Part shown: piece after piece, positions 1-64,000 of the stretch
Layout: each line of letters begins with the position of its first letter
Numbering within the stretch: the stretch's first letter is position 1
Assembly: GCF_000016285.1 (NCBI RefSeq)
Contig: NC_011989.1
Span: 561,001 to 625,000 of the forward strand
Length of the DNA: 64,000 bases
Source of the DNA: Allorhizobium ampelinum S4
GTDB lineage: Bacteria > Pseudomonadota > Alphaproteobacteria > Rhizobiales > Rhizobiaceae
Direction of reading: 5' to 3'
Notes under the pieces: model-generated
Seen by the model: only the letters and a program-made list of their open reading frames with translations
What the model was told of the DNA's origin: nothing
Databases searched by the model: none
Position numbers and translations under genes: made by a program

Positions 1-521
1 AGCACGACTGCCCGGTCCGGTGGCGACATATAAAGGCCGACTATGTCTTGCACCTTATCGACGAACAGCGGATCGGAAGAGAGCTTGAATGTCTCGGCAC
101 GATGCGGCTGCAAACCAAATGCGGTCCATATTCGACGGATGGTGGTGTGCGACAGCCCGCTGTCGGCTGCCATCGAACGGATAGACCAGTGCGTGGCATC
201 CTTCGGGGTGGTGTTCAATGTCCTTTCGACAACCTCTGCTACCTGGGCGTCAGAGACGGTTCGTGGCCGACCTGCGCGATATTCGTCGGTCAGCCCGTCA
301 ATGCCATCCTGCACGAACCGGCGGCGCCACTTGCCAACCGTGTGCTCGTGGACGCCAAGGCGTTCGGCAACATCTTTGCTCTGCAGGCCCTGCGCGCACA
401 GCAAAACCATTCGGCATCGATCCGACAACGAGCGCGGTGCCTTGTGCCGACGCATCTGAGATTCAAGAAAATTCCTATCCTCGTCGCTCAGAGCGACAAG
501 GTCCGCTTGCCTGCCTACCAT
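1..521 (-). CDS. IS630-family transposase, N-terminal part
   Basis: This is the first ~173 codons of a transposase on the minus strand, starting at the ATG at 519-521 and leaving the window before the DDE domain is finished. The N-terminal region has an HTH of the type found in IS630/Tc1-like transposases: SDRCRMVLLCAQGLQSKDVA, then LGVHEHTVGKWRRRFVQDG, then a GRPRTVSDAQV linker and a second HTH (SGLSHTTIRRIWTAFGL) before LFVDKVQDIVGLYMSPPDRA, which matches the family. The catalytic aspartates and glutamate lie outside the window. It is a typical insertion-sequence protein with no other role implied. Confidence 0.9.
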   Translation of the reverse strand, partial: MVGRQADLVALSDEDRNFLESQMRRHKAPRSLSDRCRMVLLCAQGLQSKDVAERLGVHEHTVGKWRRRFVQDGIDGLTDEYRAGRPRTVSDAQVAEVVERTLNTTPKDATHWSIRSMAADSGLSHTTIRRIWTAFGLQPHRAETFKLSSDPLFVDKVQDIVGLYMSPPDRAVV

Positions 522-586
522 CAATCACACTCCTGCCGTTGCTACAGAAGTACAATAAAATGATGCCTACTTTAGTTCCAGGTGAC
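1..586 (-). mobile_element. IS630-family element, cut by the left window edge
   Basis: The element carries the transposase described separately and runs off the window at base 1. Its right end is placed at about 586 because the IS66 tnpC relic resumes directly after a TA at 587-588, the dinucleotide target that IS630 elements duplicate. Read outward-in, the end would begin gtcacctggaactaaagt. The other end is outside the window, so the inverted repeat could not be compared. Confidence 0.7.
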
Positions 587-589
587 TAG

Positions 590-700
590 CTCGTTGAGGC
601 ATCTAAGCTCAATTCTATCGATCCGTTGACCTATCTGACCGCGGCACTCGCGGCCAACCCGAACCCTCGCTTGTTACGGTTAGCGGCCTCGATGGAATGA
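590..700 (+). pseudogene. IS66 tnpC C-terminal relic
   Basis: The frame beginning at 590 reads LVEASKLNSIDPLTYLTAAL, which closely matches the conserved end of IS66 TnpC (compare LIESCKLNAVDPLAYLSSTL in the intact TnpC at 33353-34966). Homology fades after about 650 and the frame stops at 698-700. The 5' part was separated by the IS630 insertion at the TA at 587-588. Only a fragment remains, and no tnpA or tnpB is seen beside it. Confidence 0.7.
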
Positions 701-1024
701 CTGCCGTGATTCCTTTGCAGTATCCGAAAACCCTGGAGGCTTGTTTCTGACCCAGGTGACGAATGTCTGCACCGCTGGGTGTTCTAGGATGGCCTCGATC
801 GTGGAAAACTTCTTGGCGAGTTGGGCATCGGTGAAGATCGAATGTATCTGTTCGTGGCAGATACGGTGCAGGCAGACGGTATTCTTTCCACCCTTGCTTT
901 TGGGAACGAGATGATGCTCGTCCCTCTGATCCTCCGGGATGACGCGTTCGCACATCGGACAGATCACGGGCTCTGGCTTGGGCTCGTCCCATGAAGCCAG
1001 CTCATCTCTATTCTTGCGGGCCAA
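680..1024 (-). CDS. HNH endonuclease-like small protein
   Basis: A 114-residue protein with a compact HNH/zinc fold: CPMCERVIP gives a CxxC pair (residues ~22-25), EHHLVPKSKGG gives the central His pair, and CLHRICHEQIHSIF gives the second metal site and final His. Such stand-alone HNH proteins are often annotated as restriction endonuclease-like, but the substrate is unknown. The start is a TTG at 1022-1024, preceded by an aggaaag ribosome-binding site about 10 bases upstream; no ATG fits better. It is next to IS debris and faces away from the SIR2-HerA operon, so a functional link is unproven. Confidence 0.7.
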   Translation of the reverse strand: MARKNRDELASWDEPKPEPVICPMCERVIPEDQRDEHHLVPKSKGGKNTVCLHRICHEQIHSIFTDAQLAKKFSTIEAILEHPAVQTFVTWVRNKPPGFSDTAKESRQSFHRGR

Positions 1025-1781
1025 CGCTTTATCTTTCCTGGTGTAGACCCCGGATGCTGTTCCCGAGGATCGGTGCTAGTGTCAACACATGGACGCCAGT
1101 AGCACGAAACCATCAAAACCGCATGGCTTCTTTTGCCCCTTTGCAGTCATTGGCGTCCGCGAGAAGACAGGCAGCTTTGCGCCCCCAAATCGGTCACTCG
1201 GATGATCGCAAGCGGATCCCGAAAGCAGTCATTTGCTCATCGTAATTCTCCGGGGCCGCGACATGCCAAACCTGGGGACCCTTTTGCCCTAACAGATCTT
1301 GTAAGCCTCGGAGTAGATGAGATTCGTTCGTGATAAGCGGAAGAAGGGGATGAACATCCGAACGACACTACTGATCAGAAGCCCTGTAATGATGGCGATT
1401 GCGAAATTGGGGGGGGCGGTGGCTGCACTGGCAACTCCAAAGGCTCAGAGGATAGATCACGGGTACGGGCGGAATACTTTTTTTGATAACAAGCAATCGG
1501 CGGCTAACTGATCTGAACAATTTTCAAAATAATAAATTTTCCCCTTGTATTGCATTACAAATTGGCGATGAAGTATTGGTGCAGACGCGGGGTTGTTGCG
1601 GAATATCCAAACTTATTGGCAAAAGAAGGCAAGCGACGTCATTATCGCGGCGATAATGGGAGATCACGCAAGCGGATTGTGACGTTCACCTTCGGGCCAT
1701 CCGACATGCCTGGCCTGTTCGGGTAGAAGGTTATGGACTAATGATTTCGGACCAGGGAGGGAATGCTGGCTAGGGGGCAAG
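1025..1781. other. Non-coding gap before the SIR2-HerA operon
   Basis: About 760 bp with no convincing gene; short frames here have no family resemblance. It holds one copy of the dispersed 12-mer ctttgcgccccc (1175-1186) and AT-rich sequence at about 1515-1565 that could carry the promoter of the operon starting at 1782. No clear terminator or promoter consensus could be fixed. Confidence 0.4.
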
Positions 1782-2984
1782 ATGCACAAACATGATCCGG
1801 TTCGACAGATCAGCTTCATTCAGCAGGCGCTGTCGCAGAACCGTAAACCTATCGGCTTCTTCCTCGGCGCGGGCTGCCCGCTGTCGATCCGTGTCAATGA
1901 GCGCGTGGAAGATGGAACGACTATCACCGACCCGCTGATCTGGGACGTAGCTGGACTGACGAAGGTGATAGCAAAGACCCTGTCCAGCGGGGACCCCGCA
2001 AACCCCACAAGCTGGGATAAAATCGTTCAGATCGTGAACGAGGATGGCGGCAACAGCGGCAATATCGAACTCATCCTCAGCCGCATCCGCGTGTTCGCGA
2101 GCGTAGCCGGCATCGGAAATGTTCGCGGCCTCACGGCAGCAGAGCTCAAAGTGCTCGATGCCGAGGTCTGTAAGGTGATCTCCGATGAGGTCACCCGTAC
2201 GCTTCCGGAAAAGGATAGCCCTTATCACAATCTTGCGATCTGGAGTCGGTCGATCCGTCGTGAGCGGCCCGTCCATCTCTTTACGACCAATTACGACCTG
2301 CTGATGGAGCAGGCGCTCGAGGAAAGTTCAGCGCCCTATTTCGATGGCTTCATCGGTGCCCGGAAGGCTTTCTTCGACCTCGGCGCCGTTGAGGACGAGG
2401 GCTTGTTGCCGCCACGGTGGACCCGGCTATGGAAAATCCATGGCTCCTTGAACTGGCGCCTAGAGAATGAGACGGACGTCGTTCGATCCGATGAAAAGAC
2501 CGATAAGCAGAGCTATCTAATCTACCCGTCCCATCTCAAATATGACCAGAGCCGCAAGATGCCCTATCTTGCGATGCTCGATCGGCTGAAGGCCTTCCTG
2601 CTCACGCCGTCTTCGCTCCTTTTTATCTGTGGCTATTCCTTCGCAGACGAACATATCAACGACGTCATATGCCGTAGCCTCGAGGCGAACCCGACCGCGC
2701 ATGTCTTTGCTTTTCTCTACGGTGATCTAGACACAGATAGCTACAAGCTAGCGCGCCAGTGTGCGCTAGCGACCCCGAATTTGAGCCTGTTGGGTTTCAA
2801 CAAGGCTATCGTCGGCCGCACACCGGGTGACTGGACAGGCGACGGGGCGGATGACCTTGTGCTGCCGCCCAGTATCCTCGTGAGGGACGGCGACAAGGTC
2901 GCCGTTCGGCTCGGCGACTTTGCAGCGCTAGGCGCGATGTTGCGTGGTCTCTCCGGCGAGAGGATGAGCGATGATCCAGCCTGA
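1782..2984 (+). CDS. SIR2-like NADase domain protein of a SIR2-HerA operon
   Basis: A 400-residue SIR2-family protein. The NAD-binding signature FFLGAGCPLS is at residues 26-35, TTNYDLLME (N170, D172) is the conserved asparagine/aspartate block, KIHGSLNW holds the catalytic-type histidine (H220), and GYSFADEHIN at 284-293 is the C-terminal motif usual in bacterial defence SIR2 proteins. Related proteins in Thoeris, DSR and SIR2-HerA systems degrade NAD+ during phage infection. The gene overlaps the following herA-type gene by 14 bp, so the two are translationally coupled. Defence function is inferred from domain and context. No membrane segment or extra sensor domain was seen. Confidence 0.88.
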   Translation: MHKHDPVRQISFIQQALSQNRKPIGFFLGAGCPLSIRVNERVEDGTTITDPLIWDVAGLTKVIAKTLSSGDPANPTSWDKIVQIVNEDGGNSGNIELILSRIRVFASVAGIGNVRGLTAAELKVLDAEVCKVISDEVTRTLPEKDSPYHNLAIWSRSIRRERPVHLFTTNYDLLMEQALEESSAPYFDGFIGARKAFFDLGAVEDEGLLPPRWTRLWKIHGSLNWRLENETDVVRSDEKTDKQSYLIYPSHLKYDQSRKMPYLAMLDRLKAFLLTPSSLLFICGYSFADEHINDVICRSLEANPTAHVFAFLYGDLDTDSYKLARQCALATPNLSLLGFNKAIVGRTPGDWTGDGADDLVLPPSILVRDGDKVAVRLGDFAALGAMLRGLSGERMSDDPA

Positions 2985-5100
2985 ACTCGCCAACCGGGCA
3001 ACCGTCATCGGCACTGTTCAAGACGTCAGCGGCACGTCGGTCAGCGTCACCTTGACGTCGGACCGCTTCTCCGGCCTGAGCTTTGTCCACGGCCAGGGCC
3101 ACAAAATCGGTCAGATCGGCAGCTTTGTTAAAATCCCGATCGGTTATATTGACCTCTATGGGATCGTGTCGCAGGTGGGCGCCAGTGCGGTTCCCGAAAA
3201 GGCCGCACTTTCGATGCCCAACGGCTTGCGCTGGATGACGGTCCAACTGATTGGCGAGGGTTACAGGACGGGTCGGTTCCAGCGTGGCATCTCGCAATAT
3301 CCAACCTTCGAGGACGAAGTCCATCTGGTCTCTGAGGCAGATCTCCAAGCGATCTATGGGCGGTCGGACAAGCAGAATCATCTGGTCCGGGTCGGTCATG
3401 TTGCAGGGAGCGAGTCGATCGACGCACTTGTCGATGTGAACAAGCTCGTGACGCGCCACAGCGCTGTTGTCGGGACCACCGGCTCAGGCAAGTCGACGAC
3501 AGTCGCGGGGCTGTTGAACGTCCTGTCAGATGAAAGCCGCTTCCCGTCGGCGCGAATCGTCGTCCTCGACCTTCACGGAGAATATGCCAAGGCGCTTAGC
3601 GACCGTGCGAATATCTTCAAGATCAGCCCGGATGTCCGCAACATCAACGAGCACCGGCTGTGCATCCCGTTCTGGGCGCTGAGCTTCGATGAGCTCATGC
3701 GGGTGACATTCGGAAGCCTCCCGCCCGATGGAAAAGCGCGCAACGTCATCCTCGAGCAGATACTCGAGGCCAAGGTCGCAAGCCTGACGGCGCAGCCGAT
3801 CGCCGGTGTCGATCCCTCCAGTATCACAGCCGATAGCCCGGTGCCTTTCTCGCTGAACAAGCTCTGGCATGACCTCTATTGCCGCGAGTTCGGAACCTAT
3901 CTCAGCGCCGGCGGCGCGAACCCGTCAGATCAGGCGACCTGGGCCTATGAATGCGATCCTTTGGGCGCGAAGATCGTGGGGGATGCGCAGTCCGCAGTCC
4001 CACCGCGCTTTCGCAAGGTCAAGAATGTCGCCTCTGATCCGGAAAAGATCAATTGGCTTCCGGACGTCCTCAACATCCGCGGGCCGCTTGAGGCGCTCGG
4101 AGCCCGGCTTCGCGTCGCGCGCTACGACTTCTTGCTGAAGGCCGGCGACTGGCATCCCGAGCTCGACGGCACGACGACCAAGACGCTCGCCGAGCTCGTC
4201 GGTCAATGGCTCGGCAGTGACAAGCCGATCACGATCCTCGACCTGTCAGGCATTCCCTCGACGGTGACGAACGATATCATCGGCAACATCTTGCGCGTCC
4301 TTTACGATGGTCTCTTCTGGGCGCGTAACTTCTCGGAGGGCGGACGCGAACGCCCGCTGCTGGTCGTGATGGAGGAAGCGCACAGCTATCTTGGCGACAA
4401 TGGCAGCAGCGCCGCCTCCATCGCGACCCAACGCATCGTCAAGGAAGGGCGCAAGTATGGGATCGGCGCGATGATTGTCAGCCAGCGCCCGGCCGAGATC
4501 AATCCCACGATCTTGTCACAATGTGGAACCTTCTTTGCGATGCGCTTGAGCAACGCCACCGATCGCTCACATGTGACCAGCGCGCTCTCCGACAACCTTG
4601 AAGGTTTGACCAGTATGTTGCCGGTGCTACGCACCGGTGAGGCTATCATTCTCGGCGAAGCGGTGAGGCTACCAATGCGGACAATGATCCAGGCACCACC
4701 GCGCGATCGCCGCCCCGACAGTCAGGATCCACTGATCTGTGACGAAGCCGCGCCTGAGGATTCGATGACGCCAGGCGGTTGGAACCTGAAAATGCACATC
4801 GCCGCGGACTATCGATATTTTGTCGAGACCTGGCTCCAGCAAAACCCGGTCCCCACCCCGCACCAAGAAGGAATAACACATATGGCCTGGCAGGATTTCG
4901 CCCCCTTCACCTCGTCAAACATCGCCGCTATCCGCTACGATGAAGATCAGTTGCTGCTCGAGGTCGAGTTTCTCAACAGCACCCGTTATCATTATTATGA
5001 TGTGCCGCCGCAGATTGCGCAGGCCTTCGATCAGGCCGGATCGAAGGGGACTTTCCTCGCGTCGACCATCAAGGGTCATTATCGCTACAGCCGGGTCTAA
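2971..5100 (+). CDS. HerA-family ATPase with C-terminal KTSC domain
   Basis: A 709-residue HerA/FtsK-superfamily ATPase. Residues ~1-75 resemble the HAS-barrel; the Walker A is GTTGSGKST (168-176); the Walker B with the HerA signature is LLVVMEEAHSYLGD (463-476); GRKYGIGAMIVSQRPAEI and TFFAMRLSNATDR are the downstream sensor/arginine blocks. HerA proteins form hexamers and act with nuclease or SIR2 partners. The last ~64 residues (SSNIAAIRYDED... to KGHYRYSRV) match the KTSC fold, a small domain often attached to nucleic-acid-acting proteins; I do not recall this fusion as standard in SIR2-HerA pairs. It overlaps the SIR2 gene by 14 bp and is separated from the next gene by one base. Confidence 0.9.
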   Translation: MIQPELANRATVIGTVQDVSGTSVSVTLTSDRFSGLSFVHGQGHKIGQIGSFVKIPIGYIDLYGIVSQVGASAVPEKAALSMPNGLRWMTVQLIGEGYRTGRFQRGISQYPTFEDEVHLVSEADLQAIYGRSDKQNHLVRVGHVAGSESIDALVDVNKLVTRHSAVVGTTGSGKSTTVAGLLNVLSDESRFPSARIVVLDLHGEYAKALSDRANIFKISPDVRNINEHRLCIPFWALSFDELMRVTFGSLPPDGKARNVILEQILEAKVASLTAQPIAGVDPSSITADSPVPFSLNKLWHDLYCREFGTYLSAGGANPSDQATWAYECDPLGAKIVGDAQSAVPPRFRKVKNVASDPEKINWLPDVLNIRGPLEALGARLRVARYDFLLKAGDWHPELDGTTTKTLAELVGQWLGSDKPITILDLSGIPSTVTNDIIGNILRVLYDGLFWARNFSEGGRERPLLVVMEEAHSYLGDNGSSAASIATQRIVKEGRKYGIGAMIVSQRPAEINPTILSQCGTFFAMRLSNATDRSHVTSALSDNLEGLTSMLPVLRTGEAIILGEAVRLPMRTMIQAPPRDRRPDSQDPLICDEAAPEDSMTPGGWNLKMHIAADYRYFVETWLQQNPVPTPHQEGITHMAWQDFAPFTSSNIAAIRYDEDQLLLEVEFLNSTRYHYYDVPPQIAQAFDQAGSKGTFLASTIKGHYRYSRV

Positions 5101-5101
5101 T

Positions 5102-6139
5102 ATGCCACTTGTCAGCCTCGATCAGAAAAATAGCCGCGTTCAGTTCAGTGCCTTTGAGGTAGAGAACAAGATCTTGTTCGAGTTCTTTAACAAGGTCGCT
5201 GCCGCCGATCGCGACGAACAGCTCCACAAGGCGCTCTATATCGGCGTCCTGGCACTCATGGAGGACCGACTTTCCAGCTTCCTTTCGCGGACAGCCAACG
5301 AGTTAGGGACAGAGCTCGAAAGCCTGAAGCTCATCTTCGATATGAAGAAGGAGCTTTTCTACCGGTCGGCGGTGAAGGGCGTGCTCGCTGAAGCCGATAT
5401 CGCCGACTTCCTGTCGGAGTTTTTTGCTCGCCAGAAGCTCGCCGACCGGATCGAGTTGACCGGCGACCGCGCCGGTGCAATACGTCGAAACAAGACTGGC
5501 GACATCGTTTGCCATCTTGCCGGCGACAGTGGCAAACGGATCGCGATCGAATGCAAGTTCGACAAGAGCATCCGACTCGGTGACATCCAGACCAAAGATG
5601 TCTTCACAAGAAAGGCGGATACGGCCTGGAGCCAGCTACTCGAAGCGCAGGCCAATCGCGACGGGCAGGCTGGAATTATCGTCTTCGATGCATCACTCAT
5701 CGACAACAGCATCCTCGCCGCCGTCCAGGACCTGAAGTTCCTCCCCGGTATCGGCCTGATCGCAATTATCGACTCCCAGAAGGGCGATTATCGCAATCTC
5801 GCCATCGCTTACATGCTGGCACGCGACATCGCGCTCAACGCGCAGACGCTCGATCTCGACACCGACGTCCTCAAGATCATCGTGAACCGGCTGATCAAGG
5901 ATGCGCGCGACATGGCGCTGGTGAAGCATCTCGTCACCGCGAATATCGACAATATGAAACAGATCCTCGCACAAATCGAGAAAGGCATCCTTCTTGCGGA
6001 ATTTAATCAGCGCTACCTCATCAAGTTTCTCGCCGAGGGGACCCTCACAAAGGAAGACATGCTCGCTTTCTATGCGGGGGAAGAGGTTAAGGAGCGTTTC
6101 CGGCTTGTCGAACGCGAGATCGGCGACCTTTGCTCATGA
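5102..6139 (+). CDS. Putative PD-(D/E)XK nuclease, third gene of the SIR2-HerA operon
   Basis: A 345-residue protein that starts one base after the HerA stop (ATG 5102-5104; an earlier in-frame start lies inside herA and is unlikely). I do not recognise the full-length family. The central stretch TGDIVCHLAGDSGKRIAIECKF has the spacing of a PD-(D/E)XK catalytic core: D134, then a hydrophobic strand with E150 and K152 (IECK). An upstream helix (ADFLSEFF) could supply the fourth acidic residue. The C-terminal half (~200-345) is helical. Context suggests a DNA-cleaving partner of the HerA motor, in addition to the SIR2 NADase. Nuclease assignment is inference from the motif. Confidence 0.65.
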   Translation: MPLVSLDQKNSRVQFSAFEVENKILFEFFNKVAAADRDEQLHKALYIGVLALMEDRLSSFLSRTANELGTELESLKLIFDMKKELFYRSAVKGVLAEADIADFLSEFFARQKLADRIELTGDRAGAIRRNKTGDIVCHLAGDSGKRIAIECKFDKSIRLGDIQTKDVFTRKADTAWSQLLEAQANRDGQAGIIVFDASLIDNSILAAVQDLKFLPGIGLIAIIDSQKGDYRNLAIAYMLARDIALNAQTLDLDTDVLKIIVNRLIKDARDMALVKHLVTANIDNMKQILAQIEKGILLAEFNQRYLIKFLAEGTLTKEDMLAFYAGEEVKERFRLVEREIGDLCS

Positions 6140-6359
6140 GATGTCGTAATGTCGCCCCTGCAGGTCGCCTTCCTTGAGGTTTGCGCTTTGAACCGGCCAG
6201 TCCGCTCACGGCCCCTTAATGGTTACCAGGCGCTTACAGCGGAAATGATTTCCGCTTTGCGCCCCCGTTTCGGTCATAGACCTCGGCCTAGCGCCGCCGC
6301 GACAGCGGACATTCGGCGAATAGGTGAGGCGGAACGTTTTGCCAAATATATGTCCGCGG

Positions 6360-6950
6360 CTAATTCTGCGAAGGCGATCCATTGCGCAGCGCCTCAGCGG
6401 TCACAAGTCGGGCTATTCTTTCGGATAGAGCCTCGTCGGATACTGCGCGCCCCAGGGTCGCACCACCGGCGAATAGTGCAAGCAACAGCAATGCTCGGTC
6501 TTCCGTTGAGTACTGCGAGCCGTCATCCTCCAAGCCGGAGGCGATTTCAGTCACCAATCGCCACAGTTCTTCAGTGTAGCAACGCCGCGTCTCGTCATCC
6601 GCTCGCATGACATCGGGGGAGAGGGTTGGCAAGGCGCAACTCTCTCCAAGTTCGCAAGTGCGCTTGTATCCGAGATAGTAGCCAGCGAAGGCTTTGAGCC
6701 AGCTACGCGGTTGTTCCAGTTTCAATGCTGCAATTCCCTGACGGAGTTCTTCCATTCCAGCAACAACCGCGGCACGGAAAGCTTCTCCTTTGGATTTGAA
6801 GTGGCCGTAGAATGCGCCGTTAGTAACGCCTGCCGCTTTCGTCAACGCATCGATACCAGCTCCGCCATAGCCTTCTTTTCGAAATGCCTGTCCGGCGGCA
6901 AGAACGACCTTTGCTCGCGTCTGCTCTTTGTGCTCGGTGCTATAGCGCAT
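6360..6950 (-). CDS. TetR/AcrR-family repressor
   Basis: A 196-residue regulator with an N-terminal TetR helix-turn-helix: GYGGAGIDALTKAAGVTNGAFYGHFKSK (given here only as residues ~28-55, key residues GVTNGAFYGHF). The remainder is an all-helical ligand-binding/dimer domain. It is divergent from the tautomerase-like gene at 7071; the 120-bp space between them contains direct and inverted repeats suited to an operator, so it probably represses itself and the tautomerase/VOC genes. Ligand unknown. Confidence 0.88.
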   Translation of the reverse strand: MRYSTEHKEQTRAKVVLAAGQAFRKEGYGGAGIDALTKAAGVTNGAFYGHFKSKGEAFRAAVVAGMEELRQGIAALKLEQPRSWLKAFAGYYLGYKRTCELGESCALPTLSPDVMRADDETRRCYTEELWRLVTEIASGLEDDGSQYSTEDRALLLLALFAGGATLGRAVSDEALSERIARLVTAEALRNGSPSQN

Positions 6951-6959
6951 GCTGAAATC

Positions 6960-7030
6960 CTTATTGAGAGTGATTACTCTTTATGTCTTGCATAGAGAGC
7001 AATCGATGTGTATCGATAGAGAGCATTCAG
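6960..7030. promoter_or_regulatory. Repeat-rich operator region between tetR-type gene and tautomerase gene
   Basis: Three repeat signals are visible: an inverted repeat agagt-gatt-actct at 6967-6980; a palindrome atcgat-gtgt-atcgat at 7002-7017; and a direct repeat atagagagca at 6992-7001 and 7016-7025, exactly 24 bp apart. The spacing of about two helical turns fits a TetR dimer pair. Regulatory use is inferred. Confidence 0.5.
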
Positions 7031-7070
7031 TATATATGATTTGCACTCATCATCAAACAAGGAGAGAACC

Positions 7071-7496
7071 ATGCCCATCACACTTACGATCCCGGAAGGC
7101 CTGCTGTCGGACGAAGCCCAGGCAGACGCGTTTGCCGGACTGACTGACGCACTTCTTGAGGTTTCGGGACTGACCGGAAATCCGTTTATGACCGCCAATG
7201 TGGTCGGCTCGATCCATAATTTGCCGAAAGGACACGTGCTTGCGGCTGGCAAGCCGGTCGATGCCGCATTCATTGAGCTGAAATTGCCGATGGTCGCTTT
7301 AACAACGCCGGAGGCAAAGCGCGCCTTCTTGGAAAAGGCGACTGACATCATCGAAAAAGCTGCTGGAGGACGGCTCAAGCGCGAGCATATATGGTCGAAC
7401 ATTGTTTATGCGCCAGAGGGAGGTTGGGGCATTGCAGGTGAGAGCTATAGCAATGCAGATCTTGGTCAAGCGATTGCAGCCAGCGCCGCTGCATAA
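7071..7496 (+). CDS. Tautomerase-superfamily-like protein
   Basis: A 141-residue protein starting at ATG 7071 after aaggagag. It begins MPITLTIPEG, with Pro at position 2 as in 4-oxalocrotonate tautomerase-like enzymes where the N-terminal proline is the catalytic base. A second beta-alpha-beta unit follows (VDAAFIELKLPMVALTTPEAKRAF..., KREHIWSNIVYAPEGGWGIAG), consistent with a fused-dimer tautomerase fold. Substrate is unknown. It is the first gene downstream of a divergent TetR regulator and is followed after 78 bp by a VOC protein, probably one transcript. Confidence 0.7.
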   Translation: MPITLTIPEGLLSDEAQADAFAGLTDALLEVSGLTGNPFMTANVVGSIHNLPKGHVLAAGKPVDAAFIELKLPMVALTTPEAKRAFLEKATDIIEKAAGGRLKREHIWSNIVYAPEGGWGIAGESYSNADLGQAIAASAAA

Positions 7497-7574
7497 GGCA
7501 GACGTGCTAGCAAAAACGCGGAAAATCCGGGGCCGGACGCGGAATCTGCCCGGTCCAGAGAAGAGGGCTACTCC

Positions 7575-7970
7575 ATGCAACTTGCCAATTATCTATTCTT
7601 CACCACCGAATGCGAGGCCGCACTTTCCTTTTATACCGACTGTGGCCTTGGCCGGGTAACAACGTTGATGCGCCACGGAGACCATGGCATTCCAGTCGTG
7701 AACGAAGGCATGATTGGGAAGGTGATGCACGCACGCTTCGAAGGTCCAGGCGTCCTGTTCTTCGCCTCGGACAATCATGACGCGGAACCCATGCGCGGCT
7801 CGTCCCACATTCTCATTATGGACGATCGTCGCAAAACTAAAAGTATGTTTGGGAAGTTGTCTCGGGCTGGCAGCGTGACCACGCCTCTGGCGATTCAGCC
7901 ATGGGGCACATATTACGGCAAGCTGACCGACAAATTCGGCGTTCAATGGATGCTCGACTGTTTGGAATAA
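7575..7970 (+). CDS. VOC/PhnB-like metalloprotein
   Basis: A 131-residue protein of the vicinal-oxygen-chelate superfamily, PhnB/YjdN type: ANYLFFTTECEAALSFYTDC at the start is the usual first beta-alpha unit, and PWGTYYGKLTDKFGVQWMLDC near the end is the characteristic PhnB-like closing motif. Members include glyoxalases, antibiotic-binding proteins and proteins of unknown activity; nothing here fixes the substrate. It lies 78 bp downstream of the tautomerase-like gene on the same strand. Confidence 0.8.
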   Translation: MQLANYLFFTTECEAALSFYTDCGLGRVTTLMRHGDHGIPVVNEGMIGKVMHARFEGPGVLFFASDNHDAEPMRGSSHILIMDDRRKTKSMFGKLSRAGSVTTPLAIQPWGTYYGKLTDKFGVQWMLDCLE

Positions 7971-8267
7971 GACAAAGCCGCCGTCGCCCGTATCCATGTC
8001 CGGCACTCCGCCAAAAGGGCACTGGAACCGGGCGGACGGTGCGTGGCCGCATCGAGTCTGAAAGGCGAAAGTCGTAGCGATACGTAAAGGACAGCGTGAA
8101 AAAACGGGGCAAGGTAACTCGAAAGCTACCCCATAGACCCCACACATCTTTGAACGCCAGTTTACGTCACTTAGCCTCTGAAAGCCGACAGTCCCCTCCC
8201 GGCCCCGTCATAGAGCCGAAAGCTGTGCATTCTCCCTCTGGCCAATGGTGGCCATAGGAGAACTGAA
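7971..8267. other. Gap before the small recombinase gene
   Basis: About 300 bp without a supported gene. It contains sequence of the same style as other gaps on the island (gaaagccgacagtccc near 8180 and ccgaaagctgtgcat near 8215), and ends with an ataggagaactga ribosome-binding site just before the recombinase start at 8268. Confidence 0.4.
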
Positions 8268-8900
8268 ATGGGTATCTCACAATATGATCCTGCTGCACTG
8301 GGTCGACCGGCTTGGAACGCAGGCAAACAAGTTGGCGTCAAGAAGCCGCTGAAGCAGCGCCAGATCTGGGCAGTGCGTTTCTTTCTCGACCGGGAAGGAA
8401 GGATGAGAGATCGTGCGCTTTTCGATCTTGCCATCGACAGCAAGCTCCGCGGCTGCGATTTGGTAAAAATAAAAATCGGGGCTCTCGTCACGGGTCACGA
8501 AATTCGAACTCGTGCGATGGTCGTCCAGCAAAAGACTGGACGCCCTGTGCAGTTCGAGATTACGACCGAGGTCCGGGCTAGTCTGCTTGCTTGGCTTCAG
8601 CGAAGGGGAGGAACAGTCGATGACTATGCCTTTCCTAGTCGCGTCGACCACACCGATCATCTCAGCACTCGGCAGTACGCCCGACTTGTCGATGAGTGGG
8701 TGACGGCGATTGGGCTGCGTCGGGAGGATTACGGCACGCATTCCCTGCGGCGAACGAAGGCTGCCATGATCTATAAGGCCACCGGCAACCTTCGAGCGAT
8801 CCAGATCCTGCTTGGCCATACCAAGATCGAGAACACCGTCAGGTATCTCGGCGTCGACATTGAGGATACACTGGAACTGGCCGAGCGGACCGAGATCTGA
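8268..8900 (+). CDS. Minimal tyrosine recombinase (catalytic domain only)
   Basis: A 210-residue tyrosine recombinase with nearly only the catalytic half. Recognisable residues are R61 (IDSKLRGCDL), HSLRR with H158 and R161, LLGHTKIENT with H184, and Y193 (VRYLGV). Full integrases are usually 300-450 residues with an N-terminal core-binding domain, which is mostly absent. Very similar short proteins are common as orphan genes in alphaproteobacteria. No attachment site is visible beside it, so it is not assumed to move this island; the island integrase is the gene at 49760. Confidence 0.8.
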   Translation: MGISQYDPAALGRPAWNAGKQVGVKKPLKQRQIWAVRFFLDREGRMRDRALFDLAIDSKLRGCDLVKIKIGALVTGHEIRTRAMVVQQKTGRPVQFEITTEVRASLLAWLQRRGGTVDDYAFPSRVDHTDHLSTRQYARLVDEWVTAIGLRREDYGTHSLRRTKAAMIYKATGNLRAIQILLGHTKIENTVRYLGVDIEDTLELAERTEI

Positions 8901-9217
8901 TGGGGAGCGGCCCTACACGTTGTGGGGCCGCGCCCTTTCGCTCGGGGAGCCTCTCCGAGAATTCGATCTGCTTTGCGCCCCCATTCCACCCATTCACGAT
9001 AAATCTTGAGCTTCCCGAAAGCCGACATTGCTTATGTCGCAGCCTAGCGCCAAGCGATTATTTCGGAGTACATCTTCGAATCCCCGGCGGCCCGCCATTT
9101 TCAAAAAAAATGGCCAATCGCGCGAACGATTTACCACCGATCGCCGCCGTTTTCCCTCCATGGTACGCTTTTCCACCTCGCCGGTCGTGGCACCGCGCGA
9201 TGTCCCATCGGCCGCTA

Positions 9218-9270
9218 TTGACACCGTAGGACGTTTGCCCTAATAATTATAGGTCAAATGTCCTACGGTG
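9218..9270 (+). promoter_or_regulatory. Promoter overlapped by a long operator palindrome
   Basis: A -35 box ttgaca (9218-9223) and a -10 box taataa (9241-9246) are 17 bp apart. The same region is a large palindrome: left arm caccgtaggacgtttgccct (9222-9241), 9-bp spacer, right arm aggtcaaatgtcctacggtg (9251-9270), with 18 of 20 arm positions pairing. It lies 46 bp upstream of the TetR gene at 9317, so autorepression by that protein is the simplest reading. Confidence 0.75.
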
Positions 9271-9316
9271 TGGTTCACGGCTTTTGCCTTCCACGCCATG
9301 ATCGTGGAGGCCAGCT

Positions 9317-9907
9317 ATGGGTGCCAGCGAAACCCGCCAGCAGATCGTGGATGTCGCCGACCGGCTCTTCTACGAGTCTGGCTTCGAAGCGACATCGTTT
9401 GCCGATATCGCCAAGGATGTGGGCCTCTCTCGCGGCAATTTTTACTACCACTTCAAGACCAAGGACGAGATTCTCGACGCGGTTATCACGCAGCGCATGG
9501 CAAATACCCGCGCCATGCTGGAGGCCTGGGAGCACGCTGCGGCTTTCCCCACAGACTGCATTCGCAACTTCGTCCATATCCTCATCACGAACCGAGCCAA
9601 GATCATGGCCTATGGCTGCCCGGTCGGCACGCTCTGCAACGAGCTGGCGAAGCTGGATCACCTAGCGAAGGACGATGCTACCGGTCTGTTCACCTTGTTC
9701 CGCGACTGGCTCCGCCGGCAGTTCACTAGGCTCGGGCGCGAAGCGGATGCCGATGCGCTGGCCCTCCACGTTCTGATGGGCAGCCAGGGCGTCGCGACGC
9801 TCGCCACCGCCTTCAGGGACGAAGAGTTTATCCGCCGCGAAGTCGCGGACATGGAGGCGTGGCTGCTCGTCCAATGTCCGGTCGGTTCAGCCCCCAATGT
9901 CCATTAA
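9317..9907 (+). CDS. TetR/AcrR-family regulator
   Basis: A 196-residue TetR-type repressor. The N-terminal HTH is ADIAKDVGLSRGNFYYHFKT (residues ~29-48), followed by a helical C-terminal domain with the YGCPVGTLCNELAKLD block seen in TetR proteins with C-terminal domains of the TetR_C_11 type. The ATG at 9317 follows a ggagg site. It is first in an operon with a YciI-like gene and tag, and a palindromic operator covers its promoter, so it likely controls its own transcription. Effector unknown; cysteines in the C-terminal domain could sense electrophiles, which is speculation. Confidence 0.9.
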   Translation: MGASETRQQIVDVADRLFYESGFEATSFADIAKDVGLSRGNFYYHFKTKDEILDAVITQRMANTRAMLEAWEHAAAFPTDCIRNFVHILITNRAKIMAYGCPVGTLCNELAKLDHLAKDDATGLFTLFRDWLRRQFTRLGREADADALALHVLMGSQGVATLATAFRDEEFIRREVADMEAWLLVQCPVGSAPNVH

Positions 9908-9926
9908 CCCGCCTGATGGAGAGACC

Positions 9927-10211
9927 ATGTTCGTCATCACCCTTCGCTTTGCTGACAAGACCAAAGCGCCCCTATTCATGGATGGGCACAACGCCTGGAT
10001 CAAACGCGGCTTCGACGACGGCGTTTTCCTGCTGACCGGCAGCCTTCAGCCGAGCGCAGGCGGTGCGATCCTCGCGCACAATGCGTCTCCTGAAGAGATC
10101 GAGGCTCGGGTGCAACATGACCCCTTCGTCGCCGAGGGGATCGTCAGCGCTGAAATCCTCACCATCACACCGGGCCGTACCGACGAACGGCTCTCATTTC
10201 TGAAGGGCTGA
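9927..10211 (+). CDS. YciI-like protein
   Basis: A 94-residue dimeric alpha-beta barrel protein of the YciI family: MFVITLRFADK at the start, then HNAWIKRGFDDGVFLLTGSL with the conserved His and Gly, and HDPFVAEGIVSAEILTITPG, where HDPF is the family hallmark. Its role is not established; YciI relatives may have muconolactone-isomerase-like chemistry. The ATG at 9927 sits behind a gatggagag site, 19 bp after the TetR stop, and its stop is followed at once by tag. Confidence 0.8.
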   Translation: MFVITLRFADKTKAPLFMDGHNAWIKRGFDDGVFLLTGSLQPSAGGAILAHNASPEEIEARVQHDPFVAEGIVSAEILTITPGRTDERLSFLKG

Positions 10212-10214
10212 GTG

Positions 10215-10822
10215 ATGAGCGCGACGATCCCCGGTCCAGACGGACGCCCGCGTTGCCGCTGGTGCGCGGCCGCGCCCGAATTCCTCGCTTACCACGACAC
10301 CGAATGGGGTTTTCCCGTCGATGATGACCGTCGCCTGTTCGAGAAGCTGTGCCTCGAAGGATTTCAGTCGGGCTTGAGCTGGCGGACCATCCTTGCGAAG
10401 CGAGAAAACTTCCGCACCGCTTTCCATGGTTTCGATTTCAACCGGATCGCCGACTTCACTGATGCATATCTGGAGCGGTTGCTGAAGGACGAAGGCATTG
10501 TTCGTCATCGCGGCAAGATTGCCGCTGTCATCAACAATGCCACGCGAGCGCAGGAGTTGGTCAGGCAGGAGGGATCGCTCGCGGCTTATGTCTGGTGCTT
10601 CGAACCGAGGCCGGAGGAATTGGCAGCACCGCAGACCGTATCAACATCCTCGTCATCCATTGCGCTGTCGAAAGATCTGAAGAAGCGTGGCTGGTCCTTC
10701 ATCGGCCCGACGACGGTTTACGCTTTCATGCAGGCCATGGGCCTCTCAACGATCATGCCGAGGGATGCGTCGTTCGGGAGCACGCGGCCGACGCCAGAAA
10801 GACCTTCACACTGCCGAGATAG
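10215..10822 (+). pseudogene. tag: 3-methyladenine DNA glycosylase I, frameshifted near the 3' end
   Basis: The frame matches Tag well: CRWCAAAPEFLAYHDTEWGF (first Zn Cys and His), then GFQSGLSWRTILAKRENF and GIVRHRGKIAAVINNA. It excises 3-methyladenine from alkylated DNA. After FMQAMGL at about 10746 the expected NDHxxxC motif is missing in this frame but appears in the +1 frame as LNDHAEGCVVREHAADARKT, ending at 10822. One base appears to be missing just before aacgatcat. The shifted frame lacks the last two zinc ligands (equivalent to H175 and C179 of the E. coli enzyme) and adds an unrelated tail to 10958. Either a real null allele or a sequence error. Confidence 0.8.
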
Positions 10823-11390
10823 CTCGCAAAGGTGGATAGATGCCCGCAAAACATCCGATATCACCACCGCTAGCTACGCAAACGCCGCCGAAGACCGCCG
10901 ATCGCCGTACAGGCTGAATAATACTCTTCAGGATCATGGGCTTATTACGATCTCGTAGTGCTCATCATCATCGGGCGCGGCCCGCCACACCCGCCGATTC
11001 TACGCGATGGCGCGATAGCCTGCGCGATGGCTACGCAATCACCACCGATTGCCGCATGGGCGACCAACGCAGATTTTGCCGGGAACATTGCCAGCTCGGT
11101 GATGGAAGCAGCTGTCCTGGATCAGGTAAAGTGGGCTGCAGGTGTCGTCCAATCCTTTGCGCCGGGCGCTGACGCTCGATTGGGGTGTTCCAAGAACATT
11201 TGCCGCGTGGTGAAAGTTCAGCACGTCGACGACAACGACTGCTTGGCGTAATGTACGAGTGGAATGCCACGAATAAACGGGTGCCACTTCCATCATGGCC
11301 CTCGACAGCAGCGAAAGGCCGGGGGCCAGCACCGCCATAGCGGAATGCTCTGTGGCTTTGAACGCGGATCGCGCGAACAGCGGCACGCGC
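10823..11390. other. Unassigned region after tag
   Basis: About 570 bp with no recognisable protein in any frame. It includes a near-repeat of the words gcgatggcgcgatagcc and gcgcgatggctacgc at about 11004-11035. The frames that run through the region lack ribosome-binding sites and family resemblance. It may be decayed sequence. Confidence 0.4.
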
Positions 11391-12230
11391 TCATTCCTCA
11401 TATGCGACACCGTAGGCCAACTTTTTTCGCTCGATCCGTGCGAAGCCGGGTTCACCGAGGTGCATGCCCGCGATCAGCAGTTGCTCTGCGGCCACGCAGT
11501 CCAGAAGCCTCGATCGCGTGTCGGCGGCGAGATGCGCATCCTGATCGAACGCGATCGACACGTCCGGGCGCGGGACTTGAATTTGCGGGAAATGAACGAT
11601 GTCGCCCCAGACCAGCAGGCTCTTGTTACCTGAATCGAGCCGATAGCCGGTGTGTCCGGCTGTGTGTCCCGGCAGCGGCATCGCCGTGATGCCGGGCAGC
11701 ACCTCGCCGCCCTCAAAGGTGCGCAGCCGGTCACGATAACCCTCGAACGCTTGGCGCGCCACCAGGAAGTTACCACGGGCGCGCTCGGGCGCGCGGCTTA
11801 GATTGCCGTCATCCTGCCAGAACGCGACTTCTCGATGGTGGGCGACAAGTTCGGCGTTCGGGAAGACGGCTGTTCCTGACGCGTCCATCAGCCCCCCGAC
11901 ATGATCGGGATGGGCGTGCGTCAACAGGATCGCGTCGATCTCGGAAGGCTGGATGCCAGCGAGTAGCAGATTGGTTTTCAATCGACCGCCCCACTGCTTG
12001 AAACCACCAGCGCCTGCATCGATCAGGATCGTGCGACCGCCTCCACGGACAAGGTAGCAGTTGATATGGATCGAGGTATGATCCGTTATCCCCGTATTTT
12101 CCTGCATACGGGCGGCATCGGCCGGGTCGATATTCGCGAGAAAATCGAAACTGGCGTGGAGGTAGCCATCGCTGACGGCGGTGATTGTTAAATCACCGAT
12201 CTGTTGGCTGGGTAATGCGAAACTCGACAT
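11391..12230 (-). CDS. Metallo-beta-lactamase-fold hydrolase
   Basis: A 279-residue MBL-fold enzyme. The metal motif THAHPDHVGG (HxHxDH) is clear, with further ligands in MPLPGHTAGHTGY and LLVWGDIVHFP (Asp) and AGMHLGEPG (final His). N-terminal SIHINCYLVRGGGRTILIDAG is the usual first half. The sequence resembles the quorum-quenching lactonase/hydrolase group, but the substrate cannot be read. It is the last gene of a three-gene minus-strand operon (181-aa protein, tautomerase, MBL) divergent from a LysR gene, suggesting a small catabolic unit. Confidence 0.88.
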   Translation of the reverse strand: MSSFALPSQQIGDLTITAVSDGYLHASFDFLANIDPADAARMQENTGITDHTSIHINCYLVRGGGRTILIDAGAGGFKQWGGRLKTNLLLAGIQPSEIDAILLTHAHPDHVGGLMDASGTAVFPNAELVAHHREVAFWQDDGNLSRAPERARGNFLVARQAFEGYRDRLRTFEGGEVLPGITAMPLPGHTAGHTGYRLDSGNKSLLVWGDIVHFPQIQVPRPDVSIAFDQDAHLAADTRSRLLDCVAAEQLLIAGMHLGEPGFARIERKKLAYGVAYEE

Positions 12231-12251
12231 TGGTTTTCTCCTGGCATCCGC

Positions 12252-12578
12252 TCAATTTCGCGTGTGAATGCTCGACGCTTCATAGCCAAAGCAACGGATG
12301 CGCGCGGTGAGGCCGGTATTGCGCTTGATGGCATCGTCCAGCTCTTCCATGAACCGATCCATGACTGGCGGCGTCCGAAAAGGCTCAAGACGATATTGGA
12401 TTTCTGCGAAAGCGGGGTGCCCCCGGCCATGCCGAACAGCGACATAGACAATATGCACGTTCGCCAATGCGGCCCGGAGAATGCTCGTGCAGAGTTCGGT
12501 GCATTGCTCCGTGAGGTCTGCGAGCGCCTCGTCCGGCACCATCTTGTCCGCCGGAATGTAGATCGTGACATTCGGCAT
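12252..12578 (-). CDS. Tautomerase-family protein
   Basis: A 108-residue protein beginning MPNVTIYIPADKM with Pro2 as potential catalytic base, then a helix and HIVYVAVRHGRGHPAFAEIQ. It fits the 4-oxalocrotonate tautomerase superfamily (single longer domain). Middle gene of the operon with the MBL hydrolase (21 bp downstream) and the 181-aa protein (5 bp upstream). Co-occurrence of a tautomerase and an MBL hydrolase suggests breakdown of a cyclic or aromatic-derived compound; this is inference. Confidence 0.72.
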   Translation of the reverse strand: MPNVTIYIPADKMVPDEALADLTEQCTELCTSILRAALANVHIVYVAVRHGRGHPAFAEIQYRLEPFRTPPVMDRFMEELDDAIKRNTGLTARIRCFGYEASSIHTRN

Positions 12579-12583
12579 CGGTG

Positions 12584-13129
12584 CTACCGCGCCTTCCCGA
12601 CAACGGCGTCACCGTTGCTCGTCAACTGCGCCGTCATCGGCACATAGACATGAACGCCTTCTGGAAGATGCTCGATGTCAGGCACGTTGCCGCGGCCCAC
12701 CTTGGCGAGCCAGCGGTGTTCCGGGAACTTCTCCATCGCGACCGCCTGCATCGCATATGGGGTGAGGCCAAGCCCGATCAGAGGCTCGGGGCCTGCTGCG
12801 CTCAACGCCAGATATTCGCCCTCACCAATGCCCGGCGCGCGGTCGATGCCGCCATAGAGGTTCCGGTGCCAGTTGGTGATGTGCTGTTGCCAGCGCGCGA
12901 AATTGCCGCCGCCCTTCTGGCGGTATTCCTCACCCGTCAGGATGTCGAGGCGATCTATCGAATGAAGGGCGAGATAGACCGGGCAGCAGCCGCTCAATGC
13001 CTTGAAACGCTGCGAGGTGTGGAAGCCGGTCACCGAAATCAGGGCTGGCAACTTGTCCAGGCTGTAAAAGTCGTTCCATTCCGCTTCGCTGCCGGGATCG
13101 GCAAAGCTGCATTCCACCGTATAGATCAT
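12584..13129 (-). CDS. Dimeric alpha-beta barrel-like protein of unknown function
   Basis: A 181-residue protein starting MIYTVECSFADPGSEAEWND, then FYSLDKLPALISVTGFHTSQ. This beta-alpha-beta beginning with WNDFY...LPALISVTGF resembles EthD/DUF4286-like dimeric alpha-beta barrel proteins, which occur beside aromatic-degradation genes. A second half-repeat around PEHRWLAKVGRGNVPDIEHL is possible. It is the first gene of the operon opposite the LysR regulator, with an upstream gap of 168 bp holding the shared control region. Function unknown. Confidence 0.6.
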   Translation of the reverse strand: MIYTVECSFADPGSEAEWNDFYSLDKLPALISVTGFHTSQRFKALSGCCPVYLALHSIDRLDILTGEEYRQKGGGNFARWQQHITNWHRNLYGGIDRAPGIGEGEYLALSAAGPEPLIGLGLTPYAMQAVAMEKFPEHRWLAKVGRGNVPDIEHLPEGVHVYVPMTAQLTSNGDAVVGKAR

Positions 13130-13184
13130 TATTCCACCTTCAACCGGAAGATTGTCCTTCCAGTCTTGTCTTTCGTTGATATTT

Positions 13185-13194
13185 TATCATGATA
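13185..13194. promoter_or_regulatory. Palindrome in the LysR divergent region
   Basis: The perfect palindrome tatcatgata lies in the 168-bp space between the divergent operon (start 13129) and the LysR gene (start 13298). AT-rich palindromes in this position often mark LysR binding, but the exact T-N11-A site cannot be settled by eye. Confidence 0.3.
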
Positions 13195-13297
13195 GACCAC
13201 CAATGCATGGCTATATATCGATAATGGATCATGCTTCAGTGATCTAATATCAAGGTGGCGGCGGATCGAAGGCCGAACCATCCCATCAGGAACCATC

Positions 13298-14197
13298 ATG
13301 CGCCGCAAGATTCCCAGCAATTCCGCACTCATGGCGTTCGAGGCGTCGGCGCGCCATGGCAGCTTCGCTCGCGCGGCCGACGAACTGGCCCTGACCGAAG
13401 GGGCGATCAGTCGGCAGATAGGCCGGTTGGAAGCCTTCCTCGGCGTCACGCTGTTCGAGCGCGTCGGCAATCGCGTCCGGCTTTTGCCGAATGGAGAACG
13501 TTATGCGGTTCAGGTCCGCGAGGCACTCGACCGGCTGGAGCGCGACAGCCAATATCTGATGGGGCAGCCGAGCGATGGCGCGAGCCTCGACATTGCAATC
13601 CTGCCGACGTTCGCCACCCGCTGGCTCATCCCGCGTCTGAAGTCGTTCCAGGAGCGGCATCCGCATATCACCCTGCATCTTGCGGAACGGATGGAGCCAT
13701 TCGTTCTCACCGGCAGCGGATTCGACGCCGCCATCCATTTTGAACATCCTGCCTGGACGGGAATGCGGACGCACCGCTTGCTGCATGAGGTGCTGGTTCC
13801 AGTTTGCCATCCGGGGCTGATCAGGGGCCGAGACCCTGCCACAGCCCTCGATGCGCTGCCGCGGCTCCATCGCCGCCAGAACCCGGAGGCCTGGCAACGC
13901 TATGCCGAAGAGGCCGGGGTCGTGCTGACCAATCCTACGATAGGTCCACGCTATGATCTTCACTCCATGCAAATCGAAGCTGCGTTGGCCGGTCTCGGCG
14001 TTGCGCTCGTGCCGCGCCTCTATATCGAAAGCGAACTGGCGGAAGGTCGCTTGGTCGCGCCTTGGCCTGATGGGGAGTCGATCTCCAAGACCTTCTGCCT
14101 CATCCTGCCGGAGCCGATCCGATTGAGCGACGCTCCAATACAGGTGTTCGCAAATTGGCTTCTCAAGGAGGTGCAACCGTCAAATCCAGCCTCTTGA
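13298..14197 (+). CDS. LysR-family transcriptional regulator
   Basis: A 299-residue LysR protein. The winged HTH is ALMAFEASARHGSFARAADE with LTEGAISRQIGRLEAFLGV (residues ~10-55), followed by the LPNGERYA junction and a periplasmic-binding-like effector domain. It resembles GcvA-type LysR proteins (RLLPNGERYAVQVREAL). The gene is divergent from the MBL/tautomerase operon and likely regulates it; the co-inducer is unknown. Confidence 0.92.
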   Translation: MRRKIPSNSALMAFEASARHGSFARAADELALTEGAISRQIGRLEAFLGVTLFERVGNRVRLLPNGERYAVQVREALDRLERDSQYLMGQPSDGASLDIAILPTFATRWLIPRLKSFQERHPHITLHLAERMEPFVLTGSGFDAAIHFEHPAWTGMRTHRLLHEVLVPVCHPGLIRGRDPATALDALPRLHRRQNPEAWQRYAEEAGVVLTNPTIGPRYDLHSMQIEAALAGLGVALVPRLYIESELAEGRLVAPWPDGESISKTFCLILPEPIRLSDAPIQVFANWLLKEVQPSNPAS

Positions 14198-14688
14198 CGT
14201 CAGCCTGTATCCTTGGCCCACAGCTCAGTCCCGACAAACTGAGACAACGGGTCCCTCCGAGCGGGGAGCTGTCGTTCGCTGCATCGTAGACAAACGGTAG
14301 CAATGCGCAGAGAGCTGCGGGTCGGTGTGCCGCCCTGGTAGTGAAGGACAGCGCAGGGAGCAGGCTTTGCTCCTGAAACAGACGGTAGCACCTCAATCAA
14401 CGTGACCGGCCGAGGCTGACGCCAATCCTGGCGGACAGCAGGCGCTCAGGAACTTCGTCCATACGGAATAACCCGATCGCCCTCACCGCCGCTGACAGGG
14501 ACAGTGAGGCAAAGTGCCTCCGGCCTGGGCTGCCGATTTTCATGGGGTGTTGCTACTGTATGAATATCCATTGGGTCTTGACTTCAGCCAGAACTAGTGT
14601 GGACTGTTACAGAGTATTGCTGTGTCCTAAGCCCCCGTCAGAAGGTACGCGCAGGCTTATTTTCTTAAATCAGAAAAGGAGAGCATTC
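14198..14688. other. Gap after the LysR gene
   Basis: About 490 bp with no supported gene. The final ~40 bp (aaaaggagagcattcATG) are the ribosome-binding site of the 44-residue gene that follows. Nothing else recognised. Confidence 0.4.
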
Positions 14689-14823
14689 ATGGCACTTAAA
14701 CCAGGACCAAAGCCGATAGCGAAATCCACAGGGAAACCGGATCAGCGCCGCCGTGATAACAAAAGCACACCTGGGAATACACCGTCCCTCAAACCTAGCA
14801 AATCTAGCAAGCCCACCAAATAA
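14689..14823 (+). CDS. Small basic Lys/Pro/Ser-rich protein
   Basis: A 44-codon frame starting at ATG 14689 with a good aaaggagag site seven bases upstream. The product is very basic and low in hydrophobic residues (MALKPGPKPIAKSTGKPDQR, later SKSSKPTK), so it is likely disordered and may bind nucleic acid. A longer frame begins at 14542 but has no ribosome site. No family recognised; the strong ribosome site is the main support. Confidence 0.45.
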   Translation: MALKPGPKPIAKSTGKPDQRRRDNKSTPGNTPSLKPSKSSKPTK

Positions 14824-15186
14824 GGCACATAAAAGAGGGCTCTCGCTGATTTGCACTTCTACCCCGGTATTCGATTGAACCTGCGCGAAATGCCGCGCGG
14901 ACTGCGTGCCTGTCGGATGTTGGATGTCAGCTTTCTCGAATTCCCCGCCGATACCGGTCAGACCACTTCCGGCCCCAAATCAGACACTCGCAATTTCAAA
15001 GCTGATGACCGCTGTTGGCGCATTCCGGTCAAACTGTCGCTGTGCCAACTGAATTTTAGTCTGTTTTACACAGCGATTAGCCTTTAGGAATAACGACTTC
15101 CCGAGCCAAAAATTCAAGAGGGTTCAATTGGGACAGCCGCCGCTTGCGCTCGCAGTGTCATTTCGCCCTCAGCCTGAACCGACCCC
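14824..15186. other. Gap with sequences like other island gaps
   Basis: About 360 bp without a gene. It has the word cttccggccccaaatcag (14969-14986) and gaccgctgttggcg near 15008, in the same style as the dispersed gap sequences at 1175, 6255 and 8971. No terminator consensus was found. Confidence 0.35.
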
Positions 15187-15819
15187 TTATTCCGTTTCCG
15201 CGCGCGGCTTGTAACGTCGGTTGATGATCTCGATTACATCTGGAAACTCTCCATGTCGAGCAGCCCAAACTGGAAGCGACACGGCAGACTTCAGGCTGTC
15301 GATCAAATCTTCGCGGCAAAGATTTTTTGGACCGGCATCTTCCTTTTCGTTTCGCGCGTAATTGAAGAGACGATTGACATGGGCTTGAAGCAAAGCCGCG
15401 TCGAAAAGCTGCTCTGCCGTATCGTGAGCGTTACGGTTCGTTGTGTTGATGAATCGTGCATGCTGAACTTGATACCACGATTCGAGCTGAAATGTCTTTT
15501 CAGCATATTCTGTATCGATGTGCTCGATCACGGTTTTGAGCGTGGTTAGGGCCGAGACAGGCGCACCCGGAATTTCGCTCCCGTTAACAAGGTGGGCTGT
15601 GGCGTCGCGAATATATGAACTCATCTCGCTCAAAGCATCAGGCATTTGCGCCCTGGCGGCCATATTCTTACGGCTCAACTCGCCTTTATGGCGCTTTTCG
15701 TCACCTCGCGCCTGTTTGCGTATTTCCCTCACGGTCAAAAGGGCCGCGACAAGAGCAAGAACGGAGCCAATTAGCGTTTGCCAATCCATCAAAAATTTAT
15801 AGACGAATGCGAAATTCAT
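15187..15819 (-). CDS. Single-pass membrane protein of unknown function
   Basis: The preferred start is ATG 15817-15819, giving 210 residues; an earlier in-frame start at 15900 would overlap the divergent gene. The N-terminus has one membrane helix (WQTLIGSVLALVAALLTV, residues ~12-29), then a charged, coiled-coil-like stretch (REIRKQARGDEKRHKGELSR) and a helical cytoplasmic domain. Anchored by a short N-terminal helix with the bulk inside, it could be a sensor or effector. It is divergent from the 300-residue gene at 15893 with 73 bp between starts. No family recognised. Confidence 0.6.
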   Translation of the reverse strand: MNFAFVYKFLMDWQTLIGSVLALVAALLTVREIRKQARGDEKRHKGELSRKNMAARAQMPDALSEMSSYIRDATAHLVNGSEIPGAPVSALTTLKTVIEHIDTEYAEKTFQLESWYQVQHARFINTTNRNAHDTAEQLFDAALLQAHVNRLFNYARNEKEDAGPKNLCREDLIDSLKSAVSLPVWAARHGEFPDVIEIINRRYKPRAETE

Positions 15820-15892
15820 TGAAACACTACCCTTAAAGTTGCTTGACCAGCAAATACATGCGGACAGGGATATGCGGAGCGCAAGCGAATAG

Positions 15893-16795
15893 ATGGGCAT
15901 TCAAGCTGATAAACAAATGAAGCTTCGCATTCAGACATGGCGCGAAGCATTTCGCGATGAAACAACCGGCATTCTCAAAACGGTAGATGACCTCATTTGG
16001 AACTACGCAGCTTTCCGAACGGCTATCCGGGTCGTATACCTCGCAAATCAGAGAGATCGAGAGCGACCACCCATTAATCAGATGCTGTTCAATCTGATTT
16101 CAAATGGATACTGGTCTAGCCTCTTGCTAGGCGTGCGTCGGCTTCTCGACAAAGGTGCTATTAAAGGCGGGCAGGGTGTCTATTCCATCAGAGCCGTGCT
16201 TGAAGACATTAAAGCTTGTCGAGCGAAATTGCCTCGACGGGTCTATGTCGAGGTGTTGCGGGATTGTCGATACGATCTTGCCAAGCTCGAAGAGGAGCAT
16301 TGGGAGACCCTGAAGGCAGCAAACGGAAAACCCGTTTGGGGCGATCCTGCCCTGAGCCTAAGTCAAATGGCTCACCAGCATTTCGACATCCTAAGCGGAA
16401 TTTCGGCCGATAACCGCGGCCCTAACGATCTAATCAGTGGCGATATTTTTGACCGGCTGGAAAATCGATTGGCTGCGCTCGACAGAATCAATGATCATGT
16501 CAGCTCGCATCTGGCTCATGCCGGGAATCGAGAAAGCAGACAGGGAAAACTCCTTGACGAGTTTGATATTCGTGACTCTCGGGAAACCCTGAAGGAGCTT
16601 GTGCAGGCTGCCCACCTTGTCGGCGTCTGGTTCGCCAACGAAGGTGGGGCAGGGCTTGCAACATATATCGGGGACCAGTTTGAAGGGTTGGACACCGCAT
16701 TGGTTTTCCCGGAAGATATGTCCGACCTGAAAAAAAATTGGGAAGCAATCCGCCATGATGTGGACAGCTGGCACATAGAAGTCGATGACTTATGA
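15893..16795 (+). CDS. Helical protein with AbiU2-like features
   Basis: A 300-residue, mostly alpha-helical protein. The segment NGYWSSLLLGVRRLLDKGA followed by GQGVYSIRAVLEDIKACRAK resembles the core of AbiU2/HEPN-like abortive-infection proteins (W, then LL..RL.D., then a SI/SL..LL block). The similarity is by eye and limited, so this is a tentative reading. It is divergent from a membrane protein gene and 42 bp upstream of a 219-residue unknown gene on the same strand, forming a possible three-gene cluster. Confidence 0.5.
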   Translation: MGIQADKQMKLRIQTWREAFRDETTGILKTVDDLIWNYAAFRTAIRVVYLANQRDRERPPINQMLFNLISNGYWSSLLLGVRRLLDKGAIKGGQGVYSIRAVLEDIKACRAKLPRRVYVEVLRDCRYDLAKLEEEHWETLKAANGKPVWGDPALSLSQMAHQHFDILSGISADNRGPNDLISGDIFDRLENRLAALDRINDHVSSHLAHAGNRESRQGKLLDEFDIRDSRETLKELVQAAHLVGVWFANEGGAGLATYIGDQFEGLDTALVFPEDMSDLKKNWEAIRHDVDSWHIEVDDL

Positions 16796-16837
16796 TTGAA
16801 ACCTTGGGGCAACACCACCAAGAAAGGCAACTGACGA

Positions 16838-17497
16838 ATGGAAAGCTCAGAACTTGATGAAATAGCTGAGAACGTTCGTGCGGCGTCCGAGCGCTGTGGC
16901 TCGATGATCCTTGAGACAGTTCCGGCGCATGACGCTCTTCCATCCGTAGTGATCGACGCCAACCGCTTCCCGGCGCTGATAGAGCATCTGAAGCCACGTT
17001 TAGTCTATATGATACTGACAACCTTCGACGGCCGCGAAGATGTTGCCGCAGCATTGGACGTTGACGCGGAGGAATTGGACCGAGATGAAAAGAAGCTGGC
17101 GGATAAATGGACCAAGCACAACGGGCAAACTTCGTGCCTCGGTTTAGGTGTCATGCATGACGGCATTGTCCATGCTGTCATCGTGAAGCCCGACTGGTTC
17201 GAAGAGTTTGAAGAAGAAACTGAAGTATTTCGCTCCGCTCGGCATGACGCGATAAATGCAGCGTTCGCTCGCCATCAGGAGAAAGAAAGAGCACAGCGGG
17301 AAGCTGACGAGAAAAACCGCTTGGGACCTGTAGTAAAAAAACTGGTCGCTGACCCTCGATTCAATGCACCAAAGATAAGTGCTGCGAAACGTCTGGCCCT
17401 TGCGGAGACAATTTTTCCAGATTTGGACAAAGCGTCGGCCAAGAAAGCAGTTGATCGCGCTGCAAATGAGCTTTGGTTGGCGGAGTCGGGGAAATAA
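16838..17497 (+). CDS. Unknown cytoplasmic protein
   Basis: A 219-residue protein with no recognised family. It begins MESSELDEIAENVRAASERC, has a middle beta region (CLGLGVMHDGIVHAVIVKPDWF) and a long charged helix (EEFEEETEVFRSARHDAIN.. to KERAQREADEKNR), then a C-terminal helical piece. No signal or membrane segment. It follows the 300-residue gene by 42 bp and is probably co-transcribed with it. Confidence 0.55.
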   Translation: MESSELDEIAENVRAASERCGSMILETVPAHDALPSVVIDANRFPALIEHLKPRLVYMILTTFDGREDVAAALDVDAEELDRDEKKLADKWTKHNGQTSCLGLGVMHDGIVHAVIVKPDWFEEFEEETEVFRSARHDAINAAFARHQEKERAQREADEKNRLGPVVKKLVADPRFNAPKISAAKRLALAETIFPDLDKASAKKAVDRAANELWLAESGK

Positions 17498-17894
17498 ACA
17501 ATGAGTTGCATGCGAATAATAAGATTTATTTTCAAATAGATACCTACATAATTATCTAAAAAATTTGAAATTCCTTCATAGCAATGATGGATCAATATTT
17601 TCGAACTCTTGTATAGACAGAGCAGCTGTGTTGGCGAAACTCTGGAACGACCGTGCAATGCCGCAATCTCGGGAAGGTTAAAGGGTTGGCGTTATCGTTG
17701 ACGACACTGTTGGCGGAAGCCACATTGCAAAGGACGCCGTGTATGGCCGATTTGGCTTTTTTAACTTCTCCAATGCCTACTGACAGTTTCGCCAGGATGC
17801 TGTTGACGGTTTCACCGGACAACTATTGACACTTTCCCCTCATGCCTATTACAACTTTCCCCATCTTTCGTTGTTGAAAAATGAAGTGTCTATC
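17498..17894. other. AT-rich gap before the AAA ATPase
   Basis: About 400 bp, AT-rich at 17500-17600, with no supported gene. A possible promoter for the next gene is ttgaca at 17826-17831 with tattac at 17847-17852, but the 15-bp spacing is short. Nothing else recognised. Confidence 0.35.
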
Positions 17895-19172
17895 ATGGAT
17901 GAGAGTCTCCTCCCGCGTCATCTGCAGCCCGAATTAAGGGCTGCACTTACGTCAGCGCGCGTGGTTAACATTATTGGACCGCGCCAAGTCGGAAAGACGA
18001 CATTGGTGCGCGACCTATTGAGCGTCGGAAAATTCATAACCTTAGATGACGAGTCTGTGCTCGCAGCCATTGAGGCCGATCCAAAAGGACAGCTGGATGC
18101 CCTGTTGGCTGAGACAAAAGCGGGCCCCCTCATTATCGACGAAGCCCAGCGATCAACGAAATTAGCCTTGGCGTTGAAGAGAATCGTCGATGAGAACCGA
18201 GCAATGGGTCAGTTCATCCTGACAGGCTCGTCCAACGTTTTCATTTCCGCGGACGTGGCAGACTCGTTGGCGGGTCGTGTCCATACGATGACGATGCTTC
18301 CAATGAGTGTCGCCGAAACAAAGCGCATGGGGCCTGCGAAAATTCTGGACTGGGCATCGGCGCATGACCGTCCCGATCCACTAGATCTGCCTAAAGCAGA
18401 AACGTTGTCCCGGACACAATACATCGACTTGATAGTCGCAGGCGGTTTCCCCGAGATACGAACTCTGGAAGAGCGCTGGCGGCAAAATCGATACAGAGAC
18501 TACGTTGACAGTGTGGTCGAACGCGACGTTGCATACATCTTAAAAATAAGAAAATCAGATGCCATGAGGCGAATGATCGATCAATTAGCTACGCGTGTCG
18601 GGAACGAACTGAACATAGATGAACTGTGTTCCAACATCAGTTTACAAAGGAATACCACCGACACCTACCTCGATATTCTAACCAAGCTCTCTCTATTGCG
18701 GCGATTGCCTGCGTGGACCTCTGGTGAGTCCGGACGCGACATACGCCAACCAAAAATCCATCTTGTGGATACTGGGATCGTCGCGGCTTTGAGGAGTATG
18801 AACGCCCAGAGCTTCAATATAGGCGCGAATCCCACAGCGCTTGGCGGCATGTTCGAGAATTTCGTTTTCAATGAAATGTGGAAATCCCTTCCCCATCAGA
18901 TACGTCAGTGGCGACTTTATCATTGGAGGCACCAACGAGGACGCGAGATAGACATCCTTGCCGAAACAGACAGAACGATAATCGGCTTTGAGATGAAGAC
19001 ATCGACTACTGTTGAGGCAAAGGACTTTCAACATCTGCGGTGGTTTCGAGACGAAGGCCCAGGCAAAAGCCGTCCCTTCGTTGGCATCGTCATCTATATG
19101 GGAGAACGCATACTCAGTTTTGGCGATAATATATTTGCGCTTCCTCTGTCTATATTTTGGTCATTCAAATAA
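17895..19172 (+). CDS. AAA+ ATPase with DUF4143 domain
   Basis: A ~425-residue protein of the AAA_14/DUF4143 family. Walker A is IIGPRQVGKTT, Walker B is GPLIIDEAQR, and FILTGSSNVF is the sensor block. The C-terminal part has the usual DUF4143 landmarks: DSVVERDVAYI, LVDTGIVAALR, LGGMFENFVFNEM and REIDILAETDRTIIGFEMK, the last a PD-(D/E)XK-like tail common in this family. These proteins are widespread in bacteria and often sit in genomic islands; their function is unclear. Start placed at the ATG at 17895; an earlier start at 17826 lacks a ribosome site. Confidence 0.85.
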   Translation: MDESLLPRHLQPELRAALTSARVVNIIGPRQVGKTTLVRDLLSVGKFITLDDESVLAAIEADPKGQLDALLAETKAGPLIIDEAQRSTKLALALKRIVDENRAMGQFILTGSSNVFISADVADSLAGRVHTMTMLPMSVAETKRMGPAKILDWASAHDRPDPLDLPKAETLSRTQYIDLIVAGGFPEIRTLEERWRQNRYRDYVDSVVERDVAYILKIRKSDAMRRMIDQLATRVGNELNIDELCSNISLQRNTTDTYLDILTKLSLLRRLPAWTSGESGRDIRQPKIHLVDTGIVAALRSMNAQSFNIGANPTALGGMFENFVFNEMWKSLPHQIRQWRLYHWRHQRGREIDILAETDRTIIGFEMKTSTTVEAKDFQHLRWFRDEGPGKSRPFVGIVIYMGERILSFGDNIFALPLSIFWSFK

Positions 19173-19496
19173 TTTTATCCTTAATGATCACTTGTCGATA
19201 GTTGACTTAATGCCGGTATCTTTTTTGTCTATTTAAAGATTGACTTATAATGTCGAGATGTCAACTTTTAGATTTACAATATGGCAGTCATGCCTTTAGC
19301 GATGATAGGACATAAGAACCCGCAAAGGCCGATTTCACAATCGCCCCAAACGAAGTTCGTTATTGGCCCCAAAAACAGCGTTGGCGGCATTGCCAGTTTC
19401 CTTCGCTTACCTATCTCAGAACCAAAAACGCTATTTGATTAGTTGGTTGCGGTAAGGTGTCGTTGGTTGCAGTTCATCCAAGCCGGAACAGGTTTC
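19173..19496. other. AT-rich gap
   Basis: About 325 bp without a supported gene. It has repeated ttgactta words (19202, 19240) that could be -35 boxes, and gccccaaa words near 19343 and 19366 like other island gaps. No gene or clear terminator seen. Confidence 0.35.
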
Positions 19497-20183
19497 CTAC
19501 GGAGTCCGCAATTCCATGCGGATAAGATCTTTCAACATCCTCCGCAGTTGCGGCCAAGGATCATCTTCATGCTGGAGCCTTGGATCGAGTGTGACGATCA
19601 AGCAATGAAGTTTTGCTGTAACTTCAATAAGGGAGGAAGGCGGTGTTATCCACATCACGCGCGCCGAGATTCCCGTTCTTTGGATGAGGTCTTGTTCCGA
19701 AGAAACAGTAGCGCTGTATCCCAAGCGCTCATCCGCCCTTTTCCATTGCTTCTTGCGTTTTTGAAGCTCAGCCCTTGCCTGAGACAATTGATCACCATCC
19801 AGTCGGAAGGCGAGCTGATTGATCTCAGCGAAAGAGTGGATGACGATGGGCTGTGGCTCACCGTTGACTGACAACGTAACGGATGGAGGCCCGCCAGCCT
19901 CTTGCAGCAATGTGGCTTCGAGCTTTTGCCGCGACCGTGTGGCGCGAGTGCATTGCTGATGCAGAGCATACCATCTCGGCCACATTTCTCTGACGGGTGC
20001 GGGGCCTGGCTCTCTTTTTGGAGCGTCAGGGTCGATGATGCGTGAGTCCAAAAAGCGCGAAGCGACCGCGAGAAGATTTCGGCGGTCGATAACGGGCGGA
20101 ACGGTGTCACGCTTTCCGGTGGGTGACTTCATTTTTCTGCGGGTAAAAGTAGGCAAAGTTCTGCTATTCTCAGAATCAGCCAT
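19497..20183 (-). CDS. Unknown 228-residue protein beside the tra genes
   Basis: No family recognised. The N-terminal ~60 residues are basic and proline-rich (RRKMKSPTGKRDTVPPVIDR), followed by a helical region with a long charged helix (LSQARAELQKRKKQWKRADE, residues ~134-153) and a C-terminal mixed part. The ATG at 20181-20183 is preceded by ggagc. It is divergent from the Xre-type gene at 20318, so the 134-bp space may be controlled by that regulator. Confidence 0.5.
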   Translation of the reverse strand: MADSENSRTLPTFTRRKMKSPTGKRDTVPPVIDRRNLLAVASRFLDSRIIDPDAPKREPGPAPVREMWPRWYALHQQCTRATRSRQKLEATLLQEAGGPPSVTLSVNGEPQPIVIHSFAEINQLAFRLDGDQLSQARAELQKRKKQWKRADERLGYSATVSSEQDLIQRTGISARVMWITPPSSLIEVTAKLHCLIVTLDPRLQHEDDPWPQLRRMLKDLIRMELRTP

Positions 20184-20317
20184 GATCCAAGCTCCAGATA
20201 GCTAGGTTGTGGTTAGGCTGACCTTGGTGCTGCGAACACTAGGGTCGGCCGATTGCAGCTAAGGAGGGTACAATTACCTATGCGAATGAGCAAGGAAAAT
20301 CACAACAGGGTTGTGAA

Positions 20318-20566
20318 ATGAATGCTGTTCAGTGTAAGCTTGCTCGTGTCGCGTTAGGGTGGGGAGTGCGAGATCTCGCGCAAGCGGCAAATGTTTCAAC
20401 ACAGACAATAAGCCGTTTAGAGAAGGGGGAAGACCTTCGAGCCGCGACTCTTGAAGGCATAAAACGTGTGCTTGAAGAAGCGGGTATAGAGTTCATCCCA
20501 GAGAGCGACGATGGCTACGGAATTCGGATCAAAAAGCCGCAACCTCCAAATTCATCGACCAATTAA
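20318..20566 (+). CDS. Xre-family small HTH regulator
   Basis: An 82-residue protein almost entirely made of an Xre/Cro HTH: LARVALGWGVRDLAQAANVS, then TQTISRLEKGEDLRAATLEG, then IKRVLEEAGIEFIPESDDGY. The closing GIEFIPE...GYGIRIK is typical of small alphaproteobacterial Xre regulators. It lies next to the transfer genes and probably controls a neighbouring promoter; target unknown. Confidence 0.85.
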   Translation: MNAVQCKLARVALGWGVRDLAQAANVSTQTISRLEKGEDLRAATLEGIKRVLEEAGIEFIPESDDGYGIRIKKPQPPNSSTN

Positions 20567-20651
20567 GCCTGAACTGAACTCTCGTCGAATACGAAGGGCC
20601 GACCTTTGGCACTTTAGTCAGGCCCCGCGTCGGGCCAGCCTCTCTAACGTG

Positions 20652-20999
20652 TCAATGAACCGTTGGCTCTGGTCGTGGCAATAGCTTGACGACCTTTTGG
20701 ACGACGTCATGGAGTTCACGCCAGTCGTAAAGGTTTTGCTCACTCACGCGTTGCTGGATCGACATGAGCATCCAGCCAACGCAGGCTATGTCGTTTTCGA
20801 CTTGGCAGACGTCGAATTTCTCAAAGCAAGCGGTGATGCGAGACCGTGCATCTTCATTGTTAAGCGGGATGTGATCGACCAGCTCTTGCGCTTCATGGTA
20901 AGCCAGTGCGATGCGGTGTCGATCCTTCGGGCCGCTGTGTAAAACCAAGCAGCTCGCCCAGATCAGAGTTTCCGAAATATCCAAGAATTCGCTTCTCAT
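20652..20999 (-). CDS. Small unknown protein co-translated with traG
   Basis: A 115-residue helical protein. Its ATG overlaps the traG stop by 4 bp (20996-20999), so it is the last gene of the traD-traG transcript. It contains a hydrophobic helix in the middle (VENDIACVGWMLMSIQQ) and conserved-looking Trp residues. No family recognised; position suggests an accessory role in transfer. Confidence 0.55.
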   Translation of the reverse strand: MRSEFLDISETLIWASCLVLHSGPKDRHRIALAYHEAQELVDHIPLNNEDARSRITACFEKFDVCQVENDIACVGWMLMSIQQRVSEQNLYDWRELHDVVQKVVKLLPRPEPTVH

Positions 21000-22660
21000 G
21001 CGGGATCAAAGGCTCCTGTGAACTCGGGATCGGCATAATAGGCGAGCTTTTTGGCCAAGATCGGGCGCTGGCCTGCGAGAAACAGCAATTCAATCTGTTC
21101 TGGCAGGTTGCGAACTTCGTCCGGCGTGAGCAGAGGGCGGGCCGTGTGTTGTTCACTATAGGAGATCCCGGATTTCTCGGAATCGAGTGCGCGCGCCATG
21201 GTCTGAAACACCACGGTTTCTTGTCCAAGCAGATCAGAGATGAGACGGGCGCTGTCATGATCATTGACCCCGAACACCTGAAGAACGCCTGCGTTTGAGA
21301 GGAATGTTCCAGCGCGTTGACCATAGGTGGCGCGGAGTTGGTGAACGTCTTGCAGGATCGGCCAGAGTTGAACGCCGTAACCTGCCATCAGGCCCATGGC
21401 GCGCTCTACTGGGGCCAGATGACCAAGGGCTGCGAACTCATCAAGGAGGTAGAGAATAGGGGATGCGGGTTTCTCAGATGTGCGGGCCATGTCGAGCAGG
21501 CTTTGGGTGATGAGCAGGCGCAGCCATCTCGAATAGCTGGACAACCGATCCGGCGGCAGGACGAGGAAGATCGTCATGGTTTTGCGCTTGAGATCGGCAA
21601 AGGAGAAATAGCTCTCGTCGAGAACGCGCTGCATTCTGGGACTGTCGAGGAAATGGGTATGGCGCTGGGCGGATGATAGCACGCCAGCGGCCTCGCGGTC
21701 TGATTTGCCAAGGTGGCGATTGGCGGCACGCGCAATCAGGCCATTCACATCGTCCGTGTCTTGCATTCGTTTGAGAAGTGCAGCGAAGGCCTCGGGCGAG
21801 AGTGTCAGATATTCGCGCAGCGTTGCGAGGTTGCGGCGCTCAACCCTCTCATGGGTGATAACCCTGAGGATCAAGCCAGCGATCAATGCCTTGGCTTCCT
21901 CGTTCCAATGGGCTTCGCCTGCCATGCCCGGCTCATCAAAGACGAGGGCATCGGCAAGGGTACTGGCGTCCTCCGCGACGTCGAGACTATCGGAGTTGAG
22001 ACCATCAAGGGGATTGAAGGCGGCTGAGCGCATCTCCGTGATGCCAAAGGGATCGAGAACATAGACCGGCCCGAAGGCTTCGCGGGCCCGACTAGCGATC
22101 CGGACATTCTCCCCTTTGGGATCAATGCAGATGACGGACCGATTGGCGGTCAATAGGTTTGGAATGATGGTGCCAACGCCCTTGCCGGTTCTGGTGGGTG
22201 CCATCGTCAGCAGATGGGCCGGACCATCATATCGGAGTAATGTCCCAGTCTTACTGTTGCGGCCAATCAGCAGGCCGCTGTCATTGCGGGTGAGGGGTGC
22301 TGTCTCACTGTTTGTGGCAAAGCGAGCCGAACCATGCGTATCGCCATTTCTGTTTCCAAAATGGTGGATCATTGGATTGGTGATGAGGCGAAACACCATC
22401 GCGATGAGCAGGATGGGAAAAACAACACTCATCATCATCATTGGAATGCTGCCTTTGCCGTAGCCGATTGCCTCCAGCAACCGTGATCCGCCAATGCCGA
22501 TGATGAGGGTGACGAGCACTAACAGCACGATCGCCTGCCCTATTGGCCTGATGGCACGAAACGGTGCCAATGCCAGCGCTGTCATTGCCCAGACAGGATC
22601 ATCGGCGGCCATGCGTATCATGGTCTTGAAAGCGGCCCATGCCAGCTTTGCCTGTTTCAT
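20996..22660 (-). CDS. traG: Type IV coupling protein TraG/VirD4
   Basis: A 554-residue coupling protein. The N-terminus has two membrane segments (LVLVTLIIGIGGSRLL region and MMMMSVVFPILLIAMVFRLI), then GSARFATNSE and Walker A APTRTGKGVG (about residues 155-164), Walker B ILYLLDEFAALGHL and the downstream QLWPILQDVHQLRATYG block. VirD4/TraG ATPases bring the relaxase-DNA complex to the conjugation channel. It overlaps traD by 4 bp upstream and the small gene downstream. The length is slightly below the ~630-650 usual for Ti TraG. Confidence 0.95.
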   Translation of the reverse strand: MKQAKLAWAAFKTMIRMAADDPVWAMTALALAPFRAIRPIGQAIVLLVLVTLIIGIGGSRLLEAIGYGKGSIPMMMMSVVFPILLIAMVFRLITNPMIHHFGNRNGDTHGSARFATNSETAPLTRNDSGLLIGRNSKTGTLLRYDGPAHLLTMAPTRTGKGVGTIIPNLLTANRSVICIDPKGENVRIASRAREAFGPVYVLDPFGITEMRSAAFNPLDGLNSDSLDVAEDASTLADALVFDEPGMAGEAHWNEEAKALIAGLILRVITHERVERRNLATLREYLTLSPEAFAALLKRMQDTDDVNGLIARAANRHLGKSDREAAGVLSSAQRHTHFLDSPRMQRVLDESYFSFADLKRKTMTIFLVLPPDRLSSYSRWLRLLITQSLLDMARTSEKPASPILYLLDEFAALGHLAPVERAMGLMAGYGVQLWPILQDVHQLRATYGQRAGTFLSNAGVLQVFGVNDHDSARLISDLLGQETVVFQTMARALDSEKSGISYSEQHTARPLLTPDEVRNLPEQIELLFLAGQRPILAKKLAYYADPEFTGAFDPA

Positions 22661-22989
22661 CCGCGTGCTCCTGAATCACTCGAGTCTGATATCGTGCCTT
22701 GCACTGTGATTCCTGTCGACATTTGATTGGGTGCTTTCAACAAATCGGCAAAAAGCGCCTTGTCGTTATCGCGGGTGAGAAAGCCCGGCAGTTCGCGACG
22801 CAGCCAATCGCCGAGACGCTTGGTGAACTCGGGGTCATTGGCATGTTCCAATCGATGCAGAACAAGGGCACCCAATAGAATTTTACGCCGTGTATCGCGC
22901 GCACGCTCTTGTTTGCCAAGGCGCGCTACAAGCGATTTCTTCCGCTCTTCAAGTTCTGCGATTTGCTGCATGATCGGTTTGCGCACCAT
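22657..22989 (-). CDS. traD: Conjugal transfer protein TraD
   Basis: A short helical protein; the start is set at the ATG at 22987-22989 (110 residues). The sequence IAELEERKKSLVARLGKQER then RDTRRKILLGALVLHRLEH is the TraD/TraC-like small transfer protein pattern seen before traG in Ti-type tra clusters. It probably binds at oriT or assists the relaxosome. It overlaps traG by 4 bp and lies next to oriT. Confidence 0.8.
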   Translation of the reverse strand: MVRKPIMQQIAELEERKKSLVARLGKQERARDTRRKILLGALVLHRLEHANDPEFTKRLGDWLRRELPGFLTRDNDKALFADLLKAPNQMSTGITVQGTISDSSDSGARG

Positions 22990-23124
22990 CTTTATCGTTT
23001 CCGTGCGAAGAGGGCCTTGATGTCTGCTGAAGACTACGTCTCCGATCACGGTCTGCAATATGCAGATCTGCACACGCGGTTGGCGATTTTGGCGCATCCC
23101 GCACGTAGAGAGCAAAGCGAAAGA

Positions 23125-23165
23125 AGTGTATAAGGGCGCACTTACGAGTTGCTGCGCAACTCAAG
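23125..23165. other. oriT: Origin of transfer (IncQ/Ti-type nic region)
   Basis: The minus strand at 23145-23131 reads gtaagtgcgccctta, which contains the IncQ/RSF1010-type nick core gtaagtgcgccct. Next to it is a perfect inverted repeat gagttgc-tgc-gcaactc (23146-23162). By analogy the nick would fall between minus-strand bases 23136 and 23135. The site lies between divergent traD-traG and traA, exactly where Ti-type plasmids carry oriT. The cut position is inferred, not shown. Confidence 0.9.
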
Positions 23166-23242
23166 TGGCCGATGTACACATCGGAAAAGGCGGATCAGCA
23201 AAGACAGATCAATTAGGGCAAATCAACGAAGGCAGACCGGCG

Positions 23243-26200
23243 ATGGCGATATACCATCTCAGTTCAAAGCCCATAGCCCGCAGCGGCGGCCGCAGTGCGG
23301 TGGCGGCAATCGCCTATCGCACAGCAACGATGCTGCTGAACGAGCTTGATGGTCTGGTGCATGACTTCACCCGAAAGCAGGGGGTGGAGCATGCGGAAAT
23401 CGTGCTTCCGGAAGGAATAGACGCGGCGTGGGCACTTGATCGGTCCGCCTTGTGGAATGCGGTTGAGCATTCGGAAAAGCGCAAGGATGCGCGTCTAGCG
23501 CGGGAATTTGAGATTGCACTTCCCCATGAGCTCAGTTCATTGGAGCGGCTCTTGATGACCCGGGATTTTGCGCGTGATCTGGCAAATCGCTATGGTGCTG
23601 CGGTGGATTTTGCCATTCATCAGCCGCATGAGGAGGGTGATGTTCGCAACGTTCATGCCCATGTGACGATGACAACCCGAACCGTGGGGCTGGATGGCCT
23701 TGGTGAAAAGACGCTGATCGAGCGGGAGAACAAGTGGTTGCTCAACCATGATCATCCCACATCGCATATGCAGCTTCGTGACATTCGTCAGGATTGGGAG
23801 AGGCTGGCCAACCGCTATCTGGTGCGGGCCGGGTTGGATGTTCGCATCGATCATCGTTCCAATCTGGAGCGCGGGCTTGAGATTGAGCCGACCGAGCATA
23901 TGGGCGTTCATGCGTCGCAGATGGATCGGCGTGGACTTCAGGTGTCACGTACTCGGATGGATGCTAAGGCAGCGAAAAGAAACGCTGCGCTGATCAGAGA
24001 GAAGCCCGAGCAGGTTCTATCGATCCTGACTGGCGAAAAGAGCGTGTTTGACCGGCATGATGTGGCACGCGCGTTGCACCGTTATATTGATGACCATCAG
24101 GCTTTCCAGAATGCGTTTGCGGCTGTGATGGCATCGCCTGCATTGGTCGAGTTGCGGCCGGAGCAGAATGGCGAGCTTGCACGCTATTCTACGCGAGAGA
24201 TGCTGGAAATCGAGCACGCGATGGCCGCAAGTGCTGACCGTATGAGCCAGTCTCCGCACCATGGCGTTCGTCGACATCATGTCGATCAGGCACTGGCATT
24301 CCAGAACGCTGCTATCAAATCCATGACGGCATCGTCGCTATCTTTAAAAGTTGAACGGGGGGAATTGCGCCCCGTTGATCGGGAACGAGCGATTGAGCGT
24401 TCCGGGTTGAGTGATGAGCAACGTTTGGCTGTTGCGCATATCACCGGACATGCGCAGATCGCAGCCGTGATTGGCTTTGCCGGAGCCGGCAAGTCCACCA
24501 TGCTGGCGGCGGCGCGTGACGCCTGGGAACGTCAGGGGTATCGGGTTCATGGTGCAGCACTTGCTGGCAAGGCGGCAGAAGGACTGGAGGAATCGTCCGG
24601 AATTGCCTCGCGGACATTGGCGTCCTGGGAGTATGGCTGGCAGGCCGGAAAAGGCCAACTTGGAAAGGGTGATGTTCTTGTCATCGACGAGGCTGGCATG
24701 GTGGGAAGTCGTCAGCTTGCGCGGGTTGTCATGGAGGCCGAAGCACGCGGCGCGAAGCTCGTTCTTGTTGGTGACCATGAACAGCTTCAGGCGATCGGAG
24801 CGGGGTCACCGTTCCGCGCGATAGTTGATCATGTTGGCGCTGTCGAGCTTTCCGAAATCCGCAGGCAGAGTGAGGTTTGGCAGCGGCAGGCGTCGATTGC
24901 ATTTGCAACTCATCGGACGGGAGACGGACTTGCGATTTATGCCGATTGTGGGGCGGTCCACTTCTCGGAGAGCCGGGACGAAGTGCGGGCGGCTTTGGTG
25001 CAGGATTATCTCGAAGATCTGGAGCAACGTTCAGTCGGATCCAGGATTGCACTGGCTCATCGCCGTGTCGATGTCCGGGCGATCAATGCTGATATCCGTG
25101 CATCACTTCAGCAACGTGGTCAGTTGACGCGGGGCGAGGGGGAGCAGGGGACGCTTGGTCGAGAATTGGTCTATCAGACCAATGATGGGATACGATCTTT
25201 TGCACCGGGTGACCGGATCGTGCTGTTGGAAAACAACCGTGACCTTAATGTGAAAAACGGCATGTTGGGAACGGTGCAGGCCGTCGAGCCGGACGCACTA
25301 CAGATACGGCTCGACGGCGCAGGACAGAACAATGCCCGTGTGGTTTCCATACCTGTGAATAGTTACCAATCCTTTGATCATGGCTATGCGACGACCATTC
25401 ATAAATCTCAAGGCGCGACAGTCGATCGTGCCTTTGTCATGGCATCCCGCACCATGGACCGGCATCTGACCTATGTGGCGATGACCCGTCATCGTCATAA
25501 TGTGAAACTCTATGCCAGTCGTGATGAGCTGAAGGACATGAAGGCGCTTAGCGCCAGCATGAGCCGGTCTGGCGTTAAGGAAACAACACTGGACTATACC
25601 GGGGTCTTTGCCGCCCGGCGAGGTCTGGCGGAAGAGCTTGGGGTCCACAGTGAGATTGCCGTCAACCGATCGTCCGAACGGGCAGCGGAACGACCTTTAG
25701 CTCGTGACAGCATAATTGACGGGCACGCTTTCCCTCCGGCGACCGTTCAGTCCTCCGCCAGAGTCAAGGGACCGCTGGGTGAAAAAGGTTTGGAGATTCC
25801 AACCGAGAAGGTCGCGCCACTTGTGCCAGCACTCCTATCACATTCCCGCAGCATCGAGGACGTTGCCCTCGAAAAGGCGACGCCCCACTTGGAGCGAGCC
25901 ATGGAGGCGGTGCACTCTGTTGGTCGCCACGTTTATGCCAATCCAGACAGTGTCGCTGCCAAGCTCATTACCGCCATCATCAGAAATGATATCAGCCGCC
26001 AGGAATTGGCGACAGCGGTTGCGGAGTACCCAGAGCAGTTCGGGGCGTTGCGCGGCAAGGCCGGGTTCCTGGGTGAGAACAAAGAACGCAGGGCTGCACG
26101 GTCTTATGCCAAGAGCTTGAGCCGCCATGTCGCCTTTGCCGGCGAGACCTGGGAGCGTCGGCTCGAGATGGAGCGCCGATCGGAGGCATGGCTTCGTGAA

Positions 26201-26560
26201 AAGCGTGATATCATTGAGGTCCCGGGGCTCACGCACCGTAGTGAGGCCCTTCTGAAGCAGTTCGATGCTTTGCCGCAGTCCGAGAAGCCGAAGTTTCTGG
26301 AGGAGCTATCCCAAACGTCAGAAGGTCGTCGTGCGCTTGAGGAGGCGAAGACCATCACCGCTGCGCTCGAGCTACGGTTTGGCAGTGCCGATCCTCGGAA
26401 CTGGAAGCGGGATCGTTTGCGGCTTGGGCCGGAGGTTTCCGTCAAACTTGATCAGATCAAGGACATTGCCCGCATAGCTGATCGCGTGCAGCGGGCCGAA
26501 CTTACTCTGCAGTATGAGTTGAAGCGCACCTTGAACAACGGGTTGGGGTTGGAATGGTGA
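23243..26560 (+). CDS. traA: Conjugal transfer relaxase-helicase TraA
   Basis: A 1105-residue TraA of the Ti/rhizobial type; start set at ATG 23243 (MAIYHLSSKPIARSGGRSAV), which matches MobA/TraA N-termini, rather than an upstream frame that crosses oriT. The relaxase domain has the catalytic-type Tyr25 (AIAYRTAT) and the His cluster IHQPHEEGD and NVHAHVTMTT (H126, H138, H140). The helicase part has Walker A GFAGAGKST (from residue 411), Walker B DVLVIDEAGMVGS, and RecD-like motifs LVGDHEQLQAIG and ATTIHKSQGATVDRAFVM. It nicks oriT and unwinds the transferred strand. Full length and intact. Confidence 0.95.
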   Translation: MAIYHLSSKPIARSGGRSAVAAIAYRTATMLLNELDGLVHDFTRKQGVEHAEIVLPEGIDAAWALDRSALWNAVEHSEKRKDARLAREFEIALPHELSSLERLLMTRDFARDLANRYGAAVDFAIHQPHEEGDVRNVHAHVTMTTRTVGLDGLGEKTLIERENKWLLNHDHPTSHMQLRDIRQDWERLANRYLVRAGLDVRIDHRSNLERGLEIEPTEHMGVHASQMDRRGLQVSRTRMDAKAAKRNAALIREKPEQVLSILTGEKSVFDRHDVARALHRYIDDHQAFQNAFAAVMASPALVELRPEQNGELARYSTREMLEIEHAMAASADRMSQSPHHGVRRHHVDQALAFQNAAIKSMTASSLSLKVERGELRPVDRERAIERSGLSDEQRLAVAHITGHAQIAAVIGFAGAGKSTMLAAARDAWERQGYRVHGAALAGKAAEGLEESSGIASRTLASWEYGWQAGKGQLGKGDVLVIDEAGMVGSRQLARVVMEAEARGAKLVLVGDHEQLQAIGAGSPFRAIVDHVGAVELSEIRRQSEVWQRQASIAFATHRTGDGLAIYADCGAVHFSESRDEVRAALVQDYLEDLEQRSVGSRIALAHRRVDVRAINADIRASLQQRGQLTRGEGEQGTLGRELVYQTNDGIRSFAPGDRIVLLENNRDLNVKNGMLGTVQAVEPDALQIRLDGAGQNNARVVSIPVNSYQSFDHGYATTIHKSQGATVDRAFVMASRTMDRHLTYVAMTRHRHNVKLYASRDELKDMKALSASMSRSGVKETTLDYTGVFAARRGLAEELGVHSEIAVNRSSERAAERPLARDSIIDGHAFPPATVQSSARVKGPLGEKGLEIPTEKVAPLVPALLSHSRSIEDVALEKATPHLERAMEAVHSVGRHVYANPDSVAAKLITAIIRNDISRQELATAVAEYPEQFGALRGKAGFLGENKERRAARSYAKSLSRHVAFAGETWERRLEMERRSEAWLREKRDIIEVPGLTHRSEALLKQFDALPQSEKPKFLEELSQTSEGRRALEEAKTITAALELRFGSADPRNWKRDRLRLGPEVSVKLDQIKDIARIADRVQRAELTLQYELKRTLNNGLGLEW

Positions 26561-26843
26561 CAATAGTGGGACTACCGCATTGGATCAGTTAATACGCCAC
26601 ATCTTGAGATAGCTCAGTTTGCCTGAAGAGTTTGGCCCTATATTCAATTTTGCACGGTAGTCCAAGGCAAATCAAACCTATATATTTGGTTTAACCAAGC
26701 ATATGAGTGGGATACGTTCGGTGGCCAAGCCTGTTGGTTTCCACGCAGAACTGAGCCGGTTAGGCGGATAATTTCCATTGAGAATTGAGCCATGTGAACC
26801 TTCCCCCAACGCGGTGAGCGACGGGGGCAACGGAGTGATCCAC

Positions 26844-28361
26844 ATGGGACTTTTAAACATCATCCGTCGGATGGCGCTGCGTGAGAAGCAGTCGATCCGC
26901 GAGATCAGCCGGCGTACTGGGCTGTCACGTAACACGATCGCAAAGTATTTGAACGCTGGCACGATCGAGCCGACGTTTACGGTACCGGAGCGACCGAGCA
27001 AGCTTGATCCTTTCGCCGACAAACTTTCTGGCTGGCTGAAGACCGAGGCAGGGCGGTCGCGCAAGCAGCGCCGAACGCTGAAGCAGCTTCATGCCGATCT
27101 TGTGGCTCTCGGCTTTACCGGCTCTTATGGCCGGGTCGCCGCGTTCGCCCGTGAGTGGCAGGCTGAGCAGCAGACGGCGGGCCGCGGCATATTCGTACCG
27201 TTATCATTCCGCCCAGGTGAAGCATTCCAATTCGATTGGAGTGAAGATTATGCCGTGATCGCTGGCGAGCGTGTGAAGCTTCAGGTCGCACATATCAAGC
27301 TATCGCACAGTCGGGCCTTTCTGGTCAGGGCTTACCTGCTGCAAACGCACGAGATGCTCTTCGATGCTCACTGGCACGGCTTCCGGGTCTTCGGCGGTGT
27401 GCCTGCGCGAGGGATTTATGACAATATGCGCACAGCCGTTGATCGGGTCGGCCGTGGCAAGGAGCGGCAGGTCAATATCCGTTTCCTGGCGATGACGAAC
27501 CACTACGTCTTTGCGCCCGAATTCTGCAATCCAGCGGCCGGTTGGGAAAAGGGTCAGGTCGAGAAGAACGTCCAGGATGCCCGACCACGCTTGTGGCAAC
27601 AGATGCCAGACTTTCCAAATCTGATGGCGTTGAATGACTGGCTGGAGCAACATTGCCAGGAGCTGTGGCGGGAGACGCTGCATGGCACCTTGTCAGGCAC
27701 GATCGCGGATGTTTGGGCCGATGAGCGGGCAGCATTGATGGCGCTCCCTGCCATGTTTGACGGCTTCGTCGAGCAGAGCAAGCGCGTCTCACCAACATGC
27801 CTGATCACCTTCGAGCGTAATCGTTACAGCGTGCCAGCATCATTTGCGAACCGGCCCGTCAGCCTGCGGATATACCCAGACCGACTGGTTGTTGCGGCCG
27901 AGGGAAACATTCTGTGTGAACACGCGCGGATTATTGAGCGCAGCCACAAGCTACCGCGAACGATCTACGACTGGCGGCATTACCTTGCCGTCATCCAACG
28001 CAAGCCCGGAGCCCTACGCAATGGCGCACCGTTTTTAGAATTACCGTCTGCCTTTCGACAACTACAGGAGCAGATGCTTCGTCGTCCTGGCGGTGATCGT
28101 GAGATGGCCGATATCCTTGCCCTTGTCCTTCATCACGACGAACAGGCCGTACTCCGTGCTGTGGAGTTGGCTCTGGATGCGGGCGTGGCGACCAAGACGC
28201 ATGTAATGAACCTGCTGCATCGGTTGATTGACGGCAAGACCACCGATGGTCCCGATATCGACACGCCACAGGCGCTAACCTTGTTGCGTGAACCCAAGGC
28301 CAATGTCGAACGCTATGACGGTTTACGTGTCCGCATCGTGGGAGGTCGCCATGCGTCATGA
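26844..28361 (+). CDS. istA: IS21 transposase IstA
   Basis: A 505-residue IstA (start ATG 26844, [16 protein letters not shown]). The N-terminal HTH is [20 protein letters not shown]; the DDE catalytic set is visible as FQFDWSEDY (D), [10 protein letters not shown] (D) and [10 protein letters not shown] (E). It cuts and joins IS21 ends together with IstB. It overlaps istB by 11 bp. Intact. Confidence 0.95.
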
Positions 28362-29145
28362 TCCTGCCAGTGCTGCCGTCGTCATCATGCTGCGTAGTCT
28401 GAAGATGTATGGCATGGCCCAGGCCGTCACGGACCTGATCGAGCAAGGTGCTCCGGCTTTCGACGCTGCCGTGCCGATCCTGTCCCAGTTACTGAAAGCC
28501 GAGGTGGCCGAGCGTGAGATCCGCTCCATCGCCTATCATATGAAGGTCGCCCGCTTTCCTGCCTACAAGGACCTCTCCGGCTTCGACTTCGCCACCAGCG
28601 AAATCGTTGAGGCGACGGTGCGCCAACTGCGCCGATGCGACTTCATGGACGGAGCACAGAACATTGTCCTCGTTGGCGGGCCGGGCACAGGCAAAACACA
28701 CGTCGCGACCGCGCTTGGTGTCCAGGCCATCGAACATCACCGCCGAAAGGTCCGCTTCTTCTCGACCATCGAACTGGTCAATGCGCTTGAGCAGGAGAAA
28801 GCAAAGGGCAAGGCAGGTCAGATCGCCGAGACCTTGGTTCGCCTCGATCTGCTGATCCTCGATGAACTCGGATACCTTCCGTTCAGCGCCTCAGGTGGAG
28901 CGCTGCTGTTCCACCTGTTGAGCAAGCTTTATGAGCGCACCAGCGTCATCATCACCACCAACCTCAGCTTCAGCGAATGGGCGACCGTCTTCGGCGACGC
29001 CAAAATGACGACCGCGTTGCTCGACCGCCTGACCCACCGTTGCCATATCCTGGAAACAGGAAACGACAGCTTCCGCTTCAAGGCCAGTTCGGCCGCAGCA
29101 GCACAGAAGAGAGGAGAAAAGACCAGCACCTTGACTAAAGCCTGA
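28351..29145 (+). CDS. istB: IS21 helper ATPase IstB
   Basis: A 264-residue DnaA-like AAA ATPase (start ATG 28351). Walker [16 protein letters not shown], Walker [14 protein letters not shown], and the sensor [19 protein letters not shown] are clear. It acts as the target-selection helper of IstA. The 11-bp overlap with istA implies translational coupling. Intact. Confidence 0.95.
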
Positions 29146-29217
29146 GCAGAAAACCATACTCAGAGGTGGCTCACTTCTCGGTGGAAAAACCGGCTCAGTT
29201 CCGCGTGGAAACCAACA

Positions 29218-29403
29218 CTCCAAGCCTTCATCGGTCAGGATCAACGACTTTGACGTGTTAACCGGGTCGCCGATCATGCCCTTCTTATGAAGTCGATCCG
29301 TCGTTGCCCAGTCGAAGCCTTTCCACGCACAACCCTCGTTATGCAGCGTCAGCCATAGCAGTGCCAAAACCGCGTCATCGATCTTGTCCTCATCAATCTC
29401 CAT
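29218..29403 (-). pseudogene. DUF6429-like gene truncated by IS21
   Basis: The minus-strand frame from the ATG at 29401-29403 encodes the first 62 residues of the same protein found intact at 32361-32594 (MEIDEDKIDDAVLALLWLTL onward to ILTDEGLE), then runs into the IS21 right end and continues in foreign sequence. The C-terminal 15 residues are lost. Confidence 0.85.
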
Positions 29404-29460
29404 GGACCCACATTATCACGCGCGGCGAGCAAAATCCCGCGGTTCTGCTCGGATGGATAC
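29218..29460 (+). repeat. 243-bp stump of an IS66 right end, identical to 32409-32651
   Basis: These 243 bp equal, without visible difference, the right-end segment of the intact IS66 element at 29784-32651. The left edge is exactly the IS21 right end (29217/29218) and the right edge is the IS66 terminus ggatggatac (29460). It is therefore the remains of another copy of that IS66 element, cut by IS21. The following 8 bp (actcatcc) would be its target duplication. Confidence 0.92.
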
Positions 29461-29587
29461 ACTCATCCGCAACGGAACGCGCGGGCGCTTCTACAATGTC
29501 GTCGATCTGGTCAACCGCCTGGAAACGGAAACACGCAACGGCAAGCAAGGTCGGATGGCTGATTACCTCACGCGCCTCGACTTCATC
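29461..29587 (+). pseudogene. Relic of a second istB-type gene
   Basis: The plus-strand frame reads LIRNGTRGRFYNVVDLVNRL, then ETRNGKQGRMADYLTRLDFI, which matches IstB proteins in the region just before the Walker B (LDELGYLP). It is a different istB from the intact copy at 28351. It is bounded on the left by an IS66 stump and on the right by the IS66 element at 29588. After that element (from 35332) istB does not continue, so only this fragment survives. Confidence 0.7.
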
Positions 29588-29670
29588 GTAACCGCTGTTC
29601 CACTCCCACGTTGCCCTTCTCTGTCTGATCTGTGATCGACTTTTCATGGATAAAGAACGGGAGTTTCTCG

Positions 29671-29783
29671 ATGGAGACCTCATTTGAGTTTCTCACAACT
29701 GGTAAGGCTGGACGTGGGGTTCAGCGACATTGGCCTGCTGAGGTCAAGGCGAAGATTGTTTCGGAAAGTTTGAGGCCTGGCGC
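29671..29783 (+). pseudogene. tnpA: Outer IS66 tnpA, 5' part
   Basis: The frame from ATG 29671 reads METSFEFLTTGKAGRGVQRH, then WPAEVKAKIVSESLRPGA, and is then broken by the inner IS66 element at 29784. The remainder resumes in the same frame at 32652 (PGAAVNEVAQRYGLRANSLS). The two pieces join precisely through the duplicated cctggcgc, so the gene was intact before the insertion. Confidence 0.88.
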
Positions 29784-29837
29784 GTACGTATCCGAGGAAG
29801 GCCGTCTTGTGGTTATGAGTGAAGGTGAAGATTCTGT

Positions 29838-30326
29838 TTGTCGCGATTAACAGCGAGAGACAAGGAGCGTCACGTGAGTTCTCACAGGATCGATTTACCG
29901 CGTAAGGCGGCAGGCACCCGACACTGGCCTGCGGCGTTAAAAGAAGAGATTGTTCTGGCAACGCTTGAGGCTGGCGCGACGGTGGCATCGGTGGCGCGGG
30001 GATACGATCTGGACCCATCTCAGATTTATCAGTGGCGCAAGGCTCTGAAGGTTTCGCGGCTCTCATCTCAGGAGGTTGCAACGTCACCGGAATTTCTGCC
30101 CGTGCAGATTTGGGCAGCAGCTGATGGTGAGCAAGCGTCGGTCCAGGAACATGCAGGCCAAGAACAGGCGGAAGCTCTGTCTTGCCCTGAGCGTGGGTCA
30201 GTGACATCTTCGATTTCGGGAGCGATCGAAATTCAGGTTGGACCGCTGCACCGGGTTCGGGTTTGCAATGATTTTGCCTCCGACACGCTGGAGCGCGTGC
30301 TTGATGTTTTGCGGCGGCAACAATGA
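29838..30326 (+). CDS. tnpA: IS66 accessory protein TnpA (inner element)
   Basis: A ~162-residue protein with the HTH of IS66 TnpA: HWPAALKEEIVLATLEAGAT, then VASVARGYDLDPSQIYQWRK. A GTG at 29874 with gagcgtcac before it is a possible alternative start. TnpA is needed for IS66 transposition together with TnpB and TnpC. It overlaps tnpB by 4 bp. Confidence 0.88.
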   Translation: MSRLTARDKERHVSSHRIDLPRKAAGTRHWPAALKEEIVLATLEAGATVASVARGYDLDPSQIYQWRKALKVSRLSSQEVATSPEFLPVQIWAAADGEQASVQEHAGQEQAEALSCPERGSVTSSISGAIEIQVGPLHRVRVCNDFASDTLERVLDVLRRQQ

Positions 30327-30676
30327 TCGCGCTTCCGTCTGGCCAGGATGTGCGTGTCTGGATAGCGACAGGTTATACGGACATGCGGTGTGGATTTCCA
30401 TCGTTAGCGCTTCGGGTGCAGGAGGTGCTGAAGCATGAACCGCTCAGTGGACATTTGTTTTGCTTCAGGGGTCGGCGCGGCGACCTGATCAAGTTGATCT
30501 GGCATGATGGCCAGGGCAGTTGCCTGTTCACAAAAAGGCTTGAGCGGGGCAAGTTCATCTGGCCTTCTGCGGACGGTGGCGCGGTGGCGATCTCGCCTGC
30601 GCAACTGTCTTATCTGCTGTCTGGGATTGACTGGCGAAATCCGCAACAAACATGGCGTCCAACAAAGGTTGGATAG
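30323..30676 (+). CDS. tnpB: IS66 Orf2 family protein TnpB (inner element)
   Basis: A 117-residue TnpB: VWIATGYTDMRCGFPSLALR, then LFCFRGRRGDLIKLIWHDGQ and GSCLFTKRLERGKFIWPSAD, the standard IS66 Orf2 pattern. It overlaps tnpA by 4 bp and lies 45 bp before tnpC. Confidence 0.93.
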   Translation: MIALPSGQDVRVWIATGYTDMRCGFPSLALRVQEVLKHEPLSGHLFCFRGRRGDLIKLIWHDGQGSCLFTKRLERGKFIWPSADGGAVAISPAQLSYLLSGIDWRNPQQTWRPTKVG

Positions 30677-30721
30677 CAATATTCAATTGAAAATGCAGGG
30701 AAAATCTGATCGAATAGTGTC

Positions 30722-32380
30722 ATGGCTTTGAAACCTGACGCTCTTCCCGAAGACCTTGCCAGCGCCTATTTGGCGCTACTGGCCAATCACGATGTCGTCG
30801 TCAACGAGCGGAACATTGCAGTCGCGGAGGCTGCCAATGCGCAAGCCATGCTATCTGATCGCGATGCGCGGATCGCCAGTCTTGAATTGCGGATCGACAA
30901 GCTCAAGCGCGAACTACACGGCCAGAGCAGTGAACGCTCAGCGCGGCTGATTGATCAGTTGGAATTGCAGCTCGAAGAGCTGGTGACGGCAGCGAGCGAA
31001 GATGAAGTTGCAGCGCAGGCAGCGGCGGCCAAAACGGCAAACGTGCGTCCGTTTGTGCGCAAGCGTCCAGTTCGCAAGCCTTGGCCGGACGATGTCGAGC
31101 GCGAGCGCGTGGTCATTGCCCCTCCGAGCACCTGCGCGTGTTGCGGCGGGTCGCGCCTGTCGAAACTGGGTGAGGACGTTACCGAGACGCTGGAAGAAAT
31201 TCCGCGCCGCTTCAAGGTCATCGAGACGGTGCGCGAGAAGTTCACCTGCCGTGACTGTGAGGCCATCAGCCAGTCGCCAGCCCCTTTCCATGCCACCCCG
31301 CGTGGCTTCATAGGACCCCAACTGCTGGCGACGATCCTGTTCGACAAGTTCGGCATGCATAGCCCGCTCAATCGGCAGAGTACCCGGTTCAAATGCGAGG
31401 GGATCGATCTGTCGACCTCAACGCTTGGCGATCAGGTCGGGCTTGGAACATCGGCTCTCATGCCACTGTTCGATCTCATCGAGGCCCAGGTCTTTGCGGC
31501 TGAGCGCCTCCACGGTGACGACACCACCATTCCCATCTGGGGCAAAAGCAAATGCACAACTGGGCGCATTTGGACCTATGTGCGTGATGATCTGCCCTTC
31601 AAGGGGGATGCACCCCCGGCTGCGGTTTATTACGCCTCGAGCAACCGCCGAGGCGAGCATCCGCAAAGACATCTGGCCAGATATGGCGGCATTCTGCAGA
31701 CGGATTGTTACAACGGGTTCGAGCCGATATCGATTGCCGCACAGAAAGACGTGCCGATCACGTTTGCTTTTTGCCATGCGCATGCACGACGAAAATTCTT
31801 TGAGTTGGCCGATCTCGAAAAAAGTGCGCGCGACAGCAAGCGCAATGGCAGGCCGATCTCCCCGATCGCGCTTGAGGCCGTCAAACGCTTCGACGCGCTG
31901 TTTGACATCGAGCGGCAGATCAATGGGCTGAGCGCTGAAGAGCGATTGGCGGTGCGACAGCACAAAAGCAGGCCGCTGTTCGACGACATGCATGCGTGGC
32001 TGCAACGCGAGCGCGCCACGCTCAGCAGATCATCCGACCTCGTCAAAGCCATGGACTATATGCTCAAGCGCTGGGACGGCTTTGCGCTATTCCTGGAAGA
32101 CGGCCGAATTTGCCTCACAAATAATGCCGCCGAGCGCGCTTTAAGAGGTATTGCATTGGGACGCCGCAACTGGACCTTCGCCGGGTCCCAGCGTGGGGCC
32201 GAGCGCACTGCCGTCATGCTCACACTCATCACAACCTGCCGTCTTAATGATGTCGACCCAAAGGCATGGCTTGCCGATGTGTTCACCCGCATCGCCGATC
32301 TCCCCGTCACCCGCCTGCACGAACTGCTGCCTTGGCAATGGAAGTTGCGCAAAGGGATAGCTATAGCGCCGGTCGGGTGA
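30722..32380 (+). CDS. tnpC: IS66 transposase TnpC (inner element)
   Basis: A 552-residue IS66 DDE transposase. The N-terminal coiled coil (DARIASLELRIDKLKRELHG), the zinc-type CACCGGSRLSKLGEDVTETL block, the catalytic segments RLHGDDTTIPIW (D), ILQTDCYNGFEP (D) and ICLTNNAAERALRGIALGRR (E) are all present. Intact. Its 3' end overlaps the convergent DUF6429-type gene by 20 bp. Confidence 0.95.
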   Translation: MALKPDALPEDLASAYLALLANHDVVVNERNIAVAEAANAQAMLSDRDARIASLELRIDKLKRELHGQSSERSARLIDQLELQLEELVTAASEDEVAAQAAAAKTANVRPFVRKRPVRKPWPDDVERERVVIAPPSTCACCGGSRLSKLGEDVTETLEEIPRRFKVIETVREKFTCRDCEAISQSPAPFHATPRGFIGPQLLATILFDKFGMHSPLNRQSTRFKCEGIDLSTSTLGDQVGLGTSALMPLFDLIEAQVFAAERLHGDDTTIPIWGKSKCTTGRIWTYVRDDLPFKGDAPPAAVYYASSNRRGEHPQRHLARYGGILQTDCYNGFEPISIAAQKDVPITFAFCHAHARRKFFELADLEKSARDSKRNGRPISPIALEAVKRFDALFDIERQINGLSAEERLAVRQHKSRPLFDDMHAWLQRERATLSRSSDLVKAMDYMLKRWDGFALFLEDGRICLTNNAAERALRGIALGRRNWTFAGSQRGAERTAVMLTLITTCRLNDVDPKAWLADVFTRIADLPVTRLHELLPWQWKLRKGIAIAPVG

Positions 32381-32594
32381 ACAACTCTCGGAACAACGCC
32401 TCCGAACGCTCCAAGCCTTCATCGGTCAGGATCAACGACTTTGACGTGTTAACCGGGTCGCCGATCATGCCCTTCTTATGAAGTCGATCCGTCGTTGCCC
32501 AGTCGAAGCCTTTCCACGCACAACCCTCGTTATGCAGCGTCAGCCATAGCAGTGCCAAAACCGCGTCATCGATCTTGTCCTCATCAATCTCCAT
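32361..32594 (-). CDS. DUF6429-type passenger protein of an IS66 element
   Basis: A 77-residue protein on the opposite strand, inside the right end of the inner IS66 element. It reads MEIDEDKIDDAVLALLWLTL, then WKGFDWATTDRLHKKGMIGD, NTSKSLILTDEGLERSEALF, the pattern of DUF6429 proteins, which are commonly found in or next to IS66 elements. It resembles a small winged-helix fold. Function unknown. A truncated copy is at 29218-29403. Confidence 0.75.
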   Translation of the reverse strand: MEIDEDKIDDAVLALLWLTLHNEGCAWKGFDWATTDRLHKKGMIGDPVNTSKSLILTDEGLERSEALFRELFTRPAL

Positions 32595-32651
32595 GGACCC
32601 ACATTATCACGCGCGGCGAGCAAAATCCCGCGGTTCTGCTCGGATGGATAC

Positions 32652-32933
32652 CCTGGCGCTGCGGTCAATGAAGTTGCGCAGCGCTATGGCTTGCGAGCCA
32701 ATAGCCTTTCCACCTGGCGGACGATGGCGCGGCAGGGCAAGCTGATCCTGCCAGCACCGGAGGATGCAGTAGAGTTCGCGGCGGTGATCGTCGATCCGCC
32801 TGTCTCAGAACCGCCGCCGAACACGGTTAGTCGCCCCGAGATCGTTCTTGGCCCAGTGACGATCCGTCTTGAGGAAGGCGCGTCTGTGGCCAGGATTGCT
32901 GCCATCGCTCGTGCACTGACGGCGACGACATGA
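32652..32933 (+). pseudogene. tnpA: Outer IS66 tnpA, 3' part
   Basis: Continuation of the tnpA begun at 29671, in the same frame: PGAAVNEVAQRYGLRANSLS, TWRTMARQGKLILPAPEDAV and RLEEGASVARIAAIARALTA before the stop at 32931-32933. The stop overlaps the tnpB start by 4 bp. The HTH is cut by the inner element, so no functional TnpA is expected from this copy. Confidence 0.88.
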
Positions 32934-33283
32934 TCTTTCCATCGAACCGCGTGCGGATCATGGTGGCCACCAAACCGGTAGATTTCCGGAAAGGGCATGA
33001 CGGCTTAGCGGCGCTGGTGAAGAACGAGCTGCACAAGGACCCGTTCACCGGAACGATCTTCGTGTTCAGGTCACGCAAGGCGGACCGACTGAAGCTGATC
33101 TACTGGGATGGGAGCGGGATCGTGCTGGCGTATAAGAGGCTGGAAGAGCACACGTTCACTTGGCCTGGCATCAAGGATGGCCTGATGACGCTGAGCCATG
33201 CCCAGTTTGAAGCCCTGTTTGCTGGCCTGGATTGGCGGCGGGTTCATGCCGTGCAGACGAGAACGCCAGAGACCGTCGAATAG
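32930..33283 (+). CDS. tnpB: IS66 Orf2 family protein TnpB (outer element)
   Basis: A 117-residue TnpB: RVRIMVATKPVDFRKGHDGL, then VFRSRKADRLKLIYWDGSGI and YKRLEEHTFTWPGIKDGLMT. Intact. It is clearly diverged from the inner element's TnpB, showing that the two IS66 elements are different types. Confidence 0.93.
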   Translation: MIFPSNRVRIMVATKPVDFRKGHDGLAALVKNELHKDPFTGTIFVFRSRKADRLKLIYWDGSGIVLAYKRLEEHTFTWPGIKDGLMTLSHAQFEALFAGLDWRRVHAVQTRTPETVE

Positions 33284-33352
33284 CTGCGGCATGATGACTC
33301 AGCATAGCACATTCCAAAGGCCAATCGGCGCGGCATTTGGTATATTCCGGCC

Positions 33353-34966
33353 ATGCTGGATACCACTGATCTTCCCGATGATATTGCCACCCTGAAGGCG
33401 ATGCTGATTGCAGCAAAGGCGCGCGAAACAGGCAAAGATGCCCAGATAGCCAGACAGAACGCCCAGATAGCCAGTAAGGACGAGCATATCGCCCGCAAAG
33501 ACGAGCGGATCGAACGGCTTGAGAAGCTGGTCGCAGCCTTCAAGCAGGCAGCCTTTGGACGCAAATCCGAGAAGACCGATCCCGATCAGTTTGATTTGGC
33601 GCTGGAAGACCTGGAAACGGCGATGGCCGTGATCCATGCCGAGGACGAGGCGGACGCTCCTGCTGGAACCAGGACCACCAAGCCACGCGCGACCAATCGC
33701 GGCTCCCTTCCAAAACATCTTCCCCGTATCGAAGAGGTCATCGAGCCGGAAAGCCTGGTGTGCGCCTGCGGCGGTTGCCTGCATTGCATTGGCGAGGATG
33801 TCTGTGAGCGTCTGGATGTGGTCCCGGCGCAGTTCCGCGTCATTGTCACGCGTCGTCCCAAATACGCATGCCGTGTCTGCACCGACGGCGTCGTTCAAGC
33901 CCCGGCACCCGTACGACTGATCCAGGCAGGGCTGCCGACAGAAGCGACCGTCGCCCATGTTCTGGTTTCCAAATATGCCGATCATCTGCCGCTGTATCGG
34001 CAGGCCCAGATTATGAGCCGTCAGGGCATTGACCTCGACCGCTCCACGCTGGCAGACTGGGTTGGTCGGGCAGCCTATGAGCTGCGTCCCGTCTTCGATG
34101 CACTGATTGTGGACCTGAAGCACTCGACCAAGTTGTTCATGGACGAGACCCGTGCTCCGGTTCTCGATCCCGGATCGCGCAAAACCAAGACCGGATACTT
34201 CTGGGCGCTGGCGCGGGATGATCGTCCTTGGAATGGCGGAGCTCCGCCAGGTGTGGCCTTCACCTATGCTCCCGGTCGCGGAGGAATTCATGCGGAACGG
34301 ATATTGCAGGGGTTCGAAGGCATTCTGCAGGTGGATGGCTATGCCGGATACAACAGGCTGATCGGACCCGACCGCATAGGCCGGAACATTCAGCTCGCCT
34401 ATTGCTGGGCGCACGTGCGGCGCAAGCTGGTGGAGATCACGCGCAACGCAACAGCACCCATTGCTGAGGACGGCGTCAAACGGATCGGTGAACTGTATCG
34501 CATCGAGGCCGAATTGCGAGGGCTTGATCCCGAGGCTCGTCTCGCAGGTCGGCGCGAACGATCTGCGCCGCTCGTCGATGACATGCAGGTCTGGCTTGTC
34601 CATCACCGTGCCCGTATTGCGACCAAGTCGCCGCTCGGCGAAGCCCTGGCCTACATCGCCAAATACTGGGATGGCCTGAAGCTCTTTCTGACTGACGGTC
34701 GCATCGAGATTGACAACAACAGTGTTGAGCGAACCATCAGGCCGATAGCGCTTAATCGCAAGAACGCACTCTTTGCAGGCCATGACGCGGGAGCTGAGAA
34801 CTGGGCGACCATCGCCTCGCTTATCGAGAGCTGCAAGCTCAATGCCGTTGATCCGTTGGCCTATCTGAGCAGCACGCTCACCGCCATCGTCAACGGCCAC
34901 AAACAGAGCAAGATCGATGAACTGCTGCCTTGGGCCTTCAAAAAGATCGTCAAGCCCGCCGCTTGA
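33353..34966 (+). CDS. tnpC: IS66 transposase TnpC (outer element)
   Basis: A 537-residue IS66 transposase. The N-terminal repeat-rich coiled coil (KDAQIARQNAQIASKDEHIA), CGGCLHCIGEDVCERLDVVP, and the catalytic blocks KLFMDETRAPVLDPG (D), ILQVDGYAGYNRL (D) and IEIDNNSVERTIRPIALNRK (E) are present. Intact. Because tnpA is broken, the element may only move with help in trans. Confidence 0.95.
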   Translation: MLDTTDLPDDIATLKAMLIAAKARETGKDAQIARQNAQIASKDEHIARKDERIERLEKLVAAFKQAAFGRKSEKTDPDQFDLALEDLETAMAVIHAEDEADAPAGTRTTKPRATNRGSLPKHLPRIEEVIEPESLVCACGGCLHCIGEDVCERLDVVPAQFRVIVTRRPKYACRVCTDGVVQAPAPVRLIQAGLPTEATVAHVLVSKYADHLPLYRQAQIMSRQGIDLDRSTLADWVGRAAYELRPVFDALIVDLKHSTKLFMDETRAPVLDPGSRKTKTGYFWALARDDRPWNGGAPPGVAFTYAPGRGGIHAERILQGFEGILQVDGYAGYNRLIGPDRIGRNIQLAYCWAHVRRKLVEITRNATAPIAEDGVKRIGELYRIEAELRGLDPEARLAGRRERSAPLVDDMQVWLVHHRARIATKSPLGEALAYIAKYWDGLKLFLTDGRIEIDNNSVERTIRPIALNRKNALFAGHDAGAENWATIASLIESCKLNAVDPLAYLSSTLTAIVNGHKQSKIDELLPWAFKKIVKPAA

Positions 34967-35022
34967 CGGGTTCAGCTCCACTGGCATACTCGTCGTCGTT
35001 ATACAGAAGCTGGAAGTGCGAC

Positions 35023-35295
35023 ATGATCGAAGACGACGAACCCAATCTGGTGACCTCTGGCAAAAGCAAGAGGATCGTCGTCGATGGCTATCCCTTCTCC
35101 ATCGACATCTTCCGACTGGAAGCTGATACGACATGGACGCTTGAGGTAATTGACCACCAAAACACCAGTTACGTCTGGGACGAGCAATTTGAGTCCGACG
35201 CAGAGGCCCGCGACGTCGCGGTGAAAACCATCGAGGCAGAGGGTGCCCTCGCGTTCATGCGCGGCAACAACGTCATTCCATTCCGTCAAGCGTAA
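35023..35295 (+). CDS. IS66 passenger protein (outer element)
   Basis: A 90-residue protein between tnpC and the right end of the outer IS66 element (start ATG 35023). It begins MIEDDEPNLVTSGKSKRIVV, then GYPFSIDIFRLEADTTWTLE and ends AFMRGNNVIPFRQA. Similar small genes sit at this position in several rhizobial and sphingomonad IS66 elements. Function unknown. Confidence 0.7.
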   Translation: MIEDDEPNLVTSGKSKRIVVDGYPFSIDIFRLEADTTWTLEVIDHQNTSYVWDEQFESDAEARDVAVKTIEAEGALAFMRGNNVIPFRQA

Positions 35296-35389
35296 AACGA
35301 CGTGCCCTCAAAACGGCGCTTACACTTCATCAAGCGCTGATCGCCTACAGGGGGGGGGTAGCCGCTATCCTCGGATGATTTGCGATCTG

Positions 35390-35750
35390 CTGTGTGCGGG
35401 CCGGGGTCGAACTGCACCTGACCATCCGACGCTTCGTCTGTGGTGCTAACCAATGCCGCCGGAAGATTTTCGCCGAGCGCTTCGGTGATGACATAATCCG
35501 ACCTATGGCCCGCAGGACAGCACGTCTGGACACCTTGGTGCACCCATCTGGCTTTGGCATTGGGCAATCGCCCGGCAGCGCGGTTCGCAGATCGTCTCGG
35601 GTTTCCGGTTAGCAATGACACGCTGCTTCCAACCATTCGGCGATATGATCGCTCACCACTACCGCTGCCAAGCGTTACCGGCATTGATGATTGGGCGTGG
35701 CGTGGTGGAAATGTCGGCACCTCTCAGTGGAAAGACCATCCGCATATCTA
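35390..35750 (+). pseudogene. ISL3-family transposase relic
   Basis: Two frames each match part of an ISL3 transposase: first LTIRRFVCGANQCRRKIFAE with PMARRTARLDTL (35415-35545), then after a frameshift ALGNRPAARFADRLGFPVSN followed by DTLLPTIRRY and TGIDDWAWRGG (35556-35706). The GIDDWAWR motif is the start of the catalytic region; the rest is gone. It is decayed and lies against the right border of the outer IS66 element. Confidence 0.65.
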
Positions 35751-35792
35751 AGACACTTTCGATCGCTTATCGAGCACGAAAACGATACACAA

Positions 35793-37874
35793 TCAGTTGG
35801 CTGCTGCTGCGGCCGGAAAAATGGACGCGGGAATGAAATCTTGAAATTCATCCCACGATAAAGTCTTCGGATTCCCGTCCGAGTCAGAGATTGTCAGTAC
35901 CGCATCGCCTGGAACGCACTCCTGTTGACTGAGTTGCCCGTCAGCGTCGCTAAAAAGCACGCGAATGTGCCGATCGCCACCAAGAATGTAGGATGTAACC
36001 TTCCGGATCGATCCAAGGTCGACTGGAAGTTCATCGCCACAAAACTGCATGGGTCCGACATTAACTGGACTTACTTCACGCAGAGTACCATCTTCCAACT
36101 GCAATATGTTTTTCCGCACTCCGAGTGCTTTAACAATGTTGAGGCGTCCGCCATCCAAGACAAATCGGGCAAGCTTAGGGTCATAGTCAACCGACATCAT
36201 CAGACGATCCTTGACAGCACGAGGGGACGACAATCCTAATGAGCGCAATAAACCCGAAGTAAAACTGACCAATGGAGCTGCAAAAGAAGTTCCGGATACG
36301 CTAATGTCGCCGGAGCTACTATGGTAGGGCAGCGCACAGCCCGGTGCGACAATGTCTACGTACCGTTTCGAAAAGTCCGAAAAGTGTGCCAGACCTCCCC
36401 GGCCGTCACTTGCCCCAACCGTGATCAGCTGGTCTCGTAAAGCTCCGAACCCACCATAATTCGCGGGGTAGTTTGGCGCTGCCTCAAGAGCTTGCGGATT
36501 GTTTCCAGCGGCAGCCACGACCAAAAGGTTGGAGTGCCTAAGAATGACTTCAGAGAAGGATGGCAGCGGTTGGGGCGTACCTATACTGATGTTCAGGATG
36601 TCGCCGGATAAAGCGGCATATACAGCCCCTTCATTCAGCGCACTTTCCGGAATCTGAAAGCTCTTATCAGCGATATTTTGGTGCACAGCCTTTACGAATT
36701 TCAACCGCAAAAACTTTCGTACGGTATGATCCAGCTCCGCCTTACCCAACACCCCAACAGCCAGTTTCGCAACTTCCGTCCCATGCTCGGCATCCTCATA
36801 CGTGTTGTAAGGAGCCAGGTCATTCCCTACCAGCGAGGTGTCGATGCCATAGACATCATCGACAAATTGGTTATGATCATCATCTTTGTAGTTGCCAGGG
36901 ACTTCTTGCGTGTTTGCTTTTGAGACGCGTTTGAGAAATTTGAATCCATCCGCTGTTATACCAGTGTCTAGGACAACAATTGTAGATTGGGTCTCGGCGT
37001 CACCCGATTGTTCGTCCATGTTCGCTTTTAACGTAGCGGTGATCTGAGCGGCGTCGAACGGCCATTTACCACCTATCTGGCCTGCGTCGCTGCACCCCGG
37101 CGTGTCCACTAAAGGGCTTTTTGCGTCCAGGGCGTGGATAAGATCGATCCCTTCGACTGCTGCGCGATTGACGATAATAGGTGCGAATTCGCCAGCGTTG
37201 TTCTGAGCCGCGTCAATAGCCGCACCCGTAAGCCTATTGATCTCAGCCGCAGCGTCACTCGGCGACACCTTCGAGGCCGCACTAATGGTTACGGTGGTCC
37301 ATTGGGTCGTGATTGGGAGCGTCAAGACGGTCCCCGTTTTCAAAACTCCGCCGAGACCAATGCCAGGATTTGCCTTCGCAACAATGTCCATTAGCGAATT
37401 GTTGCAGCGTGACGATTGCTCGGCGGCGTCGCAAGGCTTTAAAATTGCCCCAGAGGGGCGGCCGATAGCGCGGATCAACACATCGTCCAACGTTTCGCCT
37501 TCAGACGTAAGTACTTTCGCGTTACGCGACCATTTCAGGCAAGCGGGAAGCTGTACCAAACGCGGCTTGGCAGCCGGAGCGAGCACGACCATACTTGGGT
37601 TTAGGTGCTGAAGCTTGTCGATGTAAGTATTGGTCAGGACACCGCATATCCCAGCTAAGAAGGTTTCAGGTCGAACACCTGGAGGCATCAATGCTGGCTG
37701 CGGTTCCGAGATGTCTGCGATGTAGGAGATCACACTGTCAGGCACTGCTGAAGTGGCCCGCAGAAGGAGTTGGGAGCCGTTGTCCGCGCGAGCTTGGTGG
37801 CTAGTTCCCAACGCCGAAACCACGAATAACAAAATCCAGGTGAGAGGTCGCCCGAAAGCTATTAATTTCGACAT
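35793..37874 (-). CDS. Exported subtilisin-like (S8) serine protease
   Basis: A 693-residue protein from ATG 37874 (an upstream start at 37925 is less likely). A signal peptide is present (ILLFVVSALGTSHQARA, cleavage near ADN), then a ~270-residue N-terminal region with several cysteines and a LysM-like stretch (LKTGTVLTLPI). The S8 catalytic set is complete: D303 in IVVLDTGI, H364 in DAEHGTEVA, the oxyanion Asn in AAAGNNP and S530 in SVSGTSFAAP. A C-terminal ~130-residue domain follows. It overlaps the upstream trypsin-like gene by 13 bp. Acts outside the cytoplasm; substrate unknown. Confidence 0.85.
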   Translation of the reverse strand: MSKLIAFGRPLTWILLFVVSALGTSHQARADNGSQLLLRATSAVPDSVISYIADISEPQPALMPPGVRPETFLAGICGVLTNTYIDKLQHLNPSMVVLAPAAKPRLVQLPACLKWSRNAKVLTSEGETLDDVLIRAIGRPSGAILKPCDAAEQSSRCNNSLMDIVAKANPGIGLGGVLKTGTVLTLPITTQWTTVTISAASKVSPSDAAAEINRLTGAAIDAAQNNAGEFAPIIVNRAAVEGIDLIHALDAKSPLVDTPGCSDAGQIGGKWPFDAAQITATLKANMDEQSGDAETQSTIVVLDTGITADGFKFLKRVSKANTQEVPGNYKDDDHNQFVDDVYGIDTSLVGNDLAPYNTYEDAEHGTEVAKLAVGVLGKAELDHTVRKFLRLKFVKAVHQNIADKSFQIPESALNEGAVYAALSGDILNISIGTPQPLPSFSEVILRHSNLLVVAAAGNNPQALEAAPNYPANYGGFGALRDQLITVGASDGRGGLAHFSDFSKRYVDIVAPGCALPYHSSSGDISVSGTSFAAPLVSFTSGLLRSLGLSSPRAVKDRLMMSVDYDPKLARFVLDGGRLNIVKALGVRKNILQLEDGTLREVSPVNVGPMQFCGDELPVDLGSIRKVTSYILGGDRHIRVLFSDADGQLSQQECVPGDAVLTISDSDGNPKTLSWDEFQDFIPASIFPAAAAAN

Positions 37875-38692
37875 CCTTGCACCGCTCCCAAGCCGCATAT
37901 TTGAGCCGATTTTTCCTTGCTCCAACTTTGGAAAAAAGCCCGGCCGTCCGGGGAAAACGTGGCCGATAGATAGGACGTGAGCTTACTCATGTCTACGCGC
38001 GAGTTCACTCCTACAATTGCTCGATAGGTCCCCGCAGCTGTGGGGGTTTCCAGGAATGCTCCTCCCCCGCTATCTCCAGGACATATAGCAGCTCCTTGCG
38101 TAACGACTGAATTGCGATCGAAGACATAGGTTTTGTCTGGGACGTTCGGCATCCTGACAACCGGTGCGTAACCGATTCGAAATGTACCCGCTCCATTTTG
38201 ATACTGATCACTGCAGCCATACCCAGCCAAGGTGATTTTTACGCCCAAAGCAACTGCCTTCGGGTTAAAAGATATCATTTCATAGACGACTGGAATTGCG
38301 TCGCCGTCAGTCGAGCAGAGTGCGTAGTCGTCGCTTGGATCATTTGGCCATCCATCGGGTTTCGTGCACGTGGCGTGGTAGGCTATTTGGTGCACAATTG
38401 CGGTGAATTTCCCCGACGGAGGTAAACAATGAGCGGCTGTCAGTATTACATGCGGACCAACAATTGTGGCAGTGCAGTGGCTGTGATCGTCGACGTTCGC
38501 GTAGAGGGTCGCTGGCCAATCGGTCGTCCTAGCTGGCACTGTTCCGTGGATGACTTGCCCTTCAAGCCCTGACTGGTTCAGGGTTTCTACAGACTGATAG
38601 ACAGCATCTTCTGCCCAAGCGCTTGAGAGCGAGGTATCCATCAAAAGCATCACAACCGCGGCACAAAGTAGTTTTGGGCATGCCACTTGCAC
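37862..38692 (-). CDS. Exported trypsin-like (S1) serine protease
   Basis: A ~276-residue S1 protease. The first ~28 residues are a signal peptide (LLCAAVVMLLMDTSLSSAWA). The triad is visible: H88 in ILTAAHCLPP, Asp in the DDYALC segment (D121/D122) and S208 in CPGDSGGGAF. The extreme start is a GTG at 38692 directly against taggag; a second GTG two codons later (38686) has better spacing behind aggagg. The stop overlaps the subtilisin-like gene by 13 bp and the lipoprotein gene is 3 bp upstream, so the three are one operon. It might activate the S8 enzyme or the reverse; this is speculation. Confidence 0.85.
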   Translation of the reverse strand: MQVACPKLLCAAVVMLLMDTSLSSAWAEDAVYQSVETLNQSGLEGQVIHGTVPARTTDWPATLYANVDDHSHCTATIVGPHVILTAAHCLPPSGKFTAIVHQIAYHATCTKPDGWPNDPSDDYALCSTDGDAIPVVYEMISFNPKAVALGVKITLAGYGCSDQYQNGAGTFRIGYAPVVRMPNVPDKTYVFDRNSVVTQGAAICPGDSGGGAFLETPTAAGTYRAIVGVNSRVDMSKLTSYLSATFSPDGRAFFQSWSKEKSAQICGLGAVQGCRN

Positions 38693-38695
38693 CTC

Positions 38696-39205
38696 CTACA
38701 GGGTTCTAGACAGTGACAGCTGTTTGAAACCGGCTACGGCTCCATTTTGATCCCGTACAATCGAGAATATGCCCGAGCAAGCGAGCTGTACTTTCGGTTT
38801 TTTCGCTCCATCGGTCTCCTTGGCCGGAACTAGCCCACCAGGCACTGCTGCTTTTAGAAGTCCAGCCACGGCCGTAATGTTGTCACTCGTCTTGGAGTCG
38901 GCTTGTGCGCTGAGGCTATCCAGGCGCCAACCATCATGAAGCGTAGGAGATACATTGACAGTGCCCACTCCTGGCGAGAAGGTCAAAGCATACTCTTCTG
39001 ATGAAGGCACTGTTATAGTTGTAACGTTGCAGGTTGACGAACCCTTACCGTCTGACGTTTCTTGCAACGCTAGTAAAACCTCCGGTTTTGAAAAGCGAAT
39101 TCCCTCTTGCGTTGCGGATGTCACTGGTCGTACATTTATTCCTGCGCACGATGCCAATGAAACTGATAAAATAACAAGTAATAATGATGATTTCCGGCGA
39201 GACAT
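38696..39205 (-). CDS. Lipoprotein, first gene of the exported protease operon
   Basis: A ~169-residue protein from ATG 39205. The N-terminus MSRRKSSLLLVILSVSLASC is a lipoprotein signal with lipobox LASC, so the mature protein starts at the Cys and is membrane-anchored. The rest is polar with two further Cys (STCNVTT, LACSGIF), possibly a disulfide. No family recognised. It ends 3 bp before the trypsin-like gene. It could anchor or inhibit the proteases; no inhibitor motif is evident. Confidence 0.7.
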   Translation of the reverse strand: MSRRKSSLLLVILSVSLASCAGINVRPVTSATQEGIRFSKPEVLLALQETSDGKGSSTCNVTTITVPSSEEYALTFSPGVGTVNVSPTLHDGWRLDSLSAQADSKTSDNITAVAGLLKAAVPGGLVPAKETDGAKKPKVQLACSGIFSIVRDQNGAVAGFKQLSLSRTL

Positions 39206-39299
39206 CGATCGCAAAGCCCCCATTTTATTTAGTTAAAATTGAGTTAATTTTTATCGAGAGTCAACTATGAATGTTACTCTTGACGAAGATTGACAACCT

Positions 39300-39570
39300 G
39301 ATCGATGCCATCCTCTGGTGTCAGTAGACGAGATGGGGTAGGCGCCCAGCCCGCCGACGAATTTCACTCGCCTTTCGATGCTGGGAGTTCGTCGGTCAAC
39401 AGGCTCGATTTGATCCAGCTGGCGTGACGGTCCCACGAGGGCAGGCCGTTCCAGACTTGCTCCTGCCGCTCATAGTCGTCGGACACCGTGAAGGCGGATA
39501 GCTGCTCGAAGGTCATCTTGTCGTCGCGATAGAGGTCCAGCAGCTTCGGCGACACATGGCAATGTTCCAT
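39300..39570 (-). pseudogene. ParB-like gene relic
   Basis: The minus frame from 39570 reads HVSPKLLDLYRDDKMTFEQL, then SAFTVSDDYERQEQVWNGLP and SWDRHASWIKSSLLTDELPA before a stop at 39364; a second frame continues RRVKFVGGLGAY. This is the central part of the plasmid-type ParB/RepB nuclease-like family found on rhizobial plasmids. The N-terminal ParB domain and the C-terminus are missing and there is a frameshift, so it is a decayed plasmid gene. Confidence 0.7.
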
Positions 39571-39664
39571 GAGAGGATTGCCGTTCCGGTAACAAATCCC
39601 GCGTCCGCCGCCACTGCGGAGGAGGCGCTTCGGACCACGATGCGTGGTTTGATCACTGGTCTTA

Positions 39665-39905
39665 ATGGCCTCTTTTGGCAAGGTCGTGGCTGATTTGATC
39701 GCGGAGGGCCAGAGCGATCCCGCCCTTCAGCGGGATCTATTTGAAGATCATATCAGGGTTCGACAGGTGGCAGATATCGCCGAGATCGAGCGCGCTCAAA
39801 AGACAGGCGAATTTGCGGCCGCGGTCGATCCGGCGCAGCTCATAGAGATGCTTTTTGGGTCGCTGTTTCACAGGCGGCTGCTGAGTTTGCCTCTAACTGA
39901 ACAAT
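39665..39905 (+). pseudogene. TetR-type regulator relic (C-terminal domain)
   Basis: The frame reads VVADLIAEGQSDPALQRDLF, then AEIERAQKTGEFAAAVDPAQ and LIEMLFGSLFHRRLLSLPLT, matching the C-terminal ligand domain of TetR regulators (EGQSDPALA..., RGELRADVDP...LLFGPLYYRLL). There is no HTH upstream and homology stops at about 39905. A relic of a lost gene. Confidence 0.6.
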
Positions 39906-40032
39906 ATGGGGACGCGCATCATAGATGCGGCTTTTTGTCTTCAGGACCATCCGTTCCCATTCTCGGCTTTCCTCGGTGGCGTCTTCGCTTATCAATGATA
40001 TCTGTTGCATGCGATGGTGAGAGGATCTTCTG

Positions 40033-40914
40033 TTGGCGTATGATGTCGCGTTGGAATTCCGGACGGTGCATCCGATCTTGACGGATGAGCCAACGAGAAC
40101 GTTCGATTGGGCCACGATCGGCCAGGTCACGTTGACAGATGGTGGCGCGGCATTCCCGTACGGCCACAAAGTGACTGCGACGATGCGCGGCTTCCAGACC
40201 GCGGATAGTGCGCAATCCAAAGGGAATGCCTTGAAAAGGTTGCTGATCCTCTCCGGGGCGGCGGGTCCCGTGGCTATCGATGTGACCTCCAATCCAAAGA
40301 TTATCGACACCACGCCTCAATCAGGAATGTTGCCCGGTCTTCTCATCAGTGCGACTGCCACCACACGGTGGCGCGCCGAGACGTTCAGATCCAAGATATC
40401 AGCGATGGAACACTTTGCCGCCATCGCCACCGATCACCAGATGACCTGCGCATCTCTGATCAACGACTCTTTTTTCGTTGCTGGCGCCGAGAGCCAGTTC
40501 ATCCTGCGTATTTCGGCGGTGGAAGCGCTTTGCGAGCAGCCGACGAAAAGCCCACGTATCTTGCAAGCGATCGCCGCTCTCCAAGCACGTCTGAAAGACT
40601 GCGACTTGGAGTCCGATGAGCGCGCCGCATTGGCAAGTATGCTTCAAGGTGCAACCCGAAGGTCTGTAGGCCAATCTTACAAAGAGAAATTCAGGGAATG
40701 CGACATGGTCGAACACGTCAAGGAGTTCGACGATTTATATGACAGAAGGAGCCGTCTGCTTCACGACGGAATAGGCCTAGGTGATCTTGGTGAAGCCAAT
40801 GACAAGGCTCTCAACATCGCAGCCACCCTGCTGGCAGGTGATGTGAAACGCGAATTTCACAAGCAACCGACGCTTCTTCAAGCCAGCGCACCAGAACGTC
40901 AAGGCGGCCGTTGA
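40033..40914 (+). CDS. HEPN-like protein
   Basis: A 293-residue protein that starts at TTG 40033 behind gagagga. The N-terminal ~120 residues are beta-rich; the C-terminal ~150 are helical and contain DLYDRRSRLLHDGIGLGDLG, an R-x4-H motif in the arrangement of HEPN (Apea-like) domains, where such residues can form an RNase site. HEPN proteins often serve in toxin or defence systems. The last ~16 codons overlap an antisense xthA relic, so the original C-terminus may have been replaced. Neighbours are relics and a VapBC pair. Confidence 0.55.
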   Translation: MAYDVALEFRTVHPILTDEPTRTFDWATIGQVTLTDGGAAFPYGHKVTATMRGFQTADSAQSKGNALKRLLILSGAAGPVAIDVTSNPKIIDTTPQSGMLPGLLISATATTRWRAETFRSKISAMEHFAAIATDHQMTCASLINDSFFVAGAESQFILRISAVEALCEQPTKSPRILQAIAALQARLKDCDLESDERAALASMLQGATRRSVGQSYKEKFRECDMVEHVKEFDDLYDRRSRLLHDGIGLGDLGEANDKALNIAATLLAGDVKREFHKQPTLLQASAPERQGGR

Positions 40915-40945
40915 TGGCGTTGACATTGTAAGTGGCGAGCTTCAC
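40868..40945 (-). pseudogene. xthA (exonuclease III) 5' relic
   Basis: The minus strand from a GTG at 40945 reads KLATYNVNAINGRLDVLVRW then LEEAS, which matches the first 26 residues of exodeoxyribonuclease III (the ATWNVN/ATYNVN opening). Homology ends at once at about 40868, within the 3' end of the HEPN-like gene. A scar of an old recombination. Confidence 0.65.
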
Positions 40946-41222
40946 CGCCTTTACCGGCGCTTGTGGTCGCCCTGGCCGGCAGACCGCGCCAAGATCTGCA
41001 GCCTGAATTCTTCGATATCGGACCGATGAATGAATATGCTCAGCTCCTTTCTGCTTAAGAAGTCGGATTTCAAAAGGACATTCTGCCCGAAATTCAAGTT
41101 CGATAGCCTCCCGTGCGCCACAGCGACGTCTTTTCAGCGGCTTAGCTAACCGAATTGAGAGGTCGACGGTTCGAATTGGTTCAAGGCGTTTAAGAGCGCT
41201 GAAAAGCTTATTTGCCGAGTTT

Positions 41223-41606
41223 CTAGTGAGGGCTGTTCGCCGATGCATGAACCGTGGCACCAACCTTTTGAGCCGCGGCTGCTAACCGTTTATCTCTCGT
41301 CCACAAGCTTACGCGCCGGTCAAGGAGTGTTGAAGTCAGAAGGTGTGCATCAGTGTAACCAATTCCCATACTGAATATGGAATAGCGATCAATGACCGTC
41401 ATGACTTCAGCATGGGTCGCAATAGCTGCTTCGCGTTGAGCTGCCAAAAATCCTATGACAGCCTCTCGTTCTCTCAGGCTTCCGAGAGCCAGTTCGCCGA
41501 TAACGAAAGGGTGGCAGAGCAGTCGATCATCCTCGATGATTTTGCATAGCTCTACGTCGCCATGTCGAAAATGATCGATCCAGATTGATGTATCGACAAG
41601 GATCAC
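41223..41606 (-). CDS. vapC: VapC-type PIN-domain toxin
   Basis: A 127-residue PIN-domain RNase. It begins ILVDTSIWIDHFR (first acidic residue D5), then HPFVIGELALGSLR (Glu), and GYTDAHLLTSTLLDRRVSLW with TRDKRLAA (further Asp residues). VapC toxins cut specific RNAs. The start is a GTG that overlaps the vapB stop by 4 bp (41603-41606). Confidence 0.9.
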   Translation of the reverse strand: MILVDTSIWIDHFRHGDVELCKIIEDDRLLCHPFVIGELALGSLREREAVIGFLAAQREAAIATHAEVMTVIDRYSIFSMGIGYTDAHLLTSTLLDRRVSLWTRDKRLAAAAQKVGATVHASANSPH

Positions 41607-41803
41607 TTGGTCACTTCGCTCCGGCGGCGAGGGGCTGCCTCGGCGTCGGACATGGATCCGCCAAGAGCGATAAGACGCTTGCCAGATTCAACTCGCACCA
41701 GCGTCTCCAGCGCTTGGCGAACAAGAGCAGCGGTTTCCTTCGTGCCCGTCAGTGACTTGGCCCGTTCCATTAGGTTGTCGTCGAGATTAATGGTAGACCG
41801 CAT
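41603..41803 (-). CDS. vapB: VapB-type antitoxin
   Basis: A 66-residue antitoxin: MRSTINLDDNLMERAKSLTG, then TKETAALVRQALETLVRVES, a ribbon-helix-helix of the type II VapB/DUF2191 class, and a short C-terminal toxin-binding tail. It is first in the operon and overlaps vapC. It likely binds its own promoter just upstream of 41803, where ttttttagcaccatttggtgcgaaaa (core gcaccatttggtgc, 41835-41848) is an inverted repeat. Confidence 0.88.
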   Translation of the reverse strand: MRSTINLDDNLMERAKSLTGTKETAALVRQALETLVRVESGKRLIALGGSMSDAEAAPRRRSEVTK

Positions 41804-41834
41804 ATCGAGCTCCCGTGAATTGACGCTTTTTTAG

Positions 41835-41848
41835 CACCATTTGGTGCG
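41835..41848. promoter_or_regulatory. Palindrome upstream of vapBC
   Basis: The sequence gcacca-tt-tggtgc is a perfect inverted repeat about 32 bp upstream of the vapB start. VapB or VapBC complexes typically bind such palindromes at their own promoter. Function inferred from position. Confidence 0.55.
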
Positions 41849-42057
41849 AAAATCTACGACCGATTGGATTGGGGCAATCTCATCAGATTGCGTTGCTGGT
41901 CTCAGGGTCGTGCCTATTCAAGAGCACGGGATTGCCTTACCGTCGATCTCGTAATCCATACTAACCTGCCCGAATTTTTGAGCAGGCCACCGTATGTGGT
42001 GATGGTTCAGATATCGAAGCTTCCGGGACTTTGGATCTGACCTATTCGGACGAGGAG

Positions 42058-42726
42058 TTAATGGTTCAACAAAAAGTTCTTTAAATGCACATCAACCGGC
42101 GGCAAAGGCAAAGGTGCGTTGGGGGTTTGTACATCGATGATCTGCGATGTCGAGATAGGTAGGCTGATTGTGAAGGCATTTTTAAACTGCGTGTTTGAAC
42201 GTCCACCGAGTGTCAACGTGTTATCGTAATGCGCGCTAACGACCTTAGGATTGTGGATCATTAAATCTCCTATGGCCGACCTAGCGTATGGATCGTCATT
42301 CGCCCAAGCCCTTTCCGCGTATTCCAAACCTACTTCCCCAAAGACCGCTCGGATAGTGTTGCGCGAGAGATCTGGATCACCAGAGCCCAGGATGGTATAT
42401 AGGAAGTCCTTTCCATCGATTGCCACTCCTTCGATATCGTTATCGAACTCTATAATGATAGGTGTATTATCGTCCGCATTCTTGTTGTGCTGCCAAGCGT
42501 AATATGAAGCGCCTTCGATCGTGCCACAGGCGCAAGCTGCGGCTACACCGGACCCGTGAGGGCGGGTGTCAGCGCGCGTCAGGTCGTGTTTCACAATAAT
42601 TGCAGGATCAGGCCTGTGGTGTTTGGTCTTCCAACGCCAAGTATTGGTTATTCCATCTCGGCGGATATCTTCTATAATTGCAGTAGCGTTATCGGAAGGT
42701 ACAGATATCCCTCTAAAGAAACGCAT
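42058..42726 (-). CDS. Unknown protein with possible ADP-ribosyltransferase-like opening
   Basis: A 222-residue protein; no family recognised with confidence. It starts MRFFRGISVPSDNATAIIED, an R-G-[IV]-S beginning, and later has CGTIEGASYYAWQHNKN then NTPIIIEFDNDIEGVAIDGK, a layout faintly like ADP-ribosyltransferase folds, but a catalytic Glu motif is not evident. It is isolated on the minus strand between VapBC and the phosphoesterase gene. The upstream region is AT-rich. Confidence 0.5.
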   Translation of the reverse strand: MRFFRGISVPSDNATAIIEDIRRDGITNTWRWKTKHHRPDPAIIVKHDLTRADTRPHGSGVAAACACGTIEGASYYAWQHNKNADDNTPIIIEFDNDIEGVAIDGKDFLYTILGSGDPDLSRNTIRAVFGEVGLEYAERAWANDDPYARSAIGDLMIHNPKVVSAHYDNTLTLGGRSNTQFKNAFTISLPISTSQIIDVQTPNAPLPLPPVDVHLKNFLLNH

Positions 42727-43210
42727 TATATCGGCTCCTAATCTAACAATAAATTTTTAAGTTCGACGTTTAATTTTGCAAATTTCTGGTAGGTTCGGTG
42801 TATTTTTTCATGAAATTATTATTTTTTGTTTAAAAAAATTCTACAATTTGGATGGAAGCGAAATTGTTATTATCGGTCATACGCTCAGTTGAGTGGAGTG
42901 CGCGCTATATCTTTAGTTCTGAGCCGACCTGCGGCCGTTTCCGCGTATCTCTGCTACTATCGTTTCCCCAGCGGGCGCTTTCTCCCAAGGTTCAAGGTGC
43001 GTTCCAGGCCACTTTAGTGCTATTTGCCTTTTTCTGTCGTGAGAAAGCTGATGTCGCTGTTGCGATGAAACCGGCTCTCTCCGAGACAAACCTCGATGTC
43101 CTCACGGTGGAACCGACTGTTAGTGATTGCGCAGACGATTGCGAGCGAGGACGAGGTCCGTGATGACGGAGGGAGAACGAATTGTCGAACGATCTCTCCT
43201 CCTGCAAGTT
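42727..43210. other. AT-rich gap
   Basis: About 480 bp. The first ~120 bp are strongly AT-rich (attattattttttgtttaa near 42813), likely promoter DNA for the minus-strand gene ending at 42726. A 103-codon plus-strand frame at 42852-43163 has no ribosome site or family match. Nothing else seen. Confidence 0.35.
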
Positions 43211-46200
43211 TCATGCGTCGTCCTTCTGACGTTGCATCTTTAGCAATATGCCTTCCCTTTTATACTGTTCGATTTGACGGCTCTTATCCTTGGATTCGTC
43301 GCCGCCGTTGAGGCGGACGATAGTGCCCGATAGGTCAGCTTGAACAGCTTCGAAATGATGCTGAGATATCTGATCCATCCGCCGCAGCTCTCCTAGCTTC
43401 CAAGCAAGCGCCTCTAGGAGATAATCGCTTTTCGCCAGCCGCTTCAGAGCATTTCTGACCGTGCTGGGGGTAACGCTCAAACCCAATTCCGCGATTAGGC
43501 ACGATCGGAAGAACTCATACACGAGTGGATCGTCAGCATCCTCCAGTGTTGGTTCCGTCAGTTGTAGCTGTAGTTTTTCCGTCCCCATTGAGACCGCGAT
43601 GAACCTAGTAATGTTCGTAGGCATATTGATCGCGATCCGGCGACCAAGCTCTTCGTTCGTCATCGACCGAGGGGCGTGTATCTCGTACAAGACCCCGTTT
43701 ATGCGCATCTGTCGTTTCTTGGCCAGTTCTTCAACCATCGCGAGCGATGCGCTAAGAAGCATAGCCCAACCTTTCCAAGCGAGTCTGAGGTGTTTACTCT
43801 TATCTGTAGCGCTGATCTGCTCCATGTTTTTAATGATGCCAGAGAACAGAAACAGACCTACCAGTAGACGATGTCCGGGATGCTCAATCCTTGGACGGAA
43901 AACAGTTTGACGTTCTTCCACGTCACGAGGGATGTCCGCATCAAGAGCCGCGTCTTTCTCTTCCTTCGTAAGGGGTTGCCCTAGGACATGTGACGAAAGT
44001 TGTGCAAGGGATTCACTACTGCCCTTCCGAGGTAGCTTTACGGTTTCGATGTCTGAGGGGTCGAACGGCGCTAGTTCCTGATTGTCGTCTAATATTGCGT
44101 TGAACCGTTCATGAAGTAGGTTAGCAATCCGGGCGTCGTTCCTGACAAGGCCTGCGTAATAGTGCAGTTCGTTGATGTAAGTTAGGTAACGGGTCTCATC
44201 CAATACCCAATCTTTGAAATCGGCGTCTTTTATAATCTGAGTGGCGATGAAGTATTCCAAGACCGCGCGATACCGAAACGATACTCTGTTATCCGGCATC
44301 TTCCGCATTATCTTCGCTGCGAAGAATTCGGCCATAATTTCATCAAGAGGGGCCACAAGACCGATGTTGGAAACAAAAGCCTTCATCTCTTCTCGCAGCG
44401 CTTCCTGGGCGGGTTCGTAGCAATTTTGCTTTGCCATCCAGCCCGCTATGTGCGCGAGCAGCGATGTCTTGTTGGAGTAGTCAAACGTTTCGCGTCGCGT
44501 TTGTTCCGCAGCACTCTTGCGCAAAGTTGCATCTACGAATTGTTCAATCATTACGGATCGATTAATTGGCTGAAAATTGCTGTTTTGCTCGTAGATCGTC
44601 ATTAAGATCGTGCCATTGGCAGCGGTGAAGGGCAGATTGATCTCTGATATCTCCGAGTGAAGGCGGTCGAGGATGACTTCCACCGCAGCGGCATCTTGTA
44701 CCTTGAGGCGGATGAGTTCTCGCATCTCCCTCCGTTTGAGTTCGCAGAGTTCCACAAATTCGAAACGGATCGGCGTTTCCGGAACGACATGAGCGCCGTA
44801 GGGGGCTGCCGATGTCTTCAGACTGGTGAAAACGTATCGGCATTGGGGATAGGCTGAGATAAATGCCCGTAAAATTCCCATGCGTTTGTGGTCGTCAAAG
44901 ACGACGTCATCAATAAGCAAACAGACCAGACCCAACTTCAACAGGCTCTCGGTGCCGAATGCCTGTGGGTCCATAAGAGACCGACTTCGTACAAGCCTTT
45001 CTAGATTGGCTGGATTTTGGCTGATCTGATCGAAGCCGATCATGATTGGAAGACGTGGCTGCTCGATTGTATGCGAAGTGGCGAGCAACTCGTATTGGAT
45101 TTCGCGAAGAATCGTTGTGCGGCCATATTCCTGAGGACTATACAGGATAATGTTACCCGCGTCGGCGGTGAGTGATTTGAATGGAAGCAGTGTGTCTAGG
45201 CGGGTGCGCGTTTCCTTGGGTGCCGTCGTGTCGATCTTGTGGAGGCGCGGCGCTACGAAGTGCTGGCGTCCAGCTTGATTGATTAGCGACAACTCCGACC
45301 ACTCCTTGATCAGGTCTTCAAAGACCTGACCGGACAATTGCTTGCGGAAGGCGTTGTCATCAACGGGGTTCGACAGCGCTCGCCAATACTGTCTCGCCTC
45401 CTGCGAGTTATAGAAGCGACCGTCTGCCACACGATCGATTGCATCATCGAACTTGGAGCGTTCGGGGAAATAGCTCTTCAGTATTGTCTCGTGGTACCCT
45501 TTGGCTCGATCCACGCAAAGCAATGCATACCCGATATACCAGTCAGTGCGGTGCGTGAAGACCGCGCCTGCTTGGTTCGTTATTACGGTCCCGTCGAAGC
45601 CTACGACCTGTGCTCCCGACGGATCATGCATATGGCCAAACAGGTGAATATTGGCATTTCGTTGTATCTCCTTCGAGAGGTAGCTGGCACCAGTCTCCGT
45701 GAAAGCGTTCAGCGGGTGATGGGTGGTGAAGATCCGAAACGTTCCAGGCTTCAAATAAGATAGCGCGTCGCGAATTGCGTATTCCGGTATCGTCAGCAGC
45801 CCTTCGTCACGATCATCCTTATCGAGACCGCCAGTCGAGAGAACTGACGAGTTGAAAACAATGATGTCAGTGTTCAGCGCGTCAATATGGTAGACCGAGC
45901 AAAAAATGTTCGCGAACACGGTGCTGCTCTTCGCCATGTAGTCTTCGAGATCAAGGTAGTTGGCGAACTTTGCGCGATATGCCGGTTCGAACTCACCACT
46001 CTCGAACGCGGTATTCATGGCGGCCATGTCGTTCGAAGTCGATCGCCATTTGATATGTTCAGGTAGGAACTTAGCGACGGCGTCTCGCTCGACATCGTGA
46101 TTGCCCGCAACGATGAACATCCTCTCGCTCGAGACGTTTGTCGCCTTCTGTAGTGGTTCCAGAAGAAAATCGTATGCTTCTGCATGGGTGTCGCCAGGCG

Positions 46201-46426
46201 GCCCCTGTGTAAGATCGCCGCTGAAAATAATGACGTCGGGTTTTCTATGGCCGATGCAGAGTTTGGAAATGTCGTCAAGCAACGCCTTAACTACGATTTC
46301 CTGTTCACGCTTTTTGCGCACGTTGAAATGGAAATCACTGACATGGAGAATGGTAATTCTGTCTGGAGCGGTCACGATTTGTCCGTCGAATAATTCGAGT
46401 TGCGATATATGCGCGAGCTTTTCCAT
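43211..46426 (-). CDS. Metallophosphoesterase fused to a degenerate P-loop (STAND-like) region
   Basis: A 1071-residue protein (ATG 46426; a TTG at 46492 has no ribosome site). Residues ~25-320 are a calcineurin-like phosphoesterase with all metal motifs: VSDFHFN (D31, H33), FSGDLTQG (D71), AGNHDVE (N109, H110), TTHHPL and FGHMHDP (H265, H267). After ~400, NIILYSPQEYGRTTILREI looks like a Walker A lacking the Gly and Lys, and LVCLLIDDVVFDD like a Walker B, followed by CRYVFTSLK. The ~500-residue C-terminal part is helical. The layout matches STAND/NACHT-like proteins that pair an effector with a sensor. Likely a defence protein; this is inference. Confidence 0.75.
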   Translation of the reverse strand: MEKLAHISQLELFDGQIVTAPDRITILHVSDFHFNVRKKREQEIVVKALLDDISKLCIGHRKPDVIIFSGDLTQGPPGDTHAEAYDFLLEPLQKATNVSSERMFIVAGNHDVERDAVAKFLPEHIKWRSTSNDMAAMNTAFESGEFEPAYRAKFANYLDLEDYMAKSSTVFANIFCSVYHIDALNTDIIVFNSSVLSTGGLDKDDRDEGLLTIPEYAIRDALSYLKPGTFRIFTTHHPLNAFTETGASYLSKEIQRNANIHLFGHMHDPSGAQVVGFDGTVITNQAGAVFTHRTDWYIGYALLCVDRAKGYHETILKSYFPERSKFDDAIDRVADGRFYNSQEARQYWRALSNPVDDNAFRKQLSGQVFEDLIKEWSELSLINQAGRQHFVAPRLHKIDTTAPKETRTRLDTLLPFKSLTADAGNIILYSPQEYGRTTILREIQYELLATSHTIEQPRLPIMIGFDQISQNPANLERLVRSRSLMDPQAFGTESLLKLGLVCLLIDDVVFDDHKRMGILRAFISAYPQCRYVFTSLKTSAAPYGAHVVPETPIRFEFVELCELKRREMRELIRLKVQDAAAVEVILDRLHSEISEINLPFTAANGTILMTIYEQNSNFQPINRSVMIEQFVDATLRKSAAEQTRRETFDYSNKTSLLAHIAGWMAKQNCYEPAQEALREEMKAFVSNIGLVAPLDEIMAEFFAAKIMRKMPDNRVSFRYRAVLEYFIATQIIKDADFKDWVLDETRYLTYINELHYYAGLVRNDARIANLLHERFNAILDDNQELAPFDPSDIETVKLPRKGSSESLAQLSSHVLGQPLTKEEKDAALDADIPRDVEERQTVFRPRIEHPGHRLLVGLFLFSGIIKNMEQISATDKSKHLRLAWKGWAMLLSASLAMVEELAKKRQMRINGVLYEIHAPRSMTNEELGRRIAINMPTNITRFIAVSMGTEKLQLQLTEPTLEDADDPLVYEFFRSCLIAELGLSVTPSTVRNALKRLAKSDYLLEALAWKLGELRRMDQISQHHFEAVQADLSGTIVRLNGGDESKDKSRQIEQYKREGILLKMQRQKDDA

Positions 46427-46739
46427 TTCAGTGGCATCCTGTCCGGAATCTGCGTCTCGTGTAATTGAGCCTATATGGTAGGCCGCCTGCAAGTAGAAGG
46501 TGCCGATACAGACACCTAGCCGAGAGTTATCCTACGTTTTATGCCTTAAAACATGGACACGAATGCCATTATCTAATCAGGTGTTCTCCTAAAAACGGAT
46601 CGTGGAGCTTCGAGATTGAAAAGCGAACGAAATTCTGTGCGGGCAGACTTACTCTTGGGTTTTTCGAGGGATATCCCAGAGCTTTTCCGTGGCATCTTGC
46701 TGCTCCTGCTATTCGATGAATTCGCTAACCACACAAAAT

Positions 46740-46830
46740 GCGCATTATAGCTGACGCACGTTAACGCGAACGCATTGTGATGCGTTATGAAGGATGTTAA
46801 CGATTTTTGACGCAACATAATGCGTCGTGA
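46740..46830. promoter_or_regulatory. Palindromic site cluster upstream of parA
   Basis: Two perfect inverted repeats, aacgcat-tgtg-atgcgtt (46769-46786) and gacgca-acataa-tgcgtc (46809-46826), plus two gttaac words 36 bp apart (46760, 46796). All share the tgcgt/acgca unit. The cluster ends 28 bp before the ParA start, fitting autoregulation by the RHH partner and possibly a centromere-like role. Confidence 0.6.
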
Positions 46831-46854
46831 GAAACCTCAGAGCAGAGATCAAAG

Positions 46855-47529
46855 ATGCCTGTCATCACTGTAGCAAATCCAAAGGGCGGGGCAGGGAAGT
46901 CGACAGCGACTTTGGTGCTTGCTACTTGCCTGGCGCAGCAGGGCGCAAGCGTGATTATTCTTGATTGCGACCCGAACAGAGCAATCAACGGCTGGAAGGC
47001 AGGAGACTCGAAGAATCCAGTCGTCGTTGATGGCGCAGTTACCGAGAGCACGATCACAAGCAAACTCGATGAGTACCGCAAGAAGTTTCAGTTCGTGTTT
47101 GTCGACCTCGAAGGAACCGCCAGCCGACTGATGTCACGGGCCCTTGCCAGGGCGCAGTTGGTTGTCATTCCCATTCAGGCCAGCCCGACAGATGCTGAGC
47201 TGGCGGCGCGGGCGATCCATCTCATTCAGGAGGAAGAGCAGGCATTCGAGAAGACCATTCCATATCGAATTCTGTTTACCCGTACGTCCCCGGCTATTGC
47301 CACAAAGCTGGAAAGACATATCACCTCGCAGTTGAAGGTCAGCGATGTGCCGATGTTTCAAAATCATCTGAACGAGCGCTCAGCCTATAAGGCGATGTTC
47401 TTTTACCAGCGGGATTTGGAAGAGCTTGATCCAGGTGAGGTGAATGGATTGCCGGCGGCACGAGACAACGCATTCCGGCTTGCGGAAGAGCTCGTAAATC
47501 TTGTTATCGACGCGAGGGCAGCAGCATGA
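46855..47529 (+). CDS. ParA-family partition ATPase
   Basis: A 224-residue ParA. The deviant Walker A is [16 protein letters not shown] (residues ~8-23), then [15 protein letters not shown] (Walker A'), [18 protein letters not shown] (Walker B) and [17 protein letters not shown]. It lacks an N-terminal HTH, as in the small ParA/VirC1-like class. Such ATPases position plasmids or integrated elements. It overlaps the next gene by 4 bp and is preceded by palindromes. Confidence 0.92.
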
Positions 47530-47816
47530 GCGGAAAGAATCTGGGTTTCGGCGGTAAGCTCGCAAACATCACACCTGATAAAGAAGATGCCCCCAAGATT
47601 TCGGATGCCAGGATAGACGAGGTGGGTGAACGCCATGGGTTTGTGGCGCGGGAACCGGTTCAGAAGCTGACGCGACGCAAGCCATCGGAGCCGTCCGCTA
47701 ATCTCAATATTCGTCCACCGATCACGACCTTCAATCGTTTTCTCGTGTTCTGCGAGAAAAACCGGATGTCATATCCTGAGGCCCTAAAGGAGCTTATGGA
47801 TCGAGCGGGGGTTTAA
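47526..47816 (+). CDS. ParA partner with C-terminal ribbon-helix-helix
   Basis: A 96-residue protein co-translated with ParA (4-bp overlap). The N-terminal ~55 residues are polar and probably disordered ([20 protein letters not shown]). The C-terminal part [20 protein letters not shown] followed by [18 protein letters not shown] matches a ribbon-helix-helix DNA-binding fold, as in plasmid ParB/ParG-type partition factors. It likely binds the upstream palindromes. Confidence 0.75.
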
Positions 47817-48223
47817 GGCAGCTCCAAAGCCGCAGTCAATCATGTCAATCTACGCCTAATGGTGCTCCCGTATAGATAAAGACTGTTTAGTCTATATGAA
47901 ACTGGTCGCCCGTGGATGCTTTCATGCGCAGAGCGCCGCCTATTTCCTGCACGGTCTGCAATGTCCTGCGGAAACCGACCAAGGAGCCGCAGCGTAAGTG
48001 GTGGTTCCGCGCGGGATTTCAGGACAATCGCACCCGCTAAAGGCCGGCGCTGGTGGGAAAGTGGTTTGAAAATCATGTAAAATAGTCAGTATGGCTGAGC
48101 GAAACGCACCACATTTAAACCGACTTGCGAAACGAGAGGCTGGTCGTGGATGCGGCTTAGCGGGAAGTGCGCGGCATCGCCACTAATATGCGCCACTACC
48201 GAAAGAACAGCTGGTTAGAACTG
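47817..48223. other. Gap before the IS5 element
   Basis: About 400 bp with no supported gene, promoter or terminator. It lies between the partition pair and the left end of the IS5-family element. Confidence 0.35.
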
Positions 48224-49085
48224 GGCTGTAGTGACAAATTAATGATTTGGGATTCCCTTTGAGGCGCAAATCAGATTCAACGCTAACTTTTGGAGGTTAG
48301 CGATGGATGGTGAGGTTCTTCGAGATGACCAGTGGGAGCGTTTGAAACCGTTTGTTCCTGGCGGTCGTAAAGGTAAGCGCGGTCCTCGCAGCGACGGTCG
48401 GCGGTTCTTTGATGCTATTTTGTGGCTTGCCCGCTCTGGTGCCCGCTGGCGGGACATGCCCGAAGACCGCTTCGGTTCTTATCAAGCAGTCAAACGGCGT
48501 TATTACCGCTGGATCGAGCAGGGTATTTTCGACCAGATTTTCGAGGCCGTCGCTGCGGACCCGGATATGGAATGGCTGTCCATCGACGCAACGGTGATCC
48601 GGGCTCAGGCGCAAGCCGCTGGCGGACGCCGAAAAAGGGGGGACCGCAAGCCCAGGCTCTCGGTCGCTCCAGAGGTGGATTTGGCTGCAAAATCCATGCG
48701 GTCGTCGATGCGCTAGGGTTGCCGGTACGCTTTCAGCTCGGACCCGGACAGCAAAATGACATGGCTCCAGCCTGCGACCTCGTTCGGGGACTGCCGGCTC
48801 AAAAGGTGCTTGCAGACCGCGCCTATGATGCCGATCATCTGCACGATGTCATTCTCGAACAAGGCGGCGAACCAGTCATTCCGCCGCGGCGGCATCGCAA
48901 GTACCAGCATGCCTATGATCGCATTGCTTACAGGCAGAGATGGGGCATTGAGAGCTTTTTTGCCAAGCTCAAGCAATGGCGGCGTATCGCCACCCGATAT
49001 GACAAACTCGCCGCCAACTTTCTCGGTTTCATTAAGCTCGCAAGCATAATGCTATGGATCAAATAATTAATTTGTCACTACAGCC
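48224..49085 (+). mobile_element. IS5-family (IS427 group) element
   Basis: A complete 862-bp element bounded by a perfect 20-bp inverted repeat: ggctgtagtgacaaattaat at 48224-48243 and its reverse complement at 49066-49085. It carries one transposase in two overlapping frames. The dinucleotide tg flanks both sides, which may be a 2-bp target duplication but is too short to be certain. Confidence 0.93.
48303..49066 (+). CDS. IS5-family transposase made by programmed frameshift
   Basis: Two frames, 48303-48716 and the overlapping frame ending at 49066, together encode one ~255-residue DDE transposase. The first has LRDDQWERLKPFVPGGRKGK and SIDATVIRAQAQAAGG (first Asp); the second has GGFGCKIHAVVDALGLPVRF, VLADRAYDADHLHD (second Asp) and QRWGIESFFAKLKQWRRIAT (Glu). 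The switch point is most likely the a5g6 run at 48632-48642. Frameshifting at such a run is known for the IS427 group. Confidence 0.88.
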
Positions 49086-49362
49086 TGGTGCGTAGCGTCT
49101 ATAAAAAGGTCGCGTAGTAGGCTTATGGCAGCGCGTCTCGATATCGCTCCAGACCCTGCGCCGTTCCATTTATTCCAGCACGCGGGCTTCGTTGGATGGG
49201 CAAAATTGCAGATTTGCAGTTGGACCGACTCGCATTTTTAATGGTTTATTGCATTTCAGGCCCTTACCCCGATCATATCCGTCAAATTGAATTGAGACTT
49301 TTGGCTTGATGAAAGCCTGTTTAAGACGGAGGTTAAATTTCGTTTCCAGAATTGGGAGCAAG
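49086..49362. other. Gap between IS5 and the island-end HTH gene
   Basis: About 280 bp with no supported gene. It ends with a ggagcaag ribosome site for the HTH gene at 49363. Confidence 0.35.
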
Positions 49363-49596
49363 ATGATGGCAAATGCAATGCTGAACATGCACGTCATTCA
49401 ACTTCGAATGATGTCGGTCAAGCAGGCGGCGGATTATGCCAGCCTGCCCTTTAGACGATTTCTCAGGATTTACAGCGTTAGGCCGGTCGCTTTACCGGAT
49501 AGCAAGCCGTGCTGCGATGTTTGTGGTGTCGATGGGTGGCTTGACCAGATCAAAGCGGGCGACGCTGATACCGTTGCGGAAAAGGGGAGGCTCTGA
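49363..49596 (+). CDS. Small HTH protein (excisionase/AlpA-like)
   Basis: A 77-residue protein from ATG 49363. The segment MSVKQAADYASLPFRRFLRI then YSVRPVALPDSKP is an HTH/MerR-type wing as in the small DNA-binding proteins that often sit before phage-type integrase genes in rhizobia. It ends CDVCGVDGWLDQIKAGDADT, a typical AlpA/excisionase helix. It overlaps the next gene by one base. Likely controls excision or integrase expression. Confidence 0.65.
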   Translation: MMANAMLNMHVIQLRMMSVKQAADYASLPFRRFLRIYSVRPVALPDSKPCCDVCGVDGWLDQIKAGDADTVAEKGRL

Positions 49597-49961
49597 TGGC
49601 GCTGCCCCAATTATATACTGAAAAGTGCGTGGCTGACGCGCTGCACATTTCTACTCGGTCGCTTCGGGAAGTCTTGAAGGAGCGGCCTTTTTACAGACTG
49701 GTAGGGCGGCGCAAGGTATTCACTGACGCCGATGTTAAAGCACTTGTGGAGTCTCTTGCATGTCCCTCAAACTCATTAAGCGACACGGCGGTAAAAATTG
49801 GTATATCCGCGGTACCATCCGAGGCGTCTCAGTGGACGAAACTACAGGAACTGACGACAAGAAAAGGGCGGAAGAAATCCGTATCCGACGCGAAACGGAA
49901 ATCCTCGACCGTCGTATCCATGGAATCAGAAAAACAGCGACGTTCCTTGAAGCCAGTGTGA
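49596..49961 (+). CDS. Second HTH/excisionase-like protein overlapping the integrase gene
   Basis: The N-terminal ~50 residues are a clear HTH of the excisionase kind: LYTEKCVADALHISTRSLRE, then RPFYRLVGRRKVFTDADVKA with LVESL. The frame runs on for 121 residues and overlaps the integrase gene by 202 bp in another frame; the second half is Ser/Lys-rich and may be a by-product of that overlap. The arrangement of two HTH genes and an integrase at an island end suggests a control module for integration and excision. Confidence 0.6.
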   Translation: MALPQLYTEKCVADALHISTRSLREVLKERPFYRLVGRRKVFTDADVKALVESLACPSNSLSDTAVKIGISAVPSEASQWTKLQELTTRKGRKKSVSDAKRKSSTVVSMESEKQRRSLKPV

Positions 49962-50791
49962 TGTATCTAGAAGAGGGCGGCGCAAGCCGGTTTGTGGATG
50001 TTGTTGCCCGTTACTTTGGCACCACGCCACTCTCCGAGATCGACCAACCGGCAATAGATCGGGCGGCACGGGTTCTCTATCCTGATGCCAAAGCATCCAC
50101 CAGAAACCGGCAGGTCTTCACGCCGGTTTCTGCCGTCCTCAACTTTGCCGCAAAAAAGAAGATGTGTGACAAGCCTATCATTGAACGGCCTGCCCAACCC
50201 AAAGGGCGAATTCGATGGATTACCATCGAAGAAGCGCAGTCGTTGATTGACGCCTGTGCACCGCACCTCAAGCCTCTTGTGACGTTTCTGTTTTATACGG
50301 GCGCGCGGCTATCCGAGGCGCTTTATCTCGACTGGCGAGACGTGGACCTTTCACGGTCGCACGTTGCCTTCTTGGATACCAAGACGGGCGACGATAGAGG
50401 TGTTCCGCTCCACTCTGGCGTGGTCGCAATGCTGGCGAACTTGCCGCACCGTGAAGGTGCGGTTTTTCGTCGGCATGATGGCAAGCCTTACGAAGTGAAG
50501 GAAGACGGCGGCGGGCAGATCAAGACCGGGTTCAAGGGCGCTTGCCGTAGAGCCGGGATTTCCGACTTCCACCCCCACGATTGCCGCCACACATGGGCGA
50601 CCTGGCACTATGCCGCAAACCGCGACCTTATCACCTTGATGAGACTCGGCGGCTGGAAATCTGAGCGCATGGTTTTGAGGTATGCGCACATCAACGTCGA
50701 TGATCTTGCAAGCTCGATAGAATCCATTCCTTGGGGAAAATCCGGGGATGTGAACAGCGGTCAAAAGAAAAACGTAAGGAAAACAAAGTGA
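49760..50791 (+). CDS. Tyrosine integrase of the island
   Basis: A 343-residue phage-type integrase. The catalytic set is complete: R183 in TGARLSEALYLDWRDV, K208 in LDTKTGDDRG, H273 and R276 in HPHDCRHTWATW, and Y308 in MVLRYAHINVDDL. N-terminal residues ~1-60 hold an arm-binding-like segment. It lies 20 bp from a tRNA-Thr 3' copy, so it most likely integrates the island at that tRNA gene. Confidence 0.93.
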   Translation: MSLKLIKRHGGKNWYIRGTIRGVSVDETTGTDDKKRAEEIRIRRETEILDRRIHGIRKTATFLEASVMYLEEGGASRFVDVVARYFGTTPLSEIDQPAIDRAARVLYPDAKASTRNRQVFTPVSAVLNFAAKKKMCDKPIIERPAQPKGRIRWITIEEAQSLIDACAPHLKPLVTFLFYTGARLSEALYLDWRDVDLSRSHVAFLDTKTGDDRGVPLHSGVVAMLANLPHREGAVFRRHDGKPYEVKEDGGGQIKTGFKGACRRAGISDFHPHDCRHTWATWHYAANRDLITLMRLGGWKSERMVLRYAHINVDDLASSIESIPWGKSGDVNSGQKKNVRKTK

Positions 50792-50796
50792 TGAAA

Positions 50797-50857
50797 GTAT
50801 GTAAGAACATACTTGGTAAGGGAGAGGCCGAGAGTTCAAATCTCTCTAGCAGCACCA
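50797..50857 (+). repeat. Right attachment site: 3' half of tRNA-Thr(GGT)
   Basis: Bases 50812-50857 read cttggtaagggagaggcc, then gagag-ttcaaat-ctctc (T arm) and tagcagcacca, i.e. the anticodon loop ttggtaa (anticodon GGT), the anticodon 3' stem, variable loop, T arm, acceptor 3' strand and CCA of a tRNA-Thr. There is no 5' half, so this is an att copy, not a gene. Directly before it is the perfect hairpin gtatgt-aaga-acatac (50797-50812). The complete tRNA gene should be at the other island end. Confidence 0.88.
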
Positions 50858-50876
50858 TTACATCCCATTGAAATTA

Positions 50877-51083
50877 TTAGAGCCATTTCGTTGCAGGTAT
50901 GATTAGATACCCCAGTCCGTAATTTAAAAAGCGGCTGCGGATGTCTCTCATGATGACAGCGTGCATCACGTCTATTTTCTGTTTCAGCGCCGCCTGAGCA
51001 GGGTTCACTGAATTTGTCGCAATCTCCCTGCGCACGATAGGTGTGTAATCGATGCTGTCCTGTGCTTCACGATATCGCGGCAA
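50877..51083 (-). pseudogene. Capsule-type ABC permease (KpsM-like), truncated to 68 codons
   Basis: The protein reads REAQDSIDYTPIVRREIATN, then AALKQKIDVMHAVIMRDIRS and RFLNYGLGYLIIPATKWL before a stop. This is the cytoplasmic N-terminus and beginning of the first membrane segment of a KpsM/RkpT-like ABC-2 permease, normally ~260 residues. The remainder is absent; the island attachment site lies 20 bp beyond the stop. The gene follows a KpsE-like gene by 9 bp. Probably inactive. Confidence 0.8.
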
Positions 51084-51092
51084 AACCTAAAT

Positions 51093-52394
51093 TCAGTCGA
51101 GCTTCTTGCGAACAAGCAGCACTGTTCCGCACGCTGCGCCACAGATAGCGCCAAAGGCCAGCAAACTCAGGAACAGGTTCAGACCGGTACTTGGATATTT
51201 GTTGGTGTCAGGCAGTGTTGAATCGGTAAAACTGTCAAGATAGACAAGTTGCAGAGAGCTGACCAGCTTCACTTTTTCGAAGTCGCTGATTGCCGATTTC
51301 ATGCGGCTTTCTGCCATTTTCAGATCAAGGTTAAGCTTGTTGAACAGGCTTGAATAATCGGCGAGATTGCCATCGGCACCTGTCGAAAGGCCCGCAGTTT
51401 TAGCCTGCATGCTTTTGGATTGTTCCTCGAGTGCTGCGATGCGCCTGTCGATATCGGCCACCTGCGGAGAACTCGCGCTAACGCTCTGGCTGAGAGCCAT
51501 GCGGCGGCTTTTCAGGTCGGCAATACTCGATTCGATATTGGTCAACACGGTAATGATGCTGGTGGCCGACAGATCTACATCGAAAACGCCTGTTTGATTC
51601 TGCGTATCGCGAAGCTTCCCACGCAGCTCACTGACTTCCTTCGTCGCATTGTCCACATCCCGCTGCGTCGAGACCAGAAGGTCATCCCACATTCCCGAAC
51701 TCAGTTGGTTGATCTGCTGCTCGGAAAGCTTCAGGACCAATTTTGACAGGTCATGCGCTTCTTGTGGGGTAAAAGCGGTGACCTCCAGCTCCACAATGCC
51801 GCTTTTCGCGTTTACCGAGGCACTATATCGCTTTTTCCAGTATTTGAGGATGTCGTCCTGGGTGGCGTCTTTTCGAAGACGAGAAAACCAATCAATGTCG
51901 TCTCGACCATAGATTTTGTGAAGATCGACAGATTTTTGCAAATCCTGGATGACCGCCGGGCTGCTGAGATAGTTCAGGAGGATGGCGGTGTCCTGGACAA
52001 TTTTCATCTTTGGCTCGACCGCATCACTCGAATACCGGTCGCGCGACAGATAAGGAACGGAGGAACGCACGATGAACCGTACTTCCGAAGCATATCCGGG
52101 GCTTGCAAGAAAAGCATAGTAGAGGATACTGCCACTCATCGGCAAAACGAATGTCACACCGATAAAGATCATCAAGATGACGGCAAAAACCCGGTCGCGT
52201 GTCCGGGGCGCTAGACCTGCAAGCCGGTAGAGATTGCGGCGGCTTCGGTTTTCAAACGTCAGGGCACGTGCATAGGAACTCAGCGCGGACGCCAGTTTTT
52301 GGCTGCGCGCAAGCACGGGAGGCAGGTCCGCCTCCAGCATTTTCTTGTCGTCCGTCACTGTTTTCTCTGACACGTCGTCCACTTTTCCTGACAA
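51093..52394 (-). CDS. KpsE/CtrB-like polysaccharide export protein (copy 2)
   Basis: A 433-residue inner-membrane protein with one N-terminal membrane segment (VFAVILMIFIGVTFVLPMSG, ~69-88), a large periplasmic coiled-coil region (e.g. VSELRGKLRDTQNQTGVFDV) and a C-terminal membrane segment (LNLFLSLLAFGAICGAACGTV), the layout of KpsE/BexC/CtrB proteins that link the ABC exporter to the outer membrane. It lies between kpsT-like and the truncated permease genes and starts 4 bp after the KpsT-like stop. Confidence 0.85.
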   Translation of the reverse strand: MSGKVDDVSEKTVTDDKKMLEADLPPVLARSQKLASALSSYARALTFENRSRRNLYRLAGLAPRTRDRVFAVILMIFIGVTFVLPMSGSILYYAFLASPGYASEVRFIVRSSVPYLSRDRYSSDAVEPKMKIVQDTAILLNYLSSPAVIQDLQKSVDLHKIYGRDDIDWFSRLRKDATQDDILKYWKKRYSASVNAKSGIVELEVTAFTPQEAHDLSKLVLKLSEQQINQLSSGMWDDLLVSTQRDVDNATKEVSELRGKLRDTQNQTGVFDVDLSATSIITVLTNIESSIADLKSRRMALSQSVSASSPQVADIDRRIAALEEQSKSMQAKTAGLSTGADGNLADYSSLFNKLNLDLKMAESRMKSAISDFEKVKLVSSLQLVYLDSFTDSTLPDTNKYPSTGLNLFLSLLAFGAICGAACGTVLLVRKKLD

Positions 52395-52397
52395 ACT

Positions 52398-53051
52398 CTA
52401 GCGATTCAGTCTCATGTATGTGGCGATACCCTCTTCGACACTATCGAATTGCACCATATGACCGTCAATTAAAACAAGAGCGACATCGCAATAATCTTTA
52501 ATCGTGTCCATGTCGTGAGAAATCATGATGACATCGGATTTTGTACGTCTTGCCCTGAAGGCTTCCCGGCAGCGTCGCTGAAAATTCGAGTCACCGACAG
52601 CGGTGATTTCGTCGACGAGATAACAATCGAACTCGATGGCCATGGAAAGGCCGAATGCAAAGCGTGCCATCATCCCGGACGAATAGGTGCGCAACGGTTC
52701 ATTCAGATAGCTGCCAATTTCGGCAAATTCGGCAACAAAGCGCAGCACCCGGTGAAAATCCTCGCCATAGGCCCTGGCGACGAATTTCAGATTTTCCTTT
52801 CCGCTCAACATGTGGTTCAGGCCATTGGCAAAGCCGAGCGGCCAGGAAACCCGTACCTGTCGGTGAATACGCCCCTTGTTGGGCAGTTCTGCGCCCGAGA
52901 TCAGCCGCATGGTTGTCGACTTCCCGGCGCCATTCACCCCAAGCAGTCCATAGGACCGCCCGGCAACAAACTGCATGCTCTGATTGCGCAAGATAAACCG
53001 GCGATGCGCCGCTGTCTTGTAATATTTCGTTACGTTCTCAAGGGTGATCAT
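52398..53051 (-). CDS. KpsT-like polysaccharide ABC transporter ATPase
   Basis: A 217-residue ATPase: Walker A GVNGAGKSTTMRLI (38-51), signature TYSSGMMARFAFGLSMAI, Walker B FDCYLVDEITAVGD, and ISHDMDTIKDYCD. The relatively small size, and SGMMARFAFGLS signature are typical of capsule/KPS exporters. It powers the KpsM permease, whose gene next to it is truncated. Confidence 0.92.
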   Translation of the reverse strand: MITLENVTKYYKTAAHRRFILRNQSMQFVAGRSYGLLGVNGAGKSTTMRLISGAELPNKGRIHRQVRVSWPLGFANGLNHMLSGKENLKFVARAYGEDFHRVLRFVAEFAEIGSYLNEPLRTYSSGMMARFAFGLSMAIEFDCYLVDEITAVGDSNFQRRCREAFRARRTKSDVIMISHDMDTIKDYCDVALVLIDGHMVQFDSVEEGIATYMRLNR

Positions 53052-53053
53052 CG

Positions 53054-54265
53054 TCAGGCCTTATGATCCTCGATCGACATCCAGACCAGGGTTGCTGTCA
53101 TCCAAAGCGTGAAGAGGCCAGCAGAGAGAATGAGCCATGCGGAAAAACGTTCAGGGTATTTTGACTTTTCCGGCGCGTGCGAATCCGAGAAAATAGAAAC
53201 GAATGTGGTTCGTTTCAGTGCTGTGGATTTTGCCGTGTCGAGATTTTTGACTGTCGCTTCGTAAAGCGCCTGGGTCACGATCCGCCGTGTCTCCAGCCTG
53301 GAAAACTCGATCATGCTGGTCGAAAGCTGAGTTGGATCGTTGGTATCCTTGCCCGCCAGGCTGTTCTGGCGCAATTGTATCTGATCGTCGATCGCTTGGA
53401 TCGACCGGCGAAGCTCTCTTCCACGCGCCGTATTGTCCGCTTTGGCGGCTTCGAGGGATTTCAGATCGACTGTCAGGTTCAATTTCTGCTCAGTCAGCTT
53501 CGAAATGATCGTGCTGACCATTTTTGCGGACGAAACCGGATCGAGAATACCTGTCTTGTTCTGATATTCCCGCAGATCGTCCAGCGCCTTGCGATAGTCT
53601 TCAAGGCTGCCGATCAAGTCGTGTTCGACCCGGTCAACCAGGTCGCTCTTGGCCTTGTCGGAAATCTTGCTGATCATTTCATCGGCAGCAGCGAGGGCCG
53701 CCTTGGATATGCTGACCGAATCCTCTGGCGAGAAGGCTCGAACGGTAAAAATGATAATGCCGGACGGGCCGTCGACATAAGTATCGACATGCTGCATCCA
53801 ATATTTATGAAGGTCCTCGGATGTGGGGTCGCTGGACAGGCGTGATAGCGGGTCGATACCGTCTTTCAAGAAAAAATTGCGTAGCCCGATTTCGGTGTCC
53901 AGCTTCCTGACGATTTGAGGCGATTTCAGATAATTGGCGACGATATAGGAATCCTGCGTCAACGAATCGCCGCCGATGATTGAGCGGCCTTCTCGTTGCT
54001 CAGACGTGTCGAAACGTTCGCTGACGCCGATGGTGCGAACAACCATACGGGTCTCGGAAATATACTGGCCGCTGGCAATCAGGGAATAATAGATCGCAGC
54101 AAAGACACTCGGCACCAGCACGAAAGCAATAAGAGAATTTTTCTTGGTAAAAAACAGGCCAAGCAGCGTCCCGACAATACCTTTTTTAGACAGGCTGGGG
54201 GTGCCAGTTTGTCCTCGATTGGTCTTTTGGGCATCATGAACGGGAAAACCGACTTCAAGGCTCAT
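53054..54265 (-). CDS. KpsE/CtrB-like polysaccharide export protein (copy 1)
   Basis: A 403-residue protein (ATG 54265, behind aggaac) with an N-terminal membrane segment (LIAFVLVPSVFAAIYYSLIA), a periplasmic coiled-coil region and a C-terminal membrane segment (AWLILSAGLFTLWMTATLVW). Same family as the gene at 51093, about 35-40% alike by eye only in the ends. Two KpsE-type proteins in one exporter operon is common in some rhizobial capsule loci. First gene of the minus-strand export operon. Confidence 0.85.
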   Translation of the reverse strand: MSLEVGFPVHDAQKTNRGQTGTPSLSKKGIVGTLLGLFFTKKNSLIAFVLVPSVFAAIYYSLIASGQYISETRMVVRTIGVSERFDTSEQREGRSIIGGDSLTQDSYIVANYLKSPQIVRKLDTEIGLRNFFLKDGIDPLSRLSSDPTSEDLHKYWMQHVDTYVDGPSGIIIFTVRAFSPEDSVSISKAALAAADEMISKISDKAKSDLVDRVEHDLIGSLEDYRKALDDLREYQNKTGILDPVSSAKMVSTIISKLTEQKLNLTVDLKSLEAAKADNTARGRELRRSIQAIDDQIQLRQNSLAGKDTNDPTQLSTSMIEFSRLETRRIVTQALYEATVKNLDTAKSTALKRTTFVSIFSDSHAPEKSKYPERFSAWLILSAGLFTLWMTATLVWMSIEDHKA

Positions 54266-54480
54266 ATTGCGTTCCTGTTGGCGCAAGCGATGCGGAAACA
54301 TCCTTTGTCCGTAACGGTCATACCCTTTTGCTCATATATTCTCAATTGCCTCGTCTCAACAGGCAACAGCCATGGCCGCGCATAAGCCAATTCCATCATG
54401 TTTTGGTGATATCATAGGTAGATATGGCGTTAACGTGGCGTGACAGAAATTGTTATCTCACATTTGCGTTTCGTGCTGAT

Positions 54481-55452
54481 TTAGGACTTGAACAGCCTGT
54501 TATCAAGCGACAGGCGATCCGTTAGAAAAACAGGCAGCTTTTCGTGATTGGCGCCAAGACAATGCCCTGCGACCAGGGCGATGCGCTGCGTGGCCCGTTT
54601 CAACCTGTCCCTAAAGGTAATTGCTCCATAGGCCGGATCGATCTTCTGGCGAAAAGCCTGGACGGTAAACTTGCCCATCCCGGCCAGAGCCTGGCCCAGG
54701 TTCGGTGATAACCGATAGCCAAAATACCGGGTGAAGTTGCGGGATTCGTCGAAAGCTCGGCGAAGCTGTTCGATGAAACTGTAGTCATGGGAATGATAGA
54801 CCACCGCATCCGGCGCATAGGCTTTCCAAAAGCCAGCCTCGATAATGCTTTTCGCCCATAATTGATCCTCGGCAAACTCCACATCGGGGTAGGGAAAGCG
54901 GTCCCATACGGACTTGCGCATCAGGGAATTATTGTCAGAGTAAAAATGCAGCACTTGCCGCCAGCCTTCATCGGCCTGATAGCGGGCCGGATCAAGGTCC
55001 TTATGAACGATCAGCGGATGATGCAGGAAGCCTCGGAAATGTTGGTCGAGATCGCTTTTGGTAAAAGGTGACGCGGTATCGTAGGCGATATGGCGGCCGA
55101 ACACACCGGCGATCCGGGTATCCTGTTCTGCTGCCGCGACCATGCGCGCCAGCCAATGCTCATCGACAGGCTCCGAGTCATGGGTGAGAAAGGCCACGAA
55201 CTGCGCATCTGCGGTCTGAATGCCGAGATTGCGGGTCTTGCCATGGCCGAAGTCACGCGGATCGATTTCGATCAGGTTTACCCGCTCCAGGCTCCGCAGA
55301 TAGTCTTTCGTACCATCGCGAGAGCCTGAATCGATAACGATGATCTCATAGGGCCAGGGTGTTTGCTGGCGAAGCACCTTTTCCATCACCTTCGGCAGGA
55401 CTGCCATGGCATTCTTGGTCGGAATAACCACGGCGCAATGGTATTTCGTCAT
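54481..55452 (-). CDS. Family 2 glycosyltransferase
   Basis: A 323-residue GT-A glycosyltransferase: CAVVIPTKNAMAVLPKVMEK, then EIIVIDSGSRDGTKDYLRSL, FLTHDSEPVDEHWLARMVAA (DxD-equivalent HDSE) and EDQLWAKSIIEAGFWKAYAP. It resembles rhamnosyltransferases. It overlaps the upstream glycosyltransferase gene by 4 bp, and both likely build the polysaccharide exported by the Kps-like system. Confidence 0.88.
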   Translation of the reverse strand: MTKYHCAVVIPTKNAMAVLPKVMEKVLRQQTPWPYEIIVIDSGSRDGTKDYLRSLERVNLIEIDPRDFGHGKTRNLGIQTADAQFVAFLTHDSEPVDEHWLARMVAAAEQDTRIAGVFGRHIAYDTASPFTKSDLDQHFRGFLHHPLIVHKDLDPARYQADEGWRQVLHFYSDNNSLMRKSVWDRFPYPDVEFAEDQLWAKSIIEAGFWKAYAPDAVVYHSHDYSFIEQLRRAFDESRNFTRYFGYRLSPNLGQALAGMGKFTVQAFRQKIDPAYGAITFRDRLKRATQRIALVAGHCLGANHEKLPVFLTDRLSLDNRLFKS

Positions 55453-56666
55453 GATTGCGCTCCCTGCTGCGCACCATGGGTTACCCGTTCCCGGATTGCC
55501 GCCTCAACGAGTCGTGCTGATTTCTCCCAGGACAGGTCCTTCACGTAATCGAGGCCGCCTTGCCTTAGACGCTCACGCTCCTCAGGCTGTTTGAGCAGGC
55601 GCTCCATCTGATCGGCGATGCCATCAGGTGTCGGCTCGGCGAAGGCCATGGCATTGTCGGGAAAGATCGAGCGGACGGTATCGAGATCGAGATCGATGAC
55701 GGGAAGTCCGCAGGCCATCATTTCTTTGTTCACCAGCGAATGATTGGTGGCTGAAAATACCACGCCAACCGTTGCCTCGCGATAAAGCTCCGCCAATTGC
55801 TCACCCTTGAGAATGCCAAGATCGCGATAGGGAAAGTCGACGCTGAGCTTGCCCAGGGGCCAGCCGAAGAAATCGACTTCAAAATCGACATTACGCTTTC
55901 TCAAGATGTCGAGGGCCATGAAGGCAAGCTCGACAGCGCGGCGTGGCGTGACATAGCGGGCATAAAGGGCAATGCGTTTGCTGCGGCGCTCTTTCGTGCC
56001 GGTGCCGAGATTGTAGATACCTGCATCATAGGCAAGCGGCCATGACATAGACCATCGTCCATATTGCTGCGACATGCGCTTATGCAGCCAATCGCCGGCG
56101 CAAAGACAATCGAAATCGAAACGGTAGGTTGCTTCGGTGAGCAGCGCTTCCGTCCCCGACGGATAGAAGGACGGTTCGTAATCCTGCACGAAATAGAATT
56201 TGCGGGTAAAGCCCTGCATGGCGTTGACCGGGTAGCAGGTAAAGCGGTCTGTTGCGATCAGGGCATCGCCCTCAGCCTGCGGCGTTGCACCCTTGAACAG
56301 ATCGAGGGATCCGGAAAACGGCTGAAAATGGGTGTTGATCGTTTCCAGAGCGGCTGCGGCGGTTTTATGAACCTTCGGATTCTGTACCAGGAAGCGAACG
56401 TCATGACCGAAGCGTTCAAGATAGCTTGCGATCCGGAAAATCGTCATATGGCCGCCCGCTCCCGGCATGAAATCCGGAATGACCCAGGTGATGCGCAACC
56501 GGGACATATCCAGAGTGTCCAGAGGAGGGTGTCCACCGGAAGGCTCGTAGCTCACGAATGACTTGAGATGATCGATTTGACGCTCGATCAATGTTTTCTT
56601 TGATGTCTTCAACCCGAGGAAAGACAATAGATGCCGGGCTGCGGATGCAAAATGCACGAGGGCCAT
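55449..56666 (-). CDS. WsaF-like glycosyltransferase
   Basis: A 405-residue GT-B enzyme. N-terminal part has RITWVIPDFMPGAGGHMTIF and YFVQDYEPSFYPSGTEALL; the C-terminal part has RKRIALYARYVTPRRAVELA-like ARYVTPRRAVEL and ATVGVVFSATNHSLVNKEMM then ACGLPVIDLD. These match WsaF-type rhamnosyltransferases. First gene of the two-gene glycosyltransferase unit. Confidence 0.82.
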   Translation of the reverse strand: MALVHFASAARHLLSFLGLKTSKKTLIERQIDHLKSFVSYEPSGGHPPLDTLDMSRLRITWVIPDFMPGAGGHMTIFRIASYLERFGHDVRFLVQNPKVHKTAAAALETINTHFQPFSGSLDLFKGATPQAEGDALIATDRFTCYPVNAMQGFTRKFYFVQDYEPSFYPSGTEALLTEATYRFDFDCLCAGDWLHKRMSQQYGRWSMSWPLAYDAGIYNLGTGTKERRSKRIALYARYVTPRRAVELAFMALDILRKRNVDFEVDFFGWPLGKLSVDFPYRDLGILKGEQLAELYREATVGVVFSATNHSLVNKEMMACGLPVIDLDLDTVRSIFPDNAMAFAEPTPDGIADQMERLLKQPEERERLRQGGLDYVKDLSWEKSARLVEAAIRERVTHGAQQGAQS

Positions 56667-56986
56667 CTCCTTTAGCTTTTCCGCCAGTCACGGAAAAGCG
56701 TGTCGCGTCGAAGCATAGTGAATGCCAGCTTTTTCGTCGCCAGCCCTCCAAAGTCAAGCATGAGTTCTACCTGTGCCGTTATATCGGGTTTTTGCAGGAG
56801 GCTTTCCTGCGAGTGACATGGCAAATACGCGATAATTCAGGCATTTGGCGGATTTGAGACAATCGCTGGCCCTGTAAGGTCCGCTATGCCTCGGCCATTC
56901 CGAAGCATCGGATGGAGAAATGGGCGCGACAGGACGCGCAAGCCGTGCCATAAGGCGCGAAAACCACCATTTCCAGGCCTTGTGAC
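56667..56986. other. Divergent spacer between glycosyltransferase and ABC-F genes
   Basis: About 320 bp between divergent genes at 56666 and 56987. It has the inverted repeat cttttccg-ccagtca-cggaaaag (56676-56698) just upstream of the glycosyltransferase start. No further gene is supported. Confidence 0.4.
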
Positions 56987-58612
56987 ATGATCCGTATTGA
57001 AAATATCTCCAAGCAGAACAGCCATCGCCTGTTGTTCATCGAGGCCTCCGCCGCCCTGAACAAGGGGGAGAAGATCGGCCTGGTCGGGCCAAATGGCGCT
57101 GGAAAGACCACGCTGTTTCGGATGATCACCGGCGAGGAATTGCCGGACGAAGGCCAGGTCGCGACCGAAAAAGGTGTGACCATCGGCTATTTCAACCAGG
57201 ATGTCGGCGAAATGTCCGGGCGTTCGGCGGTCGCCGAGGTCATGGACGGGGCAGGGCCGGTCAGCACGGTGGCGGCAGAATTGCGCGAGCTGGAAGGTGC
57301 CATGTCGGACCCCGACCGGATGGATGAGATGGATGCGATCATCGAGCGCTATGGCGAGGTGCAGGCGCGCTATGAAGAGCTGGATGGATACGCTCTGGAA
57401 GGCCGCGCGCGCGAGGTGCTGGATGGGCTGAGCTTTTCCCAGGAGATGATGGATGGCGACGTCGGCAAGCTGTCGGGTGGCTGGAAGATGCGCGTGGCAC
57501 TGGCGCGTATTCTATTGATGCGGCCCGATGTGATGCTGCTTGACGAACCGAGCAACCATCTCGACCTCGAAAGCCTGATCTGGCTGGAAAGCTTCCTGAA
57601 GAATTATGATGGTGCCTTGTTGATGACCTCGCATGACCGCGAGTTCATGAACCGGATCGTCACCAAGATCATCGAGATCGATGGCGGTTCGCTGACCAGC
57701 TATTCCGGTGACTATGGCTTTTACGAGGGCCAGCGCGCCCAGAACGAGAAGCAGCAGCAGGCGCAATTCGAGCGTCAGCAGGCAATGCTGGCCAAGGAAA
57801 TCAAGTTCATCGAGCGGTTCAAGGCGCGTGCCTCCCATGCGGCCCAGGTGCAGAGCCGGGTGAAGAAACTCGACAAGATCGACCGGGTCGAGCCGCCGCG
57901 CCGCCGCCAGACGGTGGCGTTCGACTTCCTGCCCGCGCCGCGCTCCGGCGATGACGTCATCAATATCAAGAATGTCCATAAGGCCTATGGCAGCCGGACG
58001 ATTTATCAGGGGCTGGATTTCATGGTCCGCCGGCGCGAACGCTGGTGCATCATGGGTATCAATGGCGCTGGAAAATCGACGCTGCTGAAGCTGGTTGCTG
58101 GCACGACCGAGCCGGATCAAGGCACGGTCAGCATCGGCGCCAGCGTCAAGCTCGGCTATTTCGCCCAGCATGCCATGGATGTGCTGGATGGCGACAGCAC
58201 TGTGCTGCAATGGCTGGAGGAAAGCTTTCCGAAGGCAGGGCAGGCCCCGCTCCGGGCATTGGCCGGTTGCTTCGGCTTTTCCGGCGACGATGTCGAAAAG
58301 CGCTGCCGGGTGCTGTCAGGCGGCGAGAAAGCGCGGTTGGTGATGGCGGCCATGCTGTTCGACCCACCAAATCTGCTGGTTCTGGACGAGCCGACCAACC
58401 ATCTGGATCTCGACACCAAGGAAATGTTGATCAAGGCGCTGTCGGCCTATGAAGGCACCATGCTGTTCGTCAGCCATGACCGGCATTTTCTGGCCGCCTT
58501 GTCTAACCGCGTCCTGGAACTGACGCCGGATGGCATCCATCAATATGGCGGCGGTTATACCGAATATGTGGAGCGCACCGGCCAGGAAGCGCCCGGCCTG
58601 CATGCAGCATAA
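56987..58612 (+). CDS. ABC-F family ATPase
   Basis: A 541-residue protein with two ABC domains and no membrane segment. First Walker A GPNGAGKTT (34-42) with signature KLSGGWKMRVALARIL and MLLDEPSNHLDLE; second Walker A GINGAGKST with VLSGGEKARLVMAAML and LVLDEPTNHLDLDTK. The linker is the charged helix YEGQRAQNEKQQQAQFERQQ. ABC-F proteins act on ribosomes. It is convergent with the RpiR gene, 8 bp apart. Confidence 0.92.
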   Translation: MIRIENISKQNSHRLLFIEASAALNKGEKIGLVGPNGAGKTTLFRMITGEELPDEGQVATEKGVTIGYFNQDVGEMSGRSAVAEVMDGAGPVSTVAAELRELEGAMSDPDRMDEMDAIIERYGEVQARYEELDGYALEGRAREVLDGLSFSQEMMDGDVGKLSGGWKMRVALARILLMRPDVMLLDEPSNHLDLESLIWLESFLKNYDGALLMTSHDREFMNRIVTKIIEIDGGSLTSYSGDYGFYEGQRAQNEKQQQAQFERQQAMLAKEIKFIERFKARASHAAQVQSRVKKLDKIDRVEPPRRRQTVAFDFLPAPRSGDDVINIKNVHKAYGSRTIYQGLDFMVRRRERWCIMGINGAGKSTLLKLVAGTTEPDQGTVSIGASVKLGYFAQHAMDVLDGDSTVLQWLEESFPKAGQAPLRALAGCFGFSGDDVEKRCRVLSGGEKARLVMAAMLFDPPNLLVLDEPTNHLDLDTKEMLIKALSAYEGTMLFVSHDRHFLAALSNRVLELTPDGIHQYGGGYTEYVERTGQEAPGLHAA

Positions 58613-58620
58613 TCGAGTCG

Positions 58621-59517
58621 TTATCCGCGCTTGTCGGGGCGAATGGCGCTGCGCAGCTCCACCAGCCGGTTCAGCGTTTCCAGCGTCCGTTCCGGTTTGA
58701 GAGCGGAGAGTGCCAGCGCCAGGGTTTCGATCACCACCAGTGAGGGCGCATGCAGCGCCACCTGCTCGCTTTTGGCGCGCGGAACGACGAGGCTGACGCT
58801 GGCATGCTGGCGCAGCACGCTTTCCGCCTGCCCCAGCACCAGGATCAGCGGCACGTCCAGCCGTTTGGCCTCGGAAATCACTGTCATGGCTTCGCGATGC
58901 GGACGGCCATGCAGCAGCATGACCAGCACATGGCCGGTGCCAAGCCCAAGCAATTGTTCGGCCAGCGAAATTCCTGTGGTGTTGAGCGCATAGGAGGGAA
59001 AGCCGGAGCGCGAAAACAGCCTTGCGCCGTAACTGGCGATAATGCCGGATGCGCCGATGCCGAAAACCCCGATAGCGCGGGCCTCGGCCATCAGCAGGGC
59101 TGCCTTGGAAAGGGCGGCGCGGTTTTCCGGGCTTGCCAGCGCCGCCAGCGCAGTCTGCTGGTTTTCCAGCACGAAATCCACGGCGGCATCGCTATTGCCG
59201 CTGATGTCATCGGTGGTGGCGGCCATTTTCTCAATAGGGGAATCGGTCTCGCCCAAATAGGCTTTCAGCGTTTCCTTCAGATCGATCAGGCCACGAAAGC
59301 CCAGTGCCTGAATGGCGCGGATCACCGTTGCGTCAGATGTGCCGGTCTCAAAGGCGATTTCCAGCGCCGATTTGCTCAACACCGCATGGCGATGGCCATC
59401 GATATAATCGGCGACGGTCAACAGACCAGGCGACAACTGATCGCGGCGCTTTTTCAGCCGCTCGCCATAACGGTCGATGCGCCGTGATTTGCCGGTTCGT
59501 TCGCCTTGCCTGCCCAT
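58621..59517 (-). CDS. RpiR/MurR-family regulator
   Basis: A ~299-residue regulator with N-terminal RpiR HTH (LSKSALEIAFETGTSDATVI, RAIQALGFRGLIDLKETLKA) and a C-terminal SIS sugar-phosphate-binding domain (AIGVFGIGASGIIASYGARL, VLVMLLHGRPHREAMTVI). The start could be the ATG at 59517, or 60 bp upstream at 59577 behind ggtggagaa. It is divergent from the TonB receptor gene; a sugar-phosphate ligand is likely but unknown. Confidence 0.88.
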   Translation of the reverse strand: MGRQGERTGKSRRIDRYGERLKKRRDQLSPGLLTVADYIDGHRHAVLSKSALEIAFETGTSDATVIRAIQALGFRGLIDLKETLKAYLGETDSPIEKMAATTDDISGNSDAAVDFVLENQQTALAALASPENRAALSKAALLMAEARAIGVFGIGASGIIASYGARLFSRSGFPSYALNTTGISLAEQLLGLGTGHVLVMLLHGRPHREAMTVISEAKRLDVPLILVLGQAESVLRQHASVSLVVPRAKSEQVALHAPSLVVIETLALALSALKPERTLETLNRLVELRSAIRPDKRG

Positions 59518-59644
59518 TCCTTGGCTATGCTCCTGATCCTGTAGTAGTCGCCCGCATTCATTGTCCAGATAGGGCATTTCTCCACCAAAACCTTTGAATA
59601 CCTGCCGCAAAGGGCAGGCTGCCCATCCGGTTTTCCGTGTATAC

Positions 59645-59664
59645 GCCGCTTTAGCGGCCTTTTT
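59645..59664 (+). terminator. Terminator-like hairpin in the receptor leader region
   Basis: gccgc-ttta-gcggc followed by c and five t (59645-59664) resembles a short intrinsic terminator on the plus strand. No plus-strand gene ends here, so it may stop stray transcription before the receptor gene. Confidence 0.4.
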
Positions 59665-59690
59665 ACCCGGCTACCACGTGGTTTTAAAGT

Positions 59691-59705
59691 TGACTACTAC
59701 ATTCA
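59691..59705 (+). promoter_or_regulatory. RirA/IRO-type iron box
   Basis: tga-ctactacat-tca fits the TGA-N9-TCA core of the IRO box used by the rhizobial iron regulator RirA. It lies about 58 bp upstream of the TonB receptor start, in the right place for iron repression. The short core makes a chance match possible. Confidence 0.5.
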
Positions 59706-59762
59706 TCAATTAGAAAAGCCCAGAGAACAAGCGGATGACAATGAAATTTCGGGGGTAAAGCG

Positions 59763-61958
59763 GTGGGGCGAACGGTGGGACTGATGCGTGGCACCAGACT
59801 GATGCGTGACAACGGCAAAAGCCGTGGTCGGATGATAGCGGCGCTGTTGCTGGCATCCGTCGCTTTGCCAGCCAATGCCGAAGATGTGTCCGGTCAGACC
59901 GGGGATACGGCTGGTACGACGGAGCTTCAGACCATTACCGTGACGGGCAAAAAATCGACGCGCGGTTATCAGCCCCTGTCCACCAGCACCGCAACCCGCA
60001 CGGATACGCCGCTGCTGGATGTGCCGCAGGCGGTCAATGTGGTGAGCGGTGAGGCATTGAAGGACCAGGGCGCCCGCTCGCTGGACGATGCGCTTGCCAA
60101 TATCAGCGGCATTACCCAGGCCAATACATTGGGCGGCACGCAGGACGCGGTAATCCGCCGTGGCTTTGGCGACAATCGCGACGGTTCTATCCTGACTGAC
60201 GGGATGAAAACCGCGCTGCCATTTTCCTTCAACGCCACGACGGACCGGGTCGAGGTGCTGAAAGGCCCGGCTTCGACGCTTTACGGCATTCTCGATCCCG
60301 GCGGCATGGTCAATGTCGTCACCAAGAAGCCGGAGGACGTGTTTTCCGGCGAGGTCTATAGCAGTGTAACCGGATATGGCGCTGGCAAATATGGCTCGAC
60401 CTCCGGTCTGGATGTGACCGGCCCGATTGCCGGCACCGACTTTTCCTACCGTTTCATCGCAGAAGGCCAGAAGAGCGATTACTGGCGCAATTTCGGTGAG
60501 ACCAAGAAATGGATGGTTGCACCATCCTTGAGTTGGAGTGGCGAGGATACTGAGGTTACCGTCTCCTATATGCATGAGGATTACAGCGTGCCCTTCGACC
60601 GCGGCACGATTTTCGATCTGAACACCGGCCATGCAGTGGACCTCAGCCGCCGCACCCGGCTGGACGAGACATATAACATTACCGATGGCACATCGGATCT
60701 GGCCAAGGTGTCGATTGACCGACAGTTGAGTGACGACTGGAAACTGTCCCTGAACTACGCCTATAGCCGCAACGAATATTCCGATAATCAGGCCCGCGTC
60801 ACCGGCTATAATTCCACAACCGGTGCCGTGACGCGCCGCGCCGATGCCACGCAATATTCCACCAGCTACAATCATGCAGTCAGGGCCGACCTGACCGGCG
60901 AAGTCGAGATCGGCGGCTTACAGAACGACTTGTTGTTTGGCGTTTCCTACGATTACAGCGATACGCTGCGTACCGACATGCTGCGTTGCGCCAATTCCAG
61001 CAATTTCAACATCAACAATCCGGTTTACGGCAATCTGGCGCAATGCAACACGGTTTCTGCTTCCGATAGCGATCAAACGGAGCAATTGTCGACGGCCTCG
61101 GTCTATATGCAGGACAGCCTGCACCTGACCGAGCAATGGATATTGGTCGGCGGTCTGCGCTACCAATATTACGATCTCTATGCGGGTAAGGGGCGGCCCT
61201 TCAATGCCAATACTGATAGCAATGGCGATGCGCTCATTCCCAATGGCGGTGTCGTCTACAAGCTGACGCCGCAGATATCGCTCTACGCCAATGCGGCCCG
61301 GACTTTCCGCCCGCAATCGTCGATCTCAAGCTATTATGGCAATCTCGACCCGGAAGAGGGGACATCCTACGAGATTGGCAGCAAATTCGAGCTTCTGGAC
61401 GGCTTGAGCGCCAATGTCGCGCTGTTTTCCGCTCGTAAGAAAAATGTCGCCTATTCCGAGACTATCGGTGGTGAAAGCGTGGTCAAGACGGCGGGACTGG
61501 TGCGCTCGCAGGGCCTTGAGGTCGATGTGGCCGGCCAGTTGACCGACCATTGGCAGGCCATTGTCAGCTATGGCTATACCGATGCCAAGGTGCTGGAGGA
61601 CCCGGATTATGCCGGCAAGCAATTGCCCAATGTCGCCCGCCATACCGGCAGCCTGTCCGTGGCCTATGATGTCGGTGACATCGGCGGCGATGGCAACAGC
61701 TTGAAGGTTGGTGGCGGCATCCGCGCCGTGGGCAAGCGGGCAGGCATCAACAGCAATAGTTATTTCCTGCCCGGCTATGCGGTCGTCGATCTGTTTGCCG
61801 CCTATACATTCAATTTCGAGCGGCCACTGACGCTTCAGGTGAATTTGAAGAATATTTTCGACAAGACCTATTATACCTCATCAATCGGCTCGACCAATTA
61901 CGCCAACCAGGTTGGGGAACCCTTCAATGTCACGGTGAGGGCCAGTGTCAAATTCTAG
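59763..61958 (+). CDS. TonB-dependent siderophore receptor (FhuA/FoxA-like)
   Basis: A 731-residue outer-membrane receptor. The signal peptide is MIAALLLASVALPANAED; LQTITVTGKK is the TonB box region; the plug has PLLDVPQAVNVVSGEALKDQ and DRVEVLKGPASTLYGILDPG with GGMVNVVTKKP, the hallmark of siderophore (ferrichrome-type) receptors; and the barrel ends NQVGEPFNVTVRASVKF with a terminal Phe. The start is GTG 59763 behind gggggta; ATG 59784 is an alternative. An IRO-like box upstream suggests iron control. Confidence 0.93.
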   Translation: MGRTVGLMRGTRLMRDNGKSRGRMIAALLLASVALPANAEDVSGQTGDTAGTTELQTITVTGKKSTRGYQPLSTSTATRTDTPLLDVPQAVNVVSGEALKDQGARSLDDALANISGITQANTLGGTQDAVIRRGFGDNRDGSILTDGMKTALPFSFNATTDRVEVLKGPASTLYGILDPGGMVNVVTKKPEDVFSGEVYSSVTGYGAGKYGSTSGLDVTGPIAGTDFSYRFIAEGQKSDYWRNFGETKKWMVAPSLSWSGEDTEVTVSYMHEDYSVPFDRGTIFDLNTGHAVDLSRRTRLDETYNITDGTSDLAKVSIDRQLSDDWKLSLNYAYSRNEYSDNQARVTGYNSTTGAVTRRADATQYSTSYNHAVRADLTGEVEIGGLQNDLLFGVSYDYSDTLRTDMLRCANSSNFNINNPVYGNLAQCNTVSASDSDQTEQLSTASVYMQDSLHLTEQWILVGGLRYQYYDLYAGKGRPFNANTDSNGDALIPNGGVVYKLTPQISLYANAARTFRPQSSISSYYGNLDPEEGTSYEIGSKFELLDGLSANVALFSARKKNVAYSETIGGESVVKTAGLVRSQGLEVDVAGQLTDHWQAIVSYGYTDAKVLEDPDYAGKQLPNVARHTGSLSVAYDVGDIGGDGNSLKVGGGIRAVGKRAGINSNSYFLPGYAVVDLFAAYTFNFERPLTLQVNLKNIFDKTYYTSSIGSTNYANQVGEPFNVTVRASVKF

Positions 61959-62088
61959 AATTTGATAGGGAAAAAGGGGGACCGGTTTTCCGCGAGTAAA
62001 ATCTTCCTGTGATCGCTCGCGTCATCATATAGTTCTTTGCAAGGAATTTTGTGGCATAAGCCTATTGTGAAGAAGACCGGACCTATGG

Positions 62089-62967
62089 ATGCAGCAGCGC
62101 GACCTCCCTTCGGGCCATAAAAGGCCGGACGGAAGCCTGGAAGCCCACCGCATGCGGCGGCGAGGGCTGAGGCTGTTCGCCGTGATTTTCCTGTTATTTT
62201 GTTGCAGCATCGCTATCGCGGTGTTGACGGCAGACGATCAGCGCCGGCTCAATCAACTGATCGAGAGCGTCAAAGATGTCCTGCCCTGGCAAAGCCGAGA
62301 GGAGCCGGAGCCGATCGTGTTGCGGGGAAAACGCCTCGCGTCCGCGCAGATGCCCTCCGAGCAGGTGATGGTACCCGCCCGATTTTTCGACATGCCGCCG
62401 CTGCTCGACATTGCAGCGCCGGTGCGCAAGTTTCGCGTCTCCGGCAAGACGCTTTGTGAGCAGATCAAGGCGGCCGGGCTGGGGACTGCCGATTGGGTGC
62501 AGAACCCTTTCTCGCCCGGGATTTTCAATTGTATCGCTGAAACCAGTCTGCCCGCCACAAAGCCTGATGGTGACGCCCCCTCATTCTTCATGGTGGTGCG
62601 GGGGACACCGGATGGCCAGATCACCCAGATCCGGATCAAGGTCATCGAGGTCAAATCCAGTCAGCAGATCTGGCAGCGTTATGATGCTGCCCTCGATCTC
62701 ATTCTCAACGCCAGTCGCTGGCCGGATTTTGCCGGTGATTTCGACCGGATGCGCTCGCTTGAACCCTTCGAGGCCAACCACTTCGGCATATCTTTGAAAT
62801 TCACCAAGGAATTCATGGGGCCGGAGCGCTATAACATTATCTTCATGCCTGAGGATGATGGAGAGCTGGAGCGGCGCACGAGAGCCGCGCTGAATGCGCA
62901 GCCAAGCCTGAAGACGGCGCCTCTGACTGCCAATTTCTGGCCCAGACAGGTCTTGGGAGGGAGATAA
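62089..62967 (+). CDS. Conserved membrane-anchored protein of unknown function
   Basis: A 292-residue protein with one membrane helix near the start (LRLFAVIFLLFCCSIAIAVL) and a periplasmic domain with two Cys (TLCEQIKAAG, IFNCIAETS). ATG 62152 gives a tighter signal-anchor. It resembles uncharacterised proteins conserved in rhizobia. It is alone between the receptor and the flagellar genes. Confidence 0.65.
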   Translation: MQQRDLPSGHKRPDGSLEAHRMRRRGLRLFAVIFLLFCCSIAIAVLTADDQRRLNQLIESVKDVLPWQSREEPEPIVLRGKRLASAQMPSEQVMVPARFFDMPPLLDIAAPVRKFRVSGKTLCEQIKAAGLGTADWVQNPFSPGIFNCIAETSLPATKPDGDAPSFFMVVRGTPDGQITQIRIKVIEVKSSQQIWQRYDAALDLILNASRWPDFAGDFDRMRSLEPFEANHFGISLKFTKEFMGPERYNIIFMPEDDGELERRTRAALNAQPSLKTAPLTANFWPRQVLGGR

Positions 62968-63040
62968 GCTTTGGAAACCGGGAAAAGTTTGGGTGCAAGG
63001 GCTGACAGCGCGTTGAGCCGGGATGAGATAATGCCTGGCT

Positions 63041-63074
63041 CAGTTCCGTGCGCCATATAAGGCGCACGGAACTG
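63041..63074. terminator. Perfect 14-bp hairpin downstream of the membrane protein gene
   Basis: cagttccgtgcgcc-atataa-ggcgcacggaactg is a perfect 14-bp stem with a 6-base loop, 74 bp after the plus-strand stop at 62967. It lacks a long T run but could work as a terminator, possibly in both directions. Confidence 0.6.
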
Positions 63075-63136
63075 TGTAATTTCGAATATCTTACAGCCTG
63101 TTCAAGGCCCCAGGGGTTTAGATATTGATATATAGA

Positions 63137-63169
63137 ATACCCAGGGTCATCAGCGATGACTCTGGGTAT
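63137..63169. terminator. Hairpin at the end of the flagellar unit
   Basis: atacccagggtca-tcagcga-tgactctgggtat is a 13-bp stem with one mismatch, ending 7 bp before the minus-strand stop at 63176. It probably terminates the flhB-side transcript. Confidence 0.55.
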
Positions 63170-63175
63170 AATCCC

Positions 63176-63619
63176 TTACATGACAAAACTGGGTGCCGGG
63201 AGATTGGGCACGAAGCGGGCTTCGTTCATGCATTGCGCCAGAAGGGCGGTGTTTTCATGCGGGTCGGCCGATGGGTTCTTGAAGGAGATGTGGTTGATCT
63301 CCAACCCGGCATGGTCGTGGCTCAACGTCAGTTGGGCATAGATGGTGATGTCGCGCGGTTTGATTTCGAGGTCCAAAACCACTTCAGGCGTCTCGCCCCA
63401 GTCCAGCTTGTATTCGCCTGCGGCACCGAAATTGACCGTGCCGGGATGAAAGTAAAGCTCAGCGGCAGAAGACACGAGATCAGCAATATTACCGAAAAAC
63501 TCCAGACGGATCAGCGATATCAGATCCGCCGCATCCAGTAACCGTAGTTCTGAGGCGACGGGGCTAATAGCTTGTGCAACTATTTTTTCGCGTTCAGTCG
63601 TATATTTGCATTTTTTCAT
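63176..63619 (-). CDS. Conserved protein downstream of flhB
   Basis: A 147-residue protein 5 bp after flhB. It reads LRLLDAADLISLIRLEFFGN, IADLVSSAAELYFHPGTVNF and VVLDLEIKPRDITIYAQLTL. It is a cytoplasmic protein regularly found after flhB in rhizobia and without a firm function. Probably co-transcribed with flhB. Confidence 0.8.
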   Translation of the reverse strand: MKKCKYTTEREKIVAQAISPVASELRLLDAADLISLIRLEFFGNIADLVSSAAELYFHPGTVNFGAAGEYKLDWGETPEVVLDLEIKPRDITIYAQLTLSHDHAGLEINHISFKNPSADPHENTALLAQCMNEARFVPNLPAPSFVM

Positions 63620-63624
63620 GTTCT

Positions 63625-64000
63625 TTAGCGTAACCGCCTCTTGTTCTTGCTGTCGGCAGCGTATAGTCTTTGTACTATCTCAGCGACGGCCTTGTAAAAT
63701 ATCGGTGGGATGACACTATCCACCGAGACTTGCGCAAACATGGAGCGGGCGAGCGGCGGATCCTCGAAAATCGGGATATTATTTTCCTCGGCGATTTCGC
63801 GAATCTTCAATGCAATCAGATCCTGACCCTTGGCAAGCACGATCGGTGCTTCCATTTCGGTGCGCACATAGCGCAGGGCCACGGCGAAATGGGTGGGATT
63901 GGTGATGATCATCGTGGCGCGCGGCACGTTGTTCATCATCCGCCTGCGGGCCTGGTCGCGCTGGGCGGAACGTTGGCGTGCCTTGACGACCGGGTCGCCC
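63625..64000 (-). CDS. flhB: Flagellar export apparatus protein FlhB, C-terminal part
   Basis: The C-terminal ~125 residues of FlhB; the gene continues beyond the right edge. The self-cleavage motif NPTH is present ([20 protein letters not shown]), with [20 protein letters not shown] and [19 protein letters not shown] following, as in FlhB/YscU. It switches substrate type in the flagellar secretion system. Part of a chromosomal flagellar cluster. Confidence 0.95.

Follow-up and report, generated by a model that had tools for sequence, protein, structure and literature searches.

A predicted PD-(D/E)XK nuclease coupled to SIR2-HerA-KTSC and, in other loci, to unrelated ATPases

In the window analysed here, a stretch of 64,000 nucleotides from Allorhizobium ampelinum S4, a SIR2-HerA-KTSC set of a known kind is coupled to a gene for a nuclease-like protein (G3) that in other loci sits behind unrelated ATPases. 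The modularity of G3 partners is the new part, and the mechanism that we propose for it is an inferred one. Our best explanation, to which we give an even chance, is that SIR2-HerA-KTSC immunity has been joined to a portable PD-(D/E)XK module, one that keeps company with interchangeable effectors, so that the operon as a whole would be a mobile anti-phage set of four functional units: SIR2, the HerA motor, KTSC (fused to HerA here) and G3.

The operon and the island that carries it

On re-reading the DNA, the three-gene coordinates of the initial annotation proved exact (Table 1), with a 14-bp overlap of sir2 and herA (2971-2984) and a 1-bp gap between the herA stop, which ends at 5100, and the G3 ATG at 5102. 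The SIR2-HerA defence operon that it had proposed is also borne out by Pfam and PADLOC, as a SIR2 with catalytic N/D/H motifs adjoins a HerA ATPase with Walker motifs. The SIR2 protein matches Pfam SIR2_2 (E 9.8e-23) and the PADLOC SIR2 model (E 2.8e-130), and its full motif set was located (GAGC at residues 29-32, TTNYD at 168-172 and IHGS at 219-222, including the H220 named earlier). HerA matches Pfam DUF87/HerA (E 1.1e-34) and the PADLOC HerA model (E 4.4e-153), and carries GTTGSGKST at residues 168-176 and VVMEEAH at 465-471. The nearest solved proteins are 8w9l_A for SIR2 (E 2.2e-93) and 8wiv_A for HerA (E 7e-205), which we take to be from Paenibacillus. Residues 8-709 of the window HerA align to residues 9-696 of 8wiv, a 696-aa protein whose C-terminal KTSC occupies residues 632-696, and the alignment takes in this end; because the closest solved pair is thus already KTSC-ended, SIR2-HerA-KTSC is a known kind of system. 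The window proteins fall below the NCBIfam equivalog cut-offs for SIR2_antiphage (NF042942, 76.3 versus 500 bits) and HerA_antiphage_2 (NF042944, 225.1 versus 850 bits), and their sequences place the pair outside this curated subgroup and nearer to 8w9l/8wiv.

Table 1. Features of the operon and of the surrounding island (positions in the window)
Feature	Position	Strand	Basis or remark
SIR2-like NADase (predicted), 400 aa	1782..2984	+	Pfam, PADLOC, motifs, nearest solved structure 8w9l_A
HerA-type ATPase running on into KTSC, 709 aa as read	2971..5100	+	Pfam, PADLOC, 8wiv_A
One-base length difference from 13/13 relatives aligned (fusion junction)	4855..4870 (about)	+	near 3' end of herA
KTSC unit, in-frame fusion to HerA in the window	4882..5100	+	separate gene in 13/13 close relatives aligned
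G3, PD-(D/E)XK nuclease-like protein, 345 aa	5102..6139	+	invariant signature residues, structure model
HEPN_AbiU2-domain protein	15893-16795	+	on island
AAA_14-DUF4143 ATPase	17826-19172	+	PDC-S01, 3.6e-141; on island
Subtilisin-like and trypsin-like proteases, adjacent pair	35793-38692	-	on island
Calcineurin-like phosphoesterase with STAND-type NTPase region, 1093 aa	43211-46492	-	PADLOC candidate PDC-S60, 1.2e-88
Tyrosine integrase (Phage_integrase)	49760..50791	+	island right end
Right attachment repeat, 48-bp exact copy of tRNA-Thr(GGT) 3' part	50812..50859	+	left copy L133 18226-18273

The KTSC domain (Pfam E 5.9e-20) covers residues 647-704 of the 709-aa frame and had been taken for a module added to HerA. 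In all 13 relatives aligned, a herA stop is followed 3-6 bases on by a separate ktsc start (ATG in 12, GTG in L015), at the codon homologous to the start of the KTSC unit in the window, and it is the one-base length difference of the window that therefore lets the HerA frame read into KTSC. Among the close relatives examined the fusion is peculiar to the window; fused forms occur elsewhere (8wiv, L018), and an annotated Paracoccus plasmid carries four separate genes for SIR2, DUF87, KTSC and a hypothetical protein. By this comparison the window probably did not have the fused layout originally, and the read-through may be a recent change or a sequencing error, neither of which we prefer; the fusion of one genome is not to be taken as design. 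KTSC occurs in all 46 HerA loci with G3 among the best 80 of 134 loci plus one viral locus, and it directly follows HerA in all five examined loci that have a SIR2 at 39-42% identity and lack G3 (a sixth such near locus, G136, at a contig end, was left out of the five). At a more distant SIR2-HerA pair, L121 (SIR2 33%), no KTSC was seen. KTSC is then a usual companion of this SIR2-HerA type, and the 8wiv end, the 13 relatives, the HerA locus counts and the Paracoccus plasmid rule it out as a new addition to HerA. The idea that SIR2-HerA-KTSC is always embedded in RM genes was likewise dropped, as among ten proteins around the five loci without G3 (E <= 1e-4) five had assigned families, none of them RM, and five had no family.

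As read from sequence, KTSC is a recurring fused tail on defence-like proteins. L056 has a PIN_8-KTSC protein (L056:923-1906) between HerA-KTSC and G3, and five loci (L024, L035, L044, L045 and L049) have an upstream 593-633-aa protein with a KTSC end, which in L024 is of the Schlafen AlbA_2 type.

The operon lies on a tRNA-Thr island. A tRNA-Thr(GGT) gene stands to the left of the window and its repeat stands just behind the integrase; a span of 52.6 kb separates the two attachment repeats, and between them lie, besides the operon, genes for a TraG/VirD4-like coupling protein and a MobA/MobL relaxase. The island fits with the occurrence in Aureimonas, Luteibacter and Stenotrophomonas of G3 proteins with 95-97% identity. 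The 1093-aa phosphoesterase-STAND gene is likely a second defence gene on the island.

G3 as a predicted nuclease

The D-x15-E-x-K motif that the initial annotation had pointed out in the third protein has its residues as given there. The core D134-x15-E150-x-K152 is kept in 84 of 84 proteins and, in a larger alignment, in 131 of 131, and because of this invariance the signature stands well beyond chance. K92-G93, E97, W176 and Q178 are equally invariant in the 131 proteins, so that the residues expected of a PD-(D/E)XK enzyme (D134, E150 and K152, plus E97 and Q178) are all present. A first AlphaFold model from a 26-row alignment was poor (pLDDT 55.5); the model redone with 131 rows has the PD-(D/E)XK core order helix-strand-strand-strand-helix-strand, so the outcome that would have spoken against a nuclease, a model with no such fold, was not seen. 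The model has structural matches to McrC, Bax1, Can2 and restriction enzymes; Foldseek gave no significant match, and the nuclease fold is based on the model and VIA-align 2. In sequence searches G3 itself gave no significant Pfam match, and against solved structures nothing significant was found (best E 0.5). The Pfam family PDDEXK_15 (PF24608) does not match the window G3; seven of 26 aligned proteins match it at E <= 1 (best 1e-5), and a profile comparison of G3 with seven PDDEXK_15 proteins gave a probability of 16%. Together the residues and the model suggest that G3 is a predicted PD-(D/E)XK nuclease.

One could hold that the locus is an ordinary SIR2-HerA defence system, of no new mechanism, whose extra gene has an accessory role in regulation or protection (e.g. 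an immunity or repair nuclease). Loci with SIR2-HerA-KTSC and no G3 do exist, and in PMC11559045, where SIR2-HerA is described as destroying NAD+ and protecting the population, a SIR2-HerA pair alone maintained resistance after deletion of the remaining island. Against this, the invariant nuclease residues and the high conservation of G3 across phyla (57-97% identity over 131 aligned rows) speak for a separate catalytic role of this protein, and we regard a mere accessory role as improbable.

Partners of G3 and their exchange

A protein search returned 2,694 relatives of G3. The contig scan covered the best 80 of 134 loci, down to about 58% identity, and one locus from viral contigs, giving 81 (the short L001-L003 stand outside these counts and outside the tree). 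HerA-KTSC directly precedes G3 in 46 of these 81 loci (best 80 of 134 plus one viral), so the gene order of the window recurs elsewhere and its linkage is real; 44 of the 46 have a visible SIR2, the contig ending before it in L050 and L056, and in L044 SIR2 and HerA are in broken pieces. In the other 35 of the 81 HerA-KTSC is not directly upstream. There we find, in the same best 80 of 134 loci plus one, an OLD-like ATPase in 12, AAA_13 in 10, and PDC-S46, SMC33 and SMC30 with c31 in three each, names that rest on one representative per cluster (Pfam and PADLOC) and not on every member; KTSC alone is upstream in one locus and nothing recognised in three, one of which is at a contig end. The OLD-like representative is an AAA_15 protein with an OLD-like TOPRIM, those of AAA_13 and PDC-S46 match PADLOC PDC-S06 at 5.3e-172 and PDC-S46 at 1.5e-255, that of SMC33 is SMC_N/LmuB-like, and that of SMC30 has a weak LmuB match only (9.5e-5). 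Partner and G3 lie within 35 bp of each other, either way, in 75 of 78 loci (best 80 of 134 plus one). Compound loci also occur (L020, L021 and L026), in which SIR2-HerA-KTSC is followed by K5, a second ATPase and then G3. The initial annotation had seen its point in one HerA motor that carries effectors of both types; the unrelated ATPases that precede G3 in 31 of the 81 loci (best 80 of 134 plus one) do not sustain this emphasis and rule out G3 as a HerA-specific partner, and because of them G3 appears to be portable rather than reserved for HerA.

Partners have been exchanged repeatedly. A quick tree was built from 82 G3 proteins, with many weak branches and five members without class (L008, L045, L056, L073 and L082); on it the partner class changes 27 times, where the minimum is 5 and the shuffled mean 29.4 (14 of 200 shuffles were as low). 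The SIR2-HerA label taken alone is clustered (17 changes against a shuffled mean of 24.4, with 1 of 500 as low), and the proteobacterial G3 clade of the window keeps SIR2-HerA, the exchange belonging to the rest of the tree. Outside the window's clade the exchange is recent, because G3 proteins with unrelated effectors are 93-96.5% identical: 96.5% between SIR2-HerA and SMC30 loci, 95.9% between SIR2-HerA and AAA_13, 94.7% between SIR2-HerA and OLD, and 93.3% between AAA_13 and OLD. At Bacteroidota SIR2-HerA loci G3 is 59-63% identical to that of the window and SIR2 30-46%. The same figures bear on a reading of G3 as a dedicated nuclease subunit docked on the adjacent ATPase motor, with DNA fed by the motor, as with McrC on McrB or DUF4297 on HerA. 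A dedicated interface should diverge when the partner varies between HerA, OLD, AAA_13 and SMC-type proteins, yet G3 is up to 96.5% identical across them, and in HerA loci SIR2 already fills the effector role; we think docking of this kind unlikely.

In most G3 loci with a non-HerA ATPase, this ATPase is preceded by a small gene that is KTSC, KTSC-looking or WYL-like. Such a gene (KTSC, K5 or WYL-like) is present in 28 of the 32 non-HerA loci with a recognised upstream group among the best 80 of 134 plus one, and two of the four lacking it are contig-edge loci. K5 (about 75 aa) is like KTSC by eye, but a profile comparison gave a probability of 0.7% and we do not claim it as KTSC; W4 is called WYL-like from a PADLOC match (2.4e-5) of one member (L032), and W34 by eye only. 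For control, PDC-S46 and AAA_13 ATPases were sought irrespective of G3 in 296 Bacteroidota-side genomes (the phylum of L018), of which 6 and 18, respectively, gave matches, and 21 loci (L135-L155) were scanned. None of KTSC, K5, W4, W34 or G3 was found in the visible flanks of the 21 loci, flanks of at most about 1.5 kb that are shorter at contig ends (nothing downstream in L142, nothing upstream in L140); L138 has neither ATPase at the profile cut-off, and two places occur twice in the set, as L139/L144 and L140/L145. That the control genomes are without G3 is taken from a 395-genome G3 search presumed to include them. Because they are absent around these controls, G3 and the small proteins tend to co-occur beside PDC-S46 and AAA_13 ATPases; SIR2-HerA differs from these in that KTSC stays without G3, as in the five loci described above.

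The flanks of G3 hold other defence genes: RM genes are upstream in at least 10 of the 81 loci (five with an HsdM cluster and five with a type IIG pair, one representative of each scanned) and Wadjet JetA is directly downstream in four (representative scanned), all among the best 80 of 134 plus one. Together with partner changes that are near random over all classes (27 against 29.4), this would suit a standalone restriction nuclease that anchors an exchange site of defence genes, next to which a functionally unlinked ATPase cassette is swapped. The overlaps or few-base gaps between G3 and every partner class speak against such an anchor, as does the KTSC/K5/WYL-like company of G3 loci that the 21 controls lack, and we give it only a small chance. 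Downstream of G3, L018, L030 and L062 have a four-gene set that matches Pfam MukB once and weakly (E 0.0014); PADLOC gave nothing at E <= 1e-10 for that of L018. On these grounds we do not call the set Wadjet, and it is possibly a divergent SMC defence operon.

Within the window's phylum G3 was found in 3 of 398 genomes, the window's own included, and the same three hold SIR2s of 72-100% identity. In the phylum of L018 it was found in 4 of 395, the centre included; one is a 33-residue fragment, and HerA-KTSC lies upstream of the three complete genes. A tblastn search of 50,697 phage records gave no G3 match, megablast alone found no match to the operon DNA in E. coli genomes, and a plasmid search gave one matching record. 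For two G3 proteins at 95 and 92% identity to that of the window (L008, filed as a Planctomycetota MAG, and L013, filed as Bacillus), contamination or mislabelling seems likelier than transfer.

Proposed mechanism and relation to known systems

To return to our best explanation, SIR2-HerA-KTSC would be the killing arm: by analogy with characterised relatives, HerA would engage invading DNA and switch on SIR2, which would destroy NAD+. G3 would be a separate portable immune component that, with small reader-like KTSC or WYL-like proteins, recurs from cassette to cassette, the ATPase effector in the middle being exchanged (SIR2-HerA, OLD-like, AAA_13/PDC-S06, PDC-S46 or SMC-like). G3 may cut or nick foreign DNA, and the KTSC or WYL-like proteins may be readers of DNA or of its state. 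The ends or damage left by G3 could supply or set off the ATPase paired with it, and in this way the operon would combine an attack on DNA with growth arrest. That ends or damage would engage the ATPase is plausible, since PMC12904381 lists sensing linked to DNA ends or to RecBCD for Gabija, OLD and Lamassu. More tentatively, and at somewhat less than an even chance, we suggest that G3 with a small KTSC/WYL-like reader is a portable immune chassis that recognises and cuts foreign DNA and to which at least five unrelated ATPase effectors can be attached as the killing arm. If so, what have until now been catalogued as several systems and candidates would be a single modular defence platform. 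Should G3 be common to SIR2-HerA, OLD-like, AAA_13 and SMC-like systems, these separately catalogued systems would have one component in common, and perhaps also a trigger, and what activates their ATPases would become directly testable with one protein.

The layout had been noted as not known to be described. For SIR2-HerA-KTSC this does not stand, given 8w9l/8wiv; for G3 with alternate partners it does, as we found no description of either in the open-licence literature, where G3 has no name to search by. SIR2-HerA anti-phage systems (Nezha; 8w9l/8wiv, 8j4u and kin) share with the window a SIR2 that adjoins HerA, with their motifs present. Systems of this kind are characterised by a SIR2 12-mer seated on a HerA 6-mer and by a NADase that infection triggers. 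In the sources as available Nezha is described as two-component, whereas the window type adds a coupled G3 and, in close relatives, KTSC as a gene of its own. Also related are variants that Aravind and colleagues mention as an unpublished observation in the accessible text of PMC9503650, in which a HerA-like ATPase and a KTSC gene stand, as here, with a nuclease, an endoDNase “in lieu of the sirtuin”, a mutual exclusivity from which they argue; that text does not state whether the endoDNase is G3. In our loci sirtuin and G3 co-occur (the 44 of 46 HerA-KTSC loci with G3, best 80 of 134 plus one), which stands against the remark of sirtuin/nuclease exclusion in HerA-KTSC loci.

The motor-nuclease pairs McrBC and HerA-DUF4297 resemble the operon in that a DNA motor stands beside a nuclease, and the McrBC chain is among the structural matches of the G3 model; unlike in these pairs, the G3 sequence stays while the type of motor changes. 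Lamassu and CBASS combine a constant part with interchangeable effectors, as the G3 cassettes do, but the recurring part here is a nuclease-like protein with small putative readers, and what is swapped includes the ATPase.
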